64,000 nt of DNA from Candidatus Enterovibrio escicola (GTDB lineage: Bacteria > Pseudomonadota > Gammaproteobacteria > Enterobacterales > Vibrionaceae): NCBI RefSeq assembly GCF_002464935.1, contig NZ_NBYY01000009.1, forward strand, positions 248,001 to 312,000. The letters are read 5' to 3'. The notes beneath the pieces are model-generated. The model was not told where the DNA came from, did not search any database, and was given only the letters and a program-made list of their open reading frames with translations. Shown here piece after piece: positions 1 through 64,000 of this stretch; the first letter of the stretch is position 1; each line of letters begins with the position of its first letter. The translations under genes were made by a program, and so were the position numbers.

Positions 1-1564
<1,564 letters not shown>

Positions 1565-1682
1565 TTAGGAATCTAGACGGGCTAAAATGTTACCAGAGCC
1601 AGAAACTTTCCGCAACGTGAAAACTACCCCCCACAGAATAACATTCCTTGTCGTAAGAAATTAAGCAATTTACGACGAATTA

Positions 1683-2195
1683 TTAACCTAAGATCTGTAT
1701 AAAAATAATCTAGAATTTAAAAAATCCAAGTAATTTCAATGCTAGGTTTCTTTGGTTAGAACGTATAAGCAATAAGGTGGACAATAAGGTTTACTACACT
1801 TCGGTTTCGAGAATGCTCGATTTGGCACCTGTTTTTAACTGATCAAAGATTGTCTCGATGATAAAACGTTTTCTCAACATAAAGCGGTCCCAAAACTTCA
1901 TCACCTTTTGTTTCCTGTTCCTCCGTTTATTCGTAATAAGACTAACCTATTTCTTGGTGAGTATGCTCTCAAGGGAACCAGATATATATTTTTTATCTTC
2001 AGAGTGTGACCCCCAAAGATGATCGGTCATATCATGCACGAATTTTCTGTCATCAACATTGGTTGTTGTTACCTTTATCGAAATCCAAATCATACCACCT
2101 TGGTCATTGATGATAAGGTGAAGTTTAAAGTCATAGAACCCTCCCATCGGCTCCTTACCTCGTTTAACCATCCCCTCCAACACTCAATGCCGTGA
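1683..2195 (-). mobile_element. IS982-family relic (3' part of transposase)
   Basis: The outer end at 1683 resembles the recurrent IS982 right-end repeat (TTAACCTMAGATCTG). Inside, on the minus strand, broken frames still read the IS982 transposase core, including a block like YDFKLHLIINDQGG at about 2090-2160. Stops and frameshifts throughout make it inactive. It occupies part of the interval where mazG would be expected and is truncated at about 2195 by an IS5 fragment. Confidence 0.75.
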
Positions 2196-2199
2196 AATG

Positions 2200-2585
2200 G
2201 CGTTGTTTCATAAATATCTAAACTAATTGCAATGTCTACGATTAGATCATCATGGAATTAAACAGGAAGTTATAATATGAAAGGCCAAGCACAAGATCAG
2301 CAACTGGAAACAATGTAATTAAACATTAGTAAACCAAGGCTTAGTGATTTTTTTAGATATACGTCACTGCTATTAAGGCATGGCCTTATATAAAACATCA
2401 CGGTCATCGTGGCCGTGGGTTTATATTTTCGGATATTGCGATTGAAACGGCACTGATGGTGAAAGGTATGTTTAAACTCCCACTTCGTAGATTAAAAGGC
2501 TTTCTCCATTTAGTTCTTACGTTGATGAATGTCCCTATGAAATCCCCTAAATAAACCTATATTAGTAAGCTAGTAAGCGTTCTCA
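2200..2585 (+). mobile_element. IS5-family (IS903-like) 5' fragment
   Basis: Begins with the recurrent IS5 left end (GGCGTTGTTTC) and reads degraded transposase N-terminal sequence, including a stretch equivalent to HHGHRGRGFIFSD. It is cut at about 2585, where IS982 sequence takes over. It is an inactive partial copy. Confidence 0.75.
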
Positions 2586-2664
2586 GACATCAGGTTTTAA
2601 AGGGTACCGAGAAGCGAGGAAAAGGAACGATGAGGTGGTTCTATGGCTTTAAATTACACCTTAA
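2586..2664 (+). mobile_element. IS982 internal fragment
   Basis: About 80 bp of the IS982 transposase gene, reading approximately RHQVLKGTEKRGKGTM then WFYGFKLHL. It is fused at the left to an IS5 fragment and at the right to the large palindrome at 2665-2757. This chimera must have arisen by deletion or recombination between copies. Confidence 0.7.
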
Positions 2665-2757
2665 TTAACCTCAGATCTACATCAGTGCTTGTTTATCAAA
2701 CCTCGCATCAAGATGACTAGGTTTGATAAACAAGCACTGATGTAGATCTGAGGTTAA
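2665..2757. repeat. Perfect 39-bp palindrome built from two IS982 right ends
   Basis: Arms 2665-2703 and 2719-2757 are exact reverse complements (39 of 39) around a 15-nt loop. Each arm is an IS982 right end, containing the end of the transposase gene and the terminal repeat (TTAACCTCAGATCT). Both arms share the same departures from the other IS982 copies. The extruded form would be a long hairpin. Confidence 0.85.
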
Positions 2758-2905
2758 CTATGAAAAAATCCATTTTCTAGACTGAAATAAACTCATTGAA
2801 TACATGACTATGAAAACAGTGTCTACATTATTTTTGCTAAAGTCCTTATTGAAACTGATGCTTGGATTCAAACGATTTAATCTCTAGCTTCGACACTAAT
2901 AAACA
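2758..2905. mobile_element. Small IS debris: IS1-like terminal piece, then IS982 left end
   Basis: Positions 2758-2808 match, in reverse complement, the first about 50 bp of the small element at 63114-63263 (shared TATTCAATRAGTT end). Positions 2815-2905 align with the subterminal left end of IS982 in minus orientation. From 2906 to 3143 nothing is recognised. Confidence 0.55.
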
Positions 2906-3143
2906 AAAAGATCCTGTTATAAATCAACGATTTGTCATCATAACTTAGTGCGTCCAGTACATTTATTTGATGATACACTAAATGACAGAATTAACAGTTT
3001 ATTTTTTATCCTACGGATAACCATTTCGGAATCTCGCCGTTTCTTCCTGTTCTTATTACAACAAAAATAATACTCGTTATACTTTAAATAATACATATAC
3101 AGAACGCGATTTATGTTTTCAAAAAACTTCTATTTTACCTCGG

Positions 3144-3159
3144 TTCGTGATCCCACGAA
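3144..3159 (-). terminator. Possible relA terminator hairpin
   Basis: Inverted repeat TTCGTG/CACGAA with a 4-nt loop lies directly after the relA stop codon. A run of T follows on the minus strand, but only after about 16 nt, so it is a weak candidate for an intrinsic terminator. Confidence 0.35.
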
Positions 3160-5373
3160 TCAGTGAAGACGTTTCACTCCATGCACCTCTTTAACTTGCT
3201 GTAATCGACTAATCACCCGACTGAGCACCTCAAGATCACTCAATTCCAAATCAAAATCCATGATACAAATTTCTTTTTTGTAATCAATACGAGTTCGCAT
3301 ACCCGATACTTTAACTCTCTCATTGGTCAGTACTGTATTGAGATCTTTAATCAACCCATTTCGCTCTGTAGCAGATACACGCACACAGATCTGGTAACTA
3401 CCAATATATCCCCTCCCCCATACTGTCTCGATAATACGTTCAGATGCATGATGACGGAGCTTTGATAGCTGATCACAGTCCGCACGATGTACCGAGATAC
3501 CTCGACCCTGTGTCACGTAACCTTCAATGGCATCTCTAGGTATAGGTTGGCAACAACGCGCAAGGTGGATCATTAAATTATCCACGCCTTTCACCACAAC
3601 TACATCTCGACGGGGTTTTTTCGGTATGAATGTCGTATCTGTTTGCTCTAATCTTTGGCGGAGTTGCTGATCTTCTTCTGCTTTTGTCGGTTTGTTAAGC
3701 AAAGAATTTATGTAATTAACTACTTGGTTTATCCGCAGATCACCGCTACCAACACCCGCATAAATTTCATCAATGCTGTTCACATTGAAACGTTTCATGG
3801 CCAACGTTACATCTTTACTCACTGCACTGATTTTCACCAGTTCCATATCTAGGATTTCTTTACCTGCAACAACATTTTTTTCGTATGCTTGCTTGCGGAA
3901 CCACGCATTGATTTTGGCACGCGCACGACCCGACGTGACAAAACCTAGGTTTGGATTGAGCCAATCACGAGATGGGTTAGGCTCTTTTTGAGTGATAATT
4001 TCAACCTGATCACCCATGCTCAGATGATACATGAACGGTACAATACGCCCTCCTACTTTTGCACCGATACAACGGTGCCCAACTTCTGAGTGGATATAAT
4101 AAGCAAAATCTAGTGGCGTAGCACCTGTGGGTAAATCCACCACATCACCGCGTGGGGTAAAAACGTAGATACGATCATCAAGCACCTGACTATGAAGTTC
4201 ATCAAGTATTGTACCAGAATCCGACACTTCCTTTTGCCATGCAAGCAGTTTACGAAGCCAAGTAATCTTCTCATCATAACCTCTCCGACCAATAGAGCTC
4301 CCTTCTTTATACTTCCAGTGTGCAGCTACTCCAAGCTCTGCTTCATCATGCATGTGCCTAGTACGTATTTGAATTTCGACGGTTTGGTTTTTCGGCCCCA
4401 ATACTACCGTGTGAATGGATTGATAACCATTCGGTTTAGGATTGGCAACATAGTCGTCAAATTCTTTAGGGAGGTGACGATATTTAGTGTGCACTATACC
4501 AAGTGCGGCATAACAATCTTGCAGGTGATCAGTGATAATGCGAATTGCACGCACATCAAAGAGTTCTTCAAATTCGAGGTTTTTTTCCTGCATTTTTAAC
4601 CAGATACTATAAATATGCTTAGGTCTGCCATCCACTTGAGCATTAATGCTAGATGACGCCATTGCTTCTTGTAGGTCTACCACAAACTTATCAATATATT
4701 GCATTCTCTCAATACGACGTGCAGCCAATTTCTTGGCAATTTTCTTGTAAGTAGCAGAATGCTGATAACGAAATGCGTAATCTTCAATTTCCCATTTTAA
4801 CTGCCCAATACCCAGGCGATTTGCCAGTGGTGCATAAATGTTGGTACACTCTTTAGCGACAGACTGTCGAATTTCATCTGATTTATTCTTTACTTCACGT
4901 AGATGGCTAATTCGCTCTGCTAGCTTGATTACCACACAACGGAAATCAGCCACCATTGACAACAACATACGACGGACGTTATCCACTTGCGCATAAGGTA
5001 CCGCTTCTTTTGTTGTAGCATTGAAGTGGTGAATTGCCGCCATTTCCTCAACCCCACAGACCAATCTGGCAATAGTATTACCATAAACTTCCGTCAATGT
5101 GAGACGATCCAGTAACCCATCCTCTACCATAGGAAAGAGCAAGGCTGCCTGTAATGTTTCCTTGTCCATACTCAACGTGACAAGAATTTCTACCATTTCA
5201 CGGCCACGACAAAGGGGTTGCACCCGTGACGTATCATCGCCCAATGTCAAGCAATGATGATAGACGTCAATCAACACCTGAGAAATTACTGGCCCTTGGT
5301 CAAGTACTGCCACCCAGATCTCAAGTGTAAAATCTGCATTGTCATTTAGATGTGAGCCACGTATTGCAACCAT
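3160..5373 (-). CDS. relA: GTP pyrophosphokinase, (p)ppGpp synthetase I
   Basis: Ribosome-associated synthetase that makes (p)ppGpp from GTP or GDP and ATP during amino acid starvation. At 737 aa it is near the usual length of about 744. Domain order is a degenerate N-terminal HD-like hydrolase region (FPMVEDG where active enzymes have HDTVED), the synthetase domain with GYQSIHTVVLGP and EIQIRTRHMHDEAELG, a TGS domain (DRIYVFTPRGDVVDLP), a conserved CC region (ARCCQPIPRDAI) and a C-terminal ACT domain. The lost HD motif fits RelA rather than the bifunctional SpoT. The start gives MVAIRGSHL, matching RelA N-termini. The upstream gene rlmD is a pseudogene and the downstream mazG is gone, yet relA itself shows no damage. 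Confidence 0.96.
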   Translation of the reverse strand: MVAIRGSHLNDNADFTLEIWVAVLDQGPVISQVLIDVYHHCLTLGDDTSRVQPLCRGREMVEILVTLSMDKETLQAALLFPMVEDGLLDRLTLTEVYGNTIARLVCGVEEMAAIHHFNATTKEAVPYAQVDNVRRMLLSMVADFRCVVIKLAERISHLREVKNKSDEIRQSVAKECTNIYAPLANRLGIGQLKWEIEDYAFRYQHSATYKKIAKKLAARRIERMQYIDKFVVDLQEAMASSSINAQVDGRPKHIYSIWLKMQEKNLEFEELFDVRAIRIITDHLQDCYAALGIVHTKYRHLPKEFDDYVANPKPNGYQSIHTVVLGPKNQTVEIQIRTRHMHDEAELGVAAHWKYKEGSSIGRRGYDEKITWLRKLLAWQKEVSDSGTILDELHSQVLDDRIYVFTPRGDVVDLPTGATPLDFAYYIHSEVGHRCIGAKVGGRIVPFMYHLSMGDQVEIITQKEPNPSRDWLNPNLGFVTSGRARAKINAWFRKQAYEKNVVAGKEILDMELVKISAVSKDVTLAMKRFNVNSIDEIYAGVGSGDLRINQVVNYINSLLNKPTKAEEDQQLRQRLEQTDTTFIPKKPRRDVVVVKGVDNLMIHLARCCQPIPRDAIEGYVTQGRGISVHRADCDQLSKLRHHASERIIETVWGRGYIGSYQICVRVSATERNGLIKDLNTVLTNERVKVSGMRTRIDYKKEICIMDFDLELSDLEVLSRVISRLQQVKEVHGVKRLH

Positions 5374-5435
5374 TTCACTATCCTGTTCTCTCTTAGCTCT
5401 GGTTGGTAATCAGCTCAACCACCAACGATGACTCA

Positions 5436-5950
5436 CTATATAGCATTTATTAACAACGCCATTGATTCTAAGTACCCTGTGTGGGTACACACTCAACCTA
5501 ACCAGTTAATCACCTTTTCTAACTGTACTTGACGGTCACATGCAAGTGTCACAGGGTTATAAGAAACCTATACCACGCACTCAGCACCTAATTCTGCCAT
5601 ATACGGTATAACCTCTAAAGCACCCGTGAGTGCGAGACCGCGAAAAATTTTGCCATCTATTCACTAACCCTATGTGGTGCTCGCAGCAGCAGTTTAAACG
5701 TTCACATATATAGAAGGTTTCATTGGGAATCGCATTTAATACGGTATTATCAGGATGATCTATATCATGGCATCCATACCTTCAACACCACCTGTTTTTC
5801 AAAAGGAAAAGTACAGTTACCAAAACCACAAAGCAGGCCTAGCCTTCGACGTTAGCACCTGTAAATTCAATGATGATGCCTCCCTATTAATGGAGATATC
5901 AGTAGTCACTTCAGTGAAGTCTTTCGACTTAAATACCCATGTAAATCCAT
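5436..5950 (-). pseudogene. rlmD: 23S rRNA (uracil-1939-C5) methyltransferase, C-terminal remnant
   Basis: RlmD normally methylates U1939 of 23S rRNA. Its gene typically lies just upstream of relA, as here. Broken minus-strand frames read RlmD blocks in the right order: a KDF-like segment, the SAM-binding loop (LLCGFGNCTFPF for the usual LFCGxGNFTLP), VEGMDAM, DPPRAGA-like sequence, VSYNPVTLACD (usual catalytic VSCNPATLARD), and the terminal HTGYLESMALL before a stop at 5436. The catalytic Cys appears replaced by Tyr, and several stops and frameshifts interrupt the frame. Sequence from 5951 to about 6219 may hold the vanished N-terminal half but is not recognisable. Confidence 0.78.
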
Positions 5951-6219
5951 AAAACTGATCACATAGCATGTCATCAAATAGACTAGACGTTGTATTTCTT
6001 AATCACATAGCTATAGACATAAGGTCAATAAAAACTTCTTGGCAATCACATGAATACTCAGTAAATTCTCATCATGCCGTATTTTCACCATACACACCAA
6101 CAACCTGAATACTATTTATCTCTCTTAAGAATGAGAGACCTCCCCATAGTACGTTAATCGGTTTTATCACAAAATTATGCAGAAGTAGAAACGTACTAAT
6201 TTTTAGATGCAATCTGGCT

Positions 6220-6785
6220 GCAAGCGCGTAGAGATCCTCCCAAACAGATCAACCCTCTGGGTTGTTGAGCTGTCTATTTTTAATCATCAACCACATTTTT
6301 ATACCAGCGAATGTAGCTGTGGCTCCTTCATTTTACTCCCTTCCTAGGCACTGATGCATATTACCTTTGAGTTTCTGGTAGCTTTACTCGACTAGGTTAG
6401 TCAAATACTTAACTTGAAGTCCTTCAATCAAGTTGAGCAATCCTCCCCGTAAATCTGAGTTGAATATTGATATTATGCAGTGCTCACACATGGGCAGCAC
6501 TCTTATAAGTCACCAACTTTTCAGATAAACTGTTATGGCATATTGCCTTGTTGAAAAAGACGCGAACCACTTTCTCATCACGGTGTTAGCACAGTAGAGA
6601 ATCAATGACATTACCGAATGTATCAACAACCAGATAATAATACTTCCACTGATCTTTGACGTTGATATATGTCGCATCCATCCGTCATAAAGAAGCGATA
6701 GGCTTTTTTACTTGATGAGCCTACTGTTCCCGCAAAGGCGTATATTTAATAACGCACAGATTGCTGGTTGAGTGATCAGTATTGA
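6220..6785 (-). mobile_element. IS6-family transposase relic
   Basis: Minus-strand frames with many stops read IS6/IS26-type transposase blocks: RRMDATYINVKDQWKYYY, then VVDTFGNVIDSLL, a QVKYLN-like segment and FAGIKMWLMIKN near the C-terminus. The DDE metal-binding order is suggested but the frame is heavily broken. No clear terminal repeats were found. Its right side abuts an IS5 copy. Confidence 0.7.
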
Positions 6786-7838
6786 TGCTGTTATTTCCAA
6801 AATATCTGAACTAATCGCAATTTTTAAGATCAGATCATCATGGAGTTAAGCGGGAGATGATGCTGGAAAAAACCAAGCACAAGATTGGCAATTGGTAACA
6901 ATATAATAAAGCACTAGTAAACCGTGGCTCAGTCACTTTCTGGATAAACGAAGCTACCATTAAGGCATAGCCTTTTCTAAAGCATTACGGTCATCGTGGA
7001 CGTGGGTTTATATTTTCAGATACCGCGATTGAAAGAGCACTGATGGTGAAAGGTATTTTAACGCTCCCACTTCGTGGATCTGAAGGTTTTCTCAATTTGG
7101 TTCTTACGTTGATGCATGTCACGCCAAAATCCCCTACATACACTTGCATTAGTAATGCGTTCAAAAACCGTAAAAGTTAAGTACCATTTGCCTAGTAAAG
7201 GAGCCGTCGCACATGTTGTTATTGATGCCATAGGGCTAAAGGTATACGGCGAAGTCGAATGGAAAACGCGTAAATACGGGAAGGATAAGCGGCATCTCTG
7301 GTGCAAACTTCATCTCACGGTTGATATGTTTACTCATGAAGTTATAGCCACCGAAGTTAGCCTAGTGTCAGTGGGTGACAATGAGATTTTACCCACATTG
7401 CTTAACCCATTACGACGTAAAGATACAGCAAGTCAGTGCTGACGGAGTTTAGACACAAGAGCATGTCACCACGTACTAAAAAACAAAGGAATAAAGTCTA
7501 CTATTCCACCGCGAAGCAACGCGAGTTACTGAGAAGAAGCATATCCTAGAAATGAAGCTGTAAAGGCGTTAAAAGATGACAAACTGGCGGAGTAGACAAA
7601 GGACATGGGTTATCACAAACGATCATTAGTAGAGACAGCAATGTTTCGCTATAAGCAGTTGCTCAGTCCTAAACTCACTCTTCGTGATTATCATTCTCAA
7701 GTTGGTGAAGCACTGGCAAATGTGAAGGCAATGAACAAAGTCAGTAAGACTCGGTATACCTGTTCGCCAGCAGACAAATCAAGATTGTAAAGAAGATCGG
7801 GATCAGTGCGTTATATGCCTGATTTAATCAACAACGCC
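6786..7838 (+). mobile_element. IS5-family (IS903-like) copy, inactivated
   Basis: Nearly full-length copy ending with GATTTAATCAACAACGCC and starting with a degraded version of the GGCGTTGTTTCC end. The transposase reads in pieces. The largest, 7116-7442, holds KVKYHLPSKGAVAHVVIDA and the catalytic core with EVSLVSVGDNEILPTLLNP. A C-terminal piece (7605-7790) reads MGYHKRSLVETAMFRYKQLL. Stops between these pieces inactivate it. Confidence 0.85.
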
Positions 7839-8362
7839 GTTATATTGGTATATCGCAATAACTGCACCATCAAATGTATTTGAAATAGAACTCATCCAAT
7901 TGACAAAACAGTGTTATAATTGGCACGGTTAGGTACATAATACAATACGAGCGATAGTGTCGTACACAAGTAAACCATCAGTAAATAAGCCTTTTTAACC
8001 AATTAGTTCGGCTAACACCAAAGGCTTAAATTTCTGCCTAACCCTCTCAGCCTGTAATAACGGCGCAAATTATGAGGAATAATACATCAAATAATGGATA
8101 GCTAATCTTAGCTAATTAACGCGGTTCTTCGAAGATCGTAAAATGTAGGTGAAGGTGTTGATTTCCACTGTATTACTCCGTAAAAGGGGGGTAGTAAGAC
8201 AATACCTAGTTCTGATTGTTAGACTGATCATTTACCGATTAAAAAACGTTTGTGATCTTGCCTCGGATATATCCCAAAGATAATGAGCCTCTCAATAGCA
8301 ACTCTTGGTTCCTCAACGTATAATAATCGTATCATTCTTCATGCGAAGTTACTGAAGGAAAC
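7839..8362. other. 524-bp gap upstream of ypjD, no gene recognised
   Basis: No conserved protein could be read in any frame. A good -10 hexamer (TATAAT, 8319-8324) lies 39 nt before the ypjD start but has no convincing -35 at the right distance. A TTGACA at 7900 is only 9 nt from a TATAAT at 7915, too close to form a sigma70 promoter. Confidence 0.4.
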
Positions 8363-9160
8363 ATGGATATTCTTATAGCACTTATTGCCAGCCTGCTCTA
8401 TTTTATTGCTATTTTTAAGATCATTTCAGGATTGTCGAGCCCTCACCAGATCCCCGTACGGTCTGTCTTTCTTCGTGCCTTAGGTGCACTTACACTCCAT
8501 ACCTGCCTTTTAACAGATCTTATTTTGTCTGGTAGCGGTCAAAACCTCAATATCCTTAACATCGCATCTTTCATCAGTTTAATCATCGCCACAATCACGA
8601 CGGGATTAATGTTCAAGTTACGTGTGTGGGTATTACTCCCTGTAGTGTATAGCTTTTCCGCTATAAATTTGATTGCAGCCACCTTATTATCTAGTACGGT
8701 TATCACACACTTGGAAGCACATCCTAAGGTGTTAGTGCATGTCTCTTCGGCGCTTTTTTCTTATTCAACATTGATGCTTGCCGCTCTGTATGCCATTCAC
8801 TTGGCTTGGTTGGATCATCAACTCAAAAGCAAAAAGAAAATAATCATGAACCAAAATCTTCCGCCTCTCATGGTTGTTGAACAACAGCTTTTCAATATTA
8901 TCATGATCGGGGAGATCCTACTAACACTTACACTAATGACTGGCTTCGTGTTCGTCAACGACATGATAGCACAAGGAAAACTTCACAAAGCAGTACTGTC
9001 CGCAATAGCATGGATCATATATGGAGTTCTACTGTGGGGACACTACCGATTGGGTTGGCGTGGCCGACCTGTCATCTGGTTCAGTATCATTGGTGCCTTC
9101 TTTTTGACCCTCGCCTATTTTGACAGTCAATTTGTACGCGAAGTAATTATTACTGAATGA
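8363..9160 (+). CDS. ypjD: YpjD/CcsA-type inner membrane protein
   Basis: 265 aa, the usual size for YpjD, a membrane protein of the cytochrome c assembly (CcsA/CcmF/ResC-like) superfamily whose exact role in gammaproteobacteria is not settled. The sequence is almost entirely hydrophobic helices (about eight). Near the C-terminus it carries a family-typical WGHYRLGWRGRPV segment with a His that could contact haem. It lies upstream of ffh in the same orientation, the position ypjD holds in E. coli and Vibrio, although IS relics have pushed ffh about 1.5 kb away. A Shine-Dalgarno-like GAAGGAA precedes the ATG. Haem handling is inference from the family. Confidence 0.85.
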   Translation: MDILIALIASLLYFIAIFKIISGLSSPHQIPVRSVFLRALGALTLHTCLLTDLILSGSGQNLNILNIASFISLIIATITTGLMFKLRVWVLLPVVYSFSAINLIAATLLSSTVITHLEAHPKVLVHVSSALFSYSTLMLAALYAIHLAWLDHQLKSKKKIIMNQNLPPLMVVEQQLFNIIMIGEILLTLTLMTGFVFVNDMIAQGKLHKAVLSAIAWIIYGVLLWGHYRLGWRGRPVIWFSIIGAFFLTLAYFDSQFVREVIITE

Positions 9161-9182
9161 CCAACGTCACGTAATATGTTGA

Positions 9183-9525
9183 TCCTAAATTCAGATAATA
9201 ACTGGAACACTTATGGTCTGCGTAGAAGAGAAATAAAACTACAAAAAGAAGTACGCCTTTCTCTCCAAGGAAATAAATTAGTACTTCCATTATTATCAAT
9301 AGTTGGCCATGGGATGAAGATAACAAAGTGCAGCCATTTTAGAACGTGAAATTTCAATCTACGATATCGTAAAGACAATCGAATGCCATCGTTTTTCAGT
9401 TTACCGATAGCCGAAAAGATACCTTAATAAGGGTGCCTATTACCCTGAAATTTCTCAAGAACTATCAACAAATAATCGCAAGCTAGCAAACACTGTCCGT
9501 CAGGTGAAATGCACAGGTACGATAT
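9183..9525 (+). mobile_element. IS30-family (type A) 5' fragment
   Basis: Starts with the recurrent IS30-A left end (CCTAAATTCAGATAATAACT) and reads, with frameshifts, the helix-turn-helix N-terminus seen better at 62611-62844 (a SDIVKTI-like segment, then a YREPKR-like one). It breaks off where type-B sequence begins in opposite orientation. Confidence 0.65.
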
Positions 9526-9860
9526 CTTAAGCTACCATCAAATACTCTAAAAAACAACGTTAGGAGAATGATACTAAAGACTCACTCTCCCACGTGTGTT
9601 GAGGATATGTTTTATTTTGTCAATTTCCCTAATTACTGCCCTCGTTCAGGTATTTTTTGGTAAAAATCACCTTATCAGATCATTGATATGCTTATTCAGC
9701 CACCGATGACTTAACCAATAAAGTCTGGCAAAAGAGAAATCAGCGTTTTTAATTTCAGAAACCTTCTCATGATCGGCGAACTCTATACCGTTATCTGACG
9801 TGAGGATGTTGAAGTCATAAAAGGTGAAATTTACAATTTAAATAAACGTTTCCACTACAG
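9526..9860 (-). mobile_element. IS30-family (type B) 3' fragment
   Basis: On the minus strand broken frames read an IS30-like catalytic region: TSDNGIEFADHEKVSEI (DNGxEF), then LNKHINDLIR-like and NTRGRxS..YxSPNxVF blocks. A second small piece of the same type lies at 33181-33262. Confidence 0.6.
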
Positions 9861-9865
9861 TACCC

Positions 9866-10497
9866 GCAGGTCATGTATTCAATAGGTTCATCTTACGTGT
9901 AAAATACCTTCTTTTACAGGGTAATGATTATAGCTATCGTTGACGTTAAATGTGGTTTTTACTCGCAAAAAAACTGTTTAAAAGCATGGCATCTAGCTTG
10001 GTGGATACCTATGTTATCGTTGCCAAGCATGTTGCCGAACTTTCCAGTTTGAATATACATACAGGGCTTATCTGCGAAGTAGATGAGCAATGGTCTTTCG
10101 TAGGTAACAAAAATACCCCTCGCTGGCTTTAGTATGCTTGGGAACCTCAATTAAAAAATTTTTACTCACGCATTCTGGTGTCTAGAAAGAACAAATTTTA
10201 ATTTTATTTTCAATCTATTATCCATATTCAATGTTGCATTTTCGTGCACAGACGGTTTCAATGTGTACGATATTTCTTCCCGAGAATAAACACATTGTTG
10301 GCAAGCTCCATACATAACACATTGAGAGCAAAAATTTAACCCTCCGTATACGCTTAAAACGACTCAACTGGAAAATGATTGGATACTCAAAATCAACGGA
10401 AATATACGACTAAAAATATACGACTAAAGTGATCGGGATATTCATTGAATGTAAGTATTACCTTTAAACCATAATCAACTTATTGAATACATGACCC
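9866..10497 (+). mobile_element. IS1-family relic
   Basis: Bounded by CATGTATTCAATA at the left and AACTTATTGAATACATGA at the right, an inverted pair. Inside, 9950-10132 reads part of an IS1 InsB-like protein (LICEVDEQWSFVGNK, then PRWL and a stop), matching the DEQW...VG catalytic block of IS1 transposases. No intact frame remains. Confidence 0.7.
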
Positions 10498-10720
10498 TTC
10501 TTGTTGCACGTCAAGATGGAGTGTGGTTAGATAAGAAGGTACGCGTTCTTTAGGATGAGTAAACACTCACCAACTGCAGTGAGTCTTAAAAACTATTGAT
10601 ATGTCCATTATATCAGAGGGACGTATTTATACAGTAGTATCATCCATGATTTCTTGTTTACCGTCACTTAATTTGCACGTTTAAAAGTAGTGACACAGCC
10701 ATACATAAAGTGAGTTGGGT

Positions 10721-12088
10721 ATGTTTGAAAACTTAACTGATCGTTTATCCCGAACACTGAATAATATCAGGAATCGTGGTCGTCTCACTGAAGATAATAT
10801 TAAGGATACTTTACGCGAAGTCCGCATGGCGTTGCTGGAAGCAGACGTTGCCCTCCCTGTTGTACGTGAAGTAGTAAAGCGTATTAAAGAGAGTTCAGTA
10901 GGCTTAGAAATATCGAAAAACCTGACTCCAGGTCAGGAATTTATTAAAATTGTTCAGTTTGAACTTGAAGTTCTGATGGGCGAATCTAATGCTGAGTTGG
11001 ATTTGACATCTCAACCACCCGCCGTCATCCTGATGGCGGGCTTGCAAGGTGTAGGTAAAACAACTAGTGTTGGTAAGCTAGGAAAAATGCTCAAAGAGCG
11101 TCACAAAAAAAAAGTACTGGTGGTGTCAGTTGACGTTTATCGACCTGCTGCGATTAAGCAGTTGGAAATGCTGGCAACAGAAGTTGGCATTGATTTTTTC
11201 TCGTCTTCAGTGGATCAAAACCCGATTGATATTGCCAACGCTGCACTGGCGCATGGCAAACTGAAATTTTATGACGTTGTCATTGTAGATACTGCAGGTC
11301 GACTACATGTCGACGCAACGATGATGGACGAAATAAGACACATTCACGCGGCGATTAATCCGACTGAAACTTTATTTGTGGTTGACGCCATGACCGGTCA
11401 AGACGCTGCGAACACAGCAAAAGCATTTAATGATGTGTTACCGCTGACAGGGGTAATACTGACCAAAGTTGATGGTGATGCACGTGGTGGCGCCGCGTTA
11501 TCTGTACGTTATTTGACAGGAAAACCAATTAAGTTCTTAGGTGTAGGGGAGAAAATAGGTGCGTTAGAACCTTTCTACCCTGATCGTATTGCAAGTCGTA
11601 TCTTAGGTATGGGTGACGTATTGTCACTTATCGAAGATTTAGAACGGAATGTCAATAAAGACAAATCAGAACAATTGGCGAAGAAATTTAAAGAAAAAAA
11701 AAGTTTTGATCTTCAAGATTATCATAACCAACTTCAACAAATGAAGAACATGGGTGGTATTATTGGGATGTTAGAAAAGCTTCCAAGCTTGTCTAATTTG
11801 AGCAATGATGTAAAAAATCAGGTTAACGACAAACTGATTGTCCAGGTGGAAGCAATCATAAACTCTATGACGCCGAAAGAGCGTATACGACCAGATTTAC
11901 TTAAAGTTTCACGTAAGAAACGTATCGCTGCAGGTTCAGGTACACAGGTACAAGATATTAACCGCTTGCTCAAACAATTCAATCAAATGCAGAAGATAAT
12001 GAAGAAAATGCAAAAGGGTGGCATGAAAAATATGATACGCAATATGAAAAATATGGTGGATAGTGGTGGCAAAATGTTCCCCCGCTAA
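10721..12088 (+). CDS. ffh: Signal recognition particle protein Ffh (SRP54)
   Basis: GTPase that binds 4.5S RNA and signal sequences and targets nascent membrane proteins to FtsY and SecYEG. 455 aa from the ATG at 10721, giving MFENLTDRLSR as in E. coli Ffh (453 aa); a TTG six bases upstream is in frame but less likely. Visible are the N domain, the G domain with GLQGVGKTTSVGKL (P-loop), DTAGRLHVD and TKVDGDARGGAAL, and a methionine-rich M domain whose last 60 residues contain many Met with Lys and Arg (MQKIMKKMQKGGMKNM). It sits between ypjD and rpsP as in related genomes. The gene is undamaged. Confidence 0.97.
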   Translation: MFENLTDRLSRTLNNIRNRGRLTEDNIKDTLREVRMALLEADVALPVVREVVKRIKESSVGLEISKNLTPGQEFIKIVQFELEVLMGESNAELDLTSQPPAVILMAGLQGVGKTTSVGKLGKMLKERHKKKVLVVSVDVYRPAAIKQLEMLATEVGIDFFSSSVDQNPIDIANAALAHGKLKFYDVVIVDTAGRLHVDATMMDEIRHIHAAINPTETLFVVDAMTGQDAANTAKAFNDVLPLTGVILTKVDGDARGGAALSVRYLTGKPIKFLGVGEKIGALEPFYPDRIASRILGMGDVLSLIEDLERNVNKDKSEQLAKKFKEKKSFDLQDYHNQLQQMKNMGGIIGMLEKLPSLSNLSNDVKNQVNDKLIVQVEAIINSMTPKERIRPDLLKVSRKKRIAAGSGTQVQDINRLLKQFNQMQKIMKKMQKGGMKNMIRNMKNMVDSGGKMFPR

Positions 12089-12138
12089 GACTTAATATCA
12101 AAGTCACCTAAAATTCTCGGTAATTTAGTAGTTAACAT

Positions 12139-12475
12139 GATTTACGCATAAGAAATAAACTAAATACCCAAGTCGCGATCTGATCGTTTAGATTAGATCA
12201 TCAGTTAAACAATGACCTTATTCTGAATAAGTTAGACACTCTTATCACTATCACTGATATCGACGATTTCTGTCAGGTTTTCCTGCATGAGCAAATACCG
12301 GATTCTAAGGACATTGTTGATATAACTGAACTACAGGTAGGTAATAATTTATGTATTCCACAACGTCGCCTGTTTGATGGAGTGGCTAAAATGAAGTAAG
12401 GGAACGGATAGGAGGGTTCTATGGCTTTAAAATTCACCTTATCATCAACGTTTAAGGCGGTATCGTTTCGGCAAA
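12139..12475 (+). mobile_element. IS982-family deletion derivative
   Basis: Starts with the IS982 left end (TACGCATAAGAAATAAACTA) and contains only short pieces of the transposase: the N-terminal DIDDFCQ region and a stretch near GGFYGFKIHLII, joined by internal deletions. An IS1-like terminal piece (CATGTATTCAATA) follows at about 12493. Confidence 0.65.
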
Positions 12476-12604
12476 GGGAATAATAACCAATCATGTATTC
12501 AATATGCCTAGCTTAATAAGTCACCCAGTTTGAAGAAGCCGTAGTTATACAGATTCTGAGGTTAGTTATACAAAGGAGATATCTGAATTCAAGCCTGAAG
12601 TCAA

Positions 12605-12750
12605 ACAGTTTCCAATCAAGCTACTAATGCTATTTCTTTAAAAAGAACGGCAGATTATATAAACCCTAAACATTTCTTATGTCCGATGATTAATTCTTGC
12701 TTGAGTAAAGGTAATATCTTCATCCGTGACCGTTCTTAAATCTGTCCCTC
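12605..12750 (-). mobile_element. IS30-family (type A) 3' fragment
   Basis: On the minus strand it reads LRTVTDEDITFTQARINHR, the C-terminal block of the type-A IS30 transposase also found at 32830-33028, 47655-47990 and 62489-63735. It carries a stop and frameshift. The remaining about 200 bp up to rpsP should hold the promoter for the rpsP operon, but no convincing -35/-10 pair was identified. Confidence 0.65.
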
Positions 12751-12957
12751 TCTATATACGTATACGCACTCTCTCAAAAACCATTAACATTTGGCTTATT
12801 AGTGATAATTCAATTCTTTTCCTGTCAGCGGGGTTATATGTAAAACAGTTGCATTGGGTAAAAGAAAGCGTAGAATGAGGTAGGTTTCTCCTAGAACATA
12901 ATAGCTTTGTATTTTCACAAAGCCTATCTTTTATTTAGTACTGCAAAAGAGGACGGT

Positions 12958-13206
12958 ATGGTCACCATTCGTTTGGCACGTCATGGCGCTAAAAAGCGTC
13001 CATTTTACCAAATTGTTGTTACGGATAGTCGTAGCGCACGTAACGGGCGTTTCATCGAGAAAGTGGGATTCTTCAATCCAATTGCACAGGGTCAAGAAGA
13101 AAAGCTGCGTCTTGATCTGGGTCGTGTCCACCATTGGATTGGCCACGGTGCAACCGTTTCTGACCGTGCAGCCAAACTTATCAAAGATGCCACAAAAGCA
13201 GCATGA
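12958..13206 (+). CDS. rpsP: 30S ribosomal protein S16
   Basis: Small-subunit protein needed for assembly of the 16S 5' domain. The ATG at 12958 gives [20 protein letters not shown], the standard S16 N-terminus, and 82 aa, the same length as E. coli S16. [17 protein letters not shown] is present. An upstream in-frame TTG (12907) would add 17 unrelated residues, so it is rejected. It is the first gene of the conserved rpsP-rimM-trmD-rplS operon, with purine-rich GAGGACG before the start. Confidence 0.97.
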
Positions 13207-13237
13207 TTGATGGATGCAATGATTGAAAGAAGAAGAC

Positions 13238-13765
13238 GTGAGTGAGCAAGAAAAGGTTGTAATAGGTAAACTAGGTGCCTCTTATGGGATCCGTGGGTGG
13301 CTTAAAATCTTCTCTTATACGGACAACCCTAGAAGCATTTTTGACTATAAACCTTGGTTCATAAAGGTTTGTAATGAATGGAAAGTATTCCAAGTTGAAG
13401 ACTGGAAACGTCACGGCCAAGGTTGGCTTTGCAAATTGCAGGGTCTAGATCAACGTGCAACCGCCCAAACTATGACGAATACTGAAATAACCATTAACGC
13501 AGAGACATTACCTGTTCTGTTAAAGGATGAATTCTACTGGCGAGAATTGTTCGGTATGGAAGTCATTACTACTCAAGGGTATAGCTTCGGAAAGGTGACT
13601 GACATATGGGAAACAGGCTCCAATGATGTACTGGTTATCACCACCAATATGAAAGATGTTTTTGGTAAAAAGGAACGATTAGTACCTTTCCTTGACGGAA
13701 AGGTAATTAAGCTGATTGATCGCTCTGCTCAACGAATAGAAGTTGACTGGGATCCTAGGTTTTAA
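13238..13765 (+). CDS. rimM: Ribosome maturation factor RimM
   Basis: Binds ribosomal protein S19 in the 30S head and helps late 16S rRNA processing. From the GTG at 13238 it is 175 aa ([18 protein letters not shown]), and GSSYGIRG-like, FDYKPWF and [10 protein letters not shown] blocks match RimM; the C-terminal PRC-barrel ends with VDWDPRF. The frame is also open from a TTG at 13223, adding five residues. GTG is preferred because AAGAAG sits just upstream and homologues begin near here. It follows rpsP closely in the operon. Confidence 0.93.
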
Positions 13766-13805
13766 TTACTGCGGTAACGATTTAACTCTATATGAGAGAG
13801 GAAAT

Positions 13806-14555
13806 ATGTGGGTTGGTGTCATCAGCCTTTTTCCTGAAATGTTCCGTACTGTTACTGAATTTGGGGTGACGGGCAACGCGGTAAAAAAAGGACTGCTTAA
13901 GATTGAAATGTGGAATCCTCGAGATTTTACACAAGATAAGCACAGGACAGTCGACGATCGACCGTATGGGGGTGGTCCCGGCATGTTGATGATGGCAAAA
14001 CCTCTAATTAATGCCATTAACACAGCCAAAATCGCTCTAGGAGGCGAGGTAAAAGTAATTTACCTATCACCTCAAGGAAGAAAACTTGATCAAACTGGTG
14101 TTGAAGAGCTGGCTAAGAATGAAAAATTTATCGTTCTATGTGGACGCTACGAAGGGGTGGATGAGCGCATAATACAAACAAAAGTTGATGAAGAATGGTC
14201 TATCGGCGATTTTGTGCTCAGTGGAGGTGAAATCCCAGCAATGACGTTAATTGATGCTGTTGCTCGGTTTGTTCCAGGGGTGCTTGGAAACTCTTCTTCT
14301 GCAGAAGAAGATTCTTTTGCAAATGGCTTATTGGATTGTCCGCACTACACTAGACCCCGAATATTAAATGGATTGGCTGTACCTCAGGTACTCAAATCAG
14401 GTAATCATCAGGATATTCGCCGTTGGCGATTACAGCAGTCATTAGGCCGAACTTGGCTTAGAAGACCAGAGCTTTTGGAGAACCTAGCTCTGACTGACGA
14501 ACAGGGATTCCTACTTGCTGAGTTCATTAATGAACAAAACGCGGAAAGTACCTAA
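13806..14555 (+). CDS. trmD: tRNA (guanine37-N1)-methyltransferase
   Basis: Methylates G37 next to the anticodon, preventing +1 frameshifting, using SAM. The ATG at 13806 follows GAGAGGAA and gives [14 protein letters not shown], the TrmD N-terminus; 249 aa compares with about 255 usual. The SPOUT knot region is intact, with [24 protein letters not shown] and [11 protein letters not shown]. The open frame continues 21 codons upstream into the end of rimM, but the internal ATG is the expected start. It is the third gene of the operon, 40 bp after rimM. Confidence 0.96.
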
Positions 14556-14592
14556 ACATACTTAGTATCAGTTTATTCTAGGGTTATAGAAA

Positions 14593-14946
14593 ATGAATAA
14601 CATCATCAAAGCGATCAACAACGAGCAACTTAAGCAAGATCTTCCTGAAATTGAAGTTGGAGACACTTTGGTAATTCAGGTTAGAGTCAAAGAAGGTGAA
14701 CGTTCACGTCTGCAGGCCTATGAAGGTATCGTAATTGCTAAACGTAATCGTGGACTGCATTCAGCAATTACCGTCCGTAAAATCTCTAACGGTGAAGGTG
14801 TTGAGCGTGTCTTCCAGATTCATTCACCAGTAGTTGATAATATTTTTATAAAACGTCGCGGGGCTGTACGGCGTGCAAAATTGTACTACCTGCGAGAACG
14901 TTCTGGTAAGTCTGCGCGTATTAAAGAGCGTCTAGCTAAGAAATAA
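14593..14946 (+). CDS. rplS: 50S ribosomal protein L19
   Basis: Large-subunit protein at the 30S-50S interface. 117 aa against 115 in E. coli. [18 protein letters not shown], the RSRLQAYEG block and [11 protein letters not shown] are intact, and the basic C-terminal [18 protein letters not shown] is typical. It is the last gene of the rpsP operon, 37 bp after trmD, and a possible terminator follows. Confidence 0.97.
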
Positions 14947-14947
14947 T

Positions 14948-14977
14948 CCCCCTACAGGTTTAGGGACCTAGAAGGGG
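14948..14977 (+). terminator. Possible terminator after rplS
   Basis: CCCCT and AGGGG form a stem with an inner AGGT/ACCT pair just after the rplS stop codon. The trailing sequence is A-rich with no T run, so termination is inferred mainly from position. Confidence 0.4.
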
Positions 14978-15128
14978 TAGTAAAAAAGCCGATCTTCTTA
15001 CTTCAGGAAGCCTGATAACAACAAATAGGATACAGAATGGTCAATAATCGATTGTTCTGCCTGTTTTTATCGCTTTAGTCACCCCTTTTCCGTCCCCAGC
15101 CTCCTGTCCAGCATTCTACCAATCTAGG

Positions 15129-15253
15129 TTAAACTGCACTGCCCCTAAGAAATGAACTAAATTCCCATGTCCTTATGCAGTCAATAGTTTTTTCTAAACG
15201 ATCAGATTGCGACATGGAAATTTAGTTCATTTCTTAGGGGCAGTGCAGTTTAA
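15129..15253. repeat. 125-bp MITE-like palindrome from an IS982 left end
   Basis: Arms 15129-15171 and 15211-15253 are reverse complements over 43 bp with one mismatch. The right arm plus the 39-nt loop is the IS982 left end (subterminal ATGCAGTCAATAGTTTTTT). The left arm is an inverted duplicate of the outer 43 bp. Both arms share the derived CACTGCCCCTAAG where other copies have GCTGCGCATAAG. Confidence 0.8.
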
Positions 15254-15660
15254 GTAAATCCTTATGGCTAAAATCTCCTACATTCAGATCCGTAAACAAG
15301 CTAGAATTGTGTTTCTGTAAAGGAATACACGCATGAAGTGAAGAAGTCGGGGATAGAAGCTTCCCAGATGGGAGACTTGAGTCACTTAAATTCGAAAAAA
15401 GGTTACCGTCATCATATTATAGTGACTCAAACTGTCTTTTATCAGATCCACGACGGGGACACATACATTATTGATCTAATCATATAAAGTAATATCAATG
15501 AGGAAAATCAATCTGCATAAATTTCGTTCGCTGAAATAGTATACGGTGTGTCAATTACGGATGCATGTATTAGTTGGTAGAATACAGGAGAACGGCTAAA
15601 GAATATGACATTGAATTGAGACCCTTCTTGGAAGAAGTGTTCAAAAGGAAATTAAACCCA
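15254..15660. other. 407-bp gap upstream of tyrA, no gene recognised
   Basis: aroF usually precedes tyrA in this group, but no DAHP synthase sequence could be read on either strand. An open frame runs from 15574 into tyrA but its first 29 codons resemble nothing known. The tyrA promoter should lie here; none was pinpointed. Confidence 0.4.
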
Positions 15661-16788
15661 ATGGTTTCTAAGTTGTCTCACCTTCGAGATAAAATTGATG
15701 AAGTTGATAAAAAAATGGTTGAGTTGTTGGCTCGTCGCCTTTCTCTTGTTACCCAAGTAGGCGAACTGAAAAGTCTGCAGGGCTTACCGATTTATGTTCC
15801 TGATCGAGAAGCTGCTATGTTGGCATCGTGTCGCAAAGAGGCTGAATTAAAAGGTGTACCCCCTGATCTTATTGAGGATATTTTATGCCGTACCATGCGA
15901 GAATCTTACACCAATGGAAATGATTTTGGCTTTAAGTGTTTGAATACTGGATTACGTTCAATTGTTATTGTTGGAGGCAACGGACAACTTGGTAGGTTGT
16001 TTGGTAAATTGTTCCACCTCTCGGGCTATGACGTAAAAGTGTTAGAGTCTGAGGATTGGCAACATGCTGATAAAATATTGCCGGATGCGGGCATGGTGGT
16101 TGTGACTGTCCCTATTAACTGTACTGACACGATTATTCGCAAGTTGACAACTCTTCCTGATGATTGCATTCTGACGGATTTGACTTCAATAAAGAGTACG
16201 CCATTACAGGCAATGATGGAATCTCATAACGGACCTGTAGTGGGGCTTCATCCTATGTTTAGCTCTGATATTACTAGCCTTGCTAAGCAAGTGATCGTCT
16301 ATTGTGACGGACGCAACCCAGAAGCGTATCAATGGCTATTGGAGCAATTTCGGATTTGGGGTGCTAGTTTACATTGCATTAGTGCGACTGAGCATGATCA
16401 GGGTATGACTTTGATTCAAGCCCTTCACCACTTTACCTCGTTTGTCTACGGTGTGCATTTAGCAGAAGAGAACCCAAATTTATCGCAGCTAACAGCGTTA
16501 AGTTCACCCATTTATCGTTTGGAACTGGCGATGGTAGGACGATTATTTGCACAAGATGCGCAGCTGTATGCAGATATCGTAATGTCATCACCGCAAAATA
16601 TAGACGCAATAAAACTCTTTCATACACGATTTGGGGAAGCGATTACTTTGCTAGATCTACAAGATAAAGGGGGTTTCATATCTGCTTTCCAACATGTGGA
16701 AGATTGGTTCGGTGATTTTTCACAACACTTCTTGAAAGAAAGCCAAGCCCTATTGAGACAAGCAAACGATACAGTACATCTTGGATAA
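15661..16788 (+). CDS. tyrA: Bifunctional chorismate mutase/prephenate dehydrogenase
   Basis: Converts chorismate to prephenate and then to 4-hydroxyphenylpyruvate, the tyrosine branch of aromatic synthesis. 375 aa from the ATG at 15661 equals the Vibrio length. The N-terminal AroQ mutase has [19 protein letters not shown], and the dehydrogenase has a nucleotide-binding [16 protein letters not shown] loop and the VGLHPMF and [14 protein letters not shown] motifs. The frame is open for 29 more codons upstream, but [12 protein letters not shown] is the family N-terminus and AAAGGAAA lies before this ATG. Prephenate, its intermediate, is also the precursor used with TrhP in tRNA hydroxylation; trhP lies at 29876-31273. 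Confidence 0.95.
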
Positions 16789-16857
16789 GCGATGGAACCA
16801 TAACAAGAGGTAAAGCTCATCTTTTTGTTTTAAGATCTTATGTATGCAAAATCAACA

Positions 16858-17050
16858 ATCATGTATTGAATAAATTACTCTTCGTGTAGGACGTGTTTTT
16901 AATTCAGGGTAACAATTTCTATTATCAAGTATGGTATCTGCATTGATGGACACCAAAATACCTAATTGCCAGTTATGCTAATGCCCCTTACAACTGATGA
17001 GATACATGATCACCAGAACTACTATTCTCAATCGAGAAGTTCCCGTAATT
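16858..17050 (+). mobile_element. IS1-family 5' fragment
   Basis: Left end CATGTATTGAATAAATTACTC aligns with that of the IS1 relic at 9866. A degraded InsA-like start follows at about 16930 (ALMDTKIPNCQLC then a stop). It is truncated by the IS5 fragment. Confidence 0.5.
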
Positions 17051-17062
17051 AGCCTTGTCATT

Positions 17063-18360
17063 GAACGTTGTTTTCCAAATATCTGAACTAATCGCAATAC
17101 CTGCTATCAAATCAACTTGTAGTTAAGCGGGAAGTGATGATATGAAAGGCCAAGCACAAAATCAGCAACTGGAAACAATCTAATCAAGCATTAGTAAACT
17201 GAGGCTAAATCACTTTTTAGATAGACGACGCTGCCATTAAGACATGAAATTGTCTAAAGCCTCAGTGCCGTGGTTTTATATTTGCCGATACTTAGATTGA
17301 AACGGAACTGATGGTGAAAGGTATTTTCAGCCCCCACTTCGTGCGTTAGGAGGCTTTCTTAATTCGACTTTTACGTTGATAAATATCCCGCTGGAATCAT
17401 CTACAGATACTTGCATGAGTAATGTGTTTGAAGAACGTAGAAGTTAAGTAATCTAAGCTACGCATAAGAAATAAACTAAATACCAAAGTCGCAATCCGCG
17501 CATTTAAAAAAACCATTCACTGCATAATAACTTTGGTATGAATAACTTAGACGCTGTTTTCGTCGATGTCGACGACTTATGACAGACTTTCCTCCCTGCA
17601 TGGGAGGAACACCTAATTTCTTACGGTGTCAAAGAAAGAAACCTTATCACATCTCCGTTAACAAAGTTATGACATTAGTGATAGCTTTCCATAAATCAGG
17701 ATATCGAGACTTTAAAACTTATTACATCCACTTTATTTACCGCTACCTCACCAACGAATTTCCTGAATTATTCAGCTACACGCAAATGCGCAAGCTCATG
17801 CAAGGTGTTCTGGTTTCGCTTGACTCTTACCTCACTCACCGTCAAAGATTACCTTCGTTGATTCATCCAAGCTATAAGCTTATTACAACCTACGTATTTT
17901 CAGACATCAAGTGTTTAAAGGTACAGCGAAGCGAAGAAAAGGAACTATAGGGTGGTTTTACGGCTTCAAATTACACCTTATTGTCAATGACCAAGATGCA
18001 TTATCTCAGTCAAAGTGACGACGGCTAACCTAGATGATAGAAAGCCTATATCGGCAATTACTGACGAGCTTTGGGGTATTTATACGGAGATAAAGGTTAT
18101 ATCTCTGATCCATTTGAGCTAGAACTCGCAAACAAGGGAATGACACTAATTAACGGGTATAAAAAAGAATATGAAACCCAAAGTTATGAAACTTTGGAAC
18201 CGCCTGATACTCTGGAAACGATTTATTATCGAAACCGTTTTTGATCAACTAAAAAACATATCCCAAATCGAGCATTCTTGGCACCGTAGTTGTATCAGCT
18301 TTATGGTCAACTTGCTGGCGGGGCTCATCGTGTTATAGGCCTGATTTAATCAACAACGCC
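17063..18360 (+). mobile_element. IS5-family copy split by an IS982 insertion
   Basis: The IS5 5' part runs from about 17063 to 17454 and its 3' end (GATTTAATCAACAACGCC) is at 18343-18360. Between them lies an IS982 copy. About half of IS5 is missing, so insertion was followed or accompanied by deletion. The transposase is dead. Confidence 0.7.
17455..18332 (+). mobile_element. IS982-family copy inside IS5
   Basis: Left end CTACGCATAAGAAATAAACTA at 17458. The transposase reads in pieces: 17579-17950 covers the DDL..FPP, ISVNKVMTLVIAFHKSGYRD and YKLITTYVFSDIK regions, then the GWFYGFKLHLIVNDQ and [12 protein letters not shown] regions after frameshifts. It ends at LLAGLIV, where IS5 resumes, so the right terminal repeat is missing. 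Confidence 0.75.
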
Positions 18361-18405
18361 ATTATCAATTAATAATATTTAGCAAATACTATAATATTAA
18401 ATATT

Positions 18406-18429
18406 ATCAGCCCCACACTTGAGGCTGAT
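18406..18429 (-). terminator. Likely raiA terminator
   Basis: ATCAGCC and GGCTGAT form a 7-bp stem with a 10-nt loop 20 bp beyond the raiA stop, followed on the minus strand by AT-rich sequence with short T runs. Confidence 0.5.
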
Positions 18430-18448
18430 TCTTAACTCTATCAGAGAC

Positions 18449-18784
18449 TTATACAACTTCTTTTTCATCAGTCGGAATTTCAATATGGCTAGCTCGGCGT
18501 GCTTCACCCCTATGTGCTTGTTTATTGATCTGTTTCTCTAGTTTTTGACCTGCTTCATTAATTGCTGCATACATGTCTTCATGTTCTGCAGAAGCAATTA
18601 GTTTTACACCTGGTACAGAAACGCTAACTTCAATCCTAAATTTGTGGCTTGGCTCTTCGTTGATGACGGCATGAGGATTGATCAGCATAATTTGCCACTT
18701 TTCGAGTTTCTCGAAACGAGAAGTAATACGGTCACGGATGGCAGCAGTAATAACGACGTTTTTACCAGTAATATCTACAATCAT
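18449..18784 (-). CDS. raiA: Ribosome-associated inhibitor/hibernation factor
   Basis: Binds the 30S decoding region and stops translation in stationary phase or cold. 111 aa, close to E. coli RaiA (YfiA, 113 aa). The first half reads MIVDITGKNVVITAAIR, then FEKLEKWQ and LINPHAVINEEP. The HEDMYAAIN block and the LEKQINKQAHRGEARR helix are conserved, and a short acidic tail follows as in RaiA rather than the shorter Hpf. GAGGGAAC precedes the ATG on the minus strand. It is a single gene between IS copies and appears intact. Confidence 0.9.
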   Translation of the reverse strand: MIVDITGKNVVITAAIRDRITSRFEKLEKWQIMLINPHAVINEEPSHKFRIEVSVSVPGVKLIASAEHEDMYAAINEAGQKLEKQINKQAHRGEARRASHIEIPTDEKEVV

Positions 18785-18990
18785 AGTTGTTCCCTCGGTA
18801 GATTTTTCTTTGCTAAACTCATTTTTAGATTACTTTCTTGAATGATAAATGATGTGAGTCAACTCACTATTATGGTGTGGAATCTTCTTAAACTGACTAT
18901 TTGTGATCCTGATAAGAATTCTGAGCAGAATGGTGCCAATAAATACTTGAAGATTGCTGTTAGACAGGTGCAATTCGAATAGATTCAGAT

Positions 18991-19986
18991 GGTGTTGTTT
19001 CCCAAATATATGAACTAATCGCAATTCCTACGATTAGATCAGAAACTGAAAACAATATAATCAAGCATTAGTAAACCGTGGCTCAGTGACTTTTTGAATA
19101 GACGTCGCTGCTATTAAGGTATGGCATTGTCTAAAACATCACGGTCATCATAGCCGTAGGTTTATATTTTCCGATACGAAGATTGAAACGGCACTGATGG
19201 TGAAAGGTATTTTTAGGCTCACTTCGTGGATTAAAAGGCTTTCTCAATTCGGTTTTTATGTTGATGAGCAGCCTACTGAAATTCCCTATATACACCTGCA
19301 TTAGCAAGTGTTCAAAGACCGTAAAAATTAAGTACCGTTTGCTGAATCAAGGAGCTGTCTCTCACGTCGTTATTGAGGCTACAGCCCTCAAAGGATACGA
19401 CGAAGGTGAATGGAAAACGAGTAAACACAGTAAGGAGATAAGGTGTATCTAGCGAAAACTTCATCTTGCCGTTGATGTGTCTGATCATGAGGTTGTTGCT
19501 GTAGAAGTTAGCCTAATTTCTGTAGGGGACGATGATGTTTTACCTACATTGCTTAACCCCTTCCGATGAAAGATAAAGCAAGTCAGTACTGATAGAGCCT
19601 ATGACACAATAGCCTGTTACCACGTACTGAAGAACAAAAGAATAACATCCAGTATTCCACCTCTAAGCAATGCGGGGTACTAAAAGGAAAGGTATCCTAA
19701 AAATGAAGCTGTAAAGGCTTTAAAAAAGACAAACTGGCGGAGTGGAAAAAGGACAGGGATTATCATAAACGCTCATTAGCAGAACTTGCAATGTTTCGCT
19801 ATAAACAGTTGCTTAGCCCTAAACTTACTCTTCGTGATTACAATACTAAAGTTGGTGGAATGCTGGCAAATGTGAAAGTGATGAACAAAATTAGAAGACT
19901 CGATATGCCTGTTCGACAGCAGATAAATTAAGACTGTAAAAAAGATTGGGATCAATGCGTTATAGGCCTAATTTAATCAACAACGC
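18991..19986 (+). mobile_element. IS5-family (IS903-like) copy lacking its start region
   Basis: Ends GGTGTTGTTTCCC and AATTTAATCAACAACGC mark the copy. Compared with the other copies it lacks about 50 bp around the transposase start codon (junction near 19042) and has many stops. Catalytic-region text such as EVSLISVGDDDVLPTLLNP is still readable. It is inactive. Confidence 0.8.
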
Positions 19987-20103
19987 TTGTTGAAAGTAAA
20001 ATCGACTAAAATAAGTGTCCCGATGAAGTAAAAACGCTATATGATAAACTTTACACTTTTAGAGTGAATATTACTGGCAGATTCTTTCTAGGTAATAAAG
20101 TCA

Positions 20104-20123
20104 GGATCACTCATGAGTGATCC
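20104..20123. terminator. Palindromic hairpin between IS5 and bamD
   Basis: GGATCACTCATGAGTGATCC is a perfect 20-bp palindrome. T-rich sequence follows on both strands, so it could end transcription from either side. It lies 118 bp beyond the bamD stop. Confidence 0.4.
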
Positions 20124-20240
20124 CCTAGATTTTATTGTAACCACAGTCTGATATGGAAATAATATGTATGATAGCAACCAGACTTCAAAGGACAGGTAAA
20201 CACTTGGTTACCTTCTGCGGTTGTAGCACTCTCATTTTAT

Positions 20241-20966
20241 TTAACTGCTGTTCAGCTGAATTAATTCAAGGATACGTGTGGCAGGTTCTTCCAATTTTAA
20301 TGCTTCATAGGCTTGTAGTGTCAGCCATAACGATTCTCTTGCGGCGGTAGTATCAGGAAAATTACGTTGTAATTTCTGGCAACGGTTAATCACGGCAATC
20401 CAAGCTTCACGGCGGACGTATAAGTCAGCAATAGACAGTTCATAATCAGCCAATCTATTTTTCAACGCAACCATACGCTTTCGAGAATCAGCTCCATATT
20501 CACTATTTGGGTAACGGTCTAATAATTGACGGAAATCAATAAAAGCACGATGAACAGGTACTGGATCGCGATCGCTACGCTTGATATTCAGCAAGTTATG
20601 CAAAAAGTTTCTATCTTGTGCCATGTTGGTTAAGCCGCTCATGTAAAGCATCCAATCCATTCTTGGGTGACTAGGATGCATACGCAGAAAGCGTTCAATG
20701 GTAGCTTCGACTAGTGCCAAATGGTCACTCTTGTAATAGGCATAAATAAGATCGAACTGAACTTGTTTTGAATAAGCACTAAAAGGATAGCGAGAATCTA
20801 AGGCTTCTAATTTTGTAATGGCTGAATTCCAGTTTCCTTTATCTAACGAAACCTTAGCCTTTTGGTAGAGTTCAAACGGTGGACTATCTGGTACCACCTT
20901 TTCAAGGCTAGAACAGCCTGCCATCAGAAAAATAGCAATGAGAGAAGAAAGGGTTAGGTTTTTCAT
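20241..20966 (-). CDS. bamD: Outer membrane assembly lipoprotein BamD
   Basis: Essential lipoprotein of the BAM complex that inserts beta-barrel proteins into the outer membrane. 241 aa. The signal peptide ends in a lipobox (LMAGC, lipidated Cys18). The mature part is built of TPR repeats, with YQKAKVSLDKGNWNSAITKLE as the first and later FRQLLDRYPNSEYGADSRKRM. It is divergent from rluD with a 192-bp shared upstream region, the arrangement found in E. coli and Vibrio. BamE, another BAM subunit, is also kept in this window (48194-48550). Confidence 0.95.
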   Translation of the reverse strand: MKNLTLSSLIAIFLMAGCSSLEKVVPDSPPFELYQKAKVSLDKGNWNSAITKLEALDSRYPFSAYSKQVQFDLIYAYYKSDHLALVEATIERFLRMHPSHPRMDWMLYMSGLTNMAQDRNFLHNLLNIKRSDRDPVPVHRAFIDFRQLLDRYPNSEYGADSRKRMVALKNRLADYELSIADLYVRREAWIAVINRCQKLQRNFPDTTAARESLWLTLQAYEALKLEEPATRILELIQLNSS

Positions 20967-21158
20967 TAATATAGTTATTTCCTTAAAACAATATTTTCAG
21001 CCTTTTCCATTACGCACTCAGACGAAAAAAGCTACAATAACTCGATAAGGGTTATTCTACCCCTAGATCCGATATACCACCAACCAGTAACGTGACCGTG
21101 CCCACGTGCAGGAACACGTACTTAAACATTAGTCTCATAGAGAATAACAAAGTTCGTC

Positions 21159-22136
21159 ATGGCACAGTATTTAGAGTTAAGCAGTATAATTAGTAAGAAT
21201 CAACTTGGACAGCGTCTGGATCAAGGGGTAGCAGAATTGTTTCCTGATTATTCACGCTCTCTGATTAAAAAATGGATTTTGACCGAGAAAGTAAGCGTAA
21301 ATGGAATGATGGTTAACAAACCACGTATAAAAATGATGGGTGGTGAAGCCATTGTTGTTCAGGTCGAAATTGAAGACGAGAAACGTTGGGAACCTCAGGA
21401 TATCCATCTCAATATCGTCTACGAAGATGAACACCTCCTAGTGATTAATAAGCCTCGAAACCTAGTCGTTCATCCAGGGGCAGGTTGTCCTGACGGTACA
21501 ATTCTTAATGCTCTGTTGTACCATTACCCGAATATTACGGAAGTACCTCGTGCGGGTATTATTCACCGTCTTGATAAAGATACCACAGGTCTCATGGTAG
21601 TGGCTAAAACTGTGCCAACGCAAACACGTCTAGTGCGTACATTGCAGAAACGAACAAATTTCACCCGTGAGTATGAAGCTATTGCTATTGGTACAATGAC
21701 TGGTGGTGGTTTGGTTGAAAAAGCAATCAGTAGGCATCCTCGCAAACGTACACACATGGCTGTGAATGAGTTAGGTAAATCAGCCAGCACACATTATCGT
21801 GTCGCAGAACATTTTCGTGCACATACCAGATTACGTTTACGTTTAGAAACTGGTCGTACGCACCAAATTCGTGTTCACATGGCATATCTGAATCACCCTA
21901 TAGTAGGTGACCAGTTATACAGTGGCCGGCCACGTCAGCCTCGAAATGCAGGTAATGAGTTGATTCAAGTTCTACGTGAGTTTGATCGTCAAGCACTGCA
22001 TGCAATTATGCTTCGTGTTGAACACCCGATTACGTGCAAGTTGATGGAATGGCATGCGCCTATACCAGAAGATATAGCTAAATTGATAGTCGTATTACGT
22101 GCTGATGCTGAAGAGTTTAGTAATTTGTATCCATGA
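21159..22136 (+). CDS. rluD: 23S rRNA pseudouridine(1911/1915/1917) synthase
   Basis: Makes the pseudouridines in helix 69 of 23S rRNA. 325 aa, typical for RluD. The N-terminal S4 domain (GQRLDQGVAELFPDYSRS) precedes the RluA-type catalytic domain with IIHRLDKDTTGLMVVAKT, whose Asp is the catalytic nucleophile, and RLETGRTHQIRVHMAYLNHP. The stop codon overlaps the ATG of pgeF (ATGA), so the two are probably translationally coupled, as elsewhere. Confidence 0.95.
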   Translation: MAQYLELSSIISKNQLGQRLDQGVAELFPDYSRSLIKKWILTEKVSVNGMMVNKPRIKMMGGEAIVVQVEIEDEKRWEPQDIHLNIVYEDEHLLVINKPRNLVVHPGAGCPDGTILNALLYHYPNITEVPRAGIIHRLDKDTTGLMVVAKTVPTQTRLVRTLQKRTNFTREYEAIAIGTMTGGGLVEKAISRHPRKRTHMAVNELGKSASTHYRVAEHFRAHTRLRLRLETGRTHQIRVHMAYLNHPIVGDQLYSGRPRQPRNAGNELIQVLREFDRQALHAIMLRVEHPITCKLMEWHAPIPEDIAKLIVVLRADAEEFSNLYP

Positions 22137-22879
22137 TCATGGATTGGATTACGCCAAACTGGCCTGCGCCGTCTAATGTCAAAGCCATTAGTACCACGCG
22201 TATGGGCGGAGTGAGTTTACCACCTTACAACTGTTTAAATTTAAGTAAGGATGTCGGGGATAATTCTGAACATGTTACGAAAAATCGCGCACTCTTTGCA
22301 AAAACAATGCAGATGGCATCGACGCCAGTCTGGCTTAATCAAGTACATGGAACAAAAGTGGTAACACTACCTCTGTCATCGACTTCCCTCATTCCTGTTG
22401 CCGATGGTTCTTATACTCGTGAGGTAGGTCAGGTGTGCACTATCATGACGGCAGATTGTCTCCCCGTTCTATTTTGTGATAAAGCCGGAACACAAGTGGC
22501 AGCAGTCCATGCGGGCTGGCGTGGACTACTCAACGGTGTGTTAGAGCAGGCTCTATCCCATTTCACAAACCCACATCATGTGATGGTTTGGTTAGGACCT
22601 GCCCTTGGGGCATCTGTGTTTGAAGTCGGTGGTGAAGTTCGTGAGCAGTTCATTATAAGTGATTCAAGCACTGATATTGCCTTTATACCTCAAAATGATC
22701 GTTGGTTAGCTGATATTTATTTACTAGCTAGTCATCGACTTAACCAGTTTGGAAAAATTAACATATATGGCGGGGATTTATGTACTGTATCTGCATCTGA
22801 CCGTTTTTTTTCATACCGTGTAGCACATAAAACAGGACGTCAAGCAAGTTGTATATGGATCACTCCTCGATCTTACTAA
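22133..22879 (+). CDS. pgeF: Peptidoglycan editing factor PgeF (YfiH), purine nucleoside phosphorylase-like
   Basis: Laccase-fold cytosolic protein of the DUF152 family. Homologues have been reported to prevent misincorporation of L-Ser into peptidoglycan precursors and to act on purine nucleosides. 248 aa. Key conserved blocks are STTRMGGVSLPPY, WLNQVHGTKV, MTADCLPVLFCD and AAVHAGWRG, which supply the His and Cys metal ligands. The ATG at 22133 overlaps the rluD stop; a second ATG at 22139 is equally plausible. clpB follows under its own promoter. Confidence 0.93.
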   Translation: MIMDWITPNWPAPSNVKAISTTRMGGVSLPPYNCLNLSKDVGDNSEHVTKNRALFAKTMQMASTPVWLNQVHGTKVVTLPLSSTSLIPVADGSYTREVGQVCTIMTADCLPVLFCDKAGTQVAAVHAGWRGLLNGVLEQALSHFTNPHHVMVWLGPALGASVFEVGGEVREQFIISDSSTDIAFIPQNDRWLADIYLLASHRLNQFGKINIYGGDLCTVSASDRFFSYRVAHKTGRQASCIWITPRSY

Positions 22880-22897
22880 TAAAGTTTCACCAAACAA

Positions 22898-22926
22898 CTT
22901 GAAATTGGTCTAGACTGCTCCCATTT
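22898..22926 (+). promoter_or_regulatory. Sigma32-type heat-shock promoter of clpB
   Basis: CTTGAAA (22898-22904) and CCCATTT (22920-22926) are separated by 15 nt, close to the sigma32 consensus CTTGAAA-N11-16-CCCCATNT. It lies 47 bp before the clpB ATG, where such a promoter is expected. Confidence 0.75.
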
Positions 22927-22931
22927 CATTT

Positions 22932-22951
22932 ACATAACATAACATAACATA
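22932..22951 (+). repeat. Four tandem ACATA units in clpB leader
   Basis: ACATA is repeated four times without interruption between the -10 element and the ribosome binding site (AAAGGAGGGG, 22961-22970). Confidence 0.8.
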
Positions 22952-22972
22952 ATGTAATTTAAAGGAGGGGCT

Positions 22973-25546
22973 ATGCGCCTTGACCGATTTACCAGCAAAT
23001 TCCAGTTGGCTATTTCAGACGCCCAGTCGCTGGCTCTAGGGAGGGATCACCAGTACATTGAACCCGTTCACTTGATGGTCTCTCTCCTTAATCAGGATAG
23101 CAGCACTATTCGACCTTTGATGATACTCCTTAATGTCGATGTCACTCAATTACGTTCTGGCTTAAGTCAACAACTCGACAAGTTACCTAAAGTGATCGGG
23201 ACAGGTGGTGATGTTCAGCTTTCACATGGCATAATCCTTCTTTTTAATATGTGTGATAAATTCTCACAAAATCGTAAAGATAAGTACATTTCATCTGAAT
23301 TATTTGTCCTTGCAGCCGTGGCTGATAAAGGTCCTCTGGGGGAGTTGCTTCGTAAATTAGCTCTGACCAGTAAAAAGATTGAAGATGCGATCAACAAATT
23401 GCGTGGTGATCAGAATGTTGATGATCCGAATTCAGAAGAAAATAGACAAGTATTGGAGAAATTCACTATTGACCTAACTGAGAAAGCTGAGCAGGGAAAA
23501 CTAGATCCTGTTATAGGTCGAGATGAAGAAATTCGTCGCACTATCCAAGTCCTTCAACGCCGAACTAAAAATAATCCTGTGATCATTGGTGAACCAGGTG
23601 TAGGTAAAACGGCCATTGTCGAGGGTCTTGCCCAGCGAATAGTGAATGGTGAAGTGCCAGAAGGTCTCCGCAATAAGCGAGTACTATCGCTTGACATGGG
23701 GTCCCTAGTGGCAGGAGCTAAGTATCGAGGTGAATTTGAAGAACGTTTGAAGTCAGTACTCAATGAGTTAGCAAAAGAAGAAGGTAACATCATTCTTTTT
23801 ATTGATGAAGTCCACACAATGGTGGGAGCCGGTAAAGCAGAAGGATCGATAGATGCTGGAAATATGCTTAAGCCTGCTCTTGCACGTGGTGAATTACATT
23901 GTGTGGGTGCGACCACATTGGATGAATATCGGAAGTATATAGAAAAAGATGCAGCTCTTGAACGTCGTTTCCAAAAAGTATTAGTGAACGAACCTACAGT
24001 GGAAGATACCATCGCCATACTACGCGGGCTTAAAGAGCGCTACGAACTTCACCATGCAGTAGAAATTACCGATCCTGCGATTGTGGCCTCAGCGACCTTA
24101 TCCCATCGCTACATATCTGATCGCCAACTACCTGATAAAGCGATTGATCTTATCGATGAAGCAGCATCTAGTATTCGTATGCAAATTGATTCGAAACCAG
24201 AGCAATTAGATAGGTTAGAACGACGTCTTATCCAACTTAAAATTGAACAACAGGCATTAGCAAAAGAAAATGATGATGCCAGTAAAAAACGTTTAGATAC
24301 GCTACAAGACGAAATTGATGTAAAAGAACGTGAATATGCGGAGCTTGAGGAAGTATGGGTTGCTGAAAAAGCGGCACTTTCAGGTACACAGCATATTAAA
24401 AGTTCATTAGAACAAGCACGTATCGACCTAGAAATTGCGCGGAGAGCCAGTGATTTAAATCGAATGTCAGAACTCCAGTATGGACGAATTCCAGAGCTCG
24501 AAAAGCAGTTAGATTTAGCAAGTCAAGCAGAAATGCAAGAAATGACGCTACTTAAAAACCGTGTAACTGATGCTGAAATTGCAGAAGTATTATCTCGTCA
24601 AACCGGTATCCCTGTTGCAAAAATGCTCGAAGGTGAAAAAGAAAAACTACTGAATATGGAAAATGAATTACATGGACGTGTTATTGGTCAAGAAGAAGCG
24701 GTGAGTTCAGTAGCCAACGCAATTCGCCGTAGTCGTGCTGGTTTGGCTGATCCAAATCGTCCTATTGGTTCTTTTCTCTTCCTAGGTCCTACGGGCGTAG
24801 GTAAGACTGAACTCTGTAAATCATTGGCGGAGTTCTTGTTCGACAGCAGTGTTTCTATGGTACGGATTGATATGTCCGAATTTATGGAGAAGCACTCAGT
24901 TGCTCGGCTAGTAGGTGCGCCTCCTGGCTATGTGGGCTACGAAGAGGGAGGCTATCTAACCGAAGCTGTTCGACGTCGTCCCTATTCGGTGATCTTGCTT
25001 GATGAAATAGAAAAAGCCCACCCTGATGTATTTAATTTGTTGCTGCAAGTCCTCGACGACGGGCGACTTACGGATGGACAAGGGCGGACTGTTGATTTCC
25101 GTAATACCGTGGTGATAATGACATCTAACTTGGGTTCTGATCGTATTCAAGAATATTCTTCCGAACTGGACTATGATTGCTTAAAAGTTACGGTTATGGA
25201 TGTTGTAAATAAACACTTCCGTCCTGAATTCATTAATCGTATTGACGAGGTTGTCGTATTCCATCCGCTAGGGCAAGATCACATTAAAGAGATTGCAGGT
25301 ATTCAACTTCAATATCTTGCTAGACGCATGACAGAACGTGATCTGACCTTAGAAGTCACGGGTGAAGCACTTAACTTGATTTCGAAAATTGGTTTTGATC
25401 CTGTATATGGTGCACGTCCACTCAAACGAGTGATTCAGCAACTTATTGAAAATCCACTGGCACAATCAATACTGAAAGGTGAAGTGAAACCGGGAAAACC
25501 TATAAGGCTTATTGTTGAAAATGAGAAAATAAAAGCGATACAATAG
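22973..25546 (+). CDS. clpB: ATP-dependent disaggregase ClpB (Hsp104 family)
   Basis: Heat-shock AAA+ hexamer that threads aggregated proteins together with DnaK. 857 aa, the same length as E. coli ClpB, starting [11 protein letters not shown]. Domains in order are the N-terminal Clp repeat, NBD1 with GEPGVGKT and [12 protein letters not shown], the coiled-coil middle domain (rich in Glu, Lys and Arg, about residues 410-520), NBD2 with GPTGVGKTE and [12 protein letters not shown], and the sensor-2 region [10 protein letters not shown]. The pore-loop Tyr is in [15 protein letters not shown] strong AGGAGG precedes the ATG and a sigma32-type promoter lies upstream. Intact. Confidence 0.97.
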
Positions 25547-25599
25547 TATTTAGGCCTTTTTGGCACAAAAAAATAGTAAAAAAATAGGGTATCGACCGT

Positions 25600-25790
25600 A
25601 GTGACTAGCAAAAATATCGTTGCTAGTCATGTTATTTAACCTTCCCAGTTAAATATACGTACATGGATTGTCAAAAGGGAATAAAAGAGCAAATGATCGA
25701 ACTTGCTATGAACAATAAAAGTATTCGCAACTCCTCTCGACTGCTCCACATCAGCATTAATGCGGTTGTTTGGGTTTTAAAAAATTTAAT
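25600..25790 (+). mobile_element. IS1-family InsA remnant
   Basis: Plus-strand frame reads GIKEQMIELAMNNKSIRNSS then LLHISINAVVWVLKNL, matching the C-terminal helix-turn-helix of IS1 InsA. It is cut at 25791 by an IS982 end. Confidence 0.65.
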
Positions 25791-26246
25791 TTAACCTCAA
25801 ATCTGCATAAGAGCTTACTTATCAAGCCACGTCATCTTAATGCTAGGCTTCTTTGGTTGAAATGAATACGCGATAATCCCTGCCAGCAAGTTGACCATAA
25901 AACTGATACAACTACAATGCTGAGAATGCTCGATTTGAGATATGTTATTTAGTTAGTCAAAAACAGTTTCAATAATAATCGTTTCCAGAGCATCATGCGA
26001 TCCCAAAATTTCATCACTTTGGGTTTCATATTCTTTTTCACACCAGTTATCTGTGTAACTCCCTTGTCTGCGAGTTCTCGCCCCAATGGATCATAGATAT
26101 AATATTTATCTCCGTATAAACACCCCCAAATCTCATCAGCTATTTCTGATACAGACTTTTTATCATCCAAGTTAGCCGTCGGCACTTTGATTGAGATAAT
26201 GCCCTCTTAGTCATTAATAATTAACCTGATCTGCGCATAAGAAATG
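25791..26246 (-). mobile_element. IS982-family truncated copy with a second, opposite end
   Basis: The right end TTAACCTCAAATCTGCATAAG at 25791 is followed on the minus strand by the last about 110 transposase codons. The far side (26221-26246) carries a left-end stub (AACCTGATCTGCGCATAAG) in the opposite orientation. The middle and N-terminal parts are deleted. Confidence 0.75.
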
Positions 26247-26330
26247 TTTACTGTTTAGGTGGCCTGCCGTTATTCTTAAAGAAATGGCATTAGCCGCTTG
26301 ACTGGAAAGTGTCATATTTCAAACCTAAAT
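26247..26330 (+). mobile_element. IS30-family (type A) 3' scrap
   Basis: Reads PAVILKEMALAA then a stop and ESVIFQT, the C-terminal end of the type-A IS30 transposase as at 63650-63720. Confidence 0.55.
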
Positions 26331-26448
26331 TTAAACTCTCACAAGGAGAAATTTAAAGTATTAAAAAATCTGCATTTAAGACTTGTTCATTTACCACTAC
26401 ATCATCAGATGTCTACTACTGAACAAATTTACATTATTGAGGTGATCC

Positions 26449-27273
26449 ATGAGTTTTTTAAATAAATTACCTATTGAATTTCCGTTTCCTAATAAAGTTC
26501 AAACTGTTATATGTTGTGACTTAGATGAAACCTACATTCCATTCGATTCTAATAATAAATCTAAAGGTGGCGTTGAATGTTTGGAAGGATTTATGTGCTC
26601 AAAGGGCGTAGAAAATGGAATGGTCCTCGGCTGGATTACGGGTTCAAGCCGTAACGCTATTTTCCATAAAGTGCATAATTATATCAATAGAAGTCCTAGC
26701 TTTATTTGCTGTAGTCTGAGTACTGAGTTCTATTGGATTAAAGTTGGTGAGTTAAAGTCATCTAAATCTTGGAAACAAAGAATTATTAAGTCAGGCTATG
26801 ACAGATACAAGGTAGGTGAAATTATTAAATCAGCAAAAAACAAAAACATAGTACTTATCAAGCAGCCTGATAATTATCAGGGTGACTTTAAAATAAGTTA
26901 TTACTATAAAATCAATGATAACATAGAGAGCGACTTTTCATGGCTAAAAGAAGAGGCTGCCAACGCTAATTGCCACATTATATTGACAAAATCTAATCCT
27001 GCAGTTAGCGATCATAGTGATTATTACGATATCGAATTTATACCCACCTGTTGTGGAAAAGATGAAGCTGTTTTATTCGTTATGCAGAAACTAGGTTTAG
27101 ACAAAAAAGCCATTTACTCTTTCGGAGATAGTTGTAATGATTTCCCTATGTTCTTAAAATCTGGTAACGGTTACTTAGTCTCTAATGCCGATCCTTATGC
27201 GATAGCACTATATGGGTCTTGCCTTGAAAAGGCTTATTGCCACGGTATTTTAAGTGTTTTAAATAGAATCTGA
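26449..27273 (+). CDS. HAD-superfamily sugar phosphatase, NtdB-like
   Basis: 274 aa HAD hydrolase with the sucrose-phosphate-phosphatase type cap. Motif I is CCDLDETY (nucleophile Asp24, acid Asp26), motif II is GWITGSS, and motif IV is FGDSCNDF (Asp227, Asp231). CDxDETY, GWxTGSS, the FYYK-like segment and YDxxFIPxxxGK resemble Bacillus NtdB, a kanosamine-6-phosphate phosphatase of neotrehalosadiamine synthesis. That comparison is from memory and unaligned. No ntdA or ntdC partner is present; neighbours are IS relics on both sides. Codons are strongly A/T-ending (ATT, AAA, TTA), unlike clpB, which hints at a different origin. GAGGTG precedes the ATG. The phosphatase call is secure; the substrate is inference. 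Confidence 0.75.
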   Translation: MSFLNKLPIEFPFPNKVQTVICCDLDETYIPFDSNNKSKGGVECLEGFMCSKGVENGMVLGWITGSSRNAIFHKVHNYINRSPSFICCSLSTEFYWIKVGELKSSKSWKQRIIKSGYDRYKVGEIIKSAKNKNIVLIKQPDNYQGDFKISYYYKINDNIESDFSWLKEEAANANCHIILTKSNPAVSDHSDYYDIEFIPTCCGKDEAVLFVMQKLGLDKKAIYSFGDSCNDFPMFLKSGNGYLVSNADPYAIALYGSCLEKAYCHGILSVLNRI

Positions 27274-27283
27274 CTATGATTAT

Positions 27284-27355
27284 TAAAACTATTGAGTACA
27301 TGAACTGTTAGGTGACGGCAAATAAATTACGGCTATGTATACAATAGGTTGTAAT
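27284..27355. mobile_element. IS1-like terminal scrap
   Basis: Contains TATTGAGTACATGAAC and TATGTATACAATAGGTTG as an imperfect inverted pair, plus GACGGCAAATAAATT, which recurs near 40635 and in altered form near 56470. Confidence 0.4.
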
Positions 27356-27450
27356 GGTTCCTTAGTATGACTTACAACCAACTTGTATACTACTACAGAT
27401 ATCATGTGTCCTAACAGGATTTATCATCCATACAAAATTTATTTTCTAGA

Positions 27451-28508
27451 GGTGTTGTTGATTAAATCTGGCCGATAACACACTGATCTCAATCTTCTTT
27501 ACATTCTTAATTTGTCTGCTAGCAAACGGGCATAACGAATCTTATGACTTTATTCATTGCTTCCACATTTGCTAGCACTTCACCAACTTCAACATTGTAA
27601 TCACGAAGAGTGAGTTTAGATCTCAGCAACTGTTTATAGCGAAATATTGTTGTTTCTGCTAATGAGCGTTTGTGATAACCAAGTCCTTTTTCCACTCCGC
27701 CAATTTATCTTCTTCTAACGCCTTTAACATTTCATTTCTAGCATGCCCTTCCTCTCAGTACCCCGCGTTGCTTCGAGGTGGAATATTGTGCGATATTCCT
27801 TTGTTCTTTAGTACGTGGTTGACATGCTTGTGTGTCATACACTCCATCAGCACTGACTTGCTGTATCTTTCGTCGTAAAAGGTTAAGCAATGTAGGTAAA
27901 ACAGCATCGTCCCCTACAGAAATTAGGCTAACTTCTACAGCAACAACCTCATGATCAGACACATCAACGGCAAGATGAAGTTTTCGCTAGATACACCGTA
28001 TCTCCTTACTGTGTTTACTCGTTTTCCATTCACCTTCGTCGTATCTTTTTAGGGCTGTGGCATCAATAACGACGTGGGCGACAGCTCCTCAACTCAGTAA
28101 ACAATACTTAACTTTACGGTCTTAAAACGCATGACTAATGCAGGTGTATATAGCGAATTCCAGTAGGATATTCATCAACGTAAAAATCGAATTAAGAAAA
28201 CCTTCTAATCCACGAAGTGGGAGCCTAACAATAGCTTTCACCGTCAGTGCCGTTTCAATCGCAGTCTCCGAAAATATAAACCCACAGCCACGATGAACGT
28301 GATGCTTTAGACAAAGCCATGCCTTAATAGCAGCGAGCAGCGACGTTTATTCAAAAAGTCACTGAGCTACTGTTTACTAATACTTTGATTATATTGTTTC
28401 TAGCTGCTGATCTTGTTCATGCTCTTTCCCATTATAATCTTCCGCTTAATTCCATGATAATCTGATCGTAGAAATTACGATTAGTCAAAATATTTTGGAA
28501 ACAACAAC
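27451..28508 (-). mobile_element. IS5-family (IS903-like) full-length relic
   Basis: Ends GGTGTTGTTGATTAAATC and GGAAACAACAAC. On the minus strand the transposase is present nearly end to end but broken by frameshifts. 27738-27962 holds VVAVEVSLISVGDDAVLPTL and IQQVSADGVYDTQAC. Confidence 0.85.
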
Positions 28509-28549
28509 TTTTATAGAAGGAAATAAATTAATTAGACATATGATCTAAA

Positions 28550-29505
28550 TTACCTCAGATATTCATAAGCGCTTGCTTACCAAGCCGCATCATCTTGATG
28601 ATCGTCTTCTTTGATTGAAAGGAATACTCGATGACCCCGCCAGCAAGTTTCCCATAAAGCTGACAAAACTACGGTGCCAAGAATACTTGATTTTAGATAT
28701 GTTTTTTAGTTGATCAAAAACGGTTTAAATAATAAATCGTTTCCAGAAGATCAGGCGATCCCAAAGTTTTATAACTTTGGGTTTCATATGTTTTTTCACA
28801 CCCGTTATCAGTGTCACTCCCTTGTCTACGAGTTCCTGCTCCAATGGATCAGAGAGATAACCTTTGTCTCCGTGTAAACACGCCCAGAGCTCGTCAACCA
28901 TTTCCGACACAGGCTTTCTATCATCCACGTTAGCCGTCGTGACTTTGATTTGAAATAATACCGATCATTGATAATAAGGTATAATTTTAGGCCGTAGAAC
29001 CACCCCAGCGTTCCTTTTTCTCGCTTCGCGGCACCTTTAAAAACCTGATATCTGAGAATGCGTAGGGTATGACAAACCTGTAGCTCGGACGAATCAACGA
29101 AGGCAATGCCTGACGGTTAGTGAGGTAAGAGCAAAGCGGAACCAGAACACATTTCATGCGTTTGAGCATTCTCGTGTAGCTAACTAATTCAGAAAATTCG
29201 TTAGGGAGGGAGCGGCAAATAAAGTGGATGTAAGAGATTTCCAAGTCATAAAACCATGATGGATTAAAGGAAAAATAATTGTTATGACTTCACTGATTGG
29301 AAGGTCAGAAGGTTTATTCTTTGTTTAGGTACCTAAGTCCAGTATTTTCACCAAGCAGGTAGAAAAACCAGACAAAAGTCATCGACATTGGTGAAGACAG
29401 TATTTGAATTATTCAGACTAACGTCCTTATTCGACTGATGATTTTTTCAAAAACTTTAAACTCGACTTTGGTATTTAGTTCATTTCTCATTCTAACCTAG
29501 GGTTA
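28550..29505 (-). mobile_element. IS982-family near full-length relic
   Basis: Right end TTACCTCAGATATTCATAAG at 28550, left end near 29505. Minus-strand pieces at 28725-28928 (MDDRKPVSEMVDELW, GDKGYLSDPLEQELVDKG) and 28987-29244 (YIHFICRSLPNEFSELVSYT) read IS982 transposase with frameshifts between them. Confidence 0.85.
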
Positions 29506-29629
29506 GGCTAATGCACCATTCAAAACAGTCTATGAACCGCTTCTCCATAATATTTAGAAATGGATAAAAAGACTACGTATAACAGAACACAATAAAGAAG
29601 CGATGACAGGTTATTTCCTAAATTACGTT

Positions 29630-29872
29630 CTATAATATCATGTACTTTTCCATCAATTCATCATATGTTTCCCTTTTGTCAGGATTGTTGATGATACAAT
29701 TAGTGATGGGACAGACTGATTGACATGTTGGCTTCTCATAGAGACCTACGCATTCCGTGCATTTATTTGGATCAATCTGGTATATTTCTATACCAAAAAT
29801 AATTGCTTCGTTCGGACATTCTGGATCACACATGTCACAGTTAATGCATTTCTCGGTAATCAAGAGTGCCAT
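29630..29872 (-). CDS. yfhL: YfhL-family 2x[4Fe-4S] ferredoxin
   Basis: 80 aa cytosolic ferredoxin. Two Cys clusters are seen: CINCDMCDPECPNEAI and CTECVGLYEKPTCQSVCP, an Alvin-type arrangement with an insert in the second cluster as in E. coli YfhL (86 aa). It begins 3 bp after the trhP stop, so the two form an operon and may be functionally linked; supply of electrons or a cluster to TrhP is inference. A 124-bp gap separates its stop from an IS982 relic. Confidence 0.92.
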   Translation of the reverse strand: MALLITEKCINCDMCDPECPNEAIIFGIEIYQIDPNKCTECVGLYEKPTCQSVCPITNCIINNPDKRETYDELMEKYMIL

Positions 29873-29875
29873 AAA

Positions 29876-31273
29876 TTACACATCTGCCGTTTGAGTGGCA
29901 TTTGGTCTACGGGTGTTTGTTCCTTCTACGAGGTTTCGTATGAGAAGAGCAAATGTAAGATCCTTGTCCAGTGGAACTGGAATAAAGACGAAGTAACCAT
30001 TACCTTTCGCATCGTAGATGACTTGATTCTTATCGTTTTCCATAGTTTCTAGTGTGAAAATTACATTTCCTTTTGGTGTCATCAACTCTAATGAATCACC
30101 CACGATGAATTTATTCTTCACTTCTACCTCAGCCAGGTATCCGCGGCGTTTCCCTGTAAACACACCGACAAACTGCTGCCGTTCTGAGACAGAATATCCG
30201 TACTCGTAGTTTTGGTATTTACTATGAGTGTGGCGACGAAGGAAGCCTTCGGTGTAACCTCGGTGAGACAATTGATCTAATGTTGACATTAGGGTTTCGT
30301 CAAACGGTTTTCCAGCACTGGCATCATCAATCGCTTTGCGATAGACTTGTGCAGTACGTGCACAGTAGTAGAATGATTTGGTACGGCCTTCAATTTTCAA
30401 TGAGTGAACACCCATTTTGGTGAGGCGATCAACGTGCTGTATAGCACGGAGATCTTTTGAGTTCATGAGGTAAGTGCCGTGCTCGTCTTCGAATGCTGCA
30501 AGTTTTTCATCTGGACGGTGCGCTTCTCTGATTAATACGACTTCATTTGTAGGCTTACCCAAACCCAAGGTATTATCAGGCTGTTCTTCTACTTCTTTAA
30601 CCCGCTTAGCTGTATCAGCTTGAATTTCTACGATTTGACCTACATCATCTTCAGTAGCTTTCTCGATTTTATATTCCCAACGACAAGCATTAGTACACGT
30701 GCCTTGGTTAGGATCACGTTTGTTGATGTAACCAGAAATTAGGCAGCGTCCAGAATAAGCCATGCAAAGTGCGCCATGAACGAATATTTCTAATTCAGTT
30801 TCAGGACAATTTTCACGAATCTCTTCAATCTCTTCAAGAGATAGTTCACGTGAAAGAATAACACGTTCAACGCCTTGTGTAGACCAGAACTTAACTGTTG
30901 CCCAGTTAACCGCATTAGCCTGCACTGAAAGGTGAACAGGAATTGTAGGAAAGGCTTCACGTACCATCATGATTAAACCTGGATCAGATATGATGAATGC
31001 ATCAGGAGCCATTTCTACAATAGGTATAAGATCATGTATAAATGTTCTCAGTTTAGAATTATGAGGATGGATATTGCAAACTAAGTAGAATTTTTTACCC
31101 AACACGTGTGCTTCATCGATACCAATTTTTAGATTTTCATGGTTAAATTCGTTGTTACGTACACGGAGGCTGTAACGTGGTTGACCGGCATAAACAGCAT
31201 CAGCTCCATACGCGAAAGCATAACGCATGTTTTTCAAGCTGCCTGCAGGAGACAGAAGTTCTGGTATAAACAT
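29876..31273 (-). CDS. trhP: tRNA hydroxylation protein TrhP (U32 peptidase-like, YegQ)
   Basis: U32-family protein required for prephenate-dependent 5-hydroxyuridine formation at tRNA position 34. 465 aa against about 453 in E. coli. Near-identical blocks are MRYAFAYGADAVYAGQPRYS, HLSVQANAVNWATVKFW, VILSRELSLEEIEEIRE, FVHGALCMAYSGRC and KIEGRTKSFYYCARTAQVYR. Four Cys in the GRCLISGY...GTCTNACRWEY region are the conserved set proposed to bind an Fe-S cluster. It is first in an operon with yfhL. Its metabolite partner prephenate comes from the chorismate mutase activity of TyrA, also retained here. Confidence 0.94.
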   Translation of the reverse strand: MFIPELLSPAGSLKNMRYAFAYGADAVYAGQPRYSLRVRNNEFNHENLKIGIDEAHVLGKKFYLVCNIHPHNSKLRTFIHDLIPIVEMAPDAFIISDPGLIMMVREAFPTIPVHLSVQANAVNWATVKFWSTQGVERVILSRELSLEEIEEIRENCPETELEIFVHGALCMAYSGRCLISGYINKRDPNQGTCTNACRWEYKIEKATEDDVGQIVEIQADTAKRVKEVEEQPDNTLGLGKPTNEVVLIREAHRPDEKLAAFEDEHGTYLMNSKDLRAIQHVDRLTKMGVHSLKIEGRTKSFYYCARTAQVYRKAIDDASAGKPFDETLMSTLDQLSHRGYTEGFLRRHTHSKYQNYEYGYSVSERQQFVGVFTGKRRGYLAEVEVKNKFIVGDSLELMTPKGNVIFTLETMENDKNQVIYDAKGNGYFVFIPVPLDKDLTFALLIRNLVEGTNTRRPNATQTADV

Positions 31274-31539
31274 AGTAATTATTTCTTTTTGTCTGAGTGT
31301 AAGTCAATCGCATTAAAAAAGGTGCGTGCGAAGGATTCAGGATTTTACTGTTATCTCGTTGATATAGCCAGTTTCATTCTGCCAACCAATTGAAGAAAGT
31401 GATATCATCCATGATCTCCTACGGATTTATTAAAAGGATGTGTGTAAATTAACACTCATATGAATTATAAAATGCGGTGTTTTCTTATACTCTGGCTTCG
31501 TTATTCTGACGGTGTACCTCGTGATTGATAAGTGGATTT

Positions 31540-32802
31540 ATGTACGAAAAGAAGAACAAGATATTTAGTCGGCTGTCTACATCGGTTCTTAGTTTAATGG
31601 GGCTGTCACTTGTAACGGTTGCGATATCAGTGAATCTAAGTCAAGATGTGACGCATATTGTCCCTCTCAACCTATCTGATGCTGTACTTCCATCCCTATC
31701 TACTCCGAAACTGGCTACCGAAAAACAAATTAACTTACCAGATTATGAATACACTGTTCAATTAGGTGACAGTCTTAGTCAAATATTTATCAAATTGGGA
31801 ATTTCCTATGATGATCTTCTCAGTGTGATGGAAACTGATCTTAACCACCTCCGCATTGACACACTGCAACCGAACAATATATTGCAGTTTTGGGTTGATG
31901 GCAGCAAAAAACGTCTTGATAAGCTCGAACTTATCTTTAATGTGGCACAAAAGGTAGTGTACCGGCGTTTACATGATGATAGCTATGAATTCACTGACGT
32001 AAATATTATTGGTGAGTGGATACAAAATGTTACGGTTGGCAGTATTGAAGGTAGTTTTTCCGTTTCTGCACTCAATGCAGGCTTGAGTTATAACGACGTT
32101 CACAGTATCACTAATTTACTAAAAAATAAAATTAACTTTTCTCGAGACTTACGTGTAGGAGATAAATTTGAAGTGGTTCACTCGGAACAATTTATTGCAG
32201 GACAAACAAGTGGGCAAAGTGAAATGCAGGCGATTCGTATTCAACGCCATGGTGTATTGATCACCGCCTACTTGCATACAGACGGGAATTATTACGACAA
32301 ATACGGAGATAGCCTTCAGCGTGCATTTCAACGCCATCCTACGATAGGTAAAGAGCATATTAGTTCTGGCTTCAACGCTAAACGTAAACACCCAGTGACA
32401 GGACGTATATCACCACACAATGGAACTGATTATGCAGTACAGATAGGAACTCCGGTGATATCTACTGGTGATGGTGTAATCGTAATGATACGTGATCATC
32501 CATATGCGGGTAAGTATATTGTGATTGATCATGGTAACCAATACAGAACTCGTTACCTGCATAACAGTAAAATTTTAGTTCGAAAAGGACAGCGTGTAAT
32601 ACGAGGACAACGTATTGCATTGTCAGGAAGAAGTGGTCGAGTGACTGGTCCACACATACACTATGAATTACTCATCCGAGGTAAAGCGGTCAATGCCATG
32701 ACGGCGAAGATCCCAATGGCTACCTCTGTTCCCCGGACAGAAAGGAGTGCATTTGCAAAAGCAGTCACTATGTATGACAAAATGATGTTTGCGAAACTAT
32801 AG
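31540..32802 (+). CDS. M23-family murein DD-endopeptidase (MepM/ShyA-like)
   Basis: Cuts D,D-crosslinks in peptidoglycan in the periplasm to allow wall growth. 420 aa from the ATG at 31540; a TTG five codons upstream is less likely. One N-terminal membrane anchor (about residues 12-32) is followed by a LysM-like segment (YTVQLGDSLSQIFIKLGI), an OapA/Csd3-type middle domain, and a C-terminal LytM domain with zinc ligands His293 and Asp297 (HNGTDYAV) and catalytic-site HIH at 372-374 (GPHIHYEL). Domain order fits the MepM, YebA and Vibrio Shy group; which paralogue cannot be decided. It is divergent from trhP with a 266-bp gap. Confidence 0.88.
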   Translation: MYEKKNKIFSRLSTSVLSLMGLSLVTVAISVNLSQDVTHIVPLNLSDAVLPSLSTPKLATEKQINLPDYEYTVQLGDSLSQIFIKLGISYDDLLSVMETDLNHLRIDTLQPNNILQFWVDGSKKRLDKLELIFNVAQKVVYRRLHDDSYEFTDVNIIGEWIQNVTVGSIEGSFSVSALNAGLSYNDVHSITNLLKNKINFSRDLRVGDKFEVVHSEQFIAGQTSGQSEMQAIRIQRHGVLITAYLHTDGNYYDKYGDSLQRAFQRHPTIGKEHISSGFNAKRKHPVTGRISPHNGTDYAVQIGTPVISTGDGVIVMIRDHPYAGKYIVIDHGNQYRTRYLHNSKILVRKGQRVIRGQRIALSGRSGRVTGPHIHYELLIRGKAVNAMTAKIPMATSVPRTERSAFAKAVTMYDKMMFAKL

Positions 32803-32829
32803 AGTAAGTAACAGGGCATTTGTTGCGAT

Positions 32830-33028
32830 GCTGCCCGAATTTAGGTATGAGGTTCAATACTTATCCAATCAAGCTGATAATGTCATTCTTTAAAAGAGCA
32901 GCAAGTTAATTACACCCTAAATATTTTTTAAACCTATGATTGATCCTTGCTTGAGCGAAGGTAATATATTTATCAGTGACTATTCTTAAGTCTATCATTT
33001 TCTTTACATATTGTTTCAAAATCTCATT
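32830..33028 (-). mobile_element. IS30-family (type A) 3' fragment
   Basis: Minus-strand frame reads LKQYVKKMIDLRIVTDKYIT then FAQARINHRFKKYLG, the type-A IS30 C-terminus. The frame is continuous with the end of an IS982 transposase (chimeric open frame 32906-33133), an accident of fusion. Confidence 0.7.
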
Positions 33029-33180
33029 AACCTCAGATCTGTATAAGCGGTTTCTTTCCAAGCCTAGTGATTTCAAAGCGAGGTTTTTTGGTTGAAACAT
33101 ATAAGCAATGACTCCAGTAATCAGGTTGACCATAAAGCTCTCCCAACTTTAGTGCCGAAAATATTCTATTGGTGAGATAT
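33029..33180 (-). mobile_element. IS982-family right-end fragment
   Basis: TTAACCTCAGATCTGTATAAG at 33029 and the last about 45 transposase codons on the minus strand, reading MVNLITGVIAYMFQPK. Confidence 0.7.
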
Positions 33181-33262
33181 TGTAAGTCATTAAATACTCT
33201 AAAAACATCGTTAGGAGAGCAATACCCACGACTCTTTCTACCACGTGTATTGGGGATGTGTT
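33181..33262 (-). mobile_element. IS30-family (type B) scrap
   Basis: Reads KHIPNTRGRKSRGYCSPNDV on the minus strand, matching the type-B fragment at 9526-9860. Confidence 0.5.
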
Positions 33263-33264
33263 TT

Positions 33265-34291
33265 GGTATTGTTTTCCAAGTGTCTGAACTAATCGCAATT
33301 TCCACGATCAGATCATCATGGAATTAAACGGGAGGTGATGATGGGAAAGGGAAACAATATAATCCAAGTATTAGTAAACCGTGGTTCAGTCCATTTTTGG
33401 ATAGACGCCACTACCATTAAGGCATGGTATTGTCTAAAGCATCACGGACATCGTGGCTGTGGGTTTATATTTTTGGATACCGAAATTTAAACGGATTGAT
33501 GGTGAAAGGTATTTTTAAGCTTCCACTTCATGGATTAGAAGGCTTTCTCAATTCGGTTTTTACGTTGATGCATGTCCCGCTGAAATCTCCTACATACACT
33601 TTCATTAATAAGTGTTCGAAGACCGTAAAAGTTAAATACCGTTTGCCAAATTGAGGAGTTATCTCCCACATCATTATTGATACCACAGCCCTAAAATGAT
33701 ACGACGAAGGTGAATGGAAAACGTGTAAACACGGTAAGGAAAAGCAATGTATCTGGCATAAACTTCATCTTGACGTTTATGTATCTACTCATGAGGTTAT
33801 TGTTGTAGAAGTTAGCCTAAATTCTGTGGATGAGAATGCAGTTTTACCTATATTGCTTAATCCATTACGACGAAAAATACAGCAAGTCAATGCTGATGGA
33901 GCGTATGACACACAAGTATGTCACCACGTACCGAAAAACAAAGGAATATCGCCAGTATTCCACCTCGAAGCAACGTGGGGTACTGAGAGGAAGGGCATGC
34001 TAGAAATGAAACTGTAAAGGCGTTAGAAGAAGATAAATTGGCGGAATGAAAAAAGGACTTGGGTTATCACAAATGATCATTAGCAGAAGCAGCAATGTTT
34101 CGCTATAAATAGTTGCTCAGATCTAAACTCACTCTTCGTGATTACAATGCTTAAGTTGGTGAAGTGCTAGCAAATGTGGAAGCAATGAATAAAGTCATAA
34201 GACTCATTATGCCCGTTCGCTAGCAGACAAATGAAGAATGTAAAGAAGATTGGGAGCAGTGTATTATAGACTTGATTTAATCAATAAAGCC
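33265..34291 (+). mobile_element. IS5-family (IS903-like) full-length relic
   Basis: Runs from GGTATTGTTTTCC to GATTTAATCAATAAAGCC. Pieces of the transposase read at 33424-33654 and 33826-34017 (NPLRRKIQQVNADGAYDTQ), separated by stops and frameshifts. Confidence 0.85.
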
Positions 34292-34696
34292 CTCTAAGCG
34301 CGTAAAGTTTTACCCAATGTGGTTGACATCCACCCCCACGTTCTCGCTTCGCGACTACCGAAGGAAAATTCCATTACTGGGTAACACTAAATTGCTTTAG
34401 TGGTGAATTCCTGTTGCTGGTGGTATGGTTACACCACTCACTTCACAGGCTAATAAGGGATGTCCTCACTCTAAAATATTTATAGCGCCAACAACGTTAA
34501 TGTTGTTAGCGTAATTACACTCTACGCATTCGAAGATCGCTTGTCTTTTACGATTTTTCCGTGAGACATGACCGCAATACGGATAAGTTTGACTTGTGTA
34601 ATGAGCAGAAACGGCAATAATTAAGCCACCCTTCCATATCTGCTTATACTCAATCTGCCATCTAAACTCATACCAACCCCGATCTAAGATTGATTT

Positions 34697-35673
34697 AACT
34701 GAAGCAGCGCATAAGAAATGAACTAAATGCCGAAATCGCGATCTGATTGTTTGAAATAAACTATTGTCTGCACAAGGACTTGAGCATGAATAGTTTAAAC
34801 GCTATTTTCGTCGATGTCGACGACTTTTGCCAGACTTTCCTTCCGGCATGGGAAAAATATCTAATTTCTTCCGGTTTCAAACAAAGAAACAAGCCTTTTC
34901 GCCTTTCAGTTAGCGAAGTGATGACGATAGTGATAGTTTTCCATTAATCTGGGTATCCAAATTTCAAAACTTATTACATCCACTTTGTTTATCGCTACCT
35001 CACCAACGAATTTCCTGAATTACTTAGTTACACGTGGGTGCGCAAACTCATACAAGGTGTCCTCGTTCCGCTTTGATCTTACCTAACTCACCGTCAGGCA
35101 AGGCCGATAGGGATTGCCTTTTTTTATTAGTCTACACTATAGGTTTGTCACAACCTACGCATTCTCAGAGATCAGGTTTTTCAAGGTACCTCGAAGCTAG
35201 GAAAAGGAACGATGGGGTGGTTCTACGGCTTCAAATTATACCTTATTATCAATGACCAAGGTGGCATTATCTCAGTTAAAGTGACGACGGCTAATGTGGA
35301 TAACAAAAGGCCTGTATCGGAAAGGGTTAACAAGCTTTAGGGGTGTTTATACGGAGATAAAGGTTATATCTCTGATCCATTGGAGCGAAAACCTGCAAAC
35401 AAGAGAGTGATACTGAGAACGGATGTAAAAAACATGAAACCTAAAGTGATGAAACTTTGGAACTGCCTGATGCTCCAAAAACGATTTATTATTGAAACAG
35501 TTTTTGACTAACTAAAAAACATATCCCAAATCGAGCATTCTCAGCACCATAGTTGTATCAGCTTTATGGTAAACTTGGTGGAGGGGTTTATTGCGTATTC
35601 ATTTCAATCAAAGAAGCCGAGCTTCAAAATGACTAGGTTTGATAAGCAAGCGCTTATGCAGATCTGAGGTTAA
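34697..35673 (+). mobile_element. IS982-family full-length relic inserted in tnpB
   Basis: Left end AACTGAAGCAGCGCATAAG and right end ATGCAGATCTGAGGTTAA, 977 bp. The transposase starts MNSLNAIFVDVDDFCQTFLP and can be followed to [11 protein letters not shown], but at least seven stops or shifts interrupt it. TnpB sequence flanks both sides. Confidence 0.88.
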
Positions 35674-36548
35674 TGTATTAAGTCCTAAATTTTCCCTGAC
35701 ATTTCTACCGTGTTCTTCTGTATTACCTTTTGCGGAGCGAGACATATTCGCTATACGTAAATCTTCTATTGCTATCATCGCGTGATTTTTGCTGATTTGA
35801 TTAGAAGTTTTGTGTAGAAAGTCTTTGCAGCAATTGGTAATTCTAGAGTGCAGGGTTTAAATTTTTGCTATTTATTTTTTTAATTAGCAGAGAGTTTAAC
35901 TTTCTTTGCCCGCTTATGTTGTTCTTTAGTTAGTCAATCTGAGTGATTGCGATAGCCATTTCATGGCTTAACGTGATGCTCCATCAGAAAGAGCAATGAA
36001 CCTAGTGATGCCCATATTAACGCCAATAGCAGACATTGAGTCATTTGTAGGCTCTATAATTTCTTGCTCAACCTAAAATGAAATATACCAGTGACCAGAT
36101 TTAAAACTAACGGTGCAATTTTTAATTAAACTTTATACGTCTTGAGACTTGCGGAATTTAACCAAACCTACTATTTTCGGTAGTTTTACTCGCGAGGCAT
36201 CTAACTGGCAATATTTGTTAAAATTAATGAAACGGATTGAGTCTTGGCTCTTTCCCTTCTTTGTAAATCTCGGTCTTTCTGACGTAAGTATCTTATCAAA
36301 ACAATGCATCCACACACCGTGCAAGTCCTTTAATTTTTGTTGTAGGTTGTCGGTATATGCACCTTTCAATCAAGAGAGGTTTTCTTTTTTTGGGTCTGCG
36401 GATTTAGTGATTGATTTTCACAGGATTTATTAATTGGTTAAAATCGGATTTAATGATTGACATCATAAACCAAATACACTTGTATTAAGAACGTGGAGAC
36501 ATCCACAGCCGAACTCAGCGGTGACTCTGAAAAGACAAGGATTTAACC

Positions 36549-37310
36549 ATGAAAACTATCTCTATTGCTGAATTTGAAACTCTGGTAGCTCGCAACGACT
36601 GGCAGCGAGAACAAGATTGCGAAGTTTTAGAGCGTCTTGATCGTTAGGTTGAAGAGTGGAACGAAGAAAACGAATCTTTTGATCTGAACGATATTCCTCA
36701 CGTTTTTGGTTTGGCTTCTAAAACCTCAACCTTAGATGGTATCAAAATTACTTACACCGAAGGCTTTAACTACGACGAATGCAACTCCGACTCTCTGTCT
36801 ACAGGAACCGAGGGACAGGATGCTGGTTGGTCTGTAGAAAGCGTTACGGTTGTTGATGAAAATGGTGACGAGCTGAATGCACACGAATTGGCTGACTATC
36901 TGGATTCTGATTTCAGCAGTATTAATTACAGCGTACTTGAGATAGAGCAAATAATTGACGTAGATGAGGACTCTGACATGGAAACATTTACACTTGATAT
37001 TGATAACGAGCCAAACGTTCGCTTTACTGGTGAACTGGTAGCAAATGCGGCTAGTTCTGATAATCAAGCTATTGGCGGTAGTTATAACGGTCAAACTGGT
37101 CGTTGGACAGAGTTATCTCTTTACAAGACCAAAGGCGGAAAATTTATCTGTCATCAAGTTGGTCGCACTAAAAGGCAAGATGAGCGTGACCGTTTTAGCG
37201 GCAAGGTCTGTGAAACGCTGGAAGAGGTTAAAGAGTTTTTTGGCCACCGCTGGCTATCCAAAGAGTTGTACGCTGAGGCTAGCATTGATGATGTAGTAGA
37301 AGTGGAGTGA
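36549..37310 (+). CDS. Acidic passenger protein of unknown function, in-frame amber codon
   Basis: No function recognised. The frame runs from ATG 36549 (MKTISIAEFETLVARNDWQR) to 37310 but has a TAG at 36645-36647 (codon 33). Translation could restart at TTG 36711, giving 199 aa. Text before and after the TAG is equally protein-like and in the same frame, so the TAG looks like a single change, perhaps from CAG (Gln). The first about 150 residues are very acidic (VDENGDELNAHELADYLDSD, DVDEDSDMETFTLDID). The C-terminal about 70 residues are mixed and compact (GGKFICHQVGRTKR, EFFGHRWLSKELYAEA), a style I associate with plasmid-borne hypothetical proteins, though no family is named. Codon use is less A/T-biased than nearby relics. 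It shares the element with the ISL3 transposase, 45 bp upstream of it. Confidence 0.65.
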
Positions 37311-37355
37311 CAGCAATGGGCTTCGGCTCCTGTCTTTTTGACTATGACAAATATT

Positions 37356-38531
37356 ATGAATTGGCCTGACTACAATGTTAGTCAGGTTCATGAATCTGAG
37401 TATGATTATCAGGTTTACGCTGAACTAAAATACCCGCCTTCATTTTGCATCCACTGCTACACATCTGATCTCGTTGGTTTTGGGAAAAGAACCGAAATTC
37501 TTATGGATAGACCCATGCACGGCAAGCATGTCGGCATCCACCTAAATCGTAAACGTTTTAAGTGCCAAAGTTGTAATAAGACGTTCTACAAGCTTATATC
37601 GCGCAAAGATAAAAAACGTAGGATGACTAAACGGCTTATTGAATACATCGAGCGAGAGAGCCAGAAACGTATATTTTTAAGTATTGCAGATGATATAGGT
37701 GTGGATGAAAAAACAATCCGTAACATATTTCAAGATTACTGCGAGCGTGAAGAAGAACAACTGAAATTCGAAATGCCAAAATGGTTAGGAATTGATAAAA
37801 TTCATATCATCAAGAAACCTCGATGCGTGTTACCCAATATTGAGCATCAAACAGTCATTGATATGCTCGACAACCGTAATAAATCAACTCTACTTTGCTA
37901 CTTTACAAAATGCGAAGACAGAGAGCGTATTGAATTTGTCGCAATGGACATGTGGCGTCCTTATAAGGACACGGTAGAAACCATGATACCGAATGCCACT
38001 ATCGTCATAGATAAGTTCCACGTAGTCAAAATGGCTAACGAGTCGTTAGAGCGTGCAAGAAAAGCAATATGTAGCCAACTTACGCCACAACAGCGCCGTG
38101 GACTACTAAAGGATAGGTTTGTACTGCTAAAGCGAAAGCACGAACTCTCAGATGCGGAATACTTACGTTATTCTGGCTGGATACTTAACTATCCTGAAAT
38201 GGAAAAAGCTTACGAATTTAAAGAGTCTTTCTTTGTCATTTGGAACAGTCAGACGCGTGATGAAACTCAGCAAGCTTACTACGCTTGGCTACGACTGGTT
38301 TCACCTGAAATGACGCGGTCTTTCGATCCGTTAATCAAAGCTATGGGGAACTGGCACAATGAAGTTTTTGCGTACTTTGATCATCCAATAACGAATGCTT
38401 ATACGGAAAGTCTCAACAACCTCATTCGAGTTATGAACCGTACTGGTCGAGGTTATAGCTTTGAAGCTCTTAGGGCTAAAATGCTATTTACTGAAGAATT
38501 ACAAAAAGTGAAACGTCTACTATATCAATGA
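37356..38531 (+). CDS. ISL3-family transposase
   Basis: 391 aa DDE transposase from the ATG at 37356 (MNWPDYNVSQVHESEYDYQV); ATG 37344 is also in frame. An N-terminal zinc ribbon (CIHCYTSDLVGFGK, then CQSCNKTFY) is followed by a helix-turn-helix region (IADDIGVDEKTIRNIFQDYC) and the catalytic domain with LGIDKIHI, IVIDKFHVVKMAN and NAYTESLNNLIRVMNRTGRG, which supplies Asp, Asp and Glu. The size and motifs fit the family (about 400 aa). No frameshift or internal stop is seen, in contrast to every other transposase in the window. Confidence 0.95.
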   Translation: MNWPDYNVSQVHESEYDYQVYAELKYPPSFCIHCYTSDLVGFGKRTEILMDRPMHGKHVGIHLNRKRFKCQSCNKTFYKLISRKDKKRRMTKRLIEYIERESQKRIFLSIADDIGVDEKTIRNIFQDYCEREEEQLKFEMPKWLGIDKIHIIKKPRCVLPNIEHQTVIDMLDNRNKSTLLCYFTKCEDRERIEFVAMDMWRPYKDTVETMIPNATIVIDKFHVVKMANESLERARKAICSQLTPQQRRGLLKDRFVLLKRKHELSDAEYLRYSGWILNYPEMEKAYEFKESFFVIWNSQTRDETQQAYYAWLRLVSPEMTRSFDPLIKAMGNWHNEVFAYFDHPITNAYTESLNNLIRVMNRTGRGYSFEALRAKMLFTEELQKVKRLLYQ

Positions 38532-38924
38532 GATCCAATTCCTGATGATGCCATTAGCTTGTTTGATATGGCTGTGGAACCGAAAATAGTAACGAACTAT
38601 GGTTCGAGCATATCAACTTTGATCAAATAATTTGGAAGGGATTTTAAAAGTCCCATTTCACTCACTAAATCCGCATACCCATTTTTTCTTCCATCTTATA
38701 ATCAGCTTGTGTAAATCAAAGACACTTGGGATCTTCTCACCTTTATCAAGCTTGTCTAAGCAATGACGCAGTCCCTGATTCCACACAAACCGTACATGGC
38801 CGCCAAGCACAGTTAGTCCAACTACCTATTCGGTGGTAGGTTCTAATCTAAATTTATAAGATGTAAGTATTAACATGATGTTTAGTATCATATAGATTAT
38901 TTTTTTGAATAAGAATTCAATCAA

Positions 38925-40150
38925 TTAACCACTATCGGAAGCAAATAAATCGAAGAATACACCATGCTTTGGGTGAGAAAACCGAACCAATTCCCATAAA
39001 ACACACATTTTCAAGGGATTACGACCTGATACCTCTTCGAAAATCTCTACATAGCTGATACCTTTGGTGTAGATCATCATTGCATTTACCAAGTCTCCTG
39101 CTGCCCTCGCTATCACTTCATACCACTTCTTAAAGCTCGCTGTCGCTTGAAGACCATAATATCTCACTCGTCGAAATCCTTTAGGAAAAATATGCTGAAC
39201 CCGCCTGCCCACAAATACCTGAGTATCCACTGTCTCATCCGTTTTTAACTTCGTTTTATGTCATTGACAGTAATACCTGATTTGATGACCGCCATACCCA
39301 ACTATCCTAGATAAGCCTATCGGCGGGGATGACAAATAGTTAGTTAGGTATCATATTGACCCTCGGTAGCTTTTGCTTGGGACTTTATTTTTACGATCAT
39401 TGCCAATGATCGGCATAGAAACCATCAGGATAGGATACTTAGCCCATAAAGTTCTTATCACATATTCATACACCGGAAACTCGATCTCAATTAACTTCAG
39501 TAAGTATTTTTACCAAAATAATCGTAGCTAAGATAACGATAAATGCTGAAACCATTTCCAATCTTAGTTGGAAGGAAAGAATGCACTTTCAGCCAGCATC
39601 ACATGTAAATGTGGATTTGAGTTGCCATTACGGCAATAGGTATGGATGAAAATAATAACGGCAATTGCACACGTATTTGTCTTAAAGTGTGCCTAAATTA
39701 ATTCTGATAAACAGGCTTACGCCAAAACCATAAACCAAGAATATAAACGCCTCTGATTGGAGTGATTATGGAAAGGAATACGAAGTTACTCAGGAAAGGT
39801 TAAGACAACTTGCCGATAGCTCACTATAGGAAACAGGAGGACGCCTATTTTGACCATACTCTCCCGTGCATAACGCTTTCCACATTGAGGACAAGTTTTT
39901 CCCTTACAACTAAAGTTAACTTTATGTTGCCCTTGACCGAAACTCCATCATTGGTAAGTGACAAAGCCATTTTCTGAGCTTCTACACTTCAGTATCTTAG
40001 CGATTTCTGAATGATAATAATCGGTGTCATAGCGAGGGTTACTAGATACGAATATGGCCCAATTCATAGTAAAAATACGTTTAAAGCGAAGCTTCTTCGA
40101 TTTGATACCTTTAAAATTCATTCATGCATTTTATCTGTTCAATCGTGCTA
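38925..40150 (-). mobile_element. IS91-family (Y2/HUH rolling-circle) transposase relic
   Basis: Minus-strand frames read an N-terminal zinc-binding part (FSCKGKTCPQCGKRYARE), the HUH motif (NSNPHLHVMLAE) and the C-terminal KGFRRVRYYGLQATASFKK, all typical of IS91/IS801 transposases. 38925-39230 is the longest open piece. Many stops elsewhere make it inactive. Confidence 0.8.
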
Positions 40151-40234
40151 AATATATCACAGAAAGAGACATGCCTTAAGCCCTATCACATATATCTTTT
40201 GGAAGAAAATTTCTAGATAAAATAACAGAGAGCG

Positions 40235-40491
40235 GGATCAAGTTCTATCTTGAATCTTTGGGACTTTGACGTTAATGTCGCCGAACCCAGTTTGTAGGTA
40301 CCGCTCAGGAAAATGGTCATTGCGAACCACTCCCTGCTTTCCGTTAGCTTGGAGTGATGTAAAATTATCGAGCAAGGATTGAACCTCTTCTTTTATAGCT
40401 TGAACCAACAACTGCTGTGCGCCTTATTTCAGCAGTTAATTAAGCGGGTTTTCTAGTTTATGAAGCTCGGTAACGTTATGATTATTGTCCA
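40235..40491 (-). mobile_element. IS256-family transposase N-terminal fragment
   Basis: Minus-strand frame reads MDNNHNVTELHKLENP, a QQLLVQAIKEEVQSLLDNF helix and VVRNDHFPERYLQTGFGDIN, the N-terminal domain of IS256 (Mutator-type) transposases. The catalytic domain is absent. Confidence 0.8.
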
Positions 40492-40699
40492 TGCGGTTAT
40501 TCCTTGTTGGTTGTTGATCTGGCGAGATTAATCAACAGGTTATACCGCACTATTTCCTACCCATACACCAGAAATTACTATAGCTCTAAACATCCGAGTA
40601 TAGCCAACCAAATTAGGAAATGTACCTGTTAAGTAACGGCAAATAAATTGCGTGTGATATATTTTAAAATCACAAAACTAAGATTTCTGAAAAGATACA

Positions 40700-40925
40700 A
40701 TAATCATTATTACTTCACTGATTGAAAGGTGAGAAGGTTGATTTTTATTTCGGAATCTGGTCCACTTTACAAGTGGAAAGGAAAACCTGACAAAAATCGG
40801 CGATATCGGTAAAAACAGAGTCTGAATTATTCACGCCAAAGTCCTTATGCATCTGATGATTTGATTCAAACGATCTGGTCGTGACCTTGAGCACTTAGTT
40901 CATTGTTTATAAGTAGTTCAGGTTA
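40700..40925 (-). mobile_element. IS982-family left-end fragment
   Basis: Degraded first about 50 codons on the minus strand and a left end near 40925 (TAAGTAGTTCAGGTTA). It sits just beyond the 3' end of rdgC. Confidence 0.65.
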
Positions 40926-41032
40926 TATTAGTATATCATCAGAAAACAGGTGCCTTACACGAGTACGTGTATATATTTATTACATAACATAGATTATCGC
41001 GAAAAACAGAAAAACATTAGTTGCCAAAAACA

Positions 41033-41947
41033 TTAGTTGCCCGTGTCGATACCACCTAGCTCTTCATACAGATTTGACAGGAAAACAGCCAGTTCACCAC
41101 ACATGAGTGATAAATCAGCATCCAAACGTTTGACGATGTCCTCACAAACGATATCAGCATTCTGATCTATCAATTCTTCAGAAAATTTTATGCGTTTAAC
41201 AGACATGTCATCGCAAAGCGTTAGGTCAATGCGGTTTTGCCAATTTAACGTCAACTTCGTAACCAACTTATTTGCTTTGATATGTGCGCGGATTTCGTTA
41301 CTAGACAAATCTTGTTGTGTACAACGGATAACTCCTCCTTGATCCAAGGAGTCTTTTAGCTCTGCTTCCTCACCAATAGTGAAGCCCTTAGGTGCTTGGT
41401 TTAAACGAACCCACTTTGTCATCGCTAGTTCTATCGAATTTCTGGTTTTTATTGGTTCAACGAGAAGGCTACCGAGTGATTTTCTTAATAATGAGAGAAT
41501 ATCTATTACTCTCTTCACACTGCTTGCATCGATAATGAGAAGTCCCGTTTTTGGGATGAACAAGGCACGGGTTTTACTATGACGGCTAAAGGCGTGCGGT
41601 AGTAAGTCCAGAATGATGTTGGTTTTCAAACTGTCTTTTTCTTTCTTCCTAAGCATCCGACCTTGCTCTTGTTCCATCGCATCAACTTTTACGTCTAAAG
41701 AGTCTTTAATCACCGATGCAGGTAATATTTTTTCTTCTTTGCATGCACATAGTAGAATGTTATTCTCGCACACATGCGTCAACGTGTCGCCATGTTTGCC
41801 AAACGCCGTCGTCCACCCAAATTTATGGAAGTCTCGACTTCCACAAGGAGTGAAGAGGAACTCAGATAATTGTTTTTCAATGAGTTTAGGATCGAGGTCA
41901 ATATCACGCGTAAGACGGTAGACAAAAATATTCTTAAACCAAATCAT
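41033..41947 (-). CDS. rdgC: Recombination-associated protein RdgC
   Basis: Ring-shaped DNA-binding protein that limits RecA filament formation, found with the nucleoid. 304 aa against 303 in E. coli. It starts MIWFKNIFVYRLTRDIDLD, and the GSRDFHKFGWTTAFGKHGD, ILLCACKEEKILPASVIKDS and MCGELAVFLSNLYEELGG blocks match. The gene is complete, flanked on the 3' side by an IS982 scrap 108 bp away and on the 5' side by a repeat-rich stretch. Confidence 0.95.
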   Translation of the reverse strand: MIWFKNIFVYRLTRDIDLDPKLIEKQLSEFLFTPCGSRDFHKFGWTTAFGKHGDTLTHVCENNILLCACKEEKILPASVIKDSLDVKVDAMEQEQGRMLRKKEKDSLKTNIILDLLPHAFSRHSKTRALFIPKTGLLIIDASSVKRVIDILSLLRKSLGSLLVEPIKTRNSIELAMTKWVRLNQAPKGFTIGEEAELKDSLDQGGVIRCTQQDLSSNEIRAHIKANKLVTKLTLNWQNRIDLTLCDDMSVKRIKFSEELIDQNADIVCEDIVKRLDADLSLMCGELAVFLSNLYEELGGIDTGN

Positions 41948-42070
41948 AAAAAGGTTTTATCTCTCCAGTAATGACGAAGCCCGTAATAGTATTGTATTCA
42001 ATGAATAATGTCGCTACAATTGGGGCTAAATGTGGCACAGCTCTAAAACAATAGTCATGCATCGTGCGAT

Positions 42071-42131
42071 GAAAAAATTTCATATACCTACCTAGTATCC
42101 TAGTATCCTAGTATTTAGATGAAATTTTTTT
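42071..42131. repeat. Hairpin with a tandem-repeat loop upstream of rdgC
   Basis: GAAAAAATTTCAT and ATGAAATTTTTTT are inverted around a loop that holds CTAGTATC repeated three times (42092-42115). It lies about 125 bp before the rdgC start. Confidence 0.7.
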
Positions 42132-42300
42132 AACTCTGCATTCAGATAATAACTGCAACACTTATGGTCCAGTGTAGAAAATGAGGACAATTACCAAAAT
42201 AGATCCGTTATTCTCTCCAAGTAAACAGGGAGTACTTACGATGAATTATAAGCAACTGGTTATAAAAAGAAGATACTAAATCACAGCCATTTTGGAATTG
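42132..42300 (+). mobile_element. IS30-family (type A) 5' fragment
   Basis: The left end GCATTCAGATAATAACTGCAA and the first about 25 codons of the transposase can be read, then an IS5 end cuts it at 42306. Confidence 0.6.
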
Positions 42301-42305
42301 GAAAT

Positions 42306-42454
42306 GGCGTTGTTGATTAAATCAGGCTTACAACGCACTGCTCCCAATCTTTTTACAGTCTTAATTTGTCTGCTGTCGCACAGGCATATCTAGTCTTACA
42401 ACTTTGTTCATCTCTTTCACATTTGCCAGCACTTCACCAACTTGAGCATTGTAA
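42306..42454 (-). mobile_element. IS5-family 3' fragment
   Basis: GGCGTTGTTGATTAAATC end and about 40 codons of the transposase C-terminus on the minus strand. It stops where an IS982 begins and is not continued on the other side of that IS982. Confidence 0.75.
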
Positions 42455-43416
42455 TTAACCTCAGATCTGCATAAGTGATTGCTTATCAAGCCGAGTCATC
42501 TTGATATTTAGCTTTTTTAGTTGAAATGAATACGCGATGAGCCCTGCCATAAAGTTGATACAATTACGGTGCCGAAAATGCTCGAGTTAGGGTATGTTTT
42601 TAGTTGGCAAAAACGGTTTCGATAATACATCGTTTCCGGAGCATTAGGCGGTTCCAAAGTCTCATCACTTTGGGTTCCTATTTTTTCATACCCGTTATCA
42701 GTGTCACTCCCTTCTCTGCAAATTCCCGCTCTAATAGACCAAAGATATAACCCTTATTTTAGTATAAACACCCTCAAAGATCGTCAGAGATTTCCGACAC
42801 AGATTTTTTATCATCCACGTTAATTGTCGTCACTTTGACTGAGAAAATACCACCTTGGTCATTGATAATAAGGTGTAATTTGAAGCCGTAGAACCACCCC
42901 ATCGTTCCTTTTCCTCAGTTCGCGGTACTTTTAAAACCTGATGTCTAAGAATGCGTAGGTTGTGATAAACCTGTAACTGGAACGAATCAACGAAGGAAAT
43001 CCTTGTTAGCCTTGCCTGACGGCGAATGAGATAAGAGCAAAATGGAACCAAAACACCTTGCATGAGCTTAAGCATTCGCGTGTAGCTGACTAATTCAGGA
43101 AATTTATTGGTGAGGTAATAGCAAAAAAAGTGGATATAATAGGTTTTGAAGTCTCTTCACTCCGATTGATGGAAAGCTATCACTATCGTGATTACTTCGC
43201 TAACTGAGACATGAGAAGGTTTGTTTCTTTGTTTGACACCGGAAAAAATTAGGGTTTTTCCCATGCAGGGAGGAAAGTTTGGAAGAAGTCGTCGACATCG
43301 ATGAAAATAGCGTCTAAGTTATTCTTGCCAAAGTCCTTACGCAGTCAATAGTTTATTTCAACCGATCAAATCGCGATTTTGGCATTTAGTTCATTTCTTA
43401 TCCGCAGCTCAGGTTA
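42455..43416 (-). mobile_element. IS982-family full-length relic
   Basis: 962 bp between TTAACCTCAGATCTGCATAAG and GCAGCTCAGGTTA. Minus-strand pieces cover most of the transposase, for example 42830-43075 (MLKLMQGVLVPFCSYL), with multiple frameshifts. An IS30-A left end in reverse (TAGTTATTATCTGAATTTAGG) follows at 43416-43437. Confidence 0.88.
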
Positions 43417-43469
43417 TAGTTATTATCTGAATTTAGGCCTTTGAATCATGATCTACTCATTGGATACAT

Positions 43470-44190
43470 TACTTAAAATAGCGTTTGTTATTAAAGTAAA
43501 CGTTATTCCTAAATCTTTCATTCATCACCTTCCAAAGCTGTTTTATTGGGTTCTGATTCGGACTGTACGTCGGTAGATAGTCAAATTAGATATTGGAGGA
43601 TGAATATGGTATTTTTAAACAAAAACTAGATCACCTCGGTGATCTCCTGATCCGTCTAAGATTATATGTTACTATATGAGTCCATGGATAGTCGTCCTTT
43701 AACTTGCAGAAAAGTGAACAACTATCTCACTATCCATGGTATCATATTCGTTGATAACTGCACCTGCAATATCAGGAAGATTGAGCGTACCAATAATATT
43801 CAGGCGGCTGTGGCGACCTGTGGTTTCAAGTGCTTTATCTTGTCCCGAGGATATCCATCCATACTGGATTTTTATCGCTTGCGTTTGATAGACGGGCTTA
43901 ATGAATAAAATAGTTCCATCTGAGGTGCAACAGGCTTTGTGCGCCTAATTAGTGACGGATGAAATCCCGTTATTTTTCTACGTCGTACTTACGATACGAT
44001 ACCTTTAGTCATCTTATGACTTAAACCATTGTGATGGAGCCATTTAATCACGCAAATAATGGCATCTTTAATACAAAATTACTGTTCATAGTCTTTGAAG
44101 TGGCGAATGGACGGTTGTTTCATGGATACACCCCGCTTGAGTATACCTCACAGTACTACAACCTTCTGATGTAAACAGTCCCAATTTTAT
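43470..44190 (-). mobile_element. IS630-family transposase relic
   Basis: Minus-strand frames read IQYGWISSGQDKALETTGR then LNIIGTLNL, LDGSGDH and DYLPTYSPNQNPIKQLWKVM, the catalytic half of IS630 transposases with NPIKxLW where NPIExLW carries the catalytic Glu. Stops and frameshifts are present. Confidence 0.8.
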
Positions 44191-44388
44191 ACAGTCGAAG
44201 ACTCGAGTATCATGTATTATATCATGCAGATTTTTGAATGTTTGTTTTTATTTCTTGGTGAAAGTCCCTTTCATAGCGCGTAACTTGATCCTAATTTTAT
44301 TAAAAGTCAAACATTTTCAATGATAACTAATATATATTTGATGATAGAACGCATATATTTTTTTGCATAAGATGAGCTATAGAACTGC

Positions 44389-44394
44389 TATAAT
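44389..44394 (+). promoter_or_regulatory. Possible -10 element of phoB
   Basis: TATAAT lies 52 nt before the phoB ATG. The nearest -35-like TTGCAT (44363-44368) is 20 nt away, too far for a good sigma70 site, and no clear Pho box (two TGTCA units 11 bp apart) was seen. Confidence 0.3.
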
Positions 44395-44445
44395 ACTCTC
44401 AAATAATAAGAGTCAATAAGTCACAAATTAACTGGGTCTGGAAGA

Positions 44446-45135
44446 ATGGTAAGAAGGATTCTTGTTATAGAAGACGAAGCACCGATCCGAGAAATGCTTT
44501 GCTTTGTTCTGGAACAAAAAGGTTTTCAGACGCTTGAAGCAGAAAACTATGACAGTGCATTAACACAGATCTGTGAACCTTATCCTGAGTTAATTTTGAT
44601 GGATTGGATGTTGCCAGGTGGTTCAGGGATCAACCTAATCAAGCACCTAAAGCGCGATACATTGACACGTCAGATTCCAGTTGTTATGTTAACTGCGCGG
44701 GGAGAGGAAGAAGATAAAGTGCACGGTTTGGAGGTAGGCGCAGATGATTACATCACGAAACCGTTTTCACCGAAAGAGCTAATGGCTCGACTAAAAGCCG
44801 TAATGCGTCGTGGTTCTCCGACATCGCTGGATGATGTGATTAATGCTCAGGGGTTAAAACTCGATCCTGCATCACATCGTGTAACTGTTCATGAAAAACC
44901 GTTAGATATGGGTCCAACTGAATTTAAGATGTTACACTTTTTCATGACGCATCAAGAACGTGTGTATAGCCGAGAGCAACTTCTTAACAATATATGGGGA
45001 ACCAACGTTTATGTTGAAGATCGTACAGTTGATGTGCATATTCGTCGATTAAGAAAAGCACTAGAACCAGATGGTCATGATAAGCTAATACAGACCGTTC
45101 GTTGTGCAGGATACCGTTTTTCTACACGTATTTAA
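44446..45135 (+). CDS. phoB: Phosphate regulon response regulator PhoB
   Basis: OmpR-family transcription factor that activates phosphate-starvation genes when phosphorylated by PhoR. 229 aa, the E. coli length. The receiver domain has the acidic pair at Glu9-Asp10, phospho-acceptor Asp53 ([10 protein letters not shown]), Thr in [14 protein letters not shown] and Lys in [11 protein letters not shown]. The winged-helix DNA-binding domain ends with [19 protein letters not shown] and RCAGYRFS. phoR follows 63 bp downstream. The Pst transporter and phoU are not next to it, and IS relics follow phoR. Confidence 0.96.
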
Positions 45136-45198
45136 TTGAATTAATTATCTATTCATGTTAATTCTCAAAGACTAATGGTTGATACGATGGAGCCATAA

Positions 45199-46494
45199 AT
45201 GGTTGAACGACTTACTTGGAAAAAGCTGGCTCTTGAGCTGGCTTTTTTTTATTTACCTTGGTTAATCATCGGCTGGTTCTTTGGTGGACTGACTTGGCTT
45301 TTATTGCTGGCAACCGTACTTGTGTTGCTATGGAATTTTTATCACCAGCTCAAGCTGTCTGATTGGCTTTGGAAAGAACGTAGTCTTACTTATCCTTCTA
45401 GATTAGGTAATTGGACGCCGTTGTTCAATGACATTCATCGATTACAAAAACGAAACCGCCGTCACCGTAAAGAGCTGGCCAACTTTATTCGTCGTTTCAG
45501 AAATGGTGCTGAATCCCTACCTGATGCCGTGGTGGTTTTCGAATATGAGGGCTCAATTGTTTGGTGCAATAAACTGGCACAAGAACTCCTTGGTTTTCGT
45601 ATGCCAGATGATGCAGGACAATATATCGCTAATCTAATCCGGACCCCAGAATTTATTGAATACCTTGCCAGAGCGGAATTTTGTGATGCTTTTGAAATGC
45701 GTTCACCACTCCACGCATCTAACACTCTTGAATTCCGAACCATGCATTATGCTGTGGGTGAATATCTGATGGTAGTGCGTGACATAACTCAATTGAAACA
45801 ACTTGAAGGAATGCGCCGGAATTTCTTTGCCAACGTGTCTCACGAATTACGTACACCTATGACGGTATTGCGCGGCTACTTAGAAATGTCAGAAGATCCT
45901 GGAATACTAGTAGGATCCATGTGGGTGAAAGCTCATGAGGTGATGATAGAACAGTTATCTCGTATGGAAGGGTTAGTTGAACAGTTACTAACACTGTCTA
46001 AAATTGAGGCCAGTATCAAAATCGCGCTTGATCAGCAAGTAGATGTTCCCACTATGCTTGACGCTCTCGAGAAAGAAGCACGGACTCTTAGCGGTAATCG
46101 AGCTCATGTGTTTAAGTTTGATATTGACTACTCATTGAAAGTGCTAGGTGATGAAGATCAACTTCGTAGTGCCATTTCCAACCTTGTTTATAATGCAGTG
46201 AAACACACGCCATCAGGAGCTGATATTAAAGTACTATGGTTCCTTTCACCTAAAGGACCAAGATTGGAGGTAATCGACACGGGTGAGGGTATCGAATCTC
46301 GACATATAGATAGACTCACTGAACGTTTTTATCGTGTTGACAAAGCACGTTCCCGTCAAACTGGGGGAAGCGGTTTAGGCTTAGCTATAGTGAAACATTC
46401 GTTGAATCACCATGAGTCAGAACTCGAAATAAAAAGTAAAGTGGGCAAAGGAAGTGTCTTCTCGTTCACACTGCCTGAGTCGCTGATATGTTAA
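45199..46494 (+). CDS. phoR: Phosphate regulon sensor histidine kinase PhoR
   Basis: Membrane-bound kinase that phosphorylates PhoB at low phosphate. 431 aa. Two N-terminal membrane helices (about residues 10-50) lead to a PAS domain ([20 protein letters not shown]), the dimerisation domain with phospho-acceptor His215 ([13 protein letters not shown]) and an HATPase domain with N box [14 protein letters not shown]1 DTGEGIE and G2 [12 protein letters not shown]. It forms an operon with phoB. Signal input normally needs PstSCAB and PhoU, whose genes are not seen here. Confidence 0.95.
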
Positions 46495-46700
46495 AATGTT
46501 TTATCTATCATTTTTTTCATTTGTGTGTGTTGGTAACAAGAACTTTGCCGTAGATGGGTAGTAGATTACCGTTTGATCACCAATAAGACAATGCCGCTGG
46601 CAACTTACTCACGGTTGATTCAGATAGACTCACGCACTGCAACCGTTCGCTAAGCTCCTATTAACAGCTAAGATTATCCAGAGGTCTTACAGAAAGCAAT

Positions 46701-47654
46701 GAACCTAAGATCTGCATAAGCGCTTGCTTATCAAGCCAAGTTATCTTGATGCTCGGCTTTTTTTAGTTGAAATAAATACGCGATGAGCCCGCCAGCAACT
46801 TGACCATAAAGCTGATACAACTACGGTGCTAAAAATGCTTGATTTAGGGTATGTTTTCTAATTTATCAAAAACGGTTTCAATAATAAATCATCTCCGTAA
46901 CATCAAGCGATCCTAAAGTTTCACCACTTTGGGTTTCATATTTTTTACACACGTTATCAGTGTCACTCCCTTGTCTGCAAGTTCCCGCTACAATGAAACA
47001 GAGATATAACCTTTATCTCCGTATAAAAAACCCCAAAGCTCGTCAACCATTTCAAATACAGGCTTTCTATCATCCACATTAGCCGTCGTCACTTTAATCG
47101 AGATAATGCACCTTGGTCATTGATAATAAAGTGTAACTTTAAGCCGTAGAACCACCCTATCGTTCCTTTTCCTAGCTTCGAGGTACCTTTAAAAACCTGA
47201 TGTCTAAAAATGCGTAGGTTGTAACAAACCTATAGTTTGGATGAATCAACGAAGGCAATCAATGATTGGTGAGTGAGGTAAATGCAAAGAGGATCCAGAA
47301 CAACCTGTATGAGCTTGAGCATTTACGTGTAGCTAACTAATTCTGGAAATTCGTTGGTGAGATAGTGGCAAACAAAGTGGATGTAATAGGTTTTGAAGTC
47401 TCGATACCCAGATTAATAGAAAGCCATCACTATCGTCATCACTTCGCTAACTGAGAAGCGAGAAGGCTTGTTTCTTTGTTTGATACTGGAAGAAATTAGG
47501 TATTTTTCCCATGCAGGGAGGAAAGTCTGGCAGATGTCGACGACATCAGCGTCTAAATTATTCATGCCCAAGTCCTTATGCAGTTAATAGTTTTTTTAAA
47601 CGATCAGATCTCGACTTAGGCATTTAGTTCATTTCTTATGCGCAGTTCAGGTTG
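46701..47654 (-). mobile_element. IS982-family full-length relic
   Basis: Ends AACCTAAGATCTGCATAAG and GCGCAGTTCAGGTT. On the minus strand most of the transposase can be traced with frameshifts. The 206 bp between phoR and this copy hold no recognisable gene. Confidence 0.85.
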
Positions 47655-47990
47655 ATTTACTGATGACATGCAAAAAGTATGTCTGTACGATTACGGCAGA
47701 TAATGGTCAAGAGTTTACTCATCATGAGATGATAGCAAAGGCTTTGGATATTAAAATTCACCTTTCTACACTTTACTCTTCATGGAAACAAGGGATAAAT
47801 AAAAATTCTAATGGGCTTTTGATATAGTACATAAAAGAGGAAACAAAAATTAAAAATATCTACGGATGAAGAAATTACCTTCGATCAAGTAAGATTAGCT
47901 CATAGATCTAAGAAGTTTTTAGGGTTTAAGTGACCTGCCGTTATTTTTAAAGAAATAGTATTAACATCTTGATCGGAAGGCACCACAATT
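47655..47990 (+). mobile_element. IS30-family (type A) 3' half
   Basis: Reads CTITADNGQEFTHHEMIAKA then LSTLYSSWKQG and SKKFLGFK, PAVIFKEIV, the catalytic and C-terminal parts of the type-A transposase with stops. Bases 47901-47984 recur exactly in reverse at 48700-48783. Confidence 0.75.
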
Positions 47991-48193
47991 CATACTTGAA
48001 TTGAAGCTGTGATATTCATGGTCTCTCCTCATTTAAAGAGGAACACAAGACTACAGGATGATCAGGAGTTCAACCTAGTTTATTAATTGGATCAGAAACA
48101 TTCATGACTTTAAACCGGTGTCCACTCAATTTGAAAGATCCAGAAATAAACATACAACCCTCTCAGTAAGCTAGTTTTATATGTTTGAGTCTA

Positions 48194-48550
48194 TTAGAGA
48201 ATGGGTTCAAAAAATAAACTCCCTAATTGATAGTCTCCCTTAATATCCATCAATTGATCGTTATCATCAAAAGATAGTATTAATTTTTTATGCTTTGGTG
48301 TTGCATGGCTGGGCTTGAACCATTGAACGAAATACCATGTATTATCATAACCGGCTTCTACTAACATTGGCGACCCTAGCAGGAACTTTACTTGTTCCTT
48401 GTTCATGCCAAATTTGAGGTTTTTAACTGCGTTTTGGTCGATGTAATTTCCCTGATTAATATCTACATGATAAACCAGCTTATTAACACAAGAGCATCCA
48501 GCTAGACTGCCAAGGATAAATAATACCACAGCGAGGGTCTTACAACACAT
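48194..48550 (-). CDS. bamE: Outer membrane assembly lipoprotein BamE (SmpA)
   Basis: Small lipoprotein of the BAM complex that stabilises BamA-BamD contacts. 118 aa. The signal peptide ends in a lipobox (GSLAGC, Cys19). The domain reads YIDQNAVKNLKFGMNKEQV then LLGSPMLVE and DNTWYFVQWFKP, typical BamE, where the NLxxGMxxxQV block is diagnostic. It stands alone between IS relics, and inverted 84-bp repeats lie on both sides. No adjacent fur or recN, the usual neighbours, is seen. Confidence 0.9.
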   Translation of the reverse strand: MCCKTLAVVLFILGSLAGCSCVNKLVYHVDINQGNYIDQNAVKNLKFGMNKEQVKFLLGSPMLVEAGYDNTWYFVQWFKPSHATPKHKKLILSFDDNDQLMDIKGDYQLGSLFFEPIL

Positions 48551-48689
48551 GACTTTTGCTTCTATTCCTTTCTCAATTAGAGTTGATAATAAACAAGCTA
48601 TTGGAAGAAGTAAAACCTCTTACCAAAATTCAGCACTATACTACTTATTGAGAACTTGCTTTTTTAACATCAATGCCCCTAAATTAAAG

Positions 48690-48812
48690 TCTGAAGTGCG
48701 GTGCCTTCCGATCAAGATGTTAATACTATTTCTTTAAAAATAACGGCAGGTCACTTAAACCCTAAAAACTTCTTAGATCTATGATTAAATCTTCTCTTGA
48801 CTGAAGATAATC
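48690..48812 (-). mobile_element. IS30-family (type A) 3' fragment
   Basis: Minus-strand copy of the type-A C-terminus. 48700-48783 is an exact reverse complement of 47901-47984. Confidence 0.75.
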
Positions 48813-50609
48813 ATCATTGTTGATTAAATCAACCTCAAATCTGTATGAGCGCTTGCTTATCAAACCGAGTTATCTTAATGCTCGGCTTCTTTAGTTAAAA
48901 TAAATACGCAATGAGCTCTACCCGAAAATTGACCATAAAGTTGATACAACTACGGCGCCAAAAATGCTCGATTTGGGATATGTTTTTTAATTGATCAAAA
49001 CTGGTTTCAATAATAAATCATTTTCGGAGCATCAGGCAGTTCCACCGTTTCATCACTTTGGATTTCATATCTTTTTTCATACCCGTTATCAGTGTTACTC
49101 CCTTATCTGTAAGTTCCCGCCCAATGGACTAGAGATATAACCTTTGTCTCCGTAGAACCACCCCATCGTTTTTTTTCCTCGCTTCGCGGTACATTTAAAA
49201 ACCTGATGTCTGAGAATGCCTAGGTTGTAACAAACCTGTAGCTTGGACGAATCAACGAAGGTAATCCCTGACGGTGAGGTAAAGGCAAACAAAGTGAATG
49301 TAATAGATTTTGAAATCTCGATACCCCGAGTGATGGCAAGCTATCACTATCGTCATCACTTCGCGAACTGAGAGGCGAGAAGGCTTATTTCTTTGTTTGA
49401 TACCGGAAGAAATTAGGTGTTTTTCCTATGCATGGGGAAAATTCTGGTAGAAGTCGTCAACATCGACAAAATAGCGTCTAAGTTAATTCATGCTCAAGCC
49501 CTTATGTAGTCAATAGTTTTTTTCAAACGATCAGATCGTAACTTTGGCATTTAGTTCATTTCTTATGCGCAACTCAGATTAAAACAGGCCTATAACGCAC
49601 TGATCACAATCTTCTTTGACAATCTTAATTTGTCTACTGGTAAACAGGCATACTGCGTCTTATAACTTTATTCATCGCTTTCATATTTTCCAGCGTTCTA
49701 CCAACTTGAGTATTATAATCACGAAGAGTAAGTTTAGGGCTAGGTAACTATTTATAGCGAAATATTGCTGTCTCTGCTAATGAGATTTTGTAATAACCTC
49801 TTCCTTTTTTAGCTCCGCCAATTTATCTTTTTCTAACGTCTTTACCTCTTCATTTCTAGGATCCCCTTCCTCCCAGTACCCTGCGTTTCTTCTAGGTGGA
49901 ATACTGGGCGTTATTCCTTTATTTTTCAATAAGTGGTGACATGCTCTTATGTCAGAGGATCCATCAGCACTGACTTGCTGTATCTTTCGTCGTAATGTGT
50001 TAAATCATGTAGGTGAAACCTCATTGTCACCTACAGAAACTAGGCTAACTTCTGCGGCAATAACCTCATAAGTAAAAACATCAACTGCAAGATGAAGTTT
50101 GCGACAGATATGCCACTTATCCTTACCGTGTTTACGCGTTTTACATTCGTCTTCGCTGTAGGCTTGTGGTATCAATAACAACTTGGGCGATAGCGCCTCA
50201 ACTCAGAAAATGGTACTTAACTTCTACGGTTTTGAATGCTTACTAATGCAAGTATATGTAGGGGATCTCAGCGGGACATTCATCAACGGAAGCACCTCAT
50301 TGAGAACGCCATCTAATGCACAAATTTGGAGCTTGAAAATACCTTTCATCATTAGTGATGTTTCAATCACGGTATCCGAAAATATAAACCTACGTCCACG
50401 ATGACCCTGATGCTTTAAACAATGCCATGCCTTAATGGCAACATCGTCTATCCAAAAAGTCACTAAGCTCTCGGTTTACTAATTCTTGATTATAGTGTTT
50501 CCAGTTGCTAATCTTGTGTTTGGCCTTTCCCATCTTCCTCTCCTGCTTAACTTCATGAGGATCTGATTGTAGGAATTGGAGTTAGTTCAGATAGTTAGGA
50601 AACAACGCC
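48813..50609 (-). mobile_element. IS5-family copy interrupted near its end by IS982
   Basis: The terminal GTTGATTAAATC lies at 48819-48830 and the rest of IS5 runs from 49582 to GGAAACAACGCC at 50609. An IS982 sits between them. The transposase on the minus strand is decayed; 50224-50463 reads AIKAWHCLKHQGHRGRRFIF. Confidence 0.8.
48831..49581 (-). mobile_element. IS982-family shortened copy inside IS5
   Basis: Ends AACCTCAAATCTGTATGAG and GCGCAACTCAGATT, about 750 bp. It lacks roughly 140 bp of the catalytic middle (junction near 49155) and a stretch near 49275 present in full copies, so it is a deletion derivative with both ends. Confidence 0.8.
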
Positions 50610-50921
50610 ATTAAGGGTAATACTTTTACATGAGTTATCTTGATTATAGAATTCGGTATGTGGGCATTCTAGTATTAACTTGCCTCAGATGTAAATATTT
50701 TATATAGCTGACTTTAATACGATCTAGTTGTTATCTCCAGAACCACACTGTGTGTATTTGTAATCATTGGCTTACATGCACAAACGCTTACTTTTTCAGG
50801 AGAATCGATTGTACGGTTGATTTTTATAACTTGCTGGGTAAAATTGCCGACCATATGGAAGATCATCTAGAGATTTAAACTATTACTCTGATATCAATAA
50901 CACTCATTATAGGAATGTAGC
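50610..50921. other. 312-bp metK upstream region
   Basis: No gene recognised. It should contain the metK promoter. No MetJ operator (tandem AGACGTCT-like boxes) could be made out. A purine-rich AGGAATGTAGC precedes the metK ATG. Confidence 0.4.
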
Positions 50922-52067
50922 ATGGTCAAACACCTGTTTACTTCAGAATCGGTTTCAGAAGGTCACCCAGACAAAATTGCTGACCAAATTTCAGATGCTA
51001 TACTTGACGCAATTTTGGAGCAGGATTCTAAAGCCAGAGTTGCCTGTGAAACATATGTCAAAACCGGCATGGTCATGGTGGGTGGTGAAATTACAACTTC
51101 TGCATGGGTTGATATCGAAGAACTGACGCGTCAAACCGTTCGTGAGATTGGTTATATTCATTCAGACATGGGTTTTGATGCAGATTCTTGTGCAGTATTG
51201 AATACCATCGGTAAACAGTCCCTTGATATCAATCAAGGCGTTGACCGTATAAATCCGAAAGAACAAGGTGCTGGTGATCAAGGCATAATGTTTGGTTACG
51301 CCTGTAACGAAACAGAAGTGCTCATGCCTGCTCCGATTACGTACTCACACCGTTTGGTTCAGCGTCAAGCCAAAATGCGTAAGAACGGTACTTTGCCATG
51401 GTTACGTCCAGATGCAAAATCACAGGTAACTCTTCAGTACGACCAAGGCAAGATCGTGGCTATCGAGGCGGTTGTTCTGTCGACGCAACATTGTGACACC
51501 ATTTCTACACCTGATCTTCGTGAAGCAGTTATGGAAGAGATCATAAAACCGGTACTTCCCACTGAATGGCTGACCAAAGAAACGAAATTTTTTATCAATC
51601 CAACTGGTCGTTTTGTTATTGGTGGTCCTATGGGTGACTGCGGTCTGACAGGTCGTAAAATTATCGTTGACACCTATGGTGGTATGGCACGTCACGGAGG
51701 TGGAGCTTTCTCAGGCAAAGATCCATCTAAAGTCGACCGTTCAGCGGCCTACGCTGCACGTTATGTAGCAAAAAACATAGTTGCGGCAGGAATGGCTGAT
51801 CGCTGTGAAATACAATTGTCTTACGCTATCGGCATCGCAGATCCGACATCGATCATGGTCGAGACATTCGGTACCGAAAAAGTGACTCACGACACCATTA
51901 TTGAAGCAATTCGCCAACACTTTGACTTGCGTCCATATGGACTGCAAGAAATGCTTAATTTACTGAAACCTATTTACAAAAAGACCGCAGCTTATGGCCA
52001 CTTCGGGCGCGAGGAATTTCCTTGGGAAAAGACCGATAAAGTAGAAGCATTGAAAGATTTTCTCTAA
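50922..52067 (+). CDS. metK: S-adenosylmethionine synthetase
   Basis: Makes SAM from methionine and ATP, feeding methyltransferases such as TrmD here. 381 aa against 384 in E. coli. It starts [20 protein letters not shown] with the catalytic [16 protein letters not shown] and [19 protein letters not shown] are the ATP and phosphate loops, and the C-terminus ends [20 protein letters not shown]. An IS982 relic begins 2 bp after the stop without harming the gene. Confidence 0.97.
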
Positions 52068-52068
52068 A

Positions 52069-52949
52069 TTAACCTGAGCTGCAGATAGGAAATGAACTAA
52101 ATGTCCAAGTCGCGATCTGAGTAGTTTTAAAAAACTATTGACTGCATAAGGACTTGGGCATGAATAACTTAAATGCTATTTTTGTCGACTTCTGCCAAAC
52201 TGTCCTCCCTGCATGGGAAAACACTTAATTTCTTCCGGTGTCAAACAACAAAACAAGCCTTTTCGTCTCTCAATTAGCGAAGTGATGACGATAGTGATAG
52301 CTTGCCATCAAGCGAGATATCGAGACTTCAAAACCTATTACATTCACTTTGTTTGCCGTTACCTCACCGTCAAGCAAGGCCGACAGGGATTACCTTCGTT
52401 GATTCGTCCAAGCTACAGGTTAGTCACAACCTACGCATTCTCAGACAGTAGGTTTTTAAATGTACCTCGAAGCGAAGAAAAGGGACGATGGGGTGGTTTT
52501 ACCGAGGTAAATTACACCTTATTATCAATGACCAAGGTGGCATTATCTCAGTCAAATTAATGACGGATACCGTGGTTGATAGAAAGCTTGTATCGGAAAT
52601 GACTGACGAGCTTTTTGGGTGTTTATACGGAGATAAAGGTTATATCTCTAGTTCATTGTAGCGGGAACTTGCAGACAAGGGAGTGACACTGATAACGGGT
52701 ATAACAAACATGAAACCCAAAGTGATGAAAATTTGGAACCACCTGATGCTCCGGAAACGATTTATTATTGAAACCGTTTTTGACCAACTAAAAAACATAT
52801 CCCAAATCGAGCATTCTCGGCACAGTAGTTGTATCAGCTTTATGGTCAACTTGCTGGCGTGGATTATCGTGTATTCATTTCAACCAAAGAAGCCGAGCAT
52901 CAAAATAACTCGGTTTGATAAGCAAGCGCTTATGCAGATCTTAGCTTAA
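52069..52949 (+). mobile_element. IS982-family deletion derivative, copy 1 of a matching pair
   Basis: 881 bp with both ends (AACCTGAGCTGCAGATAG and TATGCAGATCTTAGCTTAA). The transposase lacks the segment between FVCRYLT and the QGLPSLIRPSYRL region. The copy at 55282-56160, in inverted orientation, has the same deletion, 879 bp, and very similar text. Pieces read at 52213-52560 and 52683-52949. Confidence 0.88.
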
Positions 52950-52961
52950 CTGAAACTAATT

Positions 52962-54290
52962 TTATTTTTTAGGTAGAATTAGTCCTTGGTTTATGTCAAT
53001 TAGATCTTGCTCACTCAACGTACCTACTGCTTCACGCAGTTTCAGGATATTCAGGATATAGTCGTAACGTGCATTAGATAAGTTGCGGTTCGCATCGTAC
53101 AGGCGCCTAGTCGCGACCAGTACATCCACGATGGTACAGGTACCAACTGCGAAGCCTGCTTTTGTTACTTCCAGCGCGGAATTTTGGGAAACCACTGTCT
53201 GACCATACGCACGTAACGTACCAATACTGGCGTTGATGTTGTTATAAGACGCACGAACATTTTTCATTGTGCTCCGATAAATGCTTTGAAGAGACTCAGA
53301 TATCGCAACGTAATTGAATTGAGCTTTTTTCACGCTCGCATCAATACGACCACCAGAATAGAGAGGAACAACGAGTTTTATACCTACAGAGAGCTGATTA
53401 TAGTCAATATCTCGTGTGGAATTGCTTCTGTTTTTCTGATCAAGCAAGTCGTAACCTGTGCTTAAAGTGAGCAATGGCAGGTGGCTAGACTTTGCTAAAC
53501 TGATTCGTTCTTTTGCGATATCCCGTGAAATTCTCGATACTAGCAAGTTAAGATTTTTTTCTTTTGCTTGTTCAAGAAGGGCGTTAAGGCTCTGTTTTGG
53601 TTGGCTTGCTGAAAAGGATTTCGTATTCAGTACATTGAGTTTAGTATGCACTTGTCCAGTAATCTCATGTACCTCTTCATAACTGTTGAGAACTTCATTT
53701 TCTGACAAAATCTCTCTCGCCAATACTGAGTCATATTGAGCTTGTGCATTATGAACATCAGTGATCGCGGAAAGACCCACTTTAAAACGTTGCCTCATTT
53801 GCACGAGCTGTCGACCAACAGCAACTTTTTCCGCACTGATAAGAGTCAGTCCATCAATAGTTCGCAAAACATGAAAGTATGCTTGAAAAACGCGAAGAAT
53901 AAGTTTTTGTTGTTGCATGGCATACACGGCATCCTCTTTACGTGCCCTAATCTCAGCAATATCTAGGTTGATCCAGCTATTGCGGTTGAACAGTTCCTGA
54001 TTCAGGGCAATACCTACGTTCAGACTGTTCGTATTAGATAAATCCGATGTGATACTGGCTTTGCTGTTAAGATTGAGGTTAAAACCCGCATTTAAATTGA
54101 TTTGTGGAAGAATGACACTGCGTGAGGCGTTGATAGCTGTAAACGCCTCATCACGTTTTGCTATCGCTTGCAACAATAACGGATCACTTCGTTTCGCTTG
54201 CTCGTAAATTTGTACTAAATCATCGGCGTTAACTAGAGCACTTGTAGTGCTAAGCATAATTCCGATGAGAAATGGAAGAAATTCCTTCAT
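52962..54290 (-). CDS. tolC: Outer membrane efflux channel TolC
   Basis: Trimeric outer membrane channel serving drug efflux pumps and type I secretion. 442 aa, in the Vibrio range. A Sec signal peptide (about 22 residues, ending LVNA) is followed by DLVQIYEQAKRSDPLLLQA, and two OEP repeats can be seen, with the characteristic VGLSAITDVHNAQAQYD and VGTCTIVDVLVATRRLYDA helix blocks. It is divergent from nudF. The pair is bracketed by matching IS982 copies 12 bp beyond the tolC stop and 124 bp beyond the nudF stop. No stop or frameshift is seen. Confidence 0.95.
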   Translation of the reverse strand: MKEFLPFLIGIMLSTTSALVNADDLVQIYEQAKRSDPLLLQAIAKRDEAFTAINASRSVILPQINLNAGFNLNLNSKASITSDLSNTNSLNVGIALNQELFNRNSWINLDIAEIRARKEDAVYAMQQQKLILRVFQAYFHVLRTIDGLTLISAEKVAVGRQLVQMRQRFKVGLSAITDVHNAQAQYDSVLAREILSENEVLNSYEEVHEITGQVHTKLNVLNTKSFSASQPKQSLNALLEQAKEKNLNLLVSRISRDIAKERISLAKSSHLPLLTLSTGYDLLDQKNRSNSTRDIDYNQLSVGIKLVVPLYSGGRIDASVKKAQFNYVAISESLQSIYRSTMKNVRASYNNINASIGTLRAYGQTVVSQNSALEVTKAGFAVGTCTIVDVLVATRRLYDANRNLSNARYDYILNILKLREAVGTLSEQDLIDINQGLILPKK

Positions 54291-54539
54291 ATAGGTAATC
54301 CCTGAATCTGTCGTATTTTAATACATCGCTAGGTGGCATTAACCTATTGTAGGCCATGGATTTTCACCTAGAACTGACAATCCGATGATTTGTTGAGAAC
54401 AAATTAATGGTTAAATAAGACTAAATTTTAGTGTGATTAAAATAGTTCTGCAATGCGTACCAAAAAAGTAAACGTTCGAGATTGCCGTCAATCAGATGCG
54501 ATAGTTATTATTCACCTCCTATCTCAAAGTTGATATGGA

Positions 54540-55157
54540 ATGCCCGTGATACAAAAAAAACAACTAAACCAATTTGGACAAAATGATGTTCAAATTGACG
54601 CAAGTAACCTTGTCTATAATGGTCACTTTAAAATAATCAAGTATCATTTTCGTCATCGCATGTTCGCTGGTGGCTGGAGTAATACAATTGAAAGAGAATT
54701 GTTTGAGCGTGGAAATGCCGTCGCGATGCTCCCTTATGACCCTGTCACAGACAAAGTGGTATTGATTGAGCAAATTCGGGTGGGTGCGATGATATCAAGT
54801 GAATCTCCATGGCAGTTAGAAATAGTGGCGGGAGTCATTGACGAAAGTGAAACGACAGAGTTAGTTGCAATACGAGAAGCCCAAGAAGAAGCAGGTTTAC
54901 CCGTTAAGAGACTAATATTTATGACCAGTTATTTATCAAGTTCTGGAGGCTGTTCTGAACGGATAACACTCTACCTTGGATTGGTGGATTCAACGACTGC
55001 CGAAGGTCTCCACGGTTTGCCCGATGAGGGGGAAGATATACGGGTGCACGTTGTTCCTAGAAAAACAGCATATCAGTGGGTGGTTGATGGAAAAATTGAA
55101 AATGCAGCATCGGTCATTGCGTTGCAATGGTTAGCTCTTAATCAGAGAAAGTGGTGA
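54540..55157 (+). CDS. nudF: ADP-ribose pyrophosphatase
   Basis: Nudix hydrolase that splits ADP-ribose into AMP and ribose-5-phosphate, limiting non-enzymatic ADP-ribosylation. 205 aa against 209 in E. coli. The Nudix box spans GVIDESETTELVAIREAQEE plus AGL (G-x5-E-x7-REUxEExGU). LPYDPVTDKVVLIEQIR and the C-terminal DNAASVIALQWL-like ENAASVIALQWLAL match NudF. Its usual downstream partner yqiB survives only as a remnant beyond an IS982 copy. Confidence 0.93.
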   Translation: MPVIQKKQLNQFGQNDVQIDASNLVYNGHFKIIKYHFRHRMFAGGWSNTIERELFERGNAVAMLPYDPVTDKVVLIEQIRVGAMISSESPWQLEIVAGVIDESETTELVAIREAQEEAGLPVKRLIFMTSYLSSSGGCSERITLYLGLVDSTTAEGLHGLPDEGEDIRVHVVPRKTAYQWVVDGKIENAASVIALQWLALNQRKW

Positions 55158-55281
55158 TAGAATACTCAAAAATGCACTCAACAGCCATATATAAGTCTGT
55201 AAAAACGATTAGTTTAATGTGAAATAGTAAAATCAGAGTATAGAGTTCCTCTAGGAACTCTATCTGTGAATGTACATAAAC

Positions 55282-56160
55282 TAACCACAGATCTGCATAA
55301 GCGCTTGCTTATCAAACCGAGTTATTTTGATGCTCGGCTTCTTTGGTTGAAATAAATACACGATAATCCCCGCCAGCAAGTTGACCATAAAGCTGATACA
55401 ACTATGGTGCCAAAAATGCTCGATTTGGGATATGTTTTTTAGTTGGTCAAAAACGGGTTTAATAATAAATCGTTTCCGTAGCATCGGCTGGTTCAAAAGT
55501 TTCATTACTTTTGGTTTCCTGTTTTTTACACCCGTTATCAGTGTCACTCCCTTGTCTGCAAGTTCCCGCTCCAATGAACTAGAGATCTAACCTTTATCTC
55601 CGTATAAACACCCCCAAAACTCGTCAGTCATTTCCGATACAAGCTTTCTATCAGCTACGGGATCTGTCATTCCTTTGACTGAGATAATGCCACCTTGGTC
55701 ATTGATAATAAGGTGTGATTTGCCTCCGTAGAACCACCCCATCGTTCCTTTTCCTCGCTTCGAGGTACATTTAAAAACCTAATATCTGAAAATGCGTAGG
55801 TTGTGACCAACCTGTAGCTTGGACGAATCAACGAAGGTAATCCCTGTCGGCCTTGCCTGACGGTGAGGTAACGGCAAACAAAGTGAATGTAATAGGTTTT
55901 GAAGTCTCGATATCTCGCTTGATGGCAAGCTATCACTATCGTCATCACTTTGCTAATTGAGAGACGAAAAGGCTTGTTTTGTTGTTTGACACCGGAAGAA
56001 ATTAAGTGTTTTCCCATGCAGGAAGGACAGTTTGTCAGAAGTAGACGAAAATAGCATCTAAGTTATTCATGCCCAAGTCCTTGTGCAGTCAATAGTTTTT
56101 TAAACTACTCAGATCGCGACTTGGACATTTAGTTTATTTCTTATGCGCAACTCAGGTTAA
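55282..56160 (-). mobile_element. IS982-family deletion derivative, copy 2 of a matching pair
   Basis: 879 bp, ends TAACCACAGATCTGCATAAG and GCGCAACTCAGGTTAA. It is inverted relative to 52069-52949 and shares its internal deletion. The open piece 55667-56017 reads MGKHLISSGVKQQNKPFRLS as the twin does. Its left end truncates yqiB. Confidence 0.88.
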
Positions 56161-56164
56161 ACTA

Positions 56165-56440
56165 ATTACGACAAACCGATAAAGTTAATGCTGAATCAGC
56201 ATGAAGTCGGATAATCCTACCTAGGATGTAGATACAAGGCAACGAGTTACAAGTCAACATTGTCCAGTTAACTTGGTATACCACTATATTAAGCACTTAT
56301 CAGTATGTAGATTTCCCGAAATTTAACCGGACTATGAACTATGATTATCCCAATCTACATATGCTCCGGTGTGATGTGAAGTATTAGATTAACGTGTTCT
56401 TCCTCTACCTACAAAACGATTTTAAGAAACTCAGTACTAT
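56165..56440 (+). pseudogene. yqiB: DUF1249 protein (YqiB), truncated remnant
   Basis: Between nudF and cpdA, where yqiB (DUF1249, about 140 aa, function not established) belongs. Broken plus-strand frames read ELQVNIVQLTWYTTILSTYQ and NRTMNYDYPNLHMLRCDVKY then INVFFLYLQN, matching YqiB blocks (YRLTIVESTRYTTLV and [20 protein letters not shown]). The N-terminal part is lost at the IS982 boundary. Confidence 0.65.
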
Positions 56441-56496
56441 TTATTAGGTGACATGTTAGATACATGGATTATGACGGCACATAATAAATCGTGTGC

Positions 56497-56566
56497 TGAG
56501 GTTATGTATTCAATAAATTGAAGAATTCATTCCCTAAACAGAAACTAACTTATTGAACAAAAAACC
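56497..56566. mobile_element. About 70-bp MITE-like element with IS1-type ends
   Basis: GGTTATGTATTCAATAAATT at the left and AACTTATTGAACAAAAAACC at the right form an imperfect inverted pair. It lies 36 bp before the cpdA frame. Confidence 0.55.
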
Positions 56567-56601
56567 GTGTGATGAATAGGTGCGAAATAACACAATAACA
56601 G

Positions 56602-57453
56602 TTGCTTACAATCAGGATTCTCAAAACGTTGCGGATTTGTCATTTACTTAGTCAATGCAGCCAAACCGTTCGGTTGTTGCAAATTACGGATACCCATCTT
56701 TTCGCAGACCCTTATAGAAGTTTGTTAGGGGTGAATACGGCTGCCAGTTATCAAGCAGTTGTAGACGAGATTCAACGTAAAAATGTTGTGTTTGATGCCA
56801 TCATTGCCACGGGTGATTTATCTCAGGATCACTCAACGGCCTCTTATCAGCGTTTTGCAGAGGGTATTTCAAACTGGTCACAACCGTGTTACTGGCTACC
56901 AGGTAACCACGATTGCCAGCCAAAAATGAGGACTGTATTCGAGCAACCTACCTTGGTAGGTTGTGACCAAGTATTGATGGGTGAATATTGGCAACTAATT
57001 ATACTAGATAGCCAAGTAAAAGGCTTGCCACATGGACGATTGACGGTGGAACAGCTTACTATGTTGGAAATAGCGTTAATATCCCATCCTAAAAGATACG
57101 GGTTGGTGTTGATGCATCATCATCCTTTAGCAGCAGGCAGTTCATGGCTTGATCAACATCAACTTAATAATCAGGACGCATTTTGGTCGAGTGTGGAAAA
57201 GTATGATAATGTTAAAGGTGTGGTCTGTGGCCACATTCATCAAGCGTTGGACATTCATCATGAGGGTCGTCGTGTGATGGCGGCACCGTCCACATGTATA
57301 CAGTTTTTACCTGATTCAAGTAATTTTGCATTGGATTCTACCAATCCTGGCTGGCGTGAAATTCTATTACATCAAGACGGTAAGATTTCAAGTGAGATCG
57401 GACGTTTAAAAGGCAAAGTCTTCTGTCCTGACATGCATTCAACTGGGTACTGA
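56602..57453 (+). CDS. cpdA: 3',5'-cyclic AMP phosphodiesterase CpdA
   Basis: Metallophosphoesterase that hydrolyses cAMP and so tunes CRP signalling. About 283 aa from TTG 56602, near the E. coli 275. Metal-ligand motifs are intact: QITDTHLF (D, H), ATGDLSQD, LPGNHD, LMHHHPL and CGHIHQ; SWLDQH and APSTCIQF also match. The start is odd. No ATG occurs before the core, a stop lies directly upstream, and only TTG codons (56602, 56629, 56671) are available, with no clear ribosome binding site. The original N-terminus may have been damaged when small IS-derived elements entered upstream, so expression is uncertain. Confidence 0.85.
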   Translation: MLTIRILKTLRICHLLSQCSQTVRLLQITDTHLFADPYRSLLGVNTAASYQAVVDEIQRKNVVFDAIIATGDLSQDHSTASYQRFAEGISNWSQPCYWLPGNHDCQPKMRTVFEQPTLVGCDQVLMGEYWQLIILDSQVKGLPHGRLTVEQLTMLEIALISHPKRYGLVLMHHHPLAAGSSWLDQHQLNNQDAFWSSVEKYDNVKGVVCGHIHQALDIHHEGRRVMAAPSTCIQFLPDSSNFALDSTNPGWREILLHQDGKISSEIGRLKGKVFCPDMHSTGY

Positions 57454-57461
57454 ACATATCA

Positions 57462-58033
57462 GTGAGGTTGCGCTATATTTACGGATTGTATAATCCACAG
57501 TTGTCGTGTAAGTAATGATGAAAATGAGGCAGTAGTGTGATTTCCACCGTCCCGATATAAAAGCTGGAAATTCTGAGACTAGCTTGCTACCCTATCGCTG
57601 AATAATCTAAATAACTGGTGATAAAGCTAGCAACGTTATTATCGTATCTGTTTGCTTGTATAGCCCTCTTAGGTGGCTATTTCACCATATAACTCGATGG
57701 TAAATACGGGTTTCTTATAGGATTGCTTAATACTTTTGTGAAACAGTATGACTGTTGTCTCGAGTATTTAGGATCGAAAAAATCACCTATGCGGGTGAAC
57801 AATGGCTGCTAACATCGCATGACATGCATGCATTAGGCAAACTGGATACTGGACCCATTCCTCATCCTGAAACGATTCAGATGTTGCAGCAGCAGGGATA
57901 TGAAGTTCTGAATTATCGACAAGATGTTGCCAAATATGAGGGATGTAATCAAACAGTTGACAAGCGTGGTATTCACATATTTGTTGGCTTTAAAAAAGCC
58001 CACGCTAAAATTATTCAATTCCTAGGTCTGTGA
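57462..58033 (+). pseudogene. yqiA: YqiA esterase pseudogene (C-terminal half still open)
   Basis: Alpha/beta-hydrolase esterase gene normally between cpdA and parE. Scattered frames in 57470-57750 echo the YqiA N-terminus (a LYLxGFNSSP-like start and LLGGYF where the nucleophile elbow GSSLGG should be). From 57755 an open frame of 92 codons reads TYAGEQWLLTSHDMHALGKL, QMLQQQGYEVLNYRQDVAKY and a C-terminal KIIQFLGL, matching the YqiA C-terminal half including the GxH-containing end. The nucleophile Ser region is lost, so the remaining frame should be inactive. Confidence 0.82.
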
Positions 58034-58130
58034 GTATATTTCACAGAAAAAATTCTTCAATCAATGTAATGCTTTGAGAAGCTAGAGAGCTTTCATCACC
58101 CATGTGACAAATCTAAAAAGCCATCCATTT

Positions 58131-60023
58131 ATGACAGATCAAGTTTATAACGCAGGATGCATTGAAGTCCTCAATGGTCTTGAACCGGTGCAGCGTCGCC
58201 CTAGTATGTATACAGATACGACTCGTCCTAATCACCTCGGTCAGGAAGTCATCGATAACAGTGTTGATGAGGCATTGGCAGGCCATGCACGTAAAATAGA
58301 AGTTGTCCTTTATTCCGATCAATCTCTTAAAGTCATCGATGATGGACGAGGGATACCAGTAGATATCCATCCTGAAGAAAGGGTATCTGGTGTTGAACTG
58401 ATCCTTTGTAAACTACACGCAGGTGGTAAGTTCTCCAACAAAAGCTACCAATTCAGTGGAGGTTTGCATGGTGTGGGTCTTTCTGTGGTGAATGCCCTTT
58501 CAAAAAGAGTTGAAGTCACTGTCAAACGTGATGGAAAGATTTACAAAATTTCATTTGAACACGGTAACAAAGTACAAGAACTTTCTGTTGTTGGAACGTG
58601 TGGCCGTCGCGCAAAAGGGACTAGTGTCCATTTTTGGCCAGATCCTGTGTACTTTGATTCACCAAAATTATCTGTTTCTCGCATGAAAAACATCCTCAAA
58701 GCCAAAGCTGTGTTATGTCCAGGACTTGAGGTCGTGTTTACCGATAAAAACATCAATGAGACAGTTAGATGGTACTATGAAAGTGGCTTGAAAGGTTACC
58801 TTTCAGAAGGTGTCAAGGGGTATGAAGTTTTGCCAGATAAGCCGTTTGTAGGTAACTTCACTACGCCATATGAAGTTGTCGATTGGGCTGTAATTTGGTT
58901 ACCAGAAAGCAGTAAACTTATTACTGAAAGTTATGTTAACCTGATCCCTACCATACAAGGTGGTACTCACGTTAACGGATTTCGCCAAGGTCTACTGGAT
59001 GCAATGCGAGAGTTTTGTCAATTCCATAACTTGTTACCGCGGGGCGTGAAGCTGGCGCCTGAAGATATTTGGGATTGCTGTGCGTATGTGTTGTCAGTAA
59101 AAATCCAGGATCCGCAATTTGTTGGTCAAACCAAAGAACGCCTTTCATCTCGTCAGTGTGCCGCATTCGTATCTGGTGTAGTGAAAGACTCGTTCAGTCT
59201 ATGGCTGAATGAACGTCCACAAGTGGCGGAAAAATTGTCTGAAAGATGTATTGTCAACGCACATAGGCGAATGCGTGCCGCGAAGAAAGTGGTGCGTAAA
59301 AAAGTGTCTTCTGGTCCAGCTCTTCCAGGTAAATTGAGTGATTGTTCGCTGCAGGATTTATCGCGTACCGAACTATTTCTTGTCGAGGGTGACTCGGCTG
59401 GTGGTTCGGCAAAACAAGCACGTGACCGTGAGTTTCAAGCCATCATGCCATTGCGCGGAAAAATATTAAACACATGGGAAGTATCCACCGATCAGGTTCT
59501 CTCCTCACTGGAAGTACATGATATCTCTGTTGCTCTAGGAATTGATCCTGCCAGCGATGATTTGAGTGGTTTACGTTATGGAAAAGTGTGCATCCTAGCC
59601 GATGCAGATTCGGATGGACTGCACATTGCAACTCTTCTGTGCGCATTGTTCTTCAAACATTTCCGTGCTCTGGTGGCGGCAAATCACGTGTATGTGGCCA
59701 TGCCACCACTATACCGTATCGACTGTGGTAAAGAAGTGTTCTATGCACTAGATGATTCCGAAAAAAACGGCATTTTGGAAAGCCTTAGCCAAAAACGTGT
59801 TAAAACCGATGTGCAGCGATTTAAAGGTTTGGGTGAAATGAACCCATTACAGCTTCGAGAAACCACCATGGATCCAAACACCCGTCGTTTGGTGCAACTC
59901 ACCATTGATGATAATCATGCCACGGATTGTATGATGAATATGCTACTTGGAAAAAAGCGTGCTGAAGACCGCCGATATTGGCTGCAAGAAAAAGGTGACA
60001 TGGCTGAGTTGTGCGAAATTTAA
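58131..60023 (+). CDS. parE: DNA topoisomerase IV subunit B
   Basis: ATPase subunit of topoisomerase IV, which decatenates sister chromosomes with ParC. 630 aa from ATG 58131, as in E. coli (630). A GTG nine codons upstream is in frame but not needed. GHKL motifs are EVIDNSVDEA (catalytic Glu, Asn), DDGRGIPVD and GGLHGVGLSVVNALS; TOPRIM has LVEGDSAGGSA and LADADSDGLHIA. One detail: the usual RRPGMYTDT reads RRPSMYTDT. It is followed by parC after 27 bp, an operon. Confidence 0.95.
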   Translation: MTDQVYNAGCIEVLNGLEPVQRRPSMYTDTTRPNHLGQEVIDNSVDEALAGHARKIEVVLYSDQSLKVIDDGRGIPVDIHPEERVSGVELILCKLHAGGKFSNKSYQFSGGLHGVGLSVVNALSKRVEVTVKRDGKIYKISFEHGNKVQELSVVGTCGRRAKGTSVHFWPDPVYFDSPKLSVSRMKNILKAKAVLCPGLEVVFTDKNINETVRWYYESGLKGYLSEGVKGYEVLPDKPFVGNFTTPYEVVDWAVIWLPESSKLITESYVNLIPTIQGGTHVNGFRQGLLDAMREFCQFHNLLPRGVKLAPEDIWDCCAYVLSVKIQDPQFVGQTKERLSSRQCAAFVSGVVKDSFSLWLNERPQVAEKLSERCIVNAHRRMRAAKKVVRKKVSSGPALPGKLSDCSLQDLSRTELFLVEGDSAGGSAKQARDREFQAIMPLRGKILNTWEVSTDQVLSSLEVHDISVALGIDPASDDLSGLRYGKVCILADADSDGLHIATLLCALFFKHFRALVAANHVYVAMPPLYRIDCGKEVFYALDDSEKNGILESLSQKRVKTDVQRFKGLGEMNPLQLRETTMDPNTRRLVQLTIDDNHATDCMMNMLLGKKRAEDRRYWLQEKGDMAELCEI

Positions 60024-60050
60024 CTGAATCCTTAGGATTGGATGTTTTAA

Positions 60051-62312
60051 ATGAGTGAAATCACTTATGATGGAATTGAGCGACTTCCGCTTAGGAAGTT
60101 CACTGAGGATGCATATCTTAACTATTCGATGTACGTCATCATGGATCGTGCTCTGCCGTTTATCGGAGATGGGCTGAAACCGGTACAGCGCCGTATTATT
60201 TTTGCTATGTCTGAACTAGGTCTGTCAGCTACCGAAAAGTACAAAAAATCAGCCCGTACAGTGGGTGACGTATTGGGCAAATATCACCCACACAGTGACT
60301 CCGCCTGCTATGAAGCTATGGTGTTGATGGCACAGGCATTTTCTTATCGGCACCCTTTGGTGGATGGTCAGGGTAACTGGGGTGCACAGGATGATCCTAA
60401 ATCCTTCGCTGCGATGCGTTATACCGAATCTCGTCTGTCCAACTTCTCCGAAGTCTTACTAAGTGAGATTAATCAGGGAACCGTTGATTGGAAACCAAAC
60501 TTTGATGGCTCCTTAAAGGAACCTAAAACACTTCCTGCTCGTTTGCCACACATTCTGTTGAATGGAGTGACAGGTATTGCCGTTGGCATGGCAACTGATA
60601 TTCCACCGCACAATGTACATGAAATTGCTAATGTTTTGGTCGCATTAATTGACTCACCAAACATGGATTTAGATAACGTCCTTGAATATGTAAAAGGCCC
60701 AGATTATCCAACTAAAGCGGAAATTATCACTCTTAAAGTGGATCTTAAGAGGCTGTACTGTAGTGGTAAAGGCTCTATTAGAATGCGTGCTTGCTGGCAT
60801 ATGGAAAATGGTGAGATTGTCATTACAGCATTGCCACATCAAGTATCTGGTGCTAAATTACTTGAACAGATTGCTAGTAAAATACGCATGAAAAAACTGC
60901 CGATGGTGGAAGATCTTCGTGATGAGTCTGATCATGAAAACCCGACTCGTATTGTGATCATGCTACGTTCAAGTCGTGTTGATTTTGACCAGTTGATGAA
61001 CCACCTGTTTGCCTCGACCGATCTTGAGCGTAGCTATCGTGCAAACCTGAATATGATAGGACTAAATGGTCGACCTCAAGTAAAAGGCTTACTTCAAATT
61101 CTGACCGAATGGTTGGAATTCCGTCGTATTACTTTGCATCGACGTTTGCAGTATAGTTTGGATAAAGTACTGGTGCGCCTACACACTCTTGAAGGTTTGT
61201 TGGTGGCATATTTCAACATTGATGAAGTAATTGAGATCACTCGCATAAAAGACAATCCAAAAGCGACGTTGATGCAGCGTTTTAAGTTGAGTGTAAAGCA
61301 ATCTGAAATGATTCTAGAAATCAAACTTAGGCAGTTAGCCAAACTGGAAGAGTTAAATATACGTGTCGAAAAAGATAAATTATGCAGAGAACGCGATCAT
61401 CTTGAGGAATTACTAAGATCTGAAGATCGTTTTAACATACTAATGAAGAACGAAATTAAGGCTGATGCTGAGAAATACGGGGATGAACGTCGTTCTCCTC
61501 TTGTCGTGCGTGAAGAAGCTAAAGCTATGACAGAGCGCGATCTAATGCCTAGTGAACAAATCACTGTGGTTTTATCAGAAAAAGGTTGGATACGTCATGC
61601 GAAAGGACACGATGTTGATCCAAACATACTAAGTTACAAATCAGGTGATAACTTCCTTGCCGCAGCATGTGGTAAAAGTAATAATCAGATCGTATTAATT
61701 GGCTCTGATGGTCGAAGCTATGCACTAGAATCACACCATCTTCCGTCATCTCGCAGTCAAGGTGAGCCTATTACAGGTCGATTGAATATCACAGCAGGCA
61801 CATCAATTCGCCATGTTATGATGGGTGAAAATGATAATATGGTGTTAATGGCGTCAGATGTAGGATATGGTTTTGTGTGTAAGTATGATGATCTCCTGTC
61901 AAAAAATCGCAGCGGAAAGGCATTATTAAGTTTGCCACAAGCTGCAAAAGTAATGCCACCTCTGAAAGTCGGTGACATTGTAAATGATGATATCCTCGTA
62001 ATCACCAATGAAGGCCGCATGTTAGTTTTCCCAGTGAAAGAGTTACCTCAATTAGGTAAAGGAAAAGGTAATAAGATCATTAATATTCCTACTGTTAATG
62101 CCAAAGCACGTAGGGGATGTCTAGTACAACTGTTCATTGTTCCAAAAGGGGCAAGAGTTACCTTGCATGCAGGTAAGCGTAAATTGTCTCTTAAGCAAAC
62201 TGATATGGATAGATTCCGAGATAAACATGGTCAACCAGGCTGGTTGTTACCACGTGGCTTACAGCGTGTCACTTCGATTACCATTTCGACACTAGACAAA
62301 GTGTCTAGTTGA
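60051..62312 (+). CDS. parC: DNA topoisomerase IV subunit A
   Basis: DNA-cleaving subunit of topoisomerase IV. 753 aa against 752 in E. coli. The active-site Tyr is Tyr124 in [12 protein letters not shown]. The breakage domain ([19 protein letters not shown]), coiled coil and C-terminal beta-pinwheel (blocks such as [18 protein letters not shown]) are present. The quinolone-determining region reads [12 protein letters not shown], so residue 82 (E. coli Gly78) is Ser, while Ser84 and Glu88 (E. coli Ser80 and Glu84) are unchanged. It is in an operon after parE. IS30 debris separates it from plsC. Confidence 0.95.
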
Positions 62313-62488
62313 GATACGTGATTACTGAAAATACAATATCCGAATGCATCCATAGGAATGAAGATGTCCCTGCATCTAGTTCATTTAATTGAAGTGATTA
62401 AAGAGATGGACTTTGACGATAGCTACGTATTCTCCTCACAATTTAATACAGCCAAAACCTGTACTCTTCACTTCTATAGAGGAACATT

Positions 62489-63735
62489 CACCTAAATTTA
62501 GATAATAACTACAACACTTGTACTCTAGCGTAAAATAAGAAGTAAACTACCAAAAGAGGGATGATCTTCTCTCCAAGAGAAAAAAGCAGTACTACCATGA
62601 ATTATCATCAGTGGATTGTAAAAAAAGATACCAAATTGCAGCTAGTCTGGAACTGGAGATACCAATCTCCGATATTGTAAAAACAATCAAATACCATCGT
62701 ATCTCAGTTCATCGAGAGCCAAAAAGATACTGTGATAACGGTTTTTATTACCCTAAACTTTTTAAGTTCTATCAACGAATAATTGTAATCGAGCAAGCAA
62801 ATACAAAATACCCACAGATCAAAAATATTTCTTGTATCTGTTAATCAACACGATTGAAGTCAAAGCAAATATCACAGGTACTAACTAATGCAAAAGCACC
62901 CGTCAGCCATGAGTGAATTTAGAGTTTTGTCGCAACCTATAAATGGCAAGGAGGCAAGCTCTATTGTTACTAAAGGCAGGGATAAAATCGATATGGAGAA
63001 AACCTCCAAGAAAAGGAGACAACCCTTAAAAACGCGTTCTCCATTGATGAGCGATCATCGTTTATAGAGAATCAGAAATGATTTGCTAATTGAGAAATTA
63101 ATACAGTTTTAGGTTAGGTATTCAATAAGTTAATTTCCGTCTAAAAAATGGATTTCTTCATAGTTACAAATCCTATTTGTAAACATAATATTGGCAGTAA
63201 TAGACAACTGGTTTACAAGTCATTCTAAACGAACAATTCAACTTATTGAATACATGACGCATCTTTTAGGCAAACATTGTACTGTTGCTATAGTCACGAT
63301 ATTAGAACGTAAAAGCCGTTTTTATTTAACTAAATAAGTGACATCGAAATCAGCATCTGACGTCACCTCAGCAATAATTGATTTACTGATGCCATCAAAA
63401 AGCAGGTCTGTCCGATTACGACAGATAATGTAGAAATTTTACTCATTATGAAGAAACAACAAAATCTTTGGATATTGAAAGTCACTTTGCCCACCGTTTT
63501 AATCTTCATGGAAACGAGGTAAAAAAATTTTTTATGGGATTTTGAGCCAGTATGTGAAGAAATGGCCAAACTTTAAAATGGTCACGAATAGCGATATTAC
63601 CTTCGCTTAAGCAAGGAGTAATCATCATCCTAAGGAATGTTTAGGATTTAAGTATCCTCCCGTTATTTTAAAAGAAATGGTATTAGAAGCGTGGTTGGAA
63701 AGTATTGTATTTCAAGCTCGAAGGCATGCTTACCC
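62489..63735 (+). mobile_element. IS30-family (type A) full-length relic split by a small element
   Basis: The left end CCTAAATTTAGATAATAACTA is at about 62492. 62611-62844 reads the helix-turn-helix N-terminus (RYQIAASLELEIPISDIVKT). Later segments read SIDERSSF, then after the 150-bp insert KHCTVAIVTILERKSRFYL, and finally SDITFA and ECLGFKYPPVILKEMVLEA. Frameshifts and stops throughout. Confidence 0.8.
63114..63263. mobile_element. 150-bp non-autonomous element inserted in IS30
   Basis: Bounded by inverted TATTCAATAAGTT and AACTTATTGAATA motifs, and flanked by a 7-bp direct repeat TTTTAGG (63107-63113 and 63264-63270). Removing it restores the IS30 reading order. It has no coding capacity. 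The ends match those of the IS1 relic at 9866-10497. Confidence 0.75.
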
Positions 63736-63766
63736 ATCTTTCGATTCATCTATTTTAGGAGAAAAA

Positions 63767-64000
63767 ATGTACTTAATACTGAGACTGTTGGTTGTCACGG
63801 TGTTTGCGATTATCATGCTTGTTTTCGGTTGTGGTTATTGTTTATTTAGTCCAAAAAATCCCAAACATGTTCACAGATTTGGTCTTTTGTTCGGAAAGCT
63901 ATCGTATTTATTTGGTATCAAATTGGACTTACGTCAATCTGAGGCGTCCAAAGCAATTGGCACCTTCGTCTACGTTTCCAATCATCAAAGTTCTTGGGAT
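63767..64000 (+). CDS. plsC: 1-acyl-sn-glycerol-3-phosphate acyltransferase, N-terminal part
   Basis: Makes phosphatidic acid at the inner membrane by acylating lysophosphatidate. 78 codons are visible before the window ends. MYLILRLLVVTVFAIIMLVF is the membrane helix, and SNHQSSWD near the edge is catalytic motif I (H-x4-D). It follows parC in the usual Vibrio and enterobacterial order, with IS30 debris between. TTTTAGGAGAAAA supplies a ribosome binding site. Confidence 0.92.
   Translation, partial: MYLILRLLVVTVFAIIMLVFGCGYCLFSPKNPKHVHRFGLLFGKLSYLFGIKLDLRQSEASKAIGTFVYVSNHQSSWD

Follow-up and report, generated by a model that had tools for sequence, protein, structure and literature searches.

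The window, a stretch of 64,000 nucleotides of contig NZ_NBYY01000009.1, contains an ISL3 element with an acidic passenger gene directly upstream of a transposase gene. The DNA comes from 'Ca. Enterovibrio escacola' MJ02, a symbiont of anglerfish. The following features were recognized:

36384–36391, no strand: left flank, expected target duplication site, CTTTTTTT, 6/8 positions matching the right flank
36392–36415, + strand: left terminal inverted repeat of the ISL3 element, edge from 8-bp target duplications of sister copies
36487–36551, + strand: two-hairpin leader RNA ending at the passenger ATG (covariance model R1)
36493–36506, + strand: leader hairpin 1, within the leader
36514–36531, + strand: leader hairpin 2, its outermost pair lost in the window copy (by eye)
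36549–37310, + strand: passenger gene, two domains, 253 codons, with in-frame TAG (translation; similarity to the E. coli protein)
36645–36647, + strand: in-frame TAG at passenger codon 33 (translation)
36975–37307, + strand: EXLDI-like C-terminal domain of the passenger, predicted beta-sheet and two helices (alignments; Amphritea domain model)
37311–37343, + strand: spacer between passenger and transposase, with a terminator-like hairpin in E. coli and Amphritea that is weakened in the window copy
37344–38531, + strand: ISL3 transposase, shortened by TGA at 38529–38531 (Pfam/NCBIfam, translation, alignment to intact relatives)
38657–38680, − strand: right terminal inverted repeat, edge from sister copies
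38681–38688, no strand: right flank, expected target duplication site, ATTTTTTC

Element ends and transposase

Imperfect terminal inverted repeats of about 15–40 bp are usual for ISL3 elements. The matching 24-bp ends described in the sequence-only reading are real, with 92% identity at the edges first drawn and 21/24 matching positions between the left and right ends at the corrected edges. Because of target duplications in sister copies, the true edges were placed at 36392 and 38680, which leaves the outermost T/A pair of the earlier-drawn ends outside the element, as target DNA. An exact target duplication is absent at the window copy, where CTTTTTTT and ATTTTTTC agree at 6/8 positions. The 8-bp duplications are exact in four of the eight complete-ended MJ02 copies (C22, C12, C37, and C38) and inexact in the window copy (6/8), C13 (7/8), C34 (5/8), and C6b (1/8). 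Exact ones also surround the copies in the E. coli chromosome, Amphritea, and V. harveyi, but not the Lysobacterales copy (0/8) or the E. coli plasmid copy. The 8-bp duplication of ISL3 elements is found in the element family, but is not exact at the window copy itself. The repeats stand at element ends in other copies too, and the duplications around the sister elements indicate that passenger and transposase transpose as one unit. An 8-bp duplication is also listed in an excerpt of PMC6305408 for ISArsp7, another ISL3 element.

The transposase matches DDE_Tnp_ISL3 (E = 2.2e-61) and NF033550 (265 bits, cut-off 180). Scores for PF01610, PF13542, and PF14690 are above the cut-offs, as in an ISL3 DDE transposase with zinc-ribbon and HTH. 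From its ATG it has 395 residues (397 in the ORF list, counted from an upstream TTG), while intact transposases have 433 in V. harveyi and 436 in E. coli, and about 433 would be expected. TGA ends the frame after 395 codons, and the homologous frame runs past it to about 38630. The sequence-only reading of one passenger frame followed by a full ISL3 transposase is therefore right in family and in the single passenger, but not in the word "full". It also took the unit for the only intact mobile element of the window; intactness was rejected, as nonsense changes are present in both the passenger and the transposase gene, and the transposase frame is free of stops in four sister copies at other places of the genome.

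Copies in the Enterovibrio genome

The element is not unique in the MJ02 genome, as it is one of 19 matching places. The passenger is broken in 12 of the 12 copies covering at least 233 codons. Only two stop positions are common to MJ02 passenger copies, each in one pair, namely the window copy with C38 and C22 with C37. Shared stops were rejected as proof that broken copies moved: the tree of 10 MJ02 copies has short internal branches, and because it has almost no internal structure, recurrent mutation is an equally likely source of them. The four stop-free transposase frames lie beside broken passengers. According to an excerpt of PMC6020299, all transposases of the MJ02 genome are classed as pseudogenes. 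From the short branches of the tree and the mostly separate stops, the MJ02 copies appear to stem from one burst, after which each decayed independently.

Passenger protein

The window passenger is 85.9% identical to the intact E. coli protein WP_001681711. Because of the TAG at codon 33, the 199-aa ORF of the list is only the portion downstream of the stop. The first 142 residues have a pI of 4.05 and a charge of −31, in agreement with the strong acidity noted earlier for the first two thirds, and the last 110 have a pI of 4.96 and a charge of −6. This acidity of the N-terminal domain is kept in nine of nine relatives examined (pI 4.1–4.2, −16 to −25 charges per 100 residues); it is a strong negative charge over a compact domain, as in DNA-mimic anti-restriction proteins. 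According to the alignments, the passenger is a very acidic N-terminal domain joined to a domain related to the uncharacterised EXLDI family. The C-terminal domain aligns with EXLDI family TIGR04342 (NCBIfam), but the ISL3 passenger differs from that family by its extra acidic N-terminal domain. A Desulfobacteraceae relative reaches TIGR04342 with 32.1 at a cut-off of 32; the E. coli passenger (14.1) and the Halomonas relative (15.7) score below it, the other further relatives score 20.4 or less or have no match, and there is no match for the Shewanella relative or the window part.

No assignment was obtained for the passenger in Pfam or PHROGs, where phrog_34759 (function unknown, E = 0.0027) was the sole PHROGs match below 0.01. 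PADLOC matched no family to the four proteins searched, no relative of solved structure was found by sequence, three protein queries gave no match in 50,697 phage records, and a literature search with the E. coli protein accession found no mention. A genome scan with the whole-protein alignment picked acidic patterns and found nothing, while the C-terminal alignment worked.

WGR and PUR-alpha folds top the structural list for the Amphritea C-terminal domain model; their better rows have Z of 4.6–5.1 over 51–95 aligned residues, where Z below 8 may reflect a common arrangement only. The predicted fold weakly resembles the WGR domain of PARPs and the PUR-alpha repeat, but the listed Pfam matches of the passenger include no family of either kind, and Z is below the safe range. 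The best structural match has Z 5.6 for the whole model and 5.1 for the C-terminal domain (the tool warns below 8). The best neighbour of the N-terminal part is a homologue of RsaM (Z 5.6, 98 aligned), a quorum-sensing regulator. Foldseek found nothing for the whole model in the PDB, and nothing for the C-terminal domain, at E ≤ 0.001; a single unnamed viral protein was recovered with the whole model (8.5e-5). Structural non-match to other folds was not counted as evidence.

Leader RNA and spacer

Covariance model R1 matches the window leader with 56.7 bits (E = 7.8e-15), the window copy being outside the model training. Judged from the aligned stems, the leader is covarying across ISL3-borne and free-standing passenger genes: 96.3% of cells pair, and 17 double-changed cells were counted against 5.1 in shuffles (0/500). 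The number of further pair types was not better than in shuffles (377/500), and the slide control leans toward the leader stems because these were read from the same sequences. Upstream DNA was available for 16 non-ISL3 loci; the leader was matched in seven of them, of which six had served to train the model, and a weak match runs up to the ATG of one relative outside the training. The model was unmatched in L011, L029, L034, L037, L041, L043, L062, L077, and L078. Hairpins are visible by eye in L011.

A known RNA family was rejected by searches of Rfam 15: the leader reached no family threshold, nothing matched in the window, the E. coli leader had no match at E up to 1, and nine other loci had none at the leader (three matches lie elsewhere in them). 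In 229 class-wide genomes, 12 besides the own genome gave weak leader matches at E ≤ 0.1, which is within chance expectation, and the one adjoining frame inspected at 11 of these 12 loci was nothing of the passenger family. A 25-bit match in G058 was discarded, as the sequence around it is unlike a leader.

The window spacer is 91% identical to that of E. coli. A hairpin with a T-run was found in the E. coli spacer; a scan of the window copy found none there. Terminator-like and promoter-like sites are consensus matches with totals near the shuffled expectation (4 vs. 2.4; 2 vs. 2.1), and the scan of the window copy showed neither at the corresponding positions.

Relatives and exchange of cargo

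Intact relatives were recognized in Amphritea, in a Lysobacterales bin, and twice in E. coli, where the two copies are 100% identical over 2300 bp and lie at unrelated sites. For passengers about 80–100% identical to that of E. coli, the ISL3 transposase of this element is next in every copy long enough to hold the gene pair (MJ02, E. coli, Amphritea, and Lysobacterales). The expectation that the passenger always sits upstream of an ISL3 transposase holds for these, but not for the wider family, most of which lies outside such elements: in the DNA examined, none of the 17 other loci gave a significant match to either the E. coli or the V. harveyi transposase. Both passenger domains are present in phage and plasmid DNA that lacks this transposase, and further homes are genome contigs of unknown mobility. 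Passenger dN/dS is 0.09–0.20 in the three pairwise comparisons of E. coli, Amphritea, and Lysobacterales, which at the level of sequence demonstrates purifying selection in the intact relatives.

The two genes of the window element differ in their nearest relatives. Against E. coli, the passenger is 86% identical and the transposase 66%; against V. harveyi, the transposase gene is 85% identical, and the cargo is unrelated. Between E. coli and Amphritea, dS is 0.05 for the passenger and 0.50 for the transposase, and identity falls sharply about 115 bases into the transposase. By sequence, the unit of leader, passenger, and spacer has a history distinct from that of the transposase, which suggests a cassette open to exchange. 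The V. harveyi pvh3 element (L012, 3181–5322, duplication CAAAACTC) has similar ends, but carries frames of 52 and 155 aa (the latter signal-peptide-like, by eye) instead. Another ISL3 relative, in G416, has ends matching at 24/24 positions, duplication ATTTGATT, and a PstI-type restriction endonuclease with an adjoining methyltransferase-like frame in the slot.

Interpretation

On balance, the window element seems to be a decayed copy of an ISL3-family transposon with an exchangeable expression cassette as cargo; the ISL3 unit with an acidic passenger proposed earlier stands, but not its intactness. The cargo could be a host-conflict or establishment gene of phages or plasmids that was captured by the transposon. 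The acidic domain may mimic nucleic acid or sequester a basic partner, the EXLDI-like domain may bind nucleic acid or a nucleic-acid enzyme, and the 5' hairpins may control how stable the mRNA is or how well it is translated. In E. coli and Amphritea, the terminator-like hairpin just ahead of the transposase start would keep the transposase at low read-through with the cargo fully expressed.

A DNA-mimic or anti-defence role of the passenger is possible from its composition. The specific version, in which the acidic domain copies DNA, blocks restriction or another defence nuclease, and aids establishment of a plasmid or phage, is rather unlikely, though the foremost of the alternatives: the charge in nine of nine relatives, the phage contigs and plasmids among the homes besides contigs of unknown mobility, and the restriction endonuclease in the slot of an ISL3 relative all favour it, but acidity alone is common in marine proteins, PADLOC and solved structures gave no match, and the N-terminal part is closest in structure to the RsaM homologue. 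We give little credence to an ordinary decayed insertion sequence whose neutral hitch-hiker has no present function. All 12 well-covered MJ02 passengers are broken, and the MJ02 transposases are all classed as pseudogenes in the excerpt of PMC6020299, so this may be correct for MJ02 itself; outside it, however, the passenger is intact and conserved, the covarying leader is kept, and relatives occur in phage contigs and plasmids.

Similarly improbable is that the mosaic only appears so through stronger constraint on the passenger. Passenger dN and dS are both lower in the three pairs computable for both genes, and constraint on synonymous sites may account for part of the low passenger dS, but a tenfold dS gap, as found between E. 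coli and Amphritea, is more than codon-level constraint would readily give, the identity drop is sharp, and the V. harveyi lineage, which matches the window transposase, has no passenger at all. Least probable is an accessory regulator of the transposon, acting on transposase activity or target choice, rather than cargo. Its position immediately upstream in the same orientation, the terminator-like hairpin parting the two genes in E. coli, and the closest passengers being seen only with this transposase would agree with it; the 17 family loci lacking a significant match to it in the DNA examined, the V. harveyi element that moved with unrelated cargo, and the open MJ02 transposase frames beside broken passengers (trans-complementation being possible) speak against it.

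An extension of the cassette reading, put forward as a long shot, is a self-regulated counter-defence cassette: the C-terminal domain would bind its own two-hairpin leader and the acidic domain would neutralise a host nucleic-acid enzyme, leader, gene, and terminator would shuttle among phages, plasmids, and ISL3 elements, and the fixed pre-transposase slot of this clade would trade conflict genes, restriction systems included.

Insertion sequences are usually regarded as transposase-only. Here, a layout of two ends and a cargo slot immediately before the transposase was seen with three loads in duplication-bounded elements, a permease being a candidate fourth, and one load seems to have moved between transposase lineages together with its structured leader. 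If general, small transposons would have a way of picking up and disseminating conflict genes, and the leader is a handle for finding more of the passenger family. According to the excerpt of PMC6305408, ISPst2, with an ArsR regulator and a permease inside its ends, shares the transposase family and the passenger layout. Unlike in ISPst2, the cargo of the window element is a two-domain acidic protein, uncharacterised and with a structured leader of its own, in a cassette apparently exchanged between transposase lineages.

Element ends, frames and sister copies

The inverted ends described in the sequence-only reading are present in the window copy, and its outer edges (GGG...CCC) were set by sister copies in the source genome, 'Candidatus Enterovibrio escacola' MJ02. 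The parts of the element in the window are:

36392 and 38680: outer edges of the ISL3 unit
36487..36551: two-hairpin leader RNA, ending at the passenger ATG
36549..37310: passenger gene, coding for an acidic two-domain protein
37344..38531: transposase gene

The passenger frame starts at 36549 and is interrupted by a TAG at codon 33. The transposase is recognised by Pfam and NCBIfam; counted from the ATG, a TGA stops it after 395 residues, compared to 433 residues in Vibrio harveyi and 436 in Escherichia coli. Because of these two stops, the element is not the only intact mobile element it had been taken for and counts as an ordinary relic.

The MJ02 genome has 39 contigs and 2,645,619 bases. 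MJ02 is a luminous symbiont of the anglerfish M. johnsonii (PMC6020299, Table 2). According to its published description, it has 974 pseudogenes, and its 888 transposase genes include 57 of ISL3; every transposase is classed as a pseudogene, and transposases are described as truncated or without repeats (PMC6020299). DNA search placed element matches at 19 positions in the genome, eight of them essentially full length. When edges corresponding to 36392/38680 are used, exact 8-bp target duplications flank four of the eight complete-ended MJ02 copies (C22, C12, C37, and C38), and the flanks match at 7/8 bases in C13, 6/8 in the window copy, 5/8 in C34, and 1/8 in C6b.

Sixteen MJ02 copies and fragments were compared with the E. 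coli element as reference. The passenger is broken by stops or frameshifts in all 12 copies covering at least 233 codons, mostly at different positions in each. The other four (C25a, C25b, C32, and C20) are short ends for which the breakage test says little, and the full passenger coverage of C20 is an artefact from aligning a 316-base fragment. Stop-free transposase frames were found by protein-level match in C6b, C37, C15, and C38; when aligned as DNA with the E. coli transposase, which is diverged, each of them shows one out-of-frame gap that is absent from the protein-level match. In a tree of 10 MJ02 copies, tips are long and internal branches very short, as expected of a single burst with independent decay afterwards, and this is what the copies look like. 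Copy C37 (C37:28951-31257) has both ends, an exact target duplication, and a stop-free transposase frame, which sits uneasily with the status of MJ02 transposases in the publication (PMC6020299).

Intact relatives and separate histories of cargo and transposase

Two of 5426 E. coli genomes contain 80% or more of the element, on an IncK2/Z plasmid and on the chromosome of another strain, and these copies are 100% identical over 2300 bp. Amphritea atlantica and a Lysobacterales bin have further intact relatives. Exact target duplications flank the E. coli chromosomal copy (GCTTTATG), the Amphritea copy, and a V. harveyi element. No matching flanks were found at the E. coli plasmid copy or the Lysobacterales copy, and comparison of the plasmid copy with a related empty plasmid did not give a clean duplication. 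Judged from the copies compared, the unit is shown to be mobile together with its cargo.

Cargo and transposase are likewise shown by comparison of the genes to have different histories. The window copy is 86% identical to the E. coli element in the passenger gene and 81% in the leader region, but only 66% in the transposase gene. With the element of V. harveyi plasmid pvh3, it shares 85% identity in the transposase gene and 91% at the right end; the pvh3 element is bounded by duplication CAAAACTC, and its cargo consists of two frames (52 and 155 aa) that are unrelated. The contrast recurs in other pairs: where dS was computable, passenger and transposase values were 0.05 and 0.50 (E. coli to Amphritea), 0.22 and 0.74 (E. 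coli to Lysobacterales), and 0.22 and 0.57 (Amphritea to Lysobacterales), respectively, while transposase dS across the two deep lineages was not computable. Stepwise comparison (60 bases per step) of the E. coli and Amphritea copies gives 95-100% identity between the leader and a point about 115 bases inside the transposase, and 75-96% beyond it. The simplest reading is that the cassette of leader, passenger, and spacer was exchanged between transposases by recombination.

Passenger dN/dS is 0.09-0.20 in the three pairs from E. coli, Amphritea, and Lysobacterales; by this measure the protein is under selection there, outside MJ02. The E. coli copy has a terminator-like hairpin between passenger and transposase. 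The pattern scan found four such hairpins against 2.4 expected, so that it is supported only by its position and the identical Amphritea spacer.

Two-hairpin leader

The leader covers about 55 bases upstream of the passenger ATG and forms two putative hairpins, ending at the ribosome-binding region. Covariation was analysed in a free alignment of nine leaders (eight distinct; three ISL3-borne and six not), picked from 15 aligned. Left out were the Halomonas leader, out of register in the alignment, and the leaders from MJ02, that of the window among them, in which the first loop has one base less. In the nine, 96.3% of cells pair and both stems are supported. Both-sided changes occur in 7 of 10 stem pairs (reached by 3/500 shuffles), and 17 double-changed cells were observed against 5.1 in shuffles (reached by 0/500); on these counts the leader is shown to covary. 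Sliding the partners by 1-3 columns lowers pairing to 36-43%, a control that leans toward the stems because they were read from the same sequences. Further pair types were not above shuffles (377/500).

With the model built from the nine leaders, the window leader scores 56.7 bits, and all seven further complete-ended MJ02 copies supplied to it are detected as well; in the search of the whole MJ02 genome it exceeds 55 bits at 13 places. Locus L061, a relative that did not contribute to the model, has a weak match (19.2 bits, E=0.012) ending exactly at the ATG of the relative. When complete records behind 14 loci were searched, the best match in eight was the leader before a passenger-family gene, all eight being training sequences, with no second match above 21 bits; the record of genome G207 gave the weak L061 match, and four records had nothing at E<=1. 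In the remaining record, a 25-bit match in genome G058 lies away from family genes, is not leader-like, and was rejected. Of 16 non-ISL3 loci having upstream DNA, 7 gave a leader match. Weak hits in 12 other genomes of the class sample are no more than chance predicts. No match to the structured leader was found in Rfam.

In several relatives, inspection by eye shows a -10-like box some six bases ahead of the first stem; from such a position, the mRNA would begin with the hairpin. Promoter-like sites in the scan were at chance level. Cargo may be transcribed from its own promoter, with the 5' end protected or regulated, and the transposase could be expressed through read-through.

Passenger protein family

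The family is rare, present in 3 of 369 genomes of the class, including MJ02. In two-domain forms, the N-terminal part has about 140-160 residues. Its charge is -16 to -25 per 100 residues in all nine N-terminal domains examined (two nearly identical), while the last approximately 110 residues of the protein are merely mildly acidic. Two-domain forms are coded on Shewanella and Halomonas plasmids, in a Methylophaga bin, and in two phage contigs. The N-terminal half is encoded alone in phage contig L029 (IMG/VR; 3542-3919), two frames upstream of a frame labelled by eye as dihydrofolate-reductase-like, and the C-terminal half alone in contigs L039 and L076. A Psychrobacter protein (L035:3095-4207) has the C-terminal domain in tandem duplicate. 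Locus L062 is a weak family member (E=6.8e-6).

Around the 17 family loci outside ISL3, the E. coli and V. harveyi ISL3 transposases, the only two compared, gave no significant match (best E 0.46); flanks were about 1.5 kb for L041, L043, L061 (genome G207), and L062, and upstream DNA is nearly lacking at L076.

Relatives of the C-terminal half include the EXLDI family (TIGR04342), which is not known to have an assigned function. Against the EXLDI cut-off of 32, the score is 32.1 for a Desulfobacteraceae relative and 14.1 for the ISL3-borne E. coli form. The predicted structure of the C-terminal half has beta-strands followed by two helices (pLDDT 85, pTM 0.76). WGR domains of PARPs and PUR-alpha, both nucleic acid-binding folds, head the VIA-align list with Z of 4.6-5.1 over 51-95 aligned residues in the better rows, which is below the trusted fold-match level and also below the typical best Z quoted for models without clear match. 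For the whole passenger (pLDDT 82, pTM 0.47), an RsaM homologue ranks first (residues 1-131, Z 5.6, 98 residues). The acidic domain would fit nucleic-acid mimicry, and the cargo may have a role in phage and plasmid conflict or establishment. The Halomonas plasmid has a C4 antisense RNA with its a1/b1 targets (L011:3975-4176); the passenger relative follows about 1.3 kb downstream.

Other loads upstream of the transposase

Genome G416 of the same class has a 4,011-bp ISL3 relative (L151:2625-6635) with ends matching 24/24, an exact duplication ATTTGATT, and a transposase about 54% identical to that of V. harveyi. It is preceded by a BsuBI/PstI-type restriction endonuclease (E=1.8e-60), whose stop overlaps the transposase start. 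The 506-residue frame just upstream looks like the partner methyltransferase; its scanned fragment had no Pfam hit. The window copy itself points to a family of acidic-protein cassettes with structured leader inside ISL3 that are apparently swappable.

Three 4.3-kb stretches of genome G321 (L147, L149, and L150), identical to each other, have an ISL3 transposase preceded by an ArsP-type permease fragment and recall the described ISPst2 (PMC6305408). In the pvh3 element (L012:3181-5322), the acidic passenger is replaced by the 52-aa frame and the 155-aa protein, the latter signal-peptide-like and with no Pfam or NCBIfam match above cut-off. Upstream of this element, a sok antitoxin RNA (L012:2409-2568) lies next to an annotated Hok/Gef gene.
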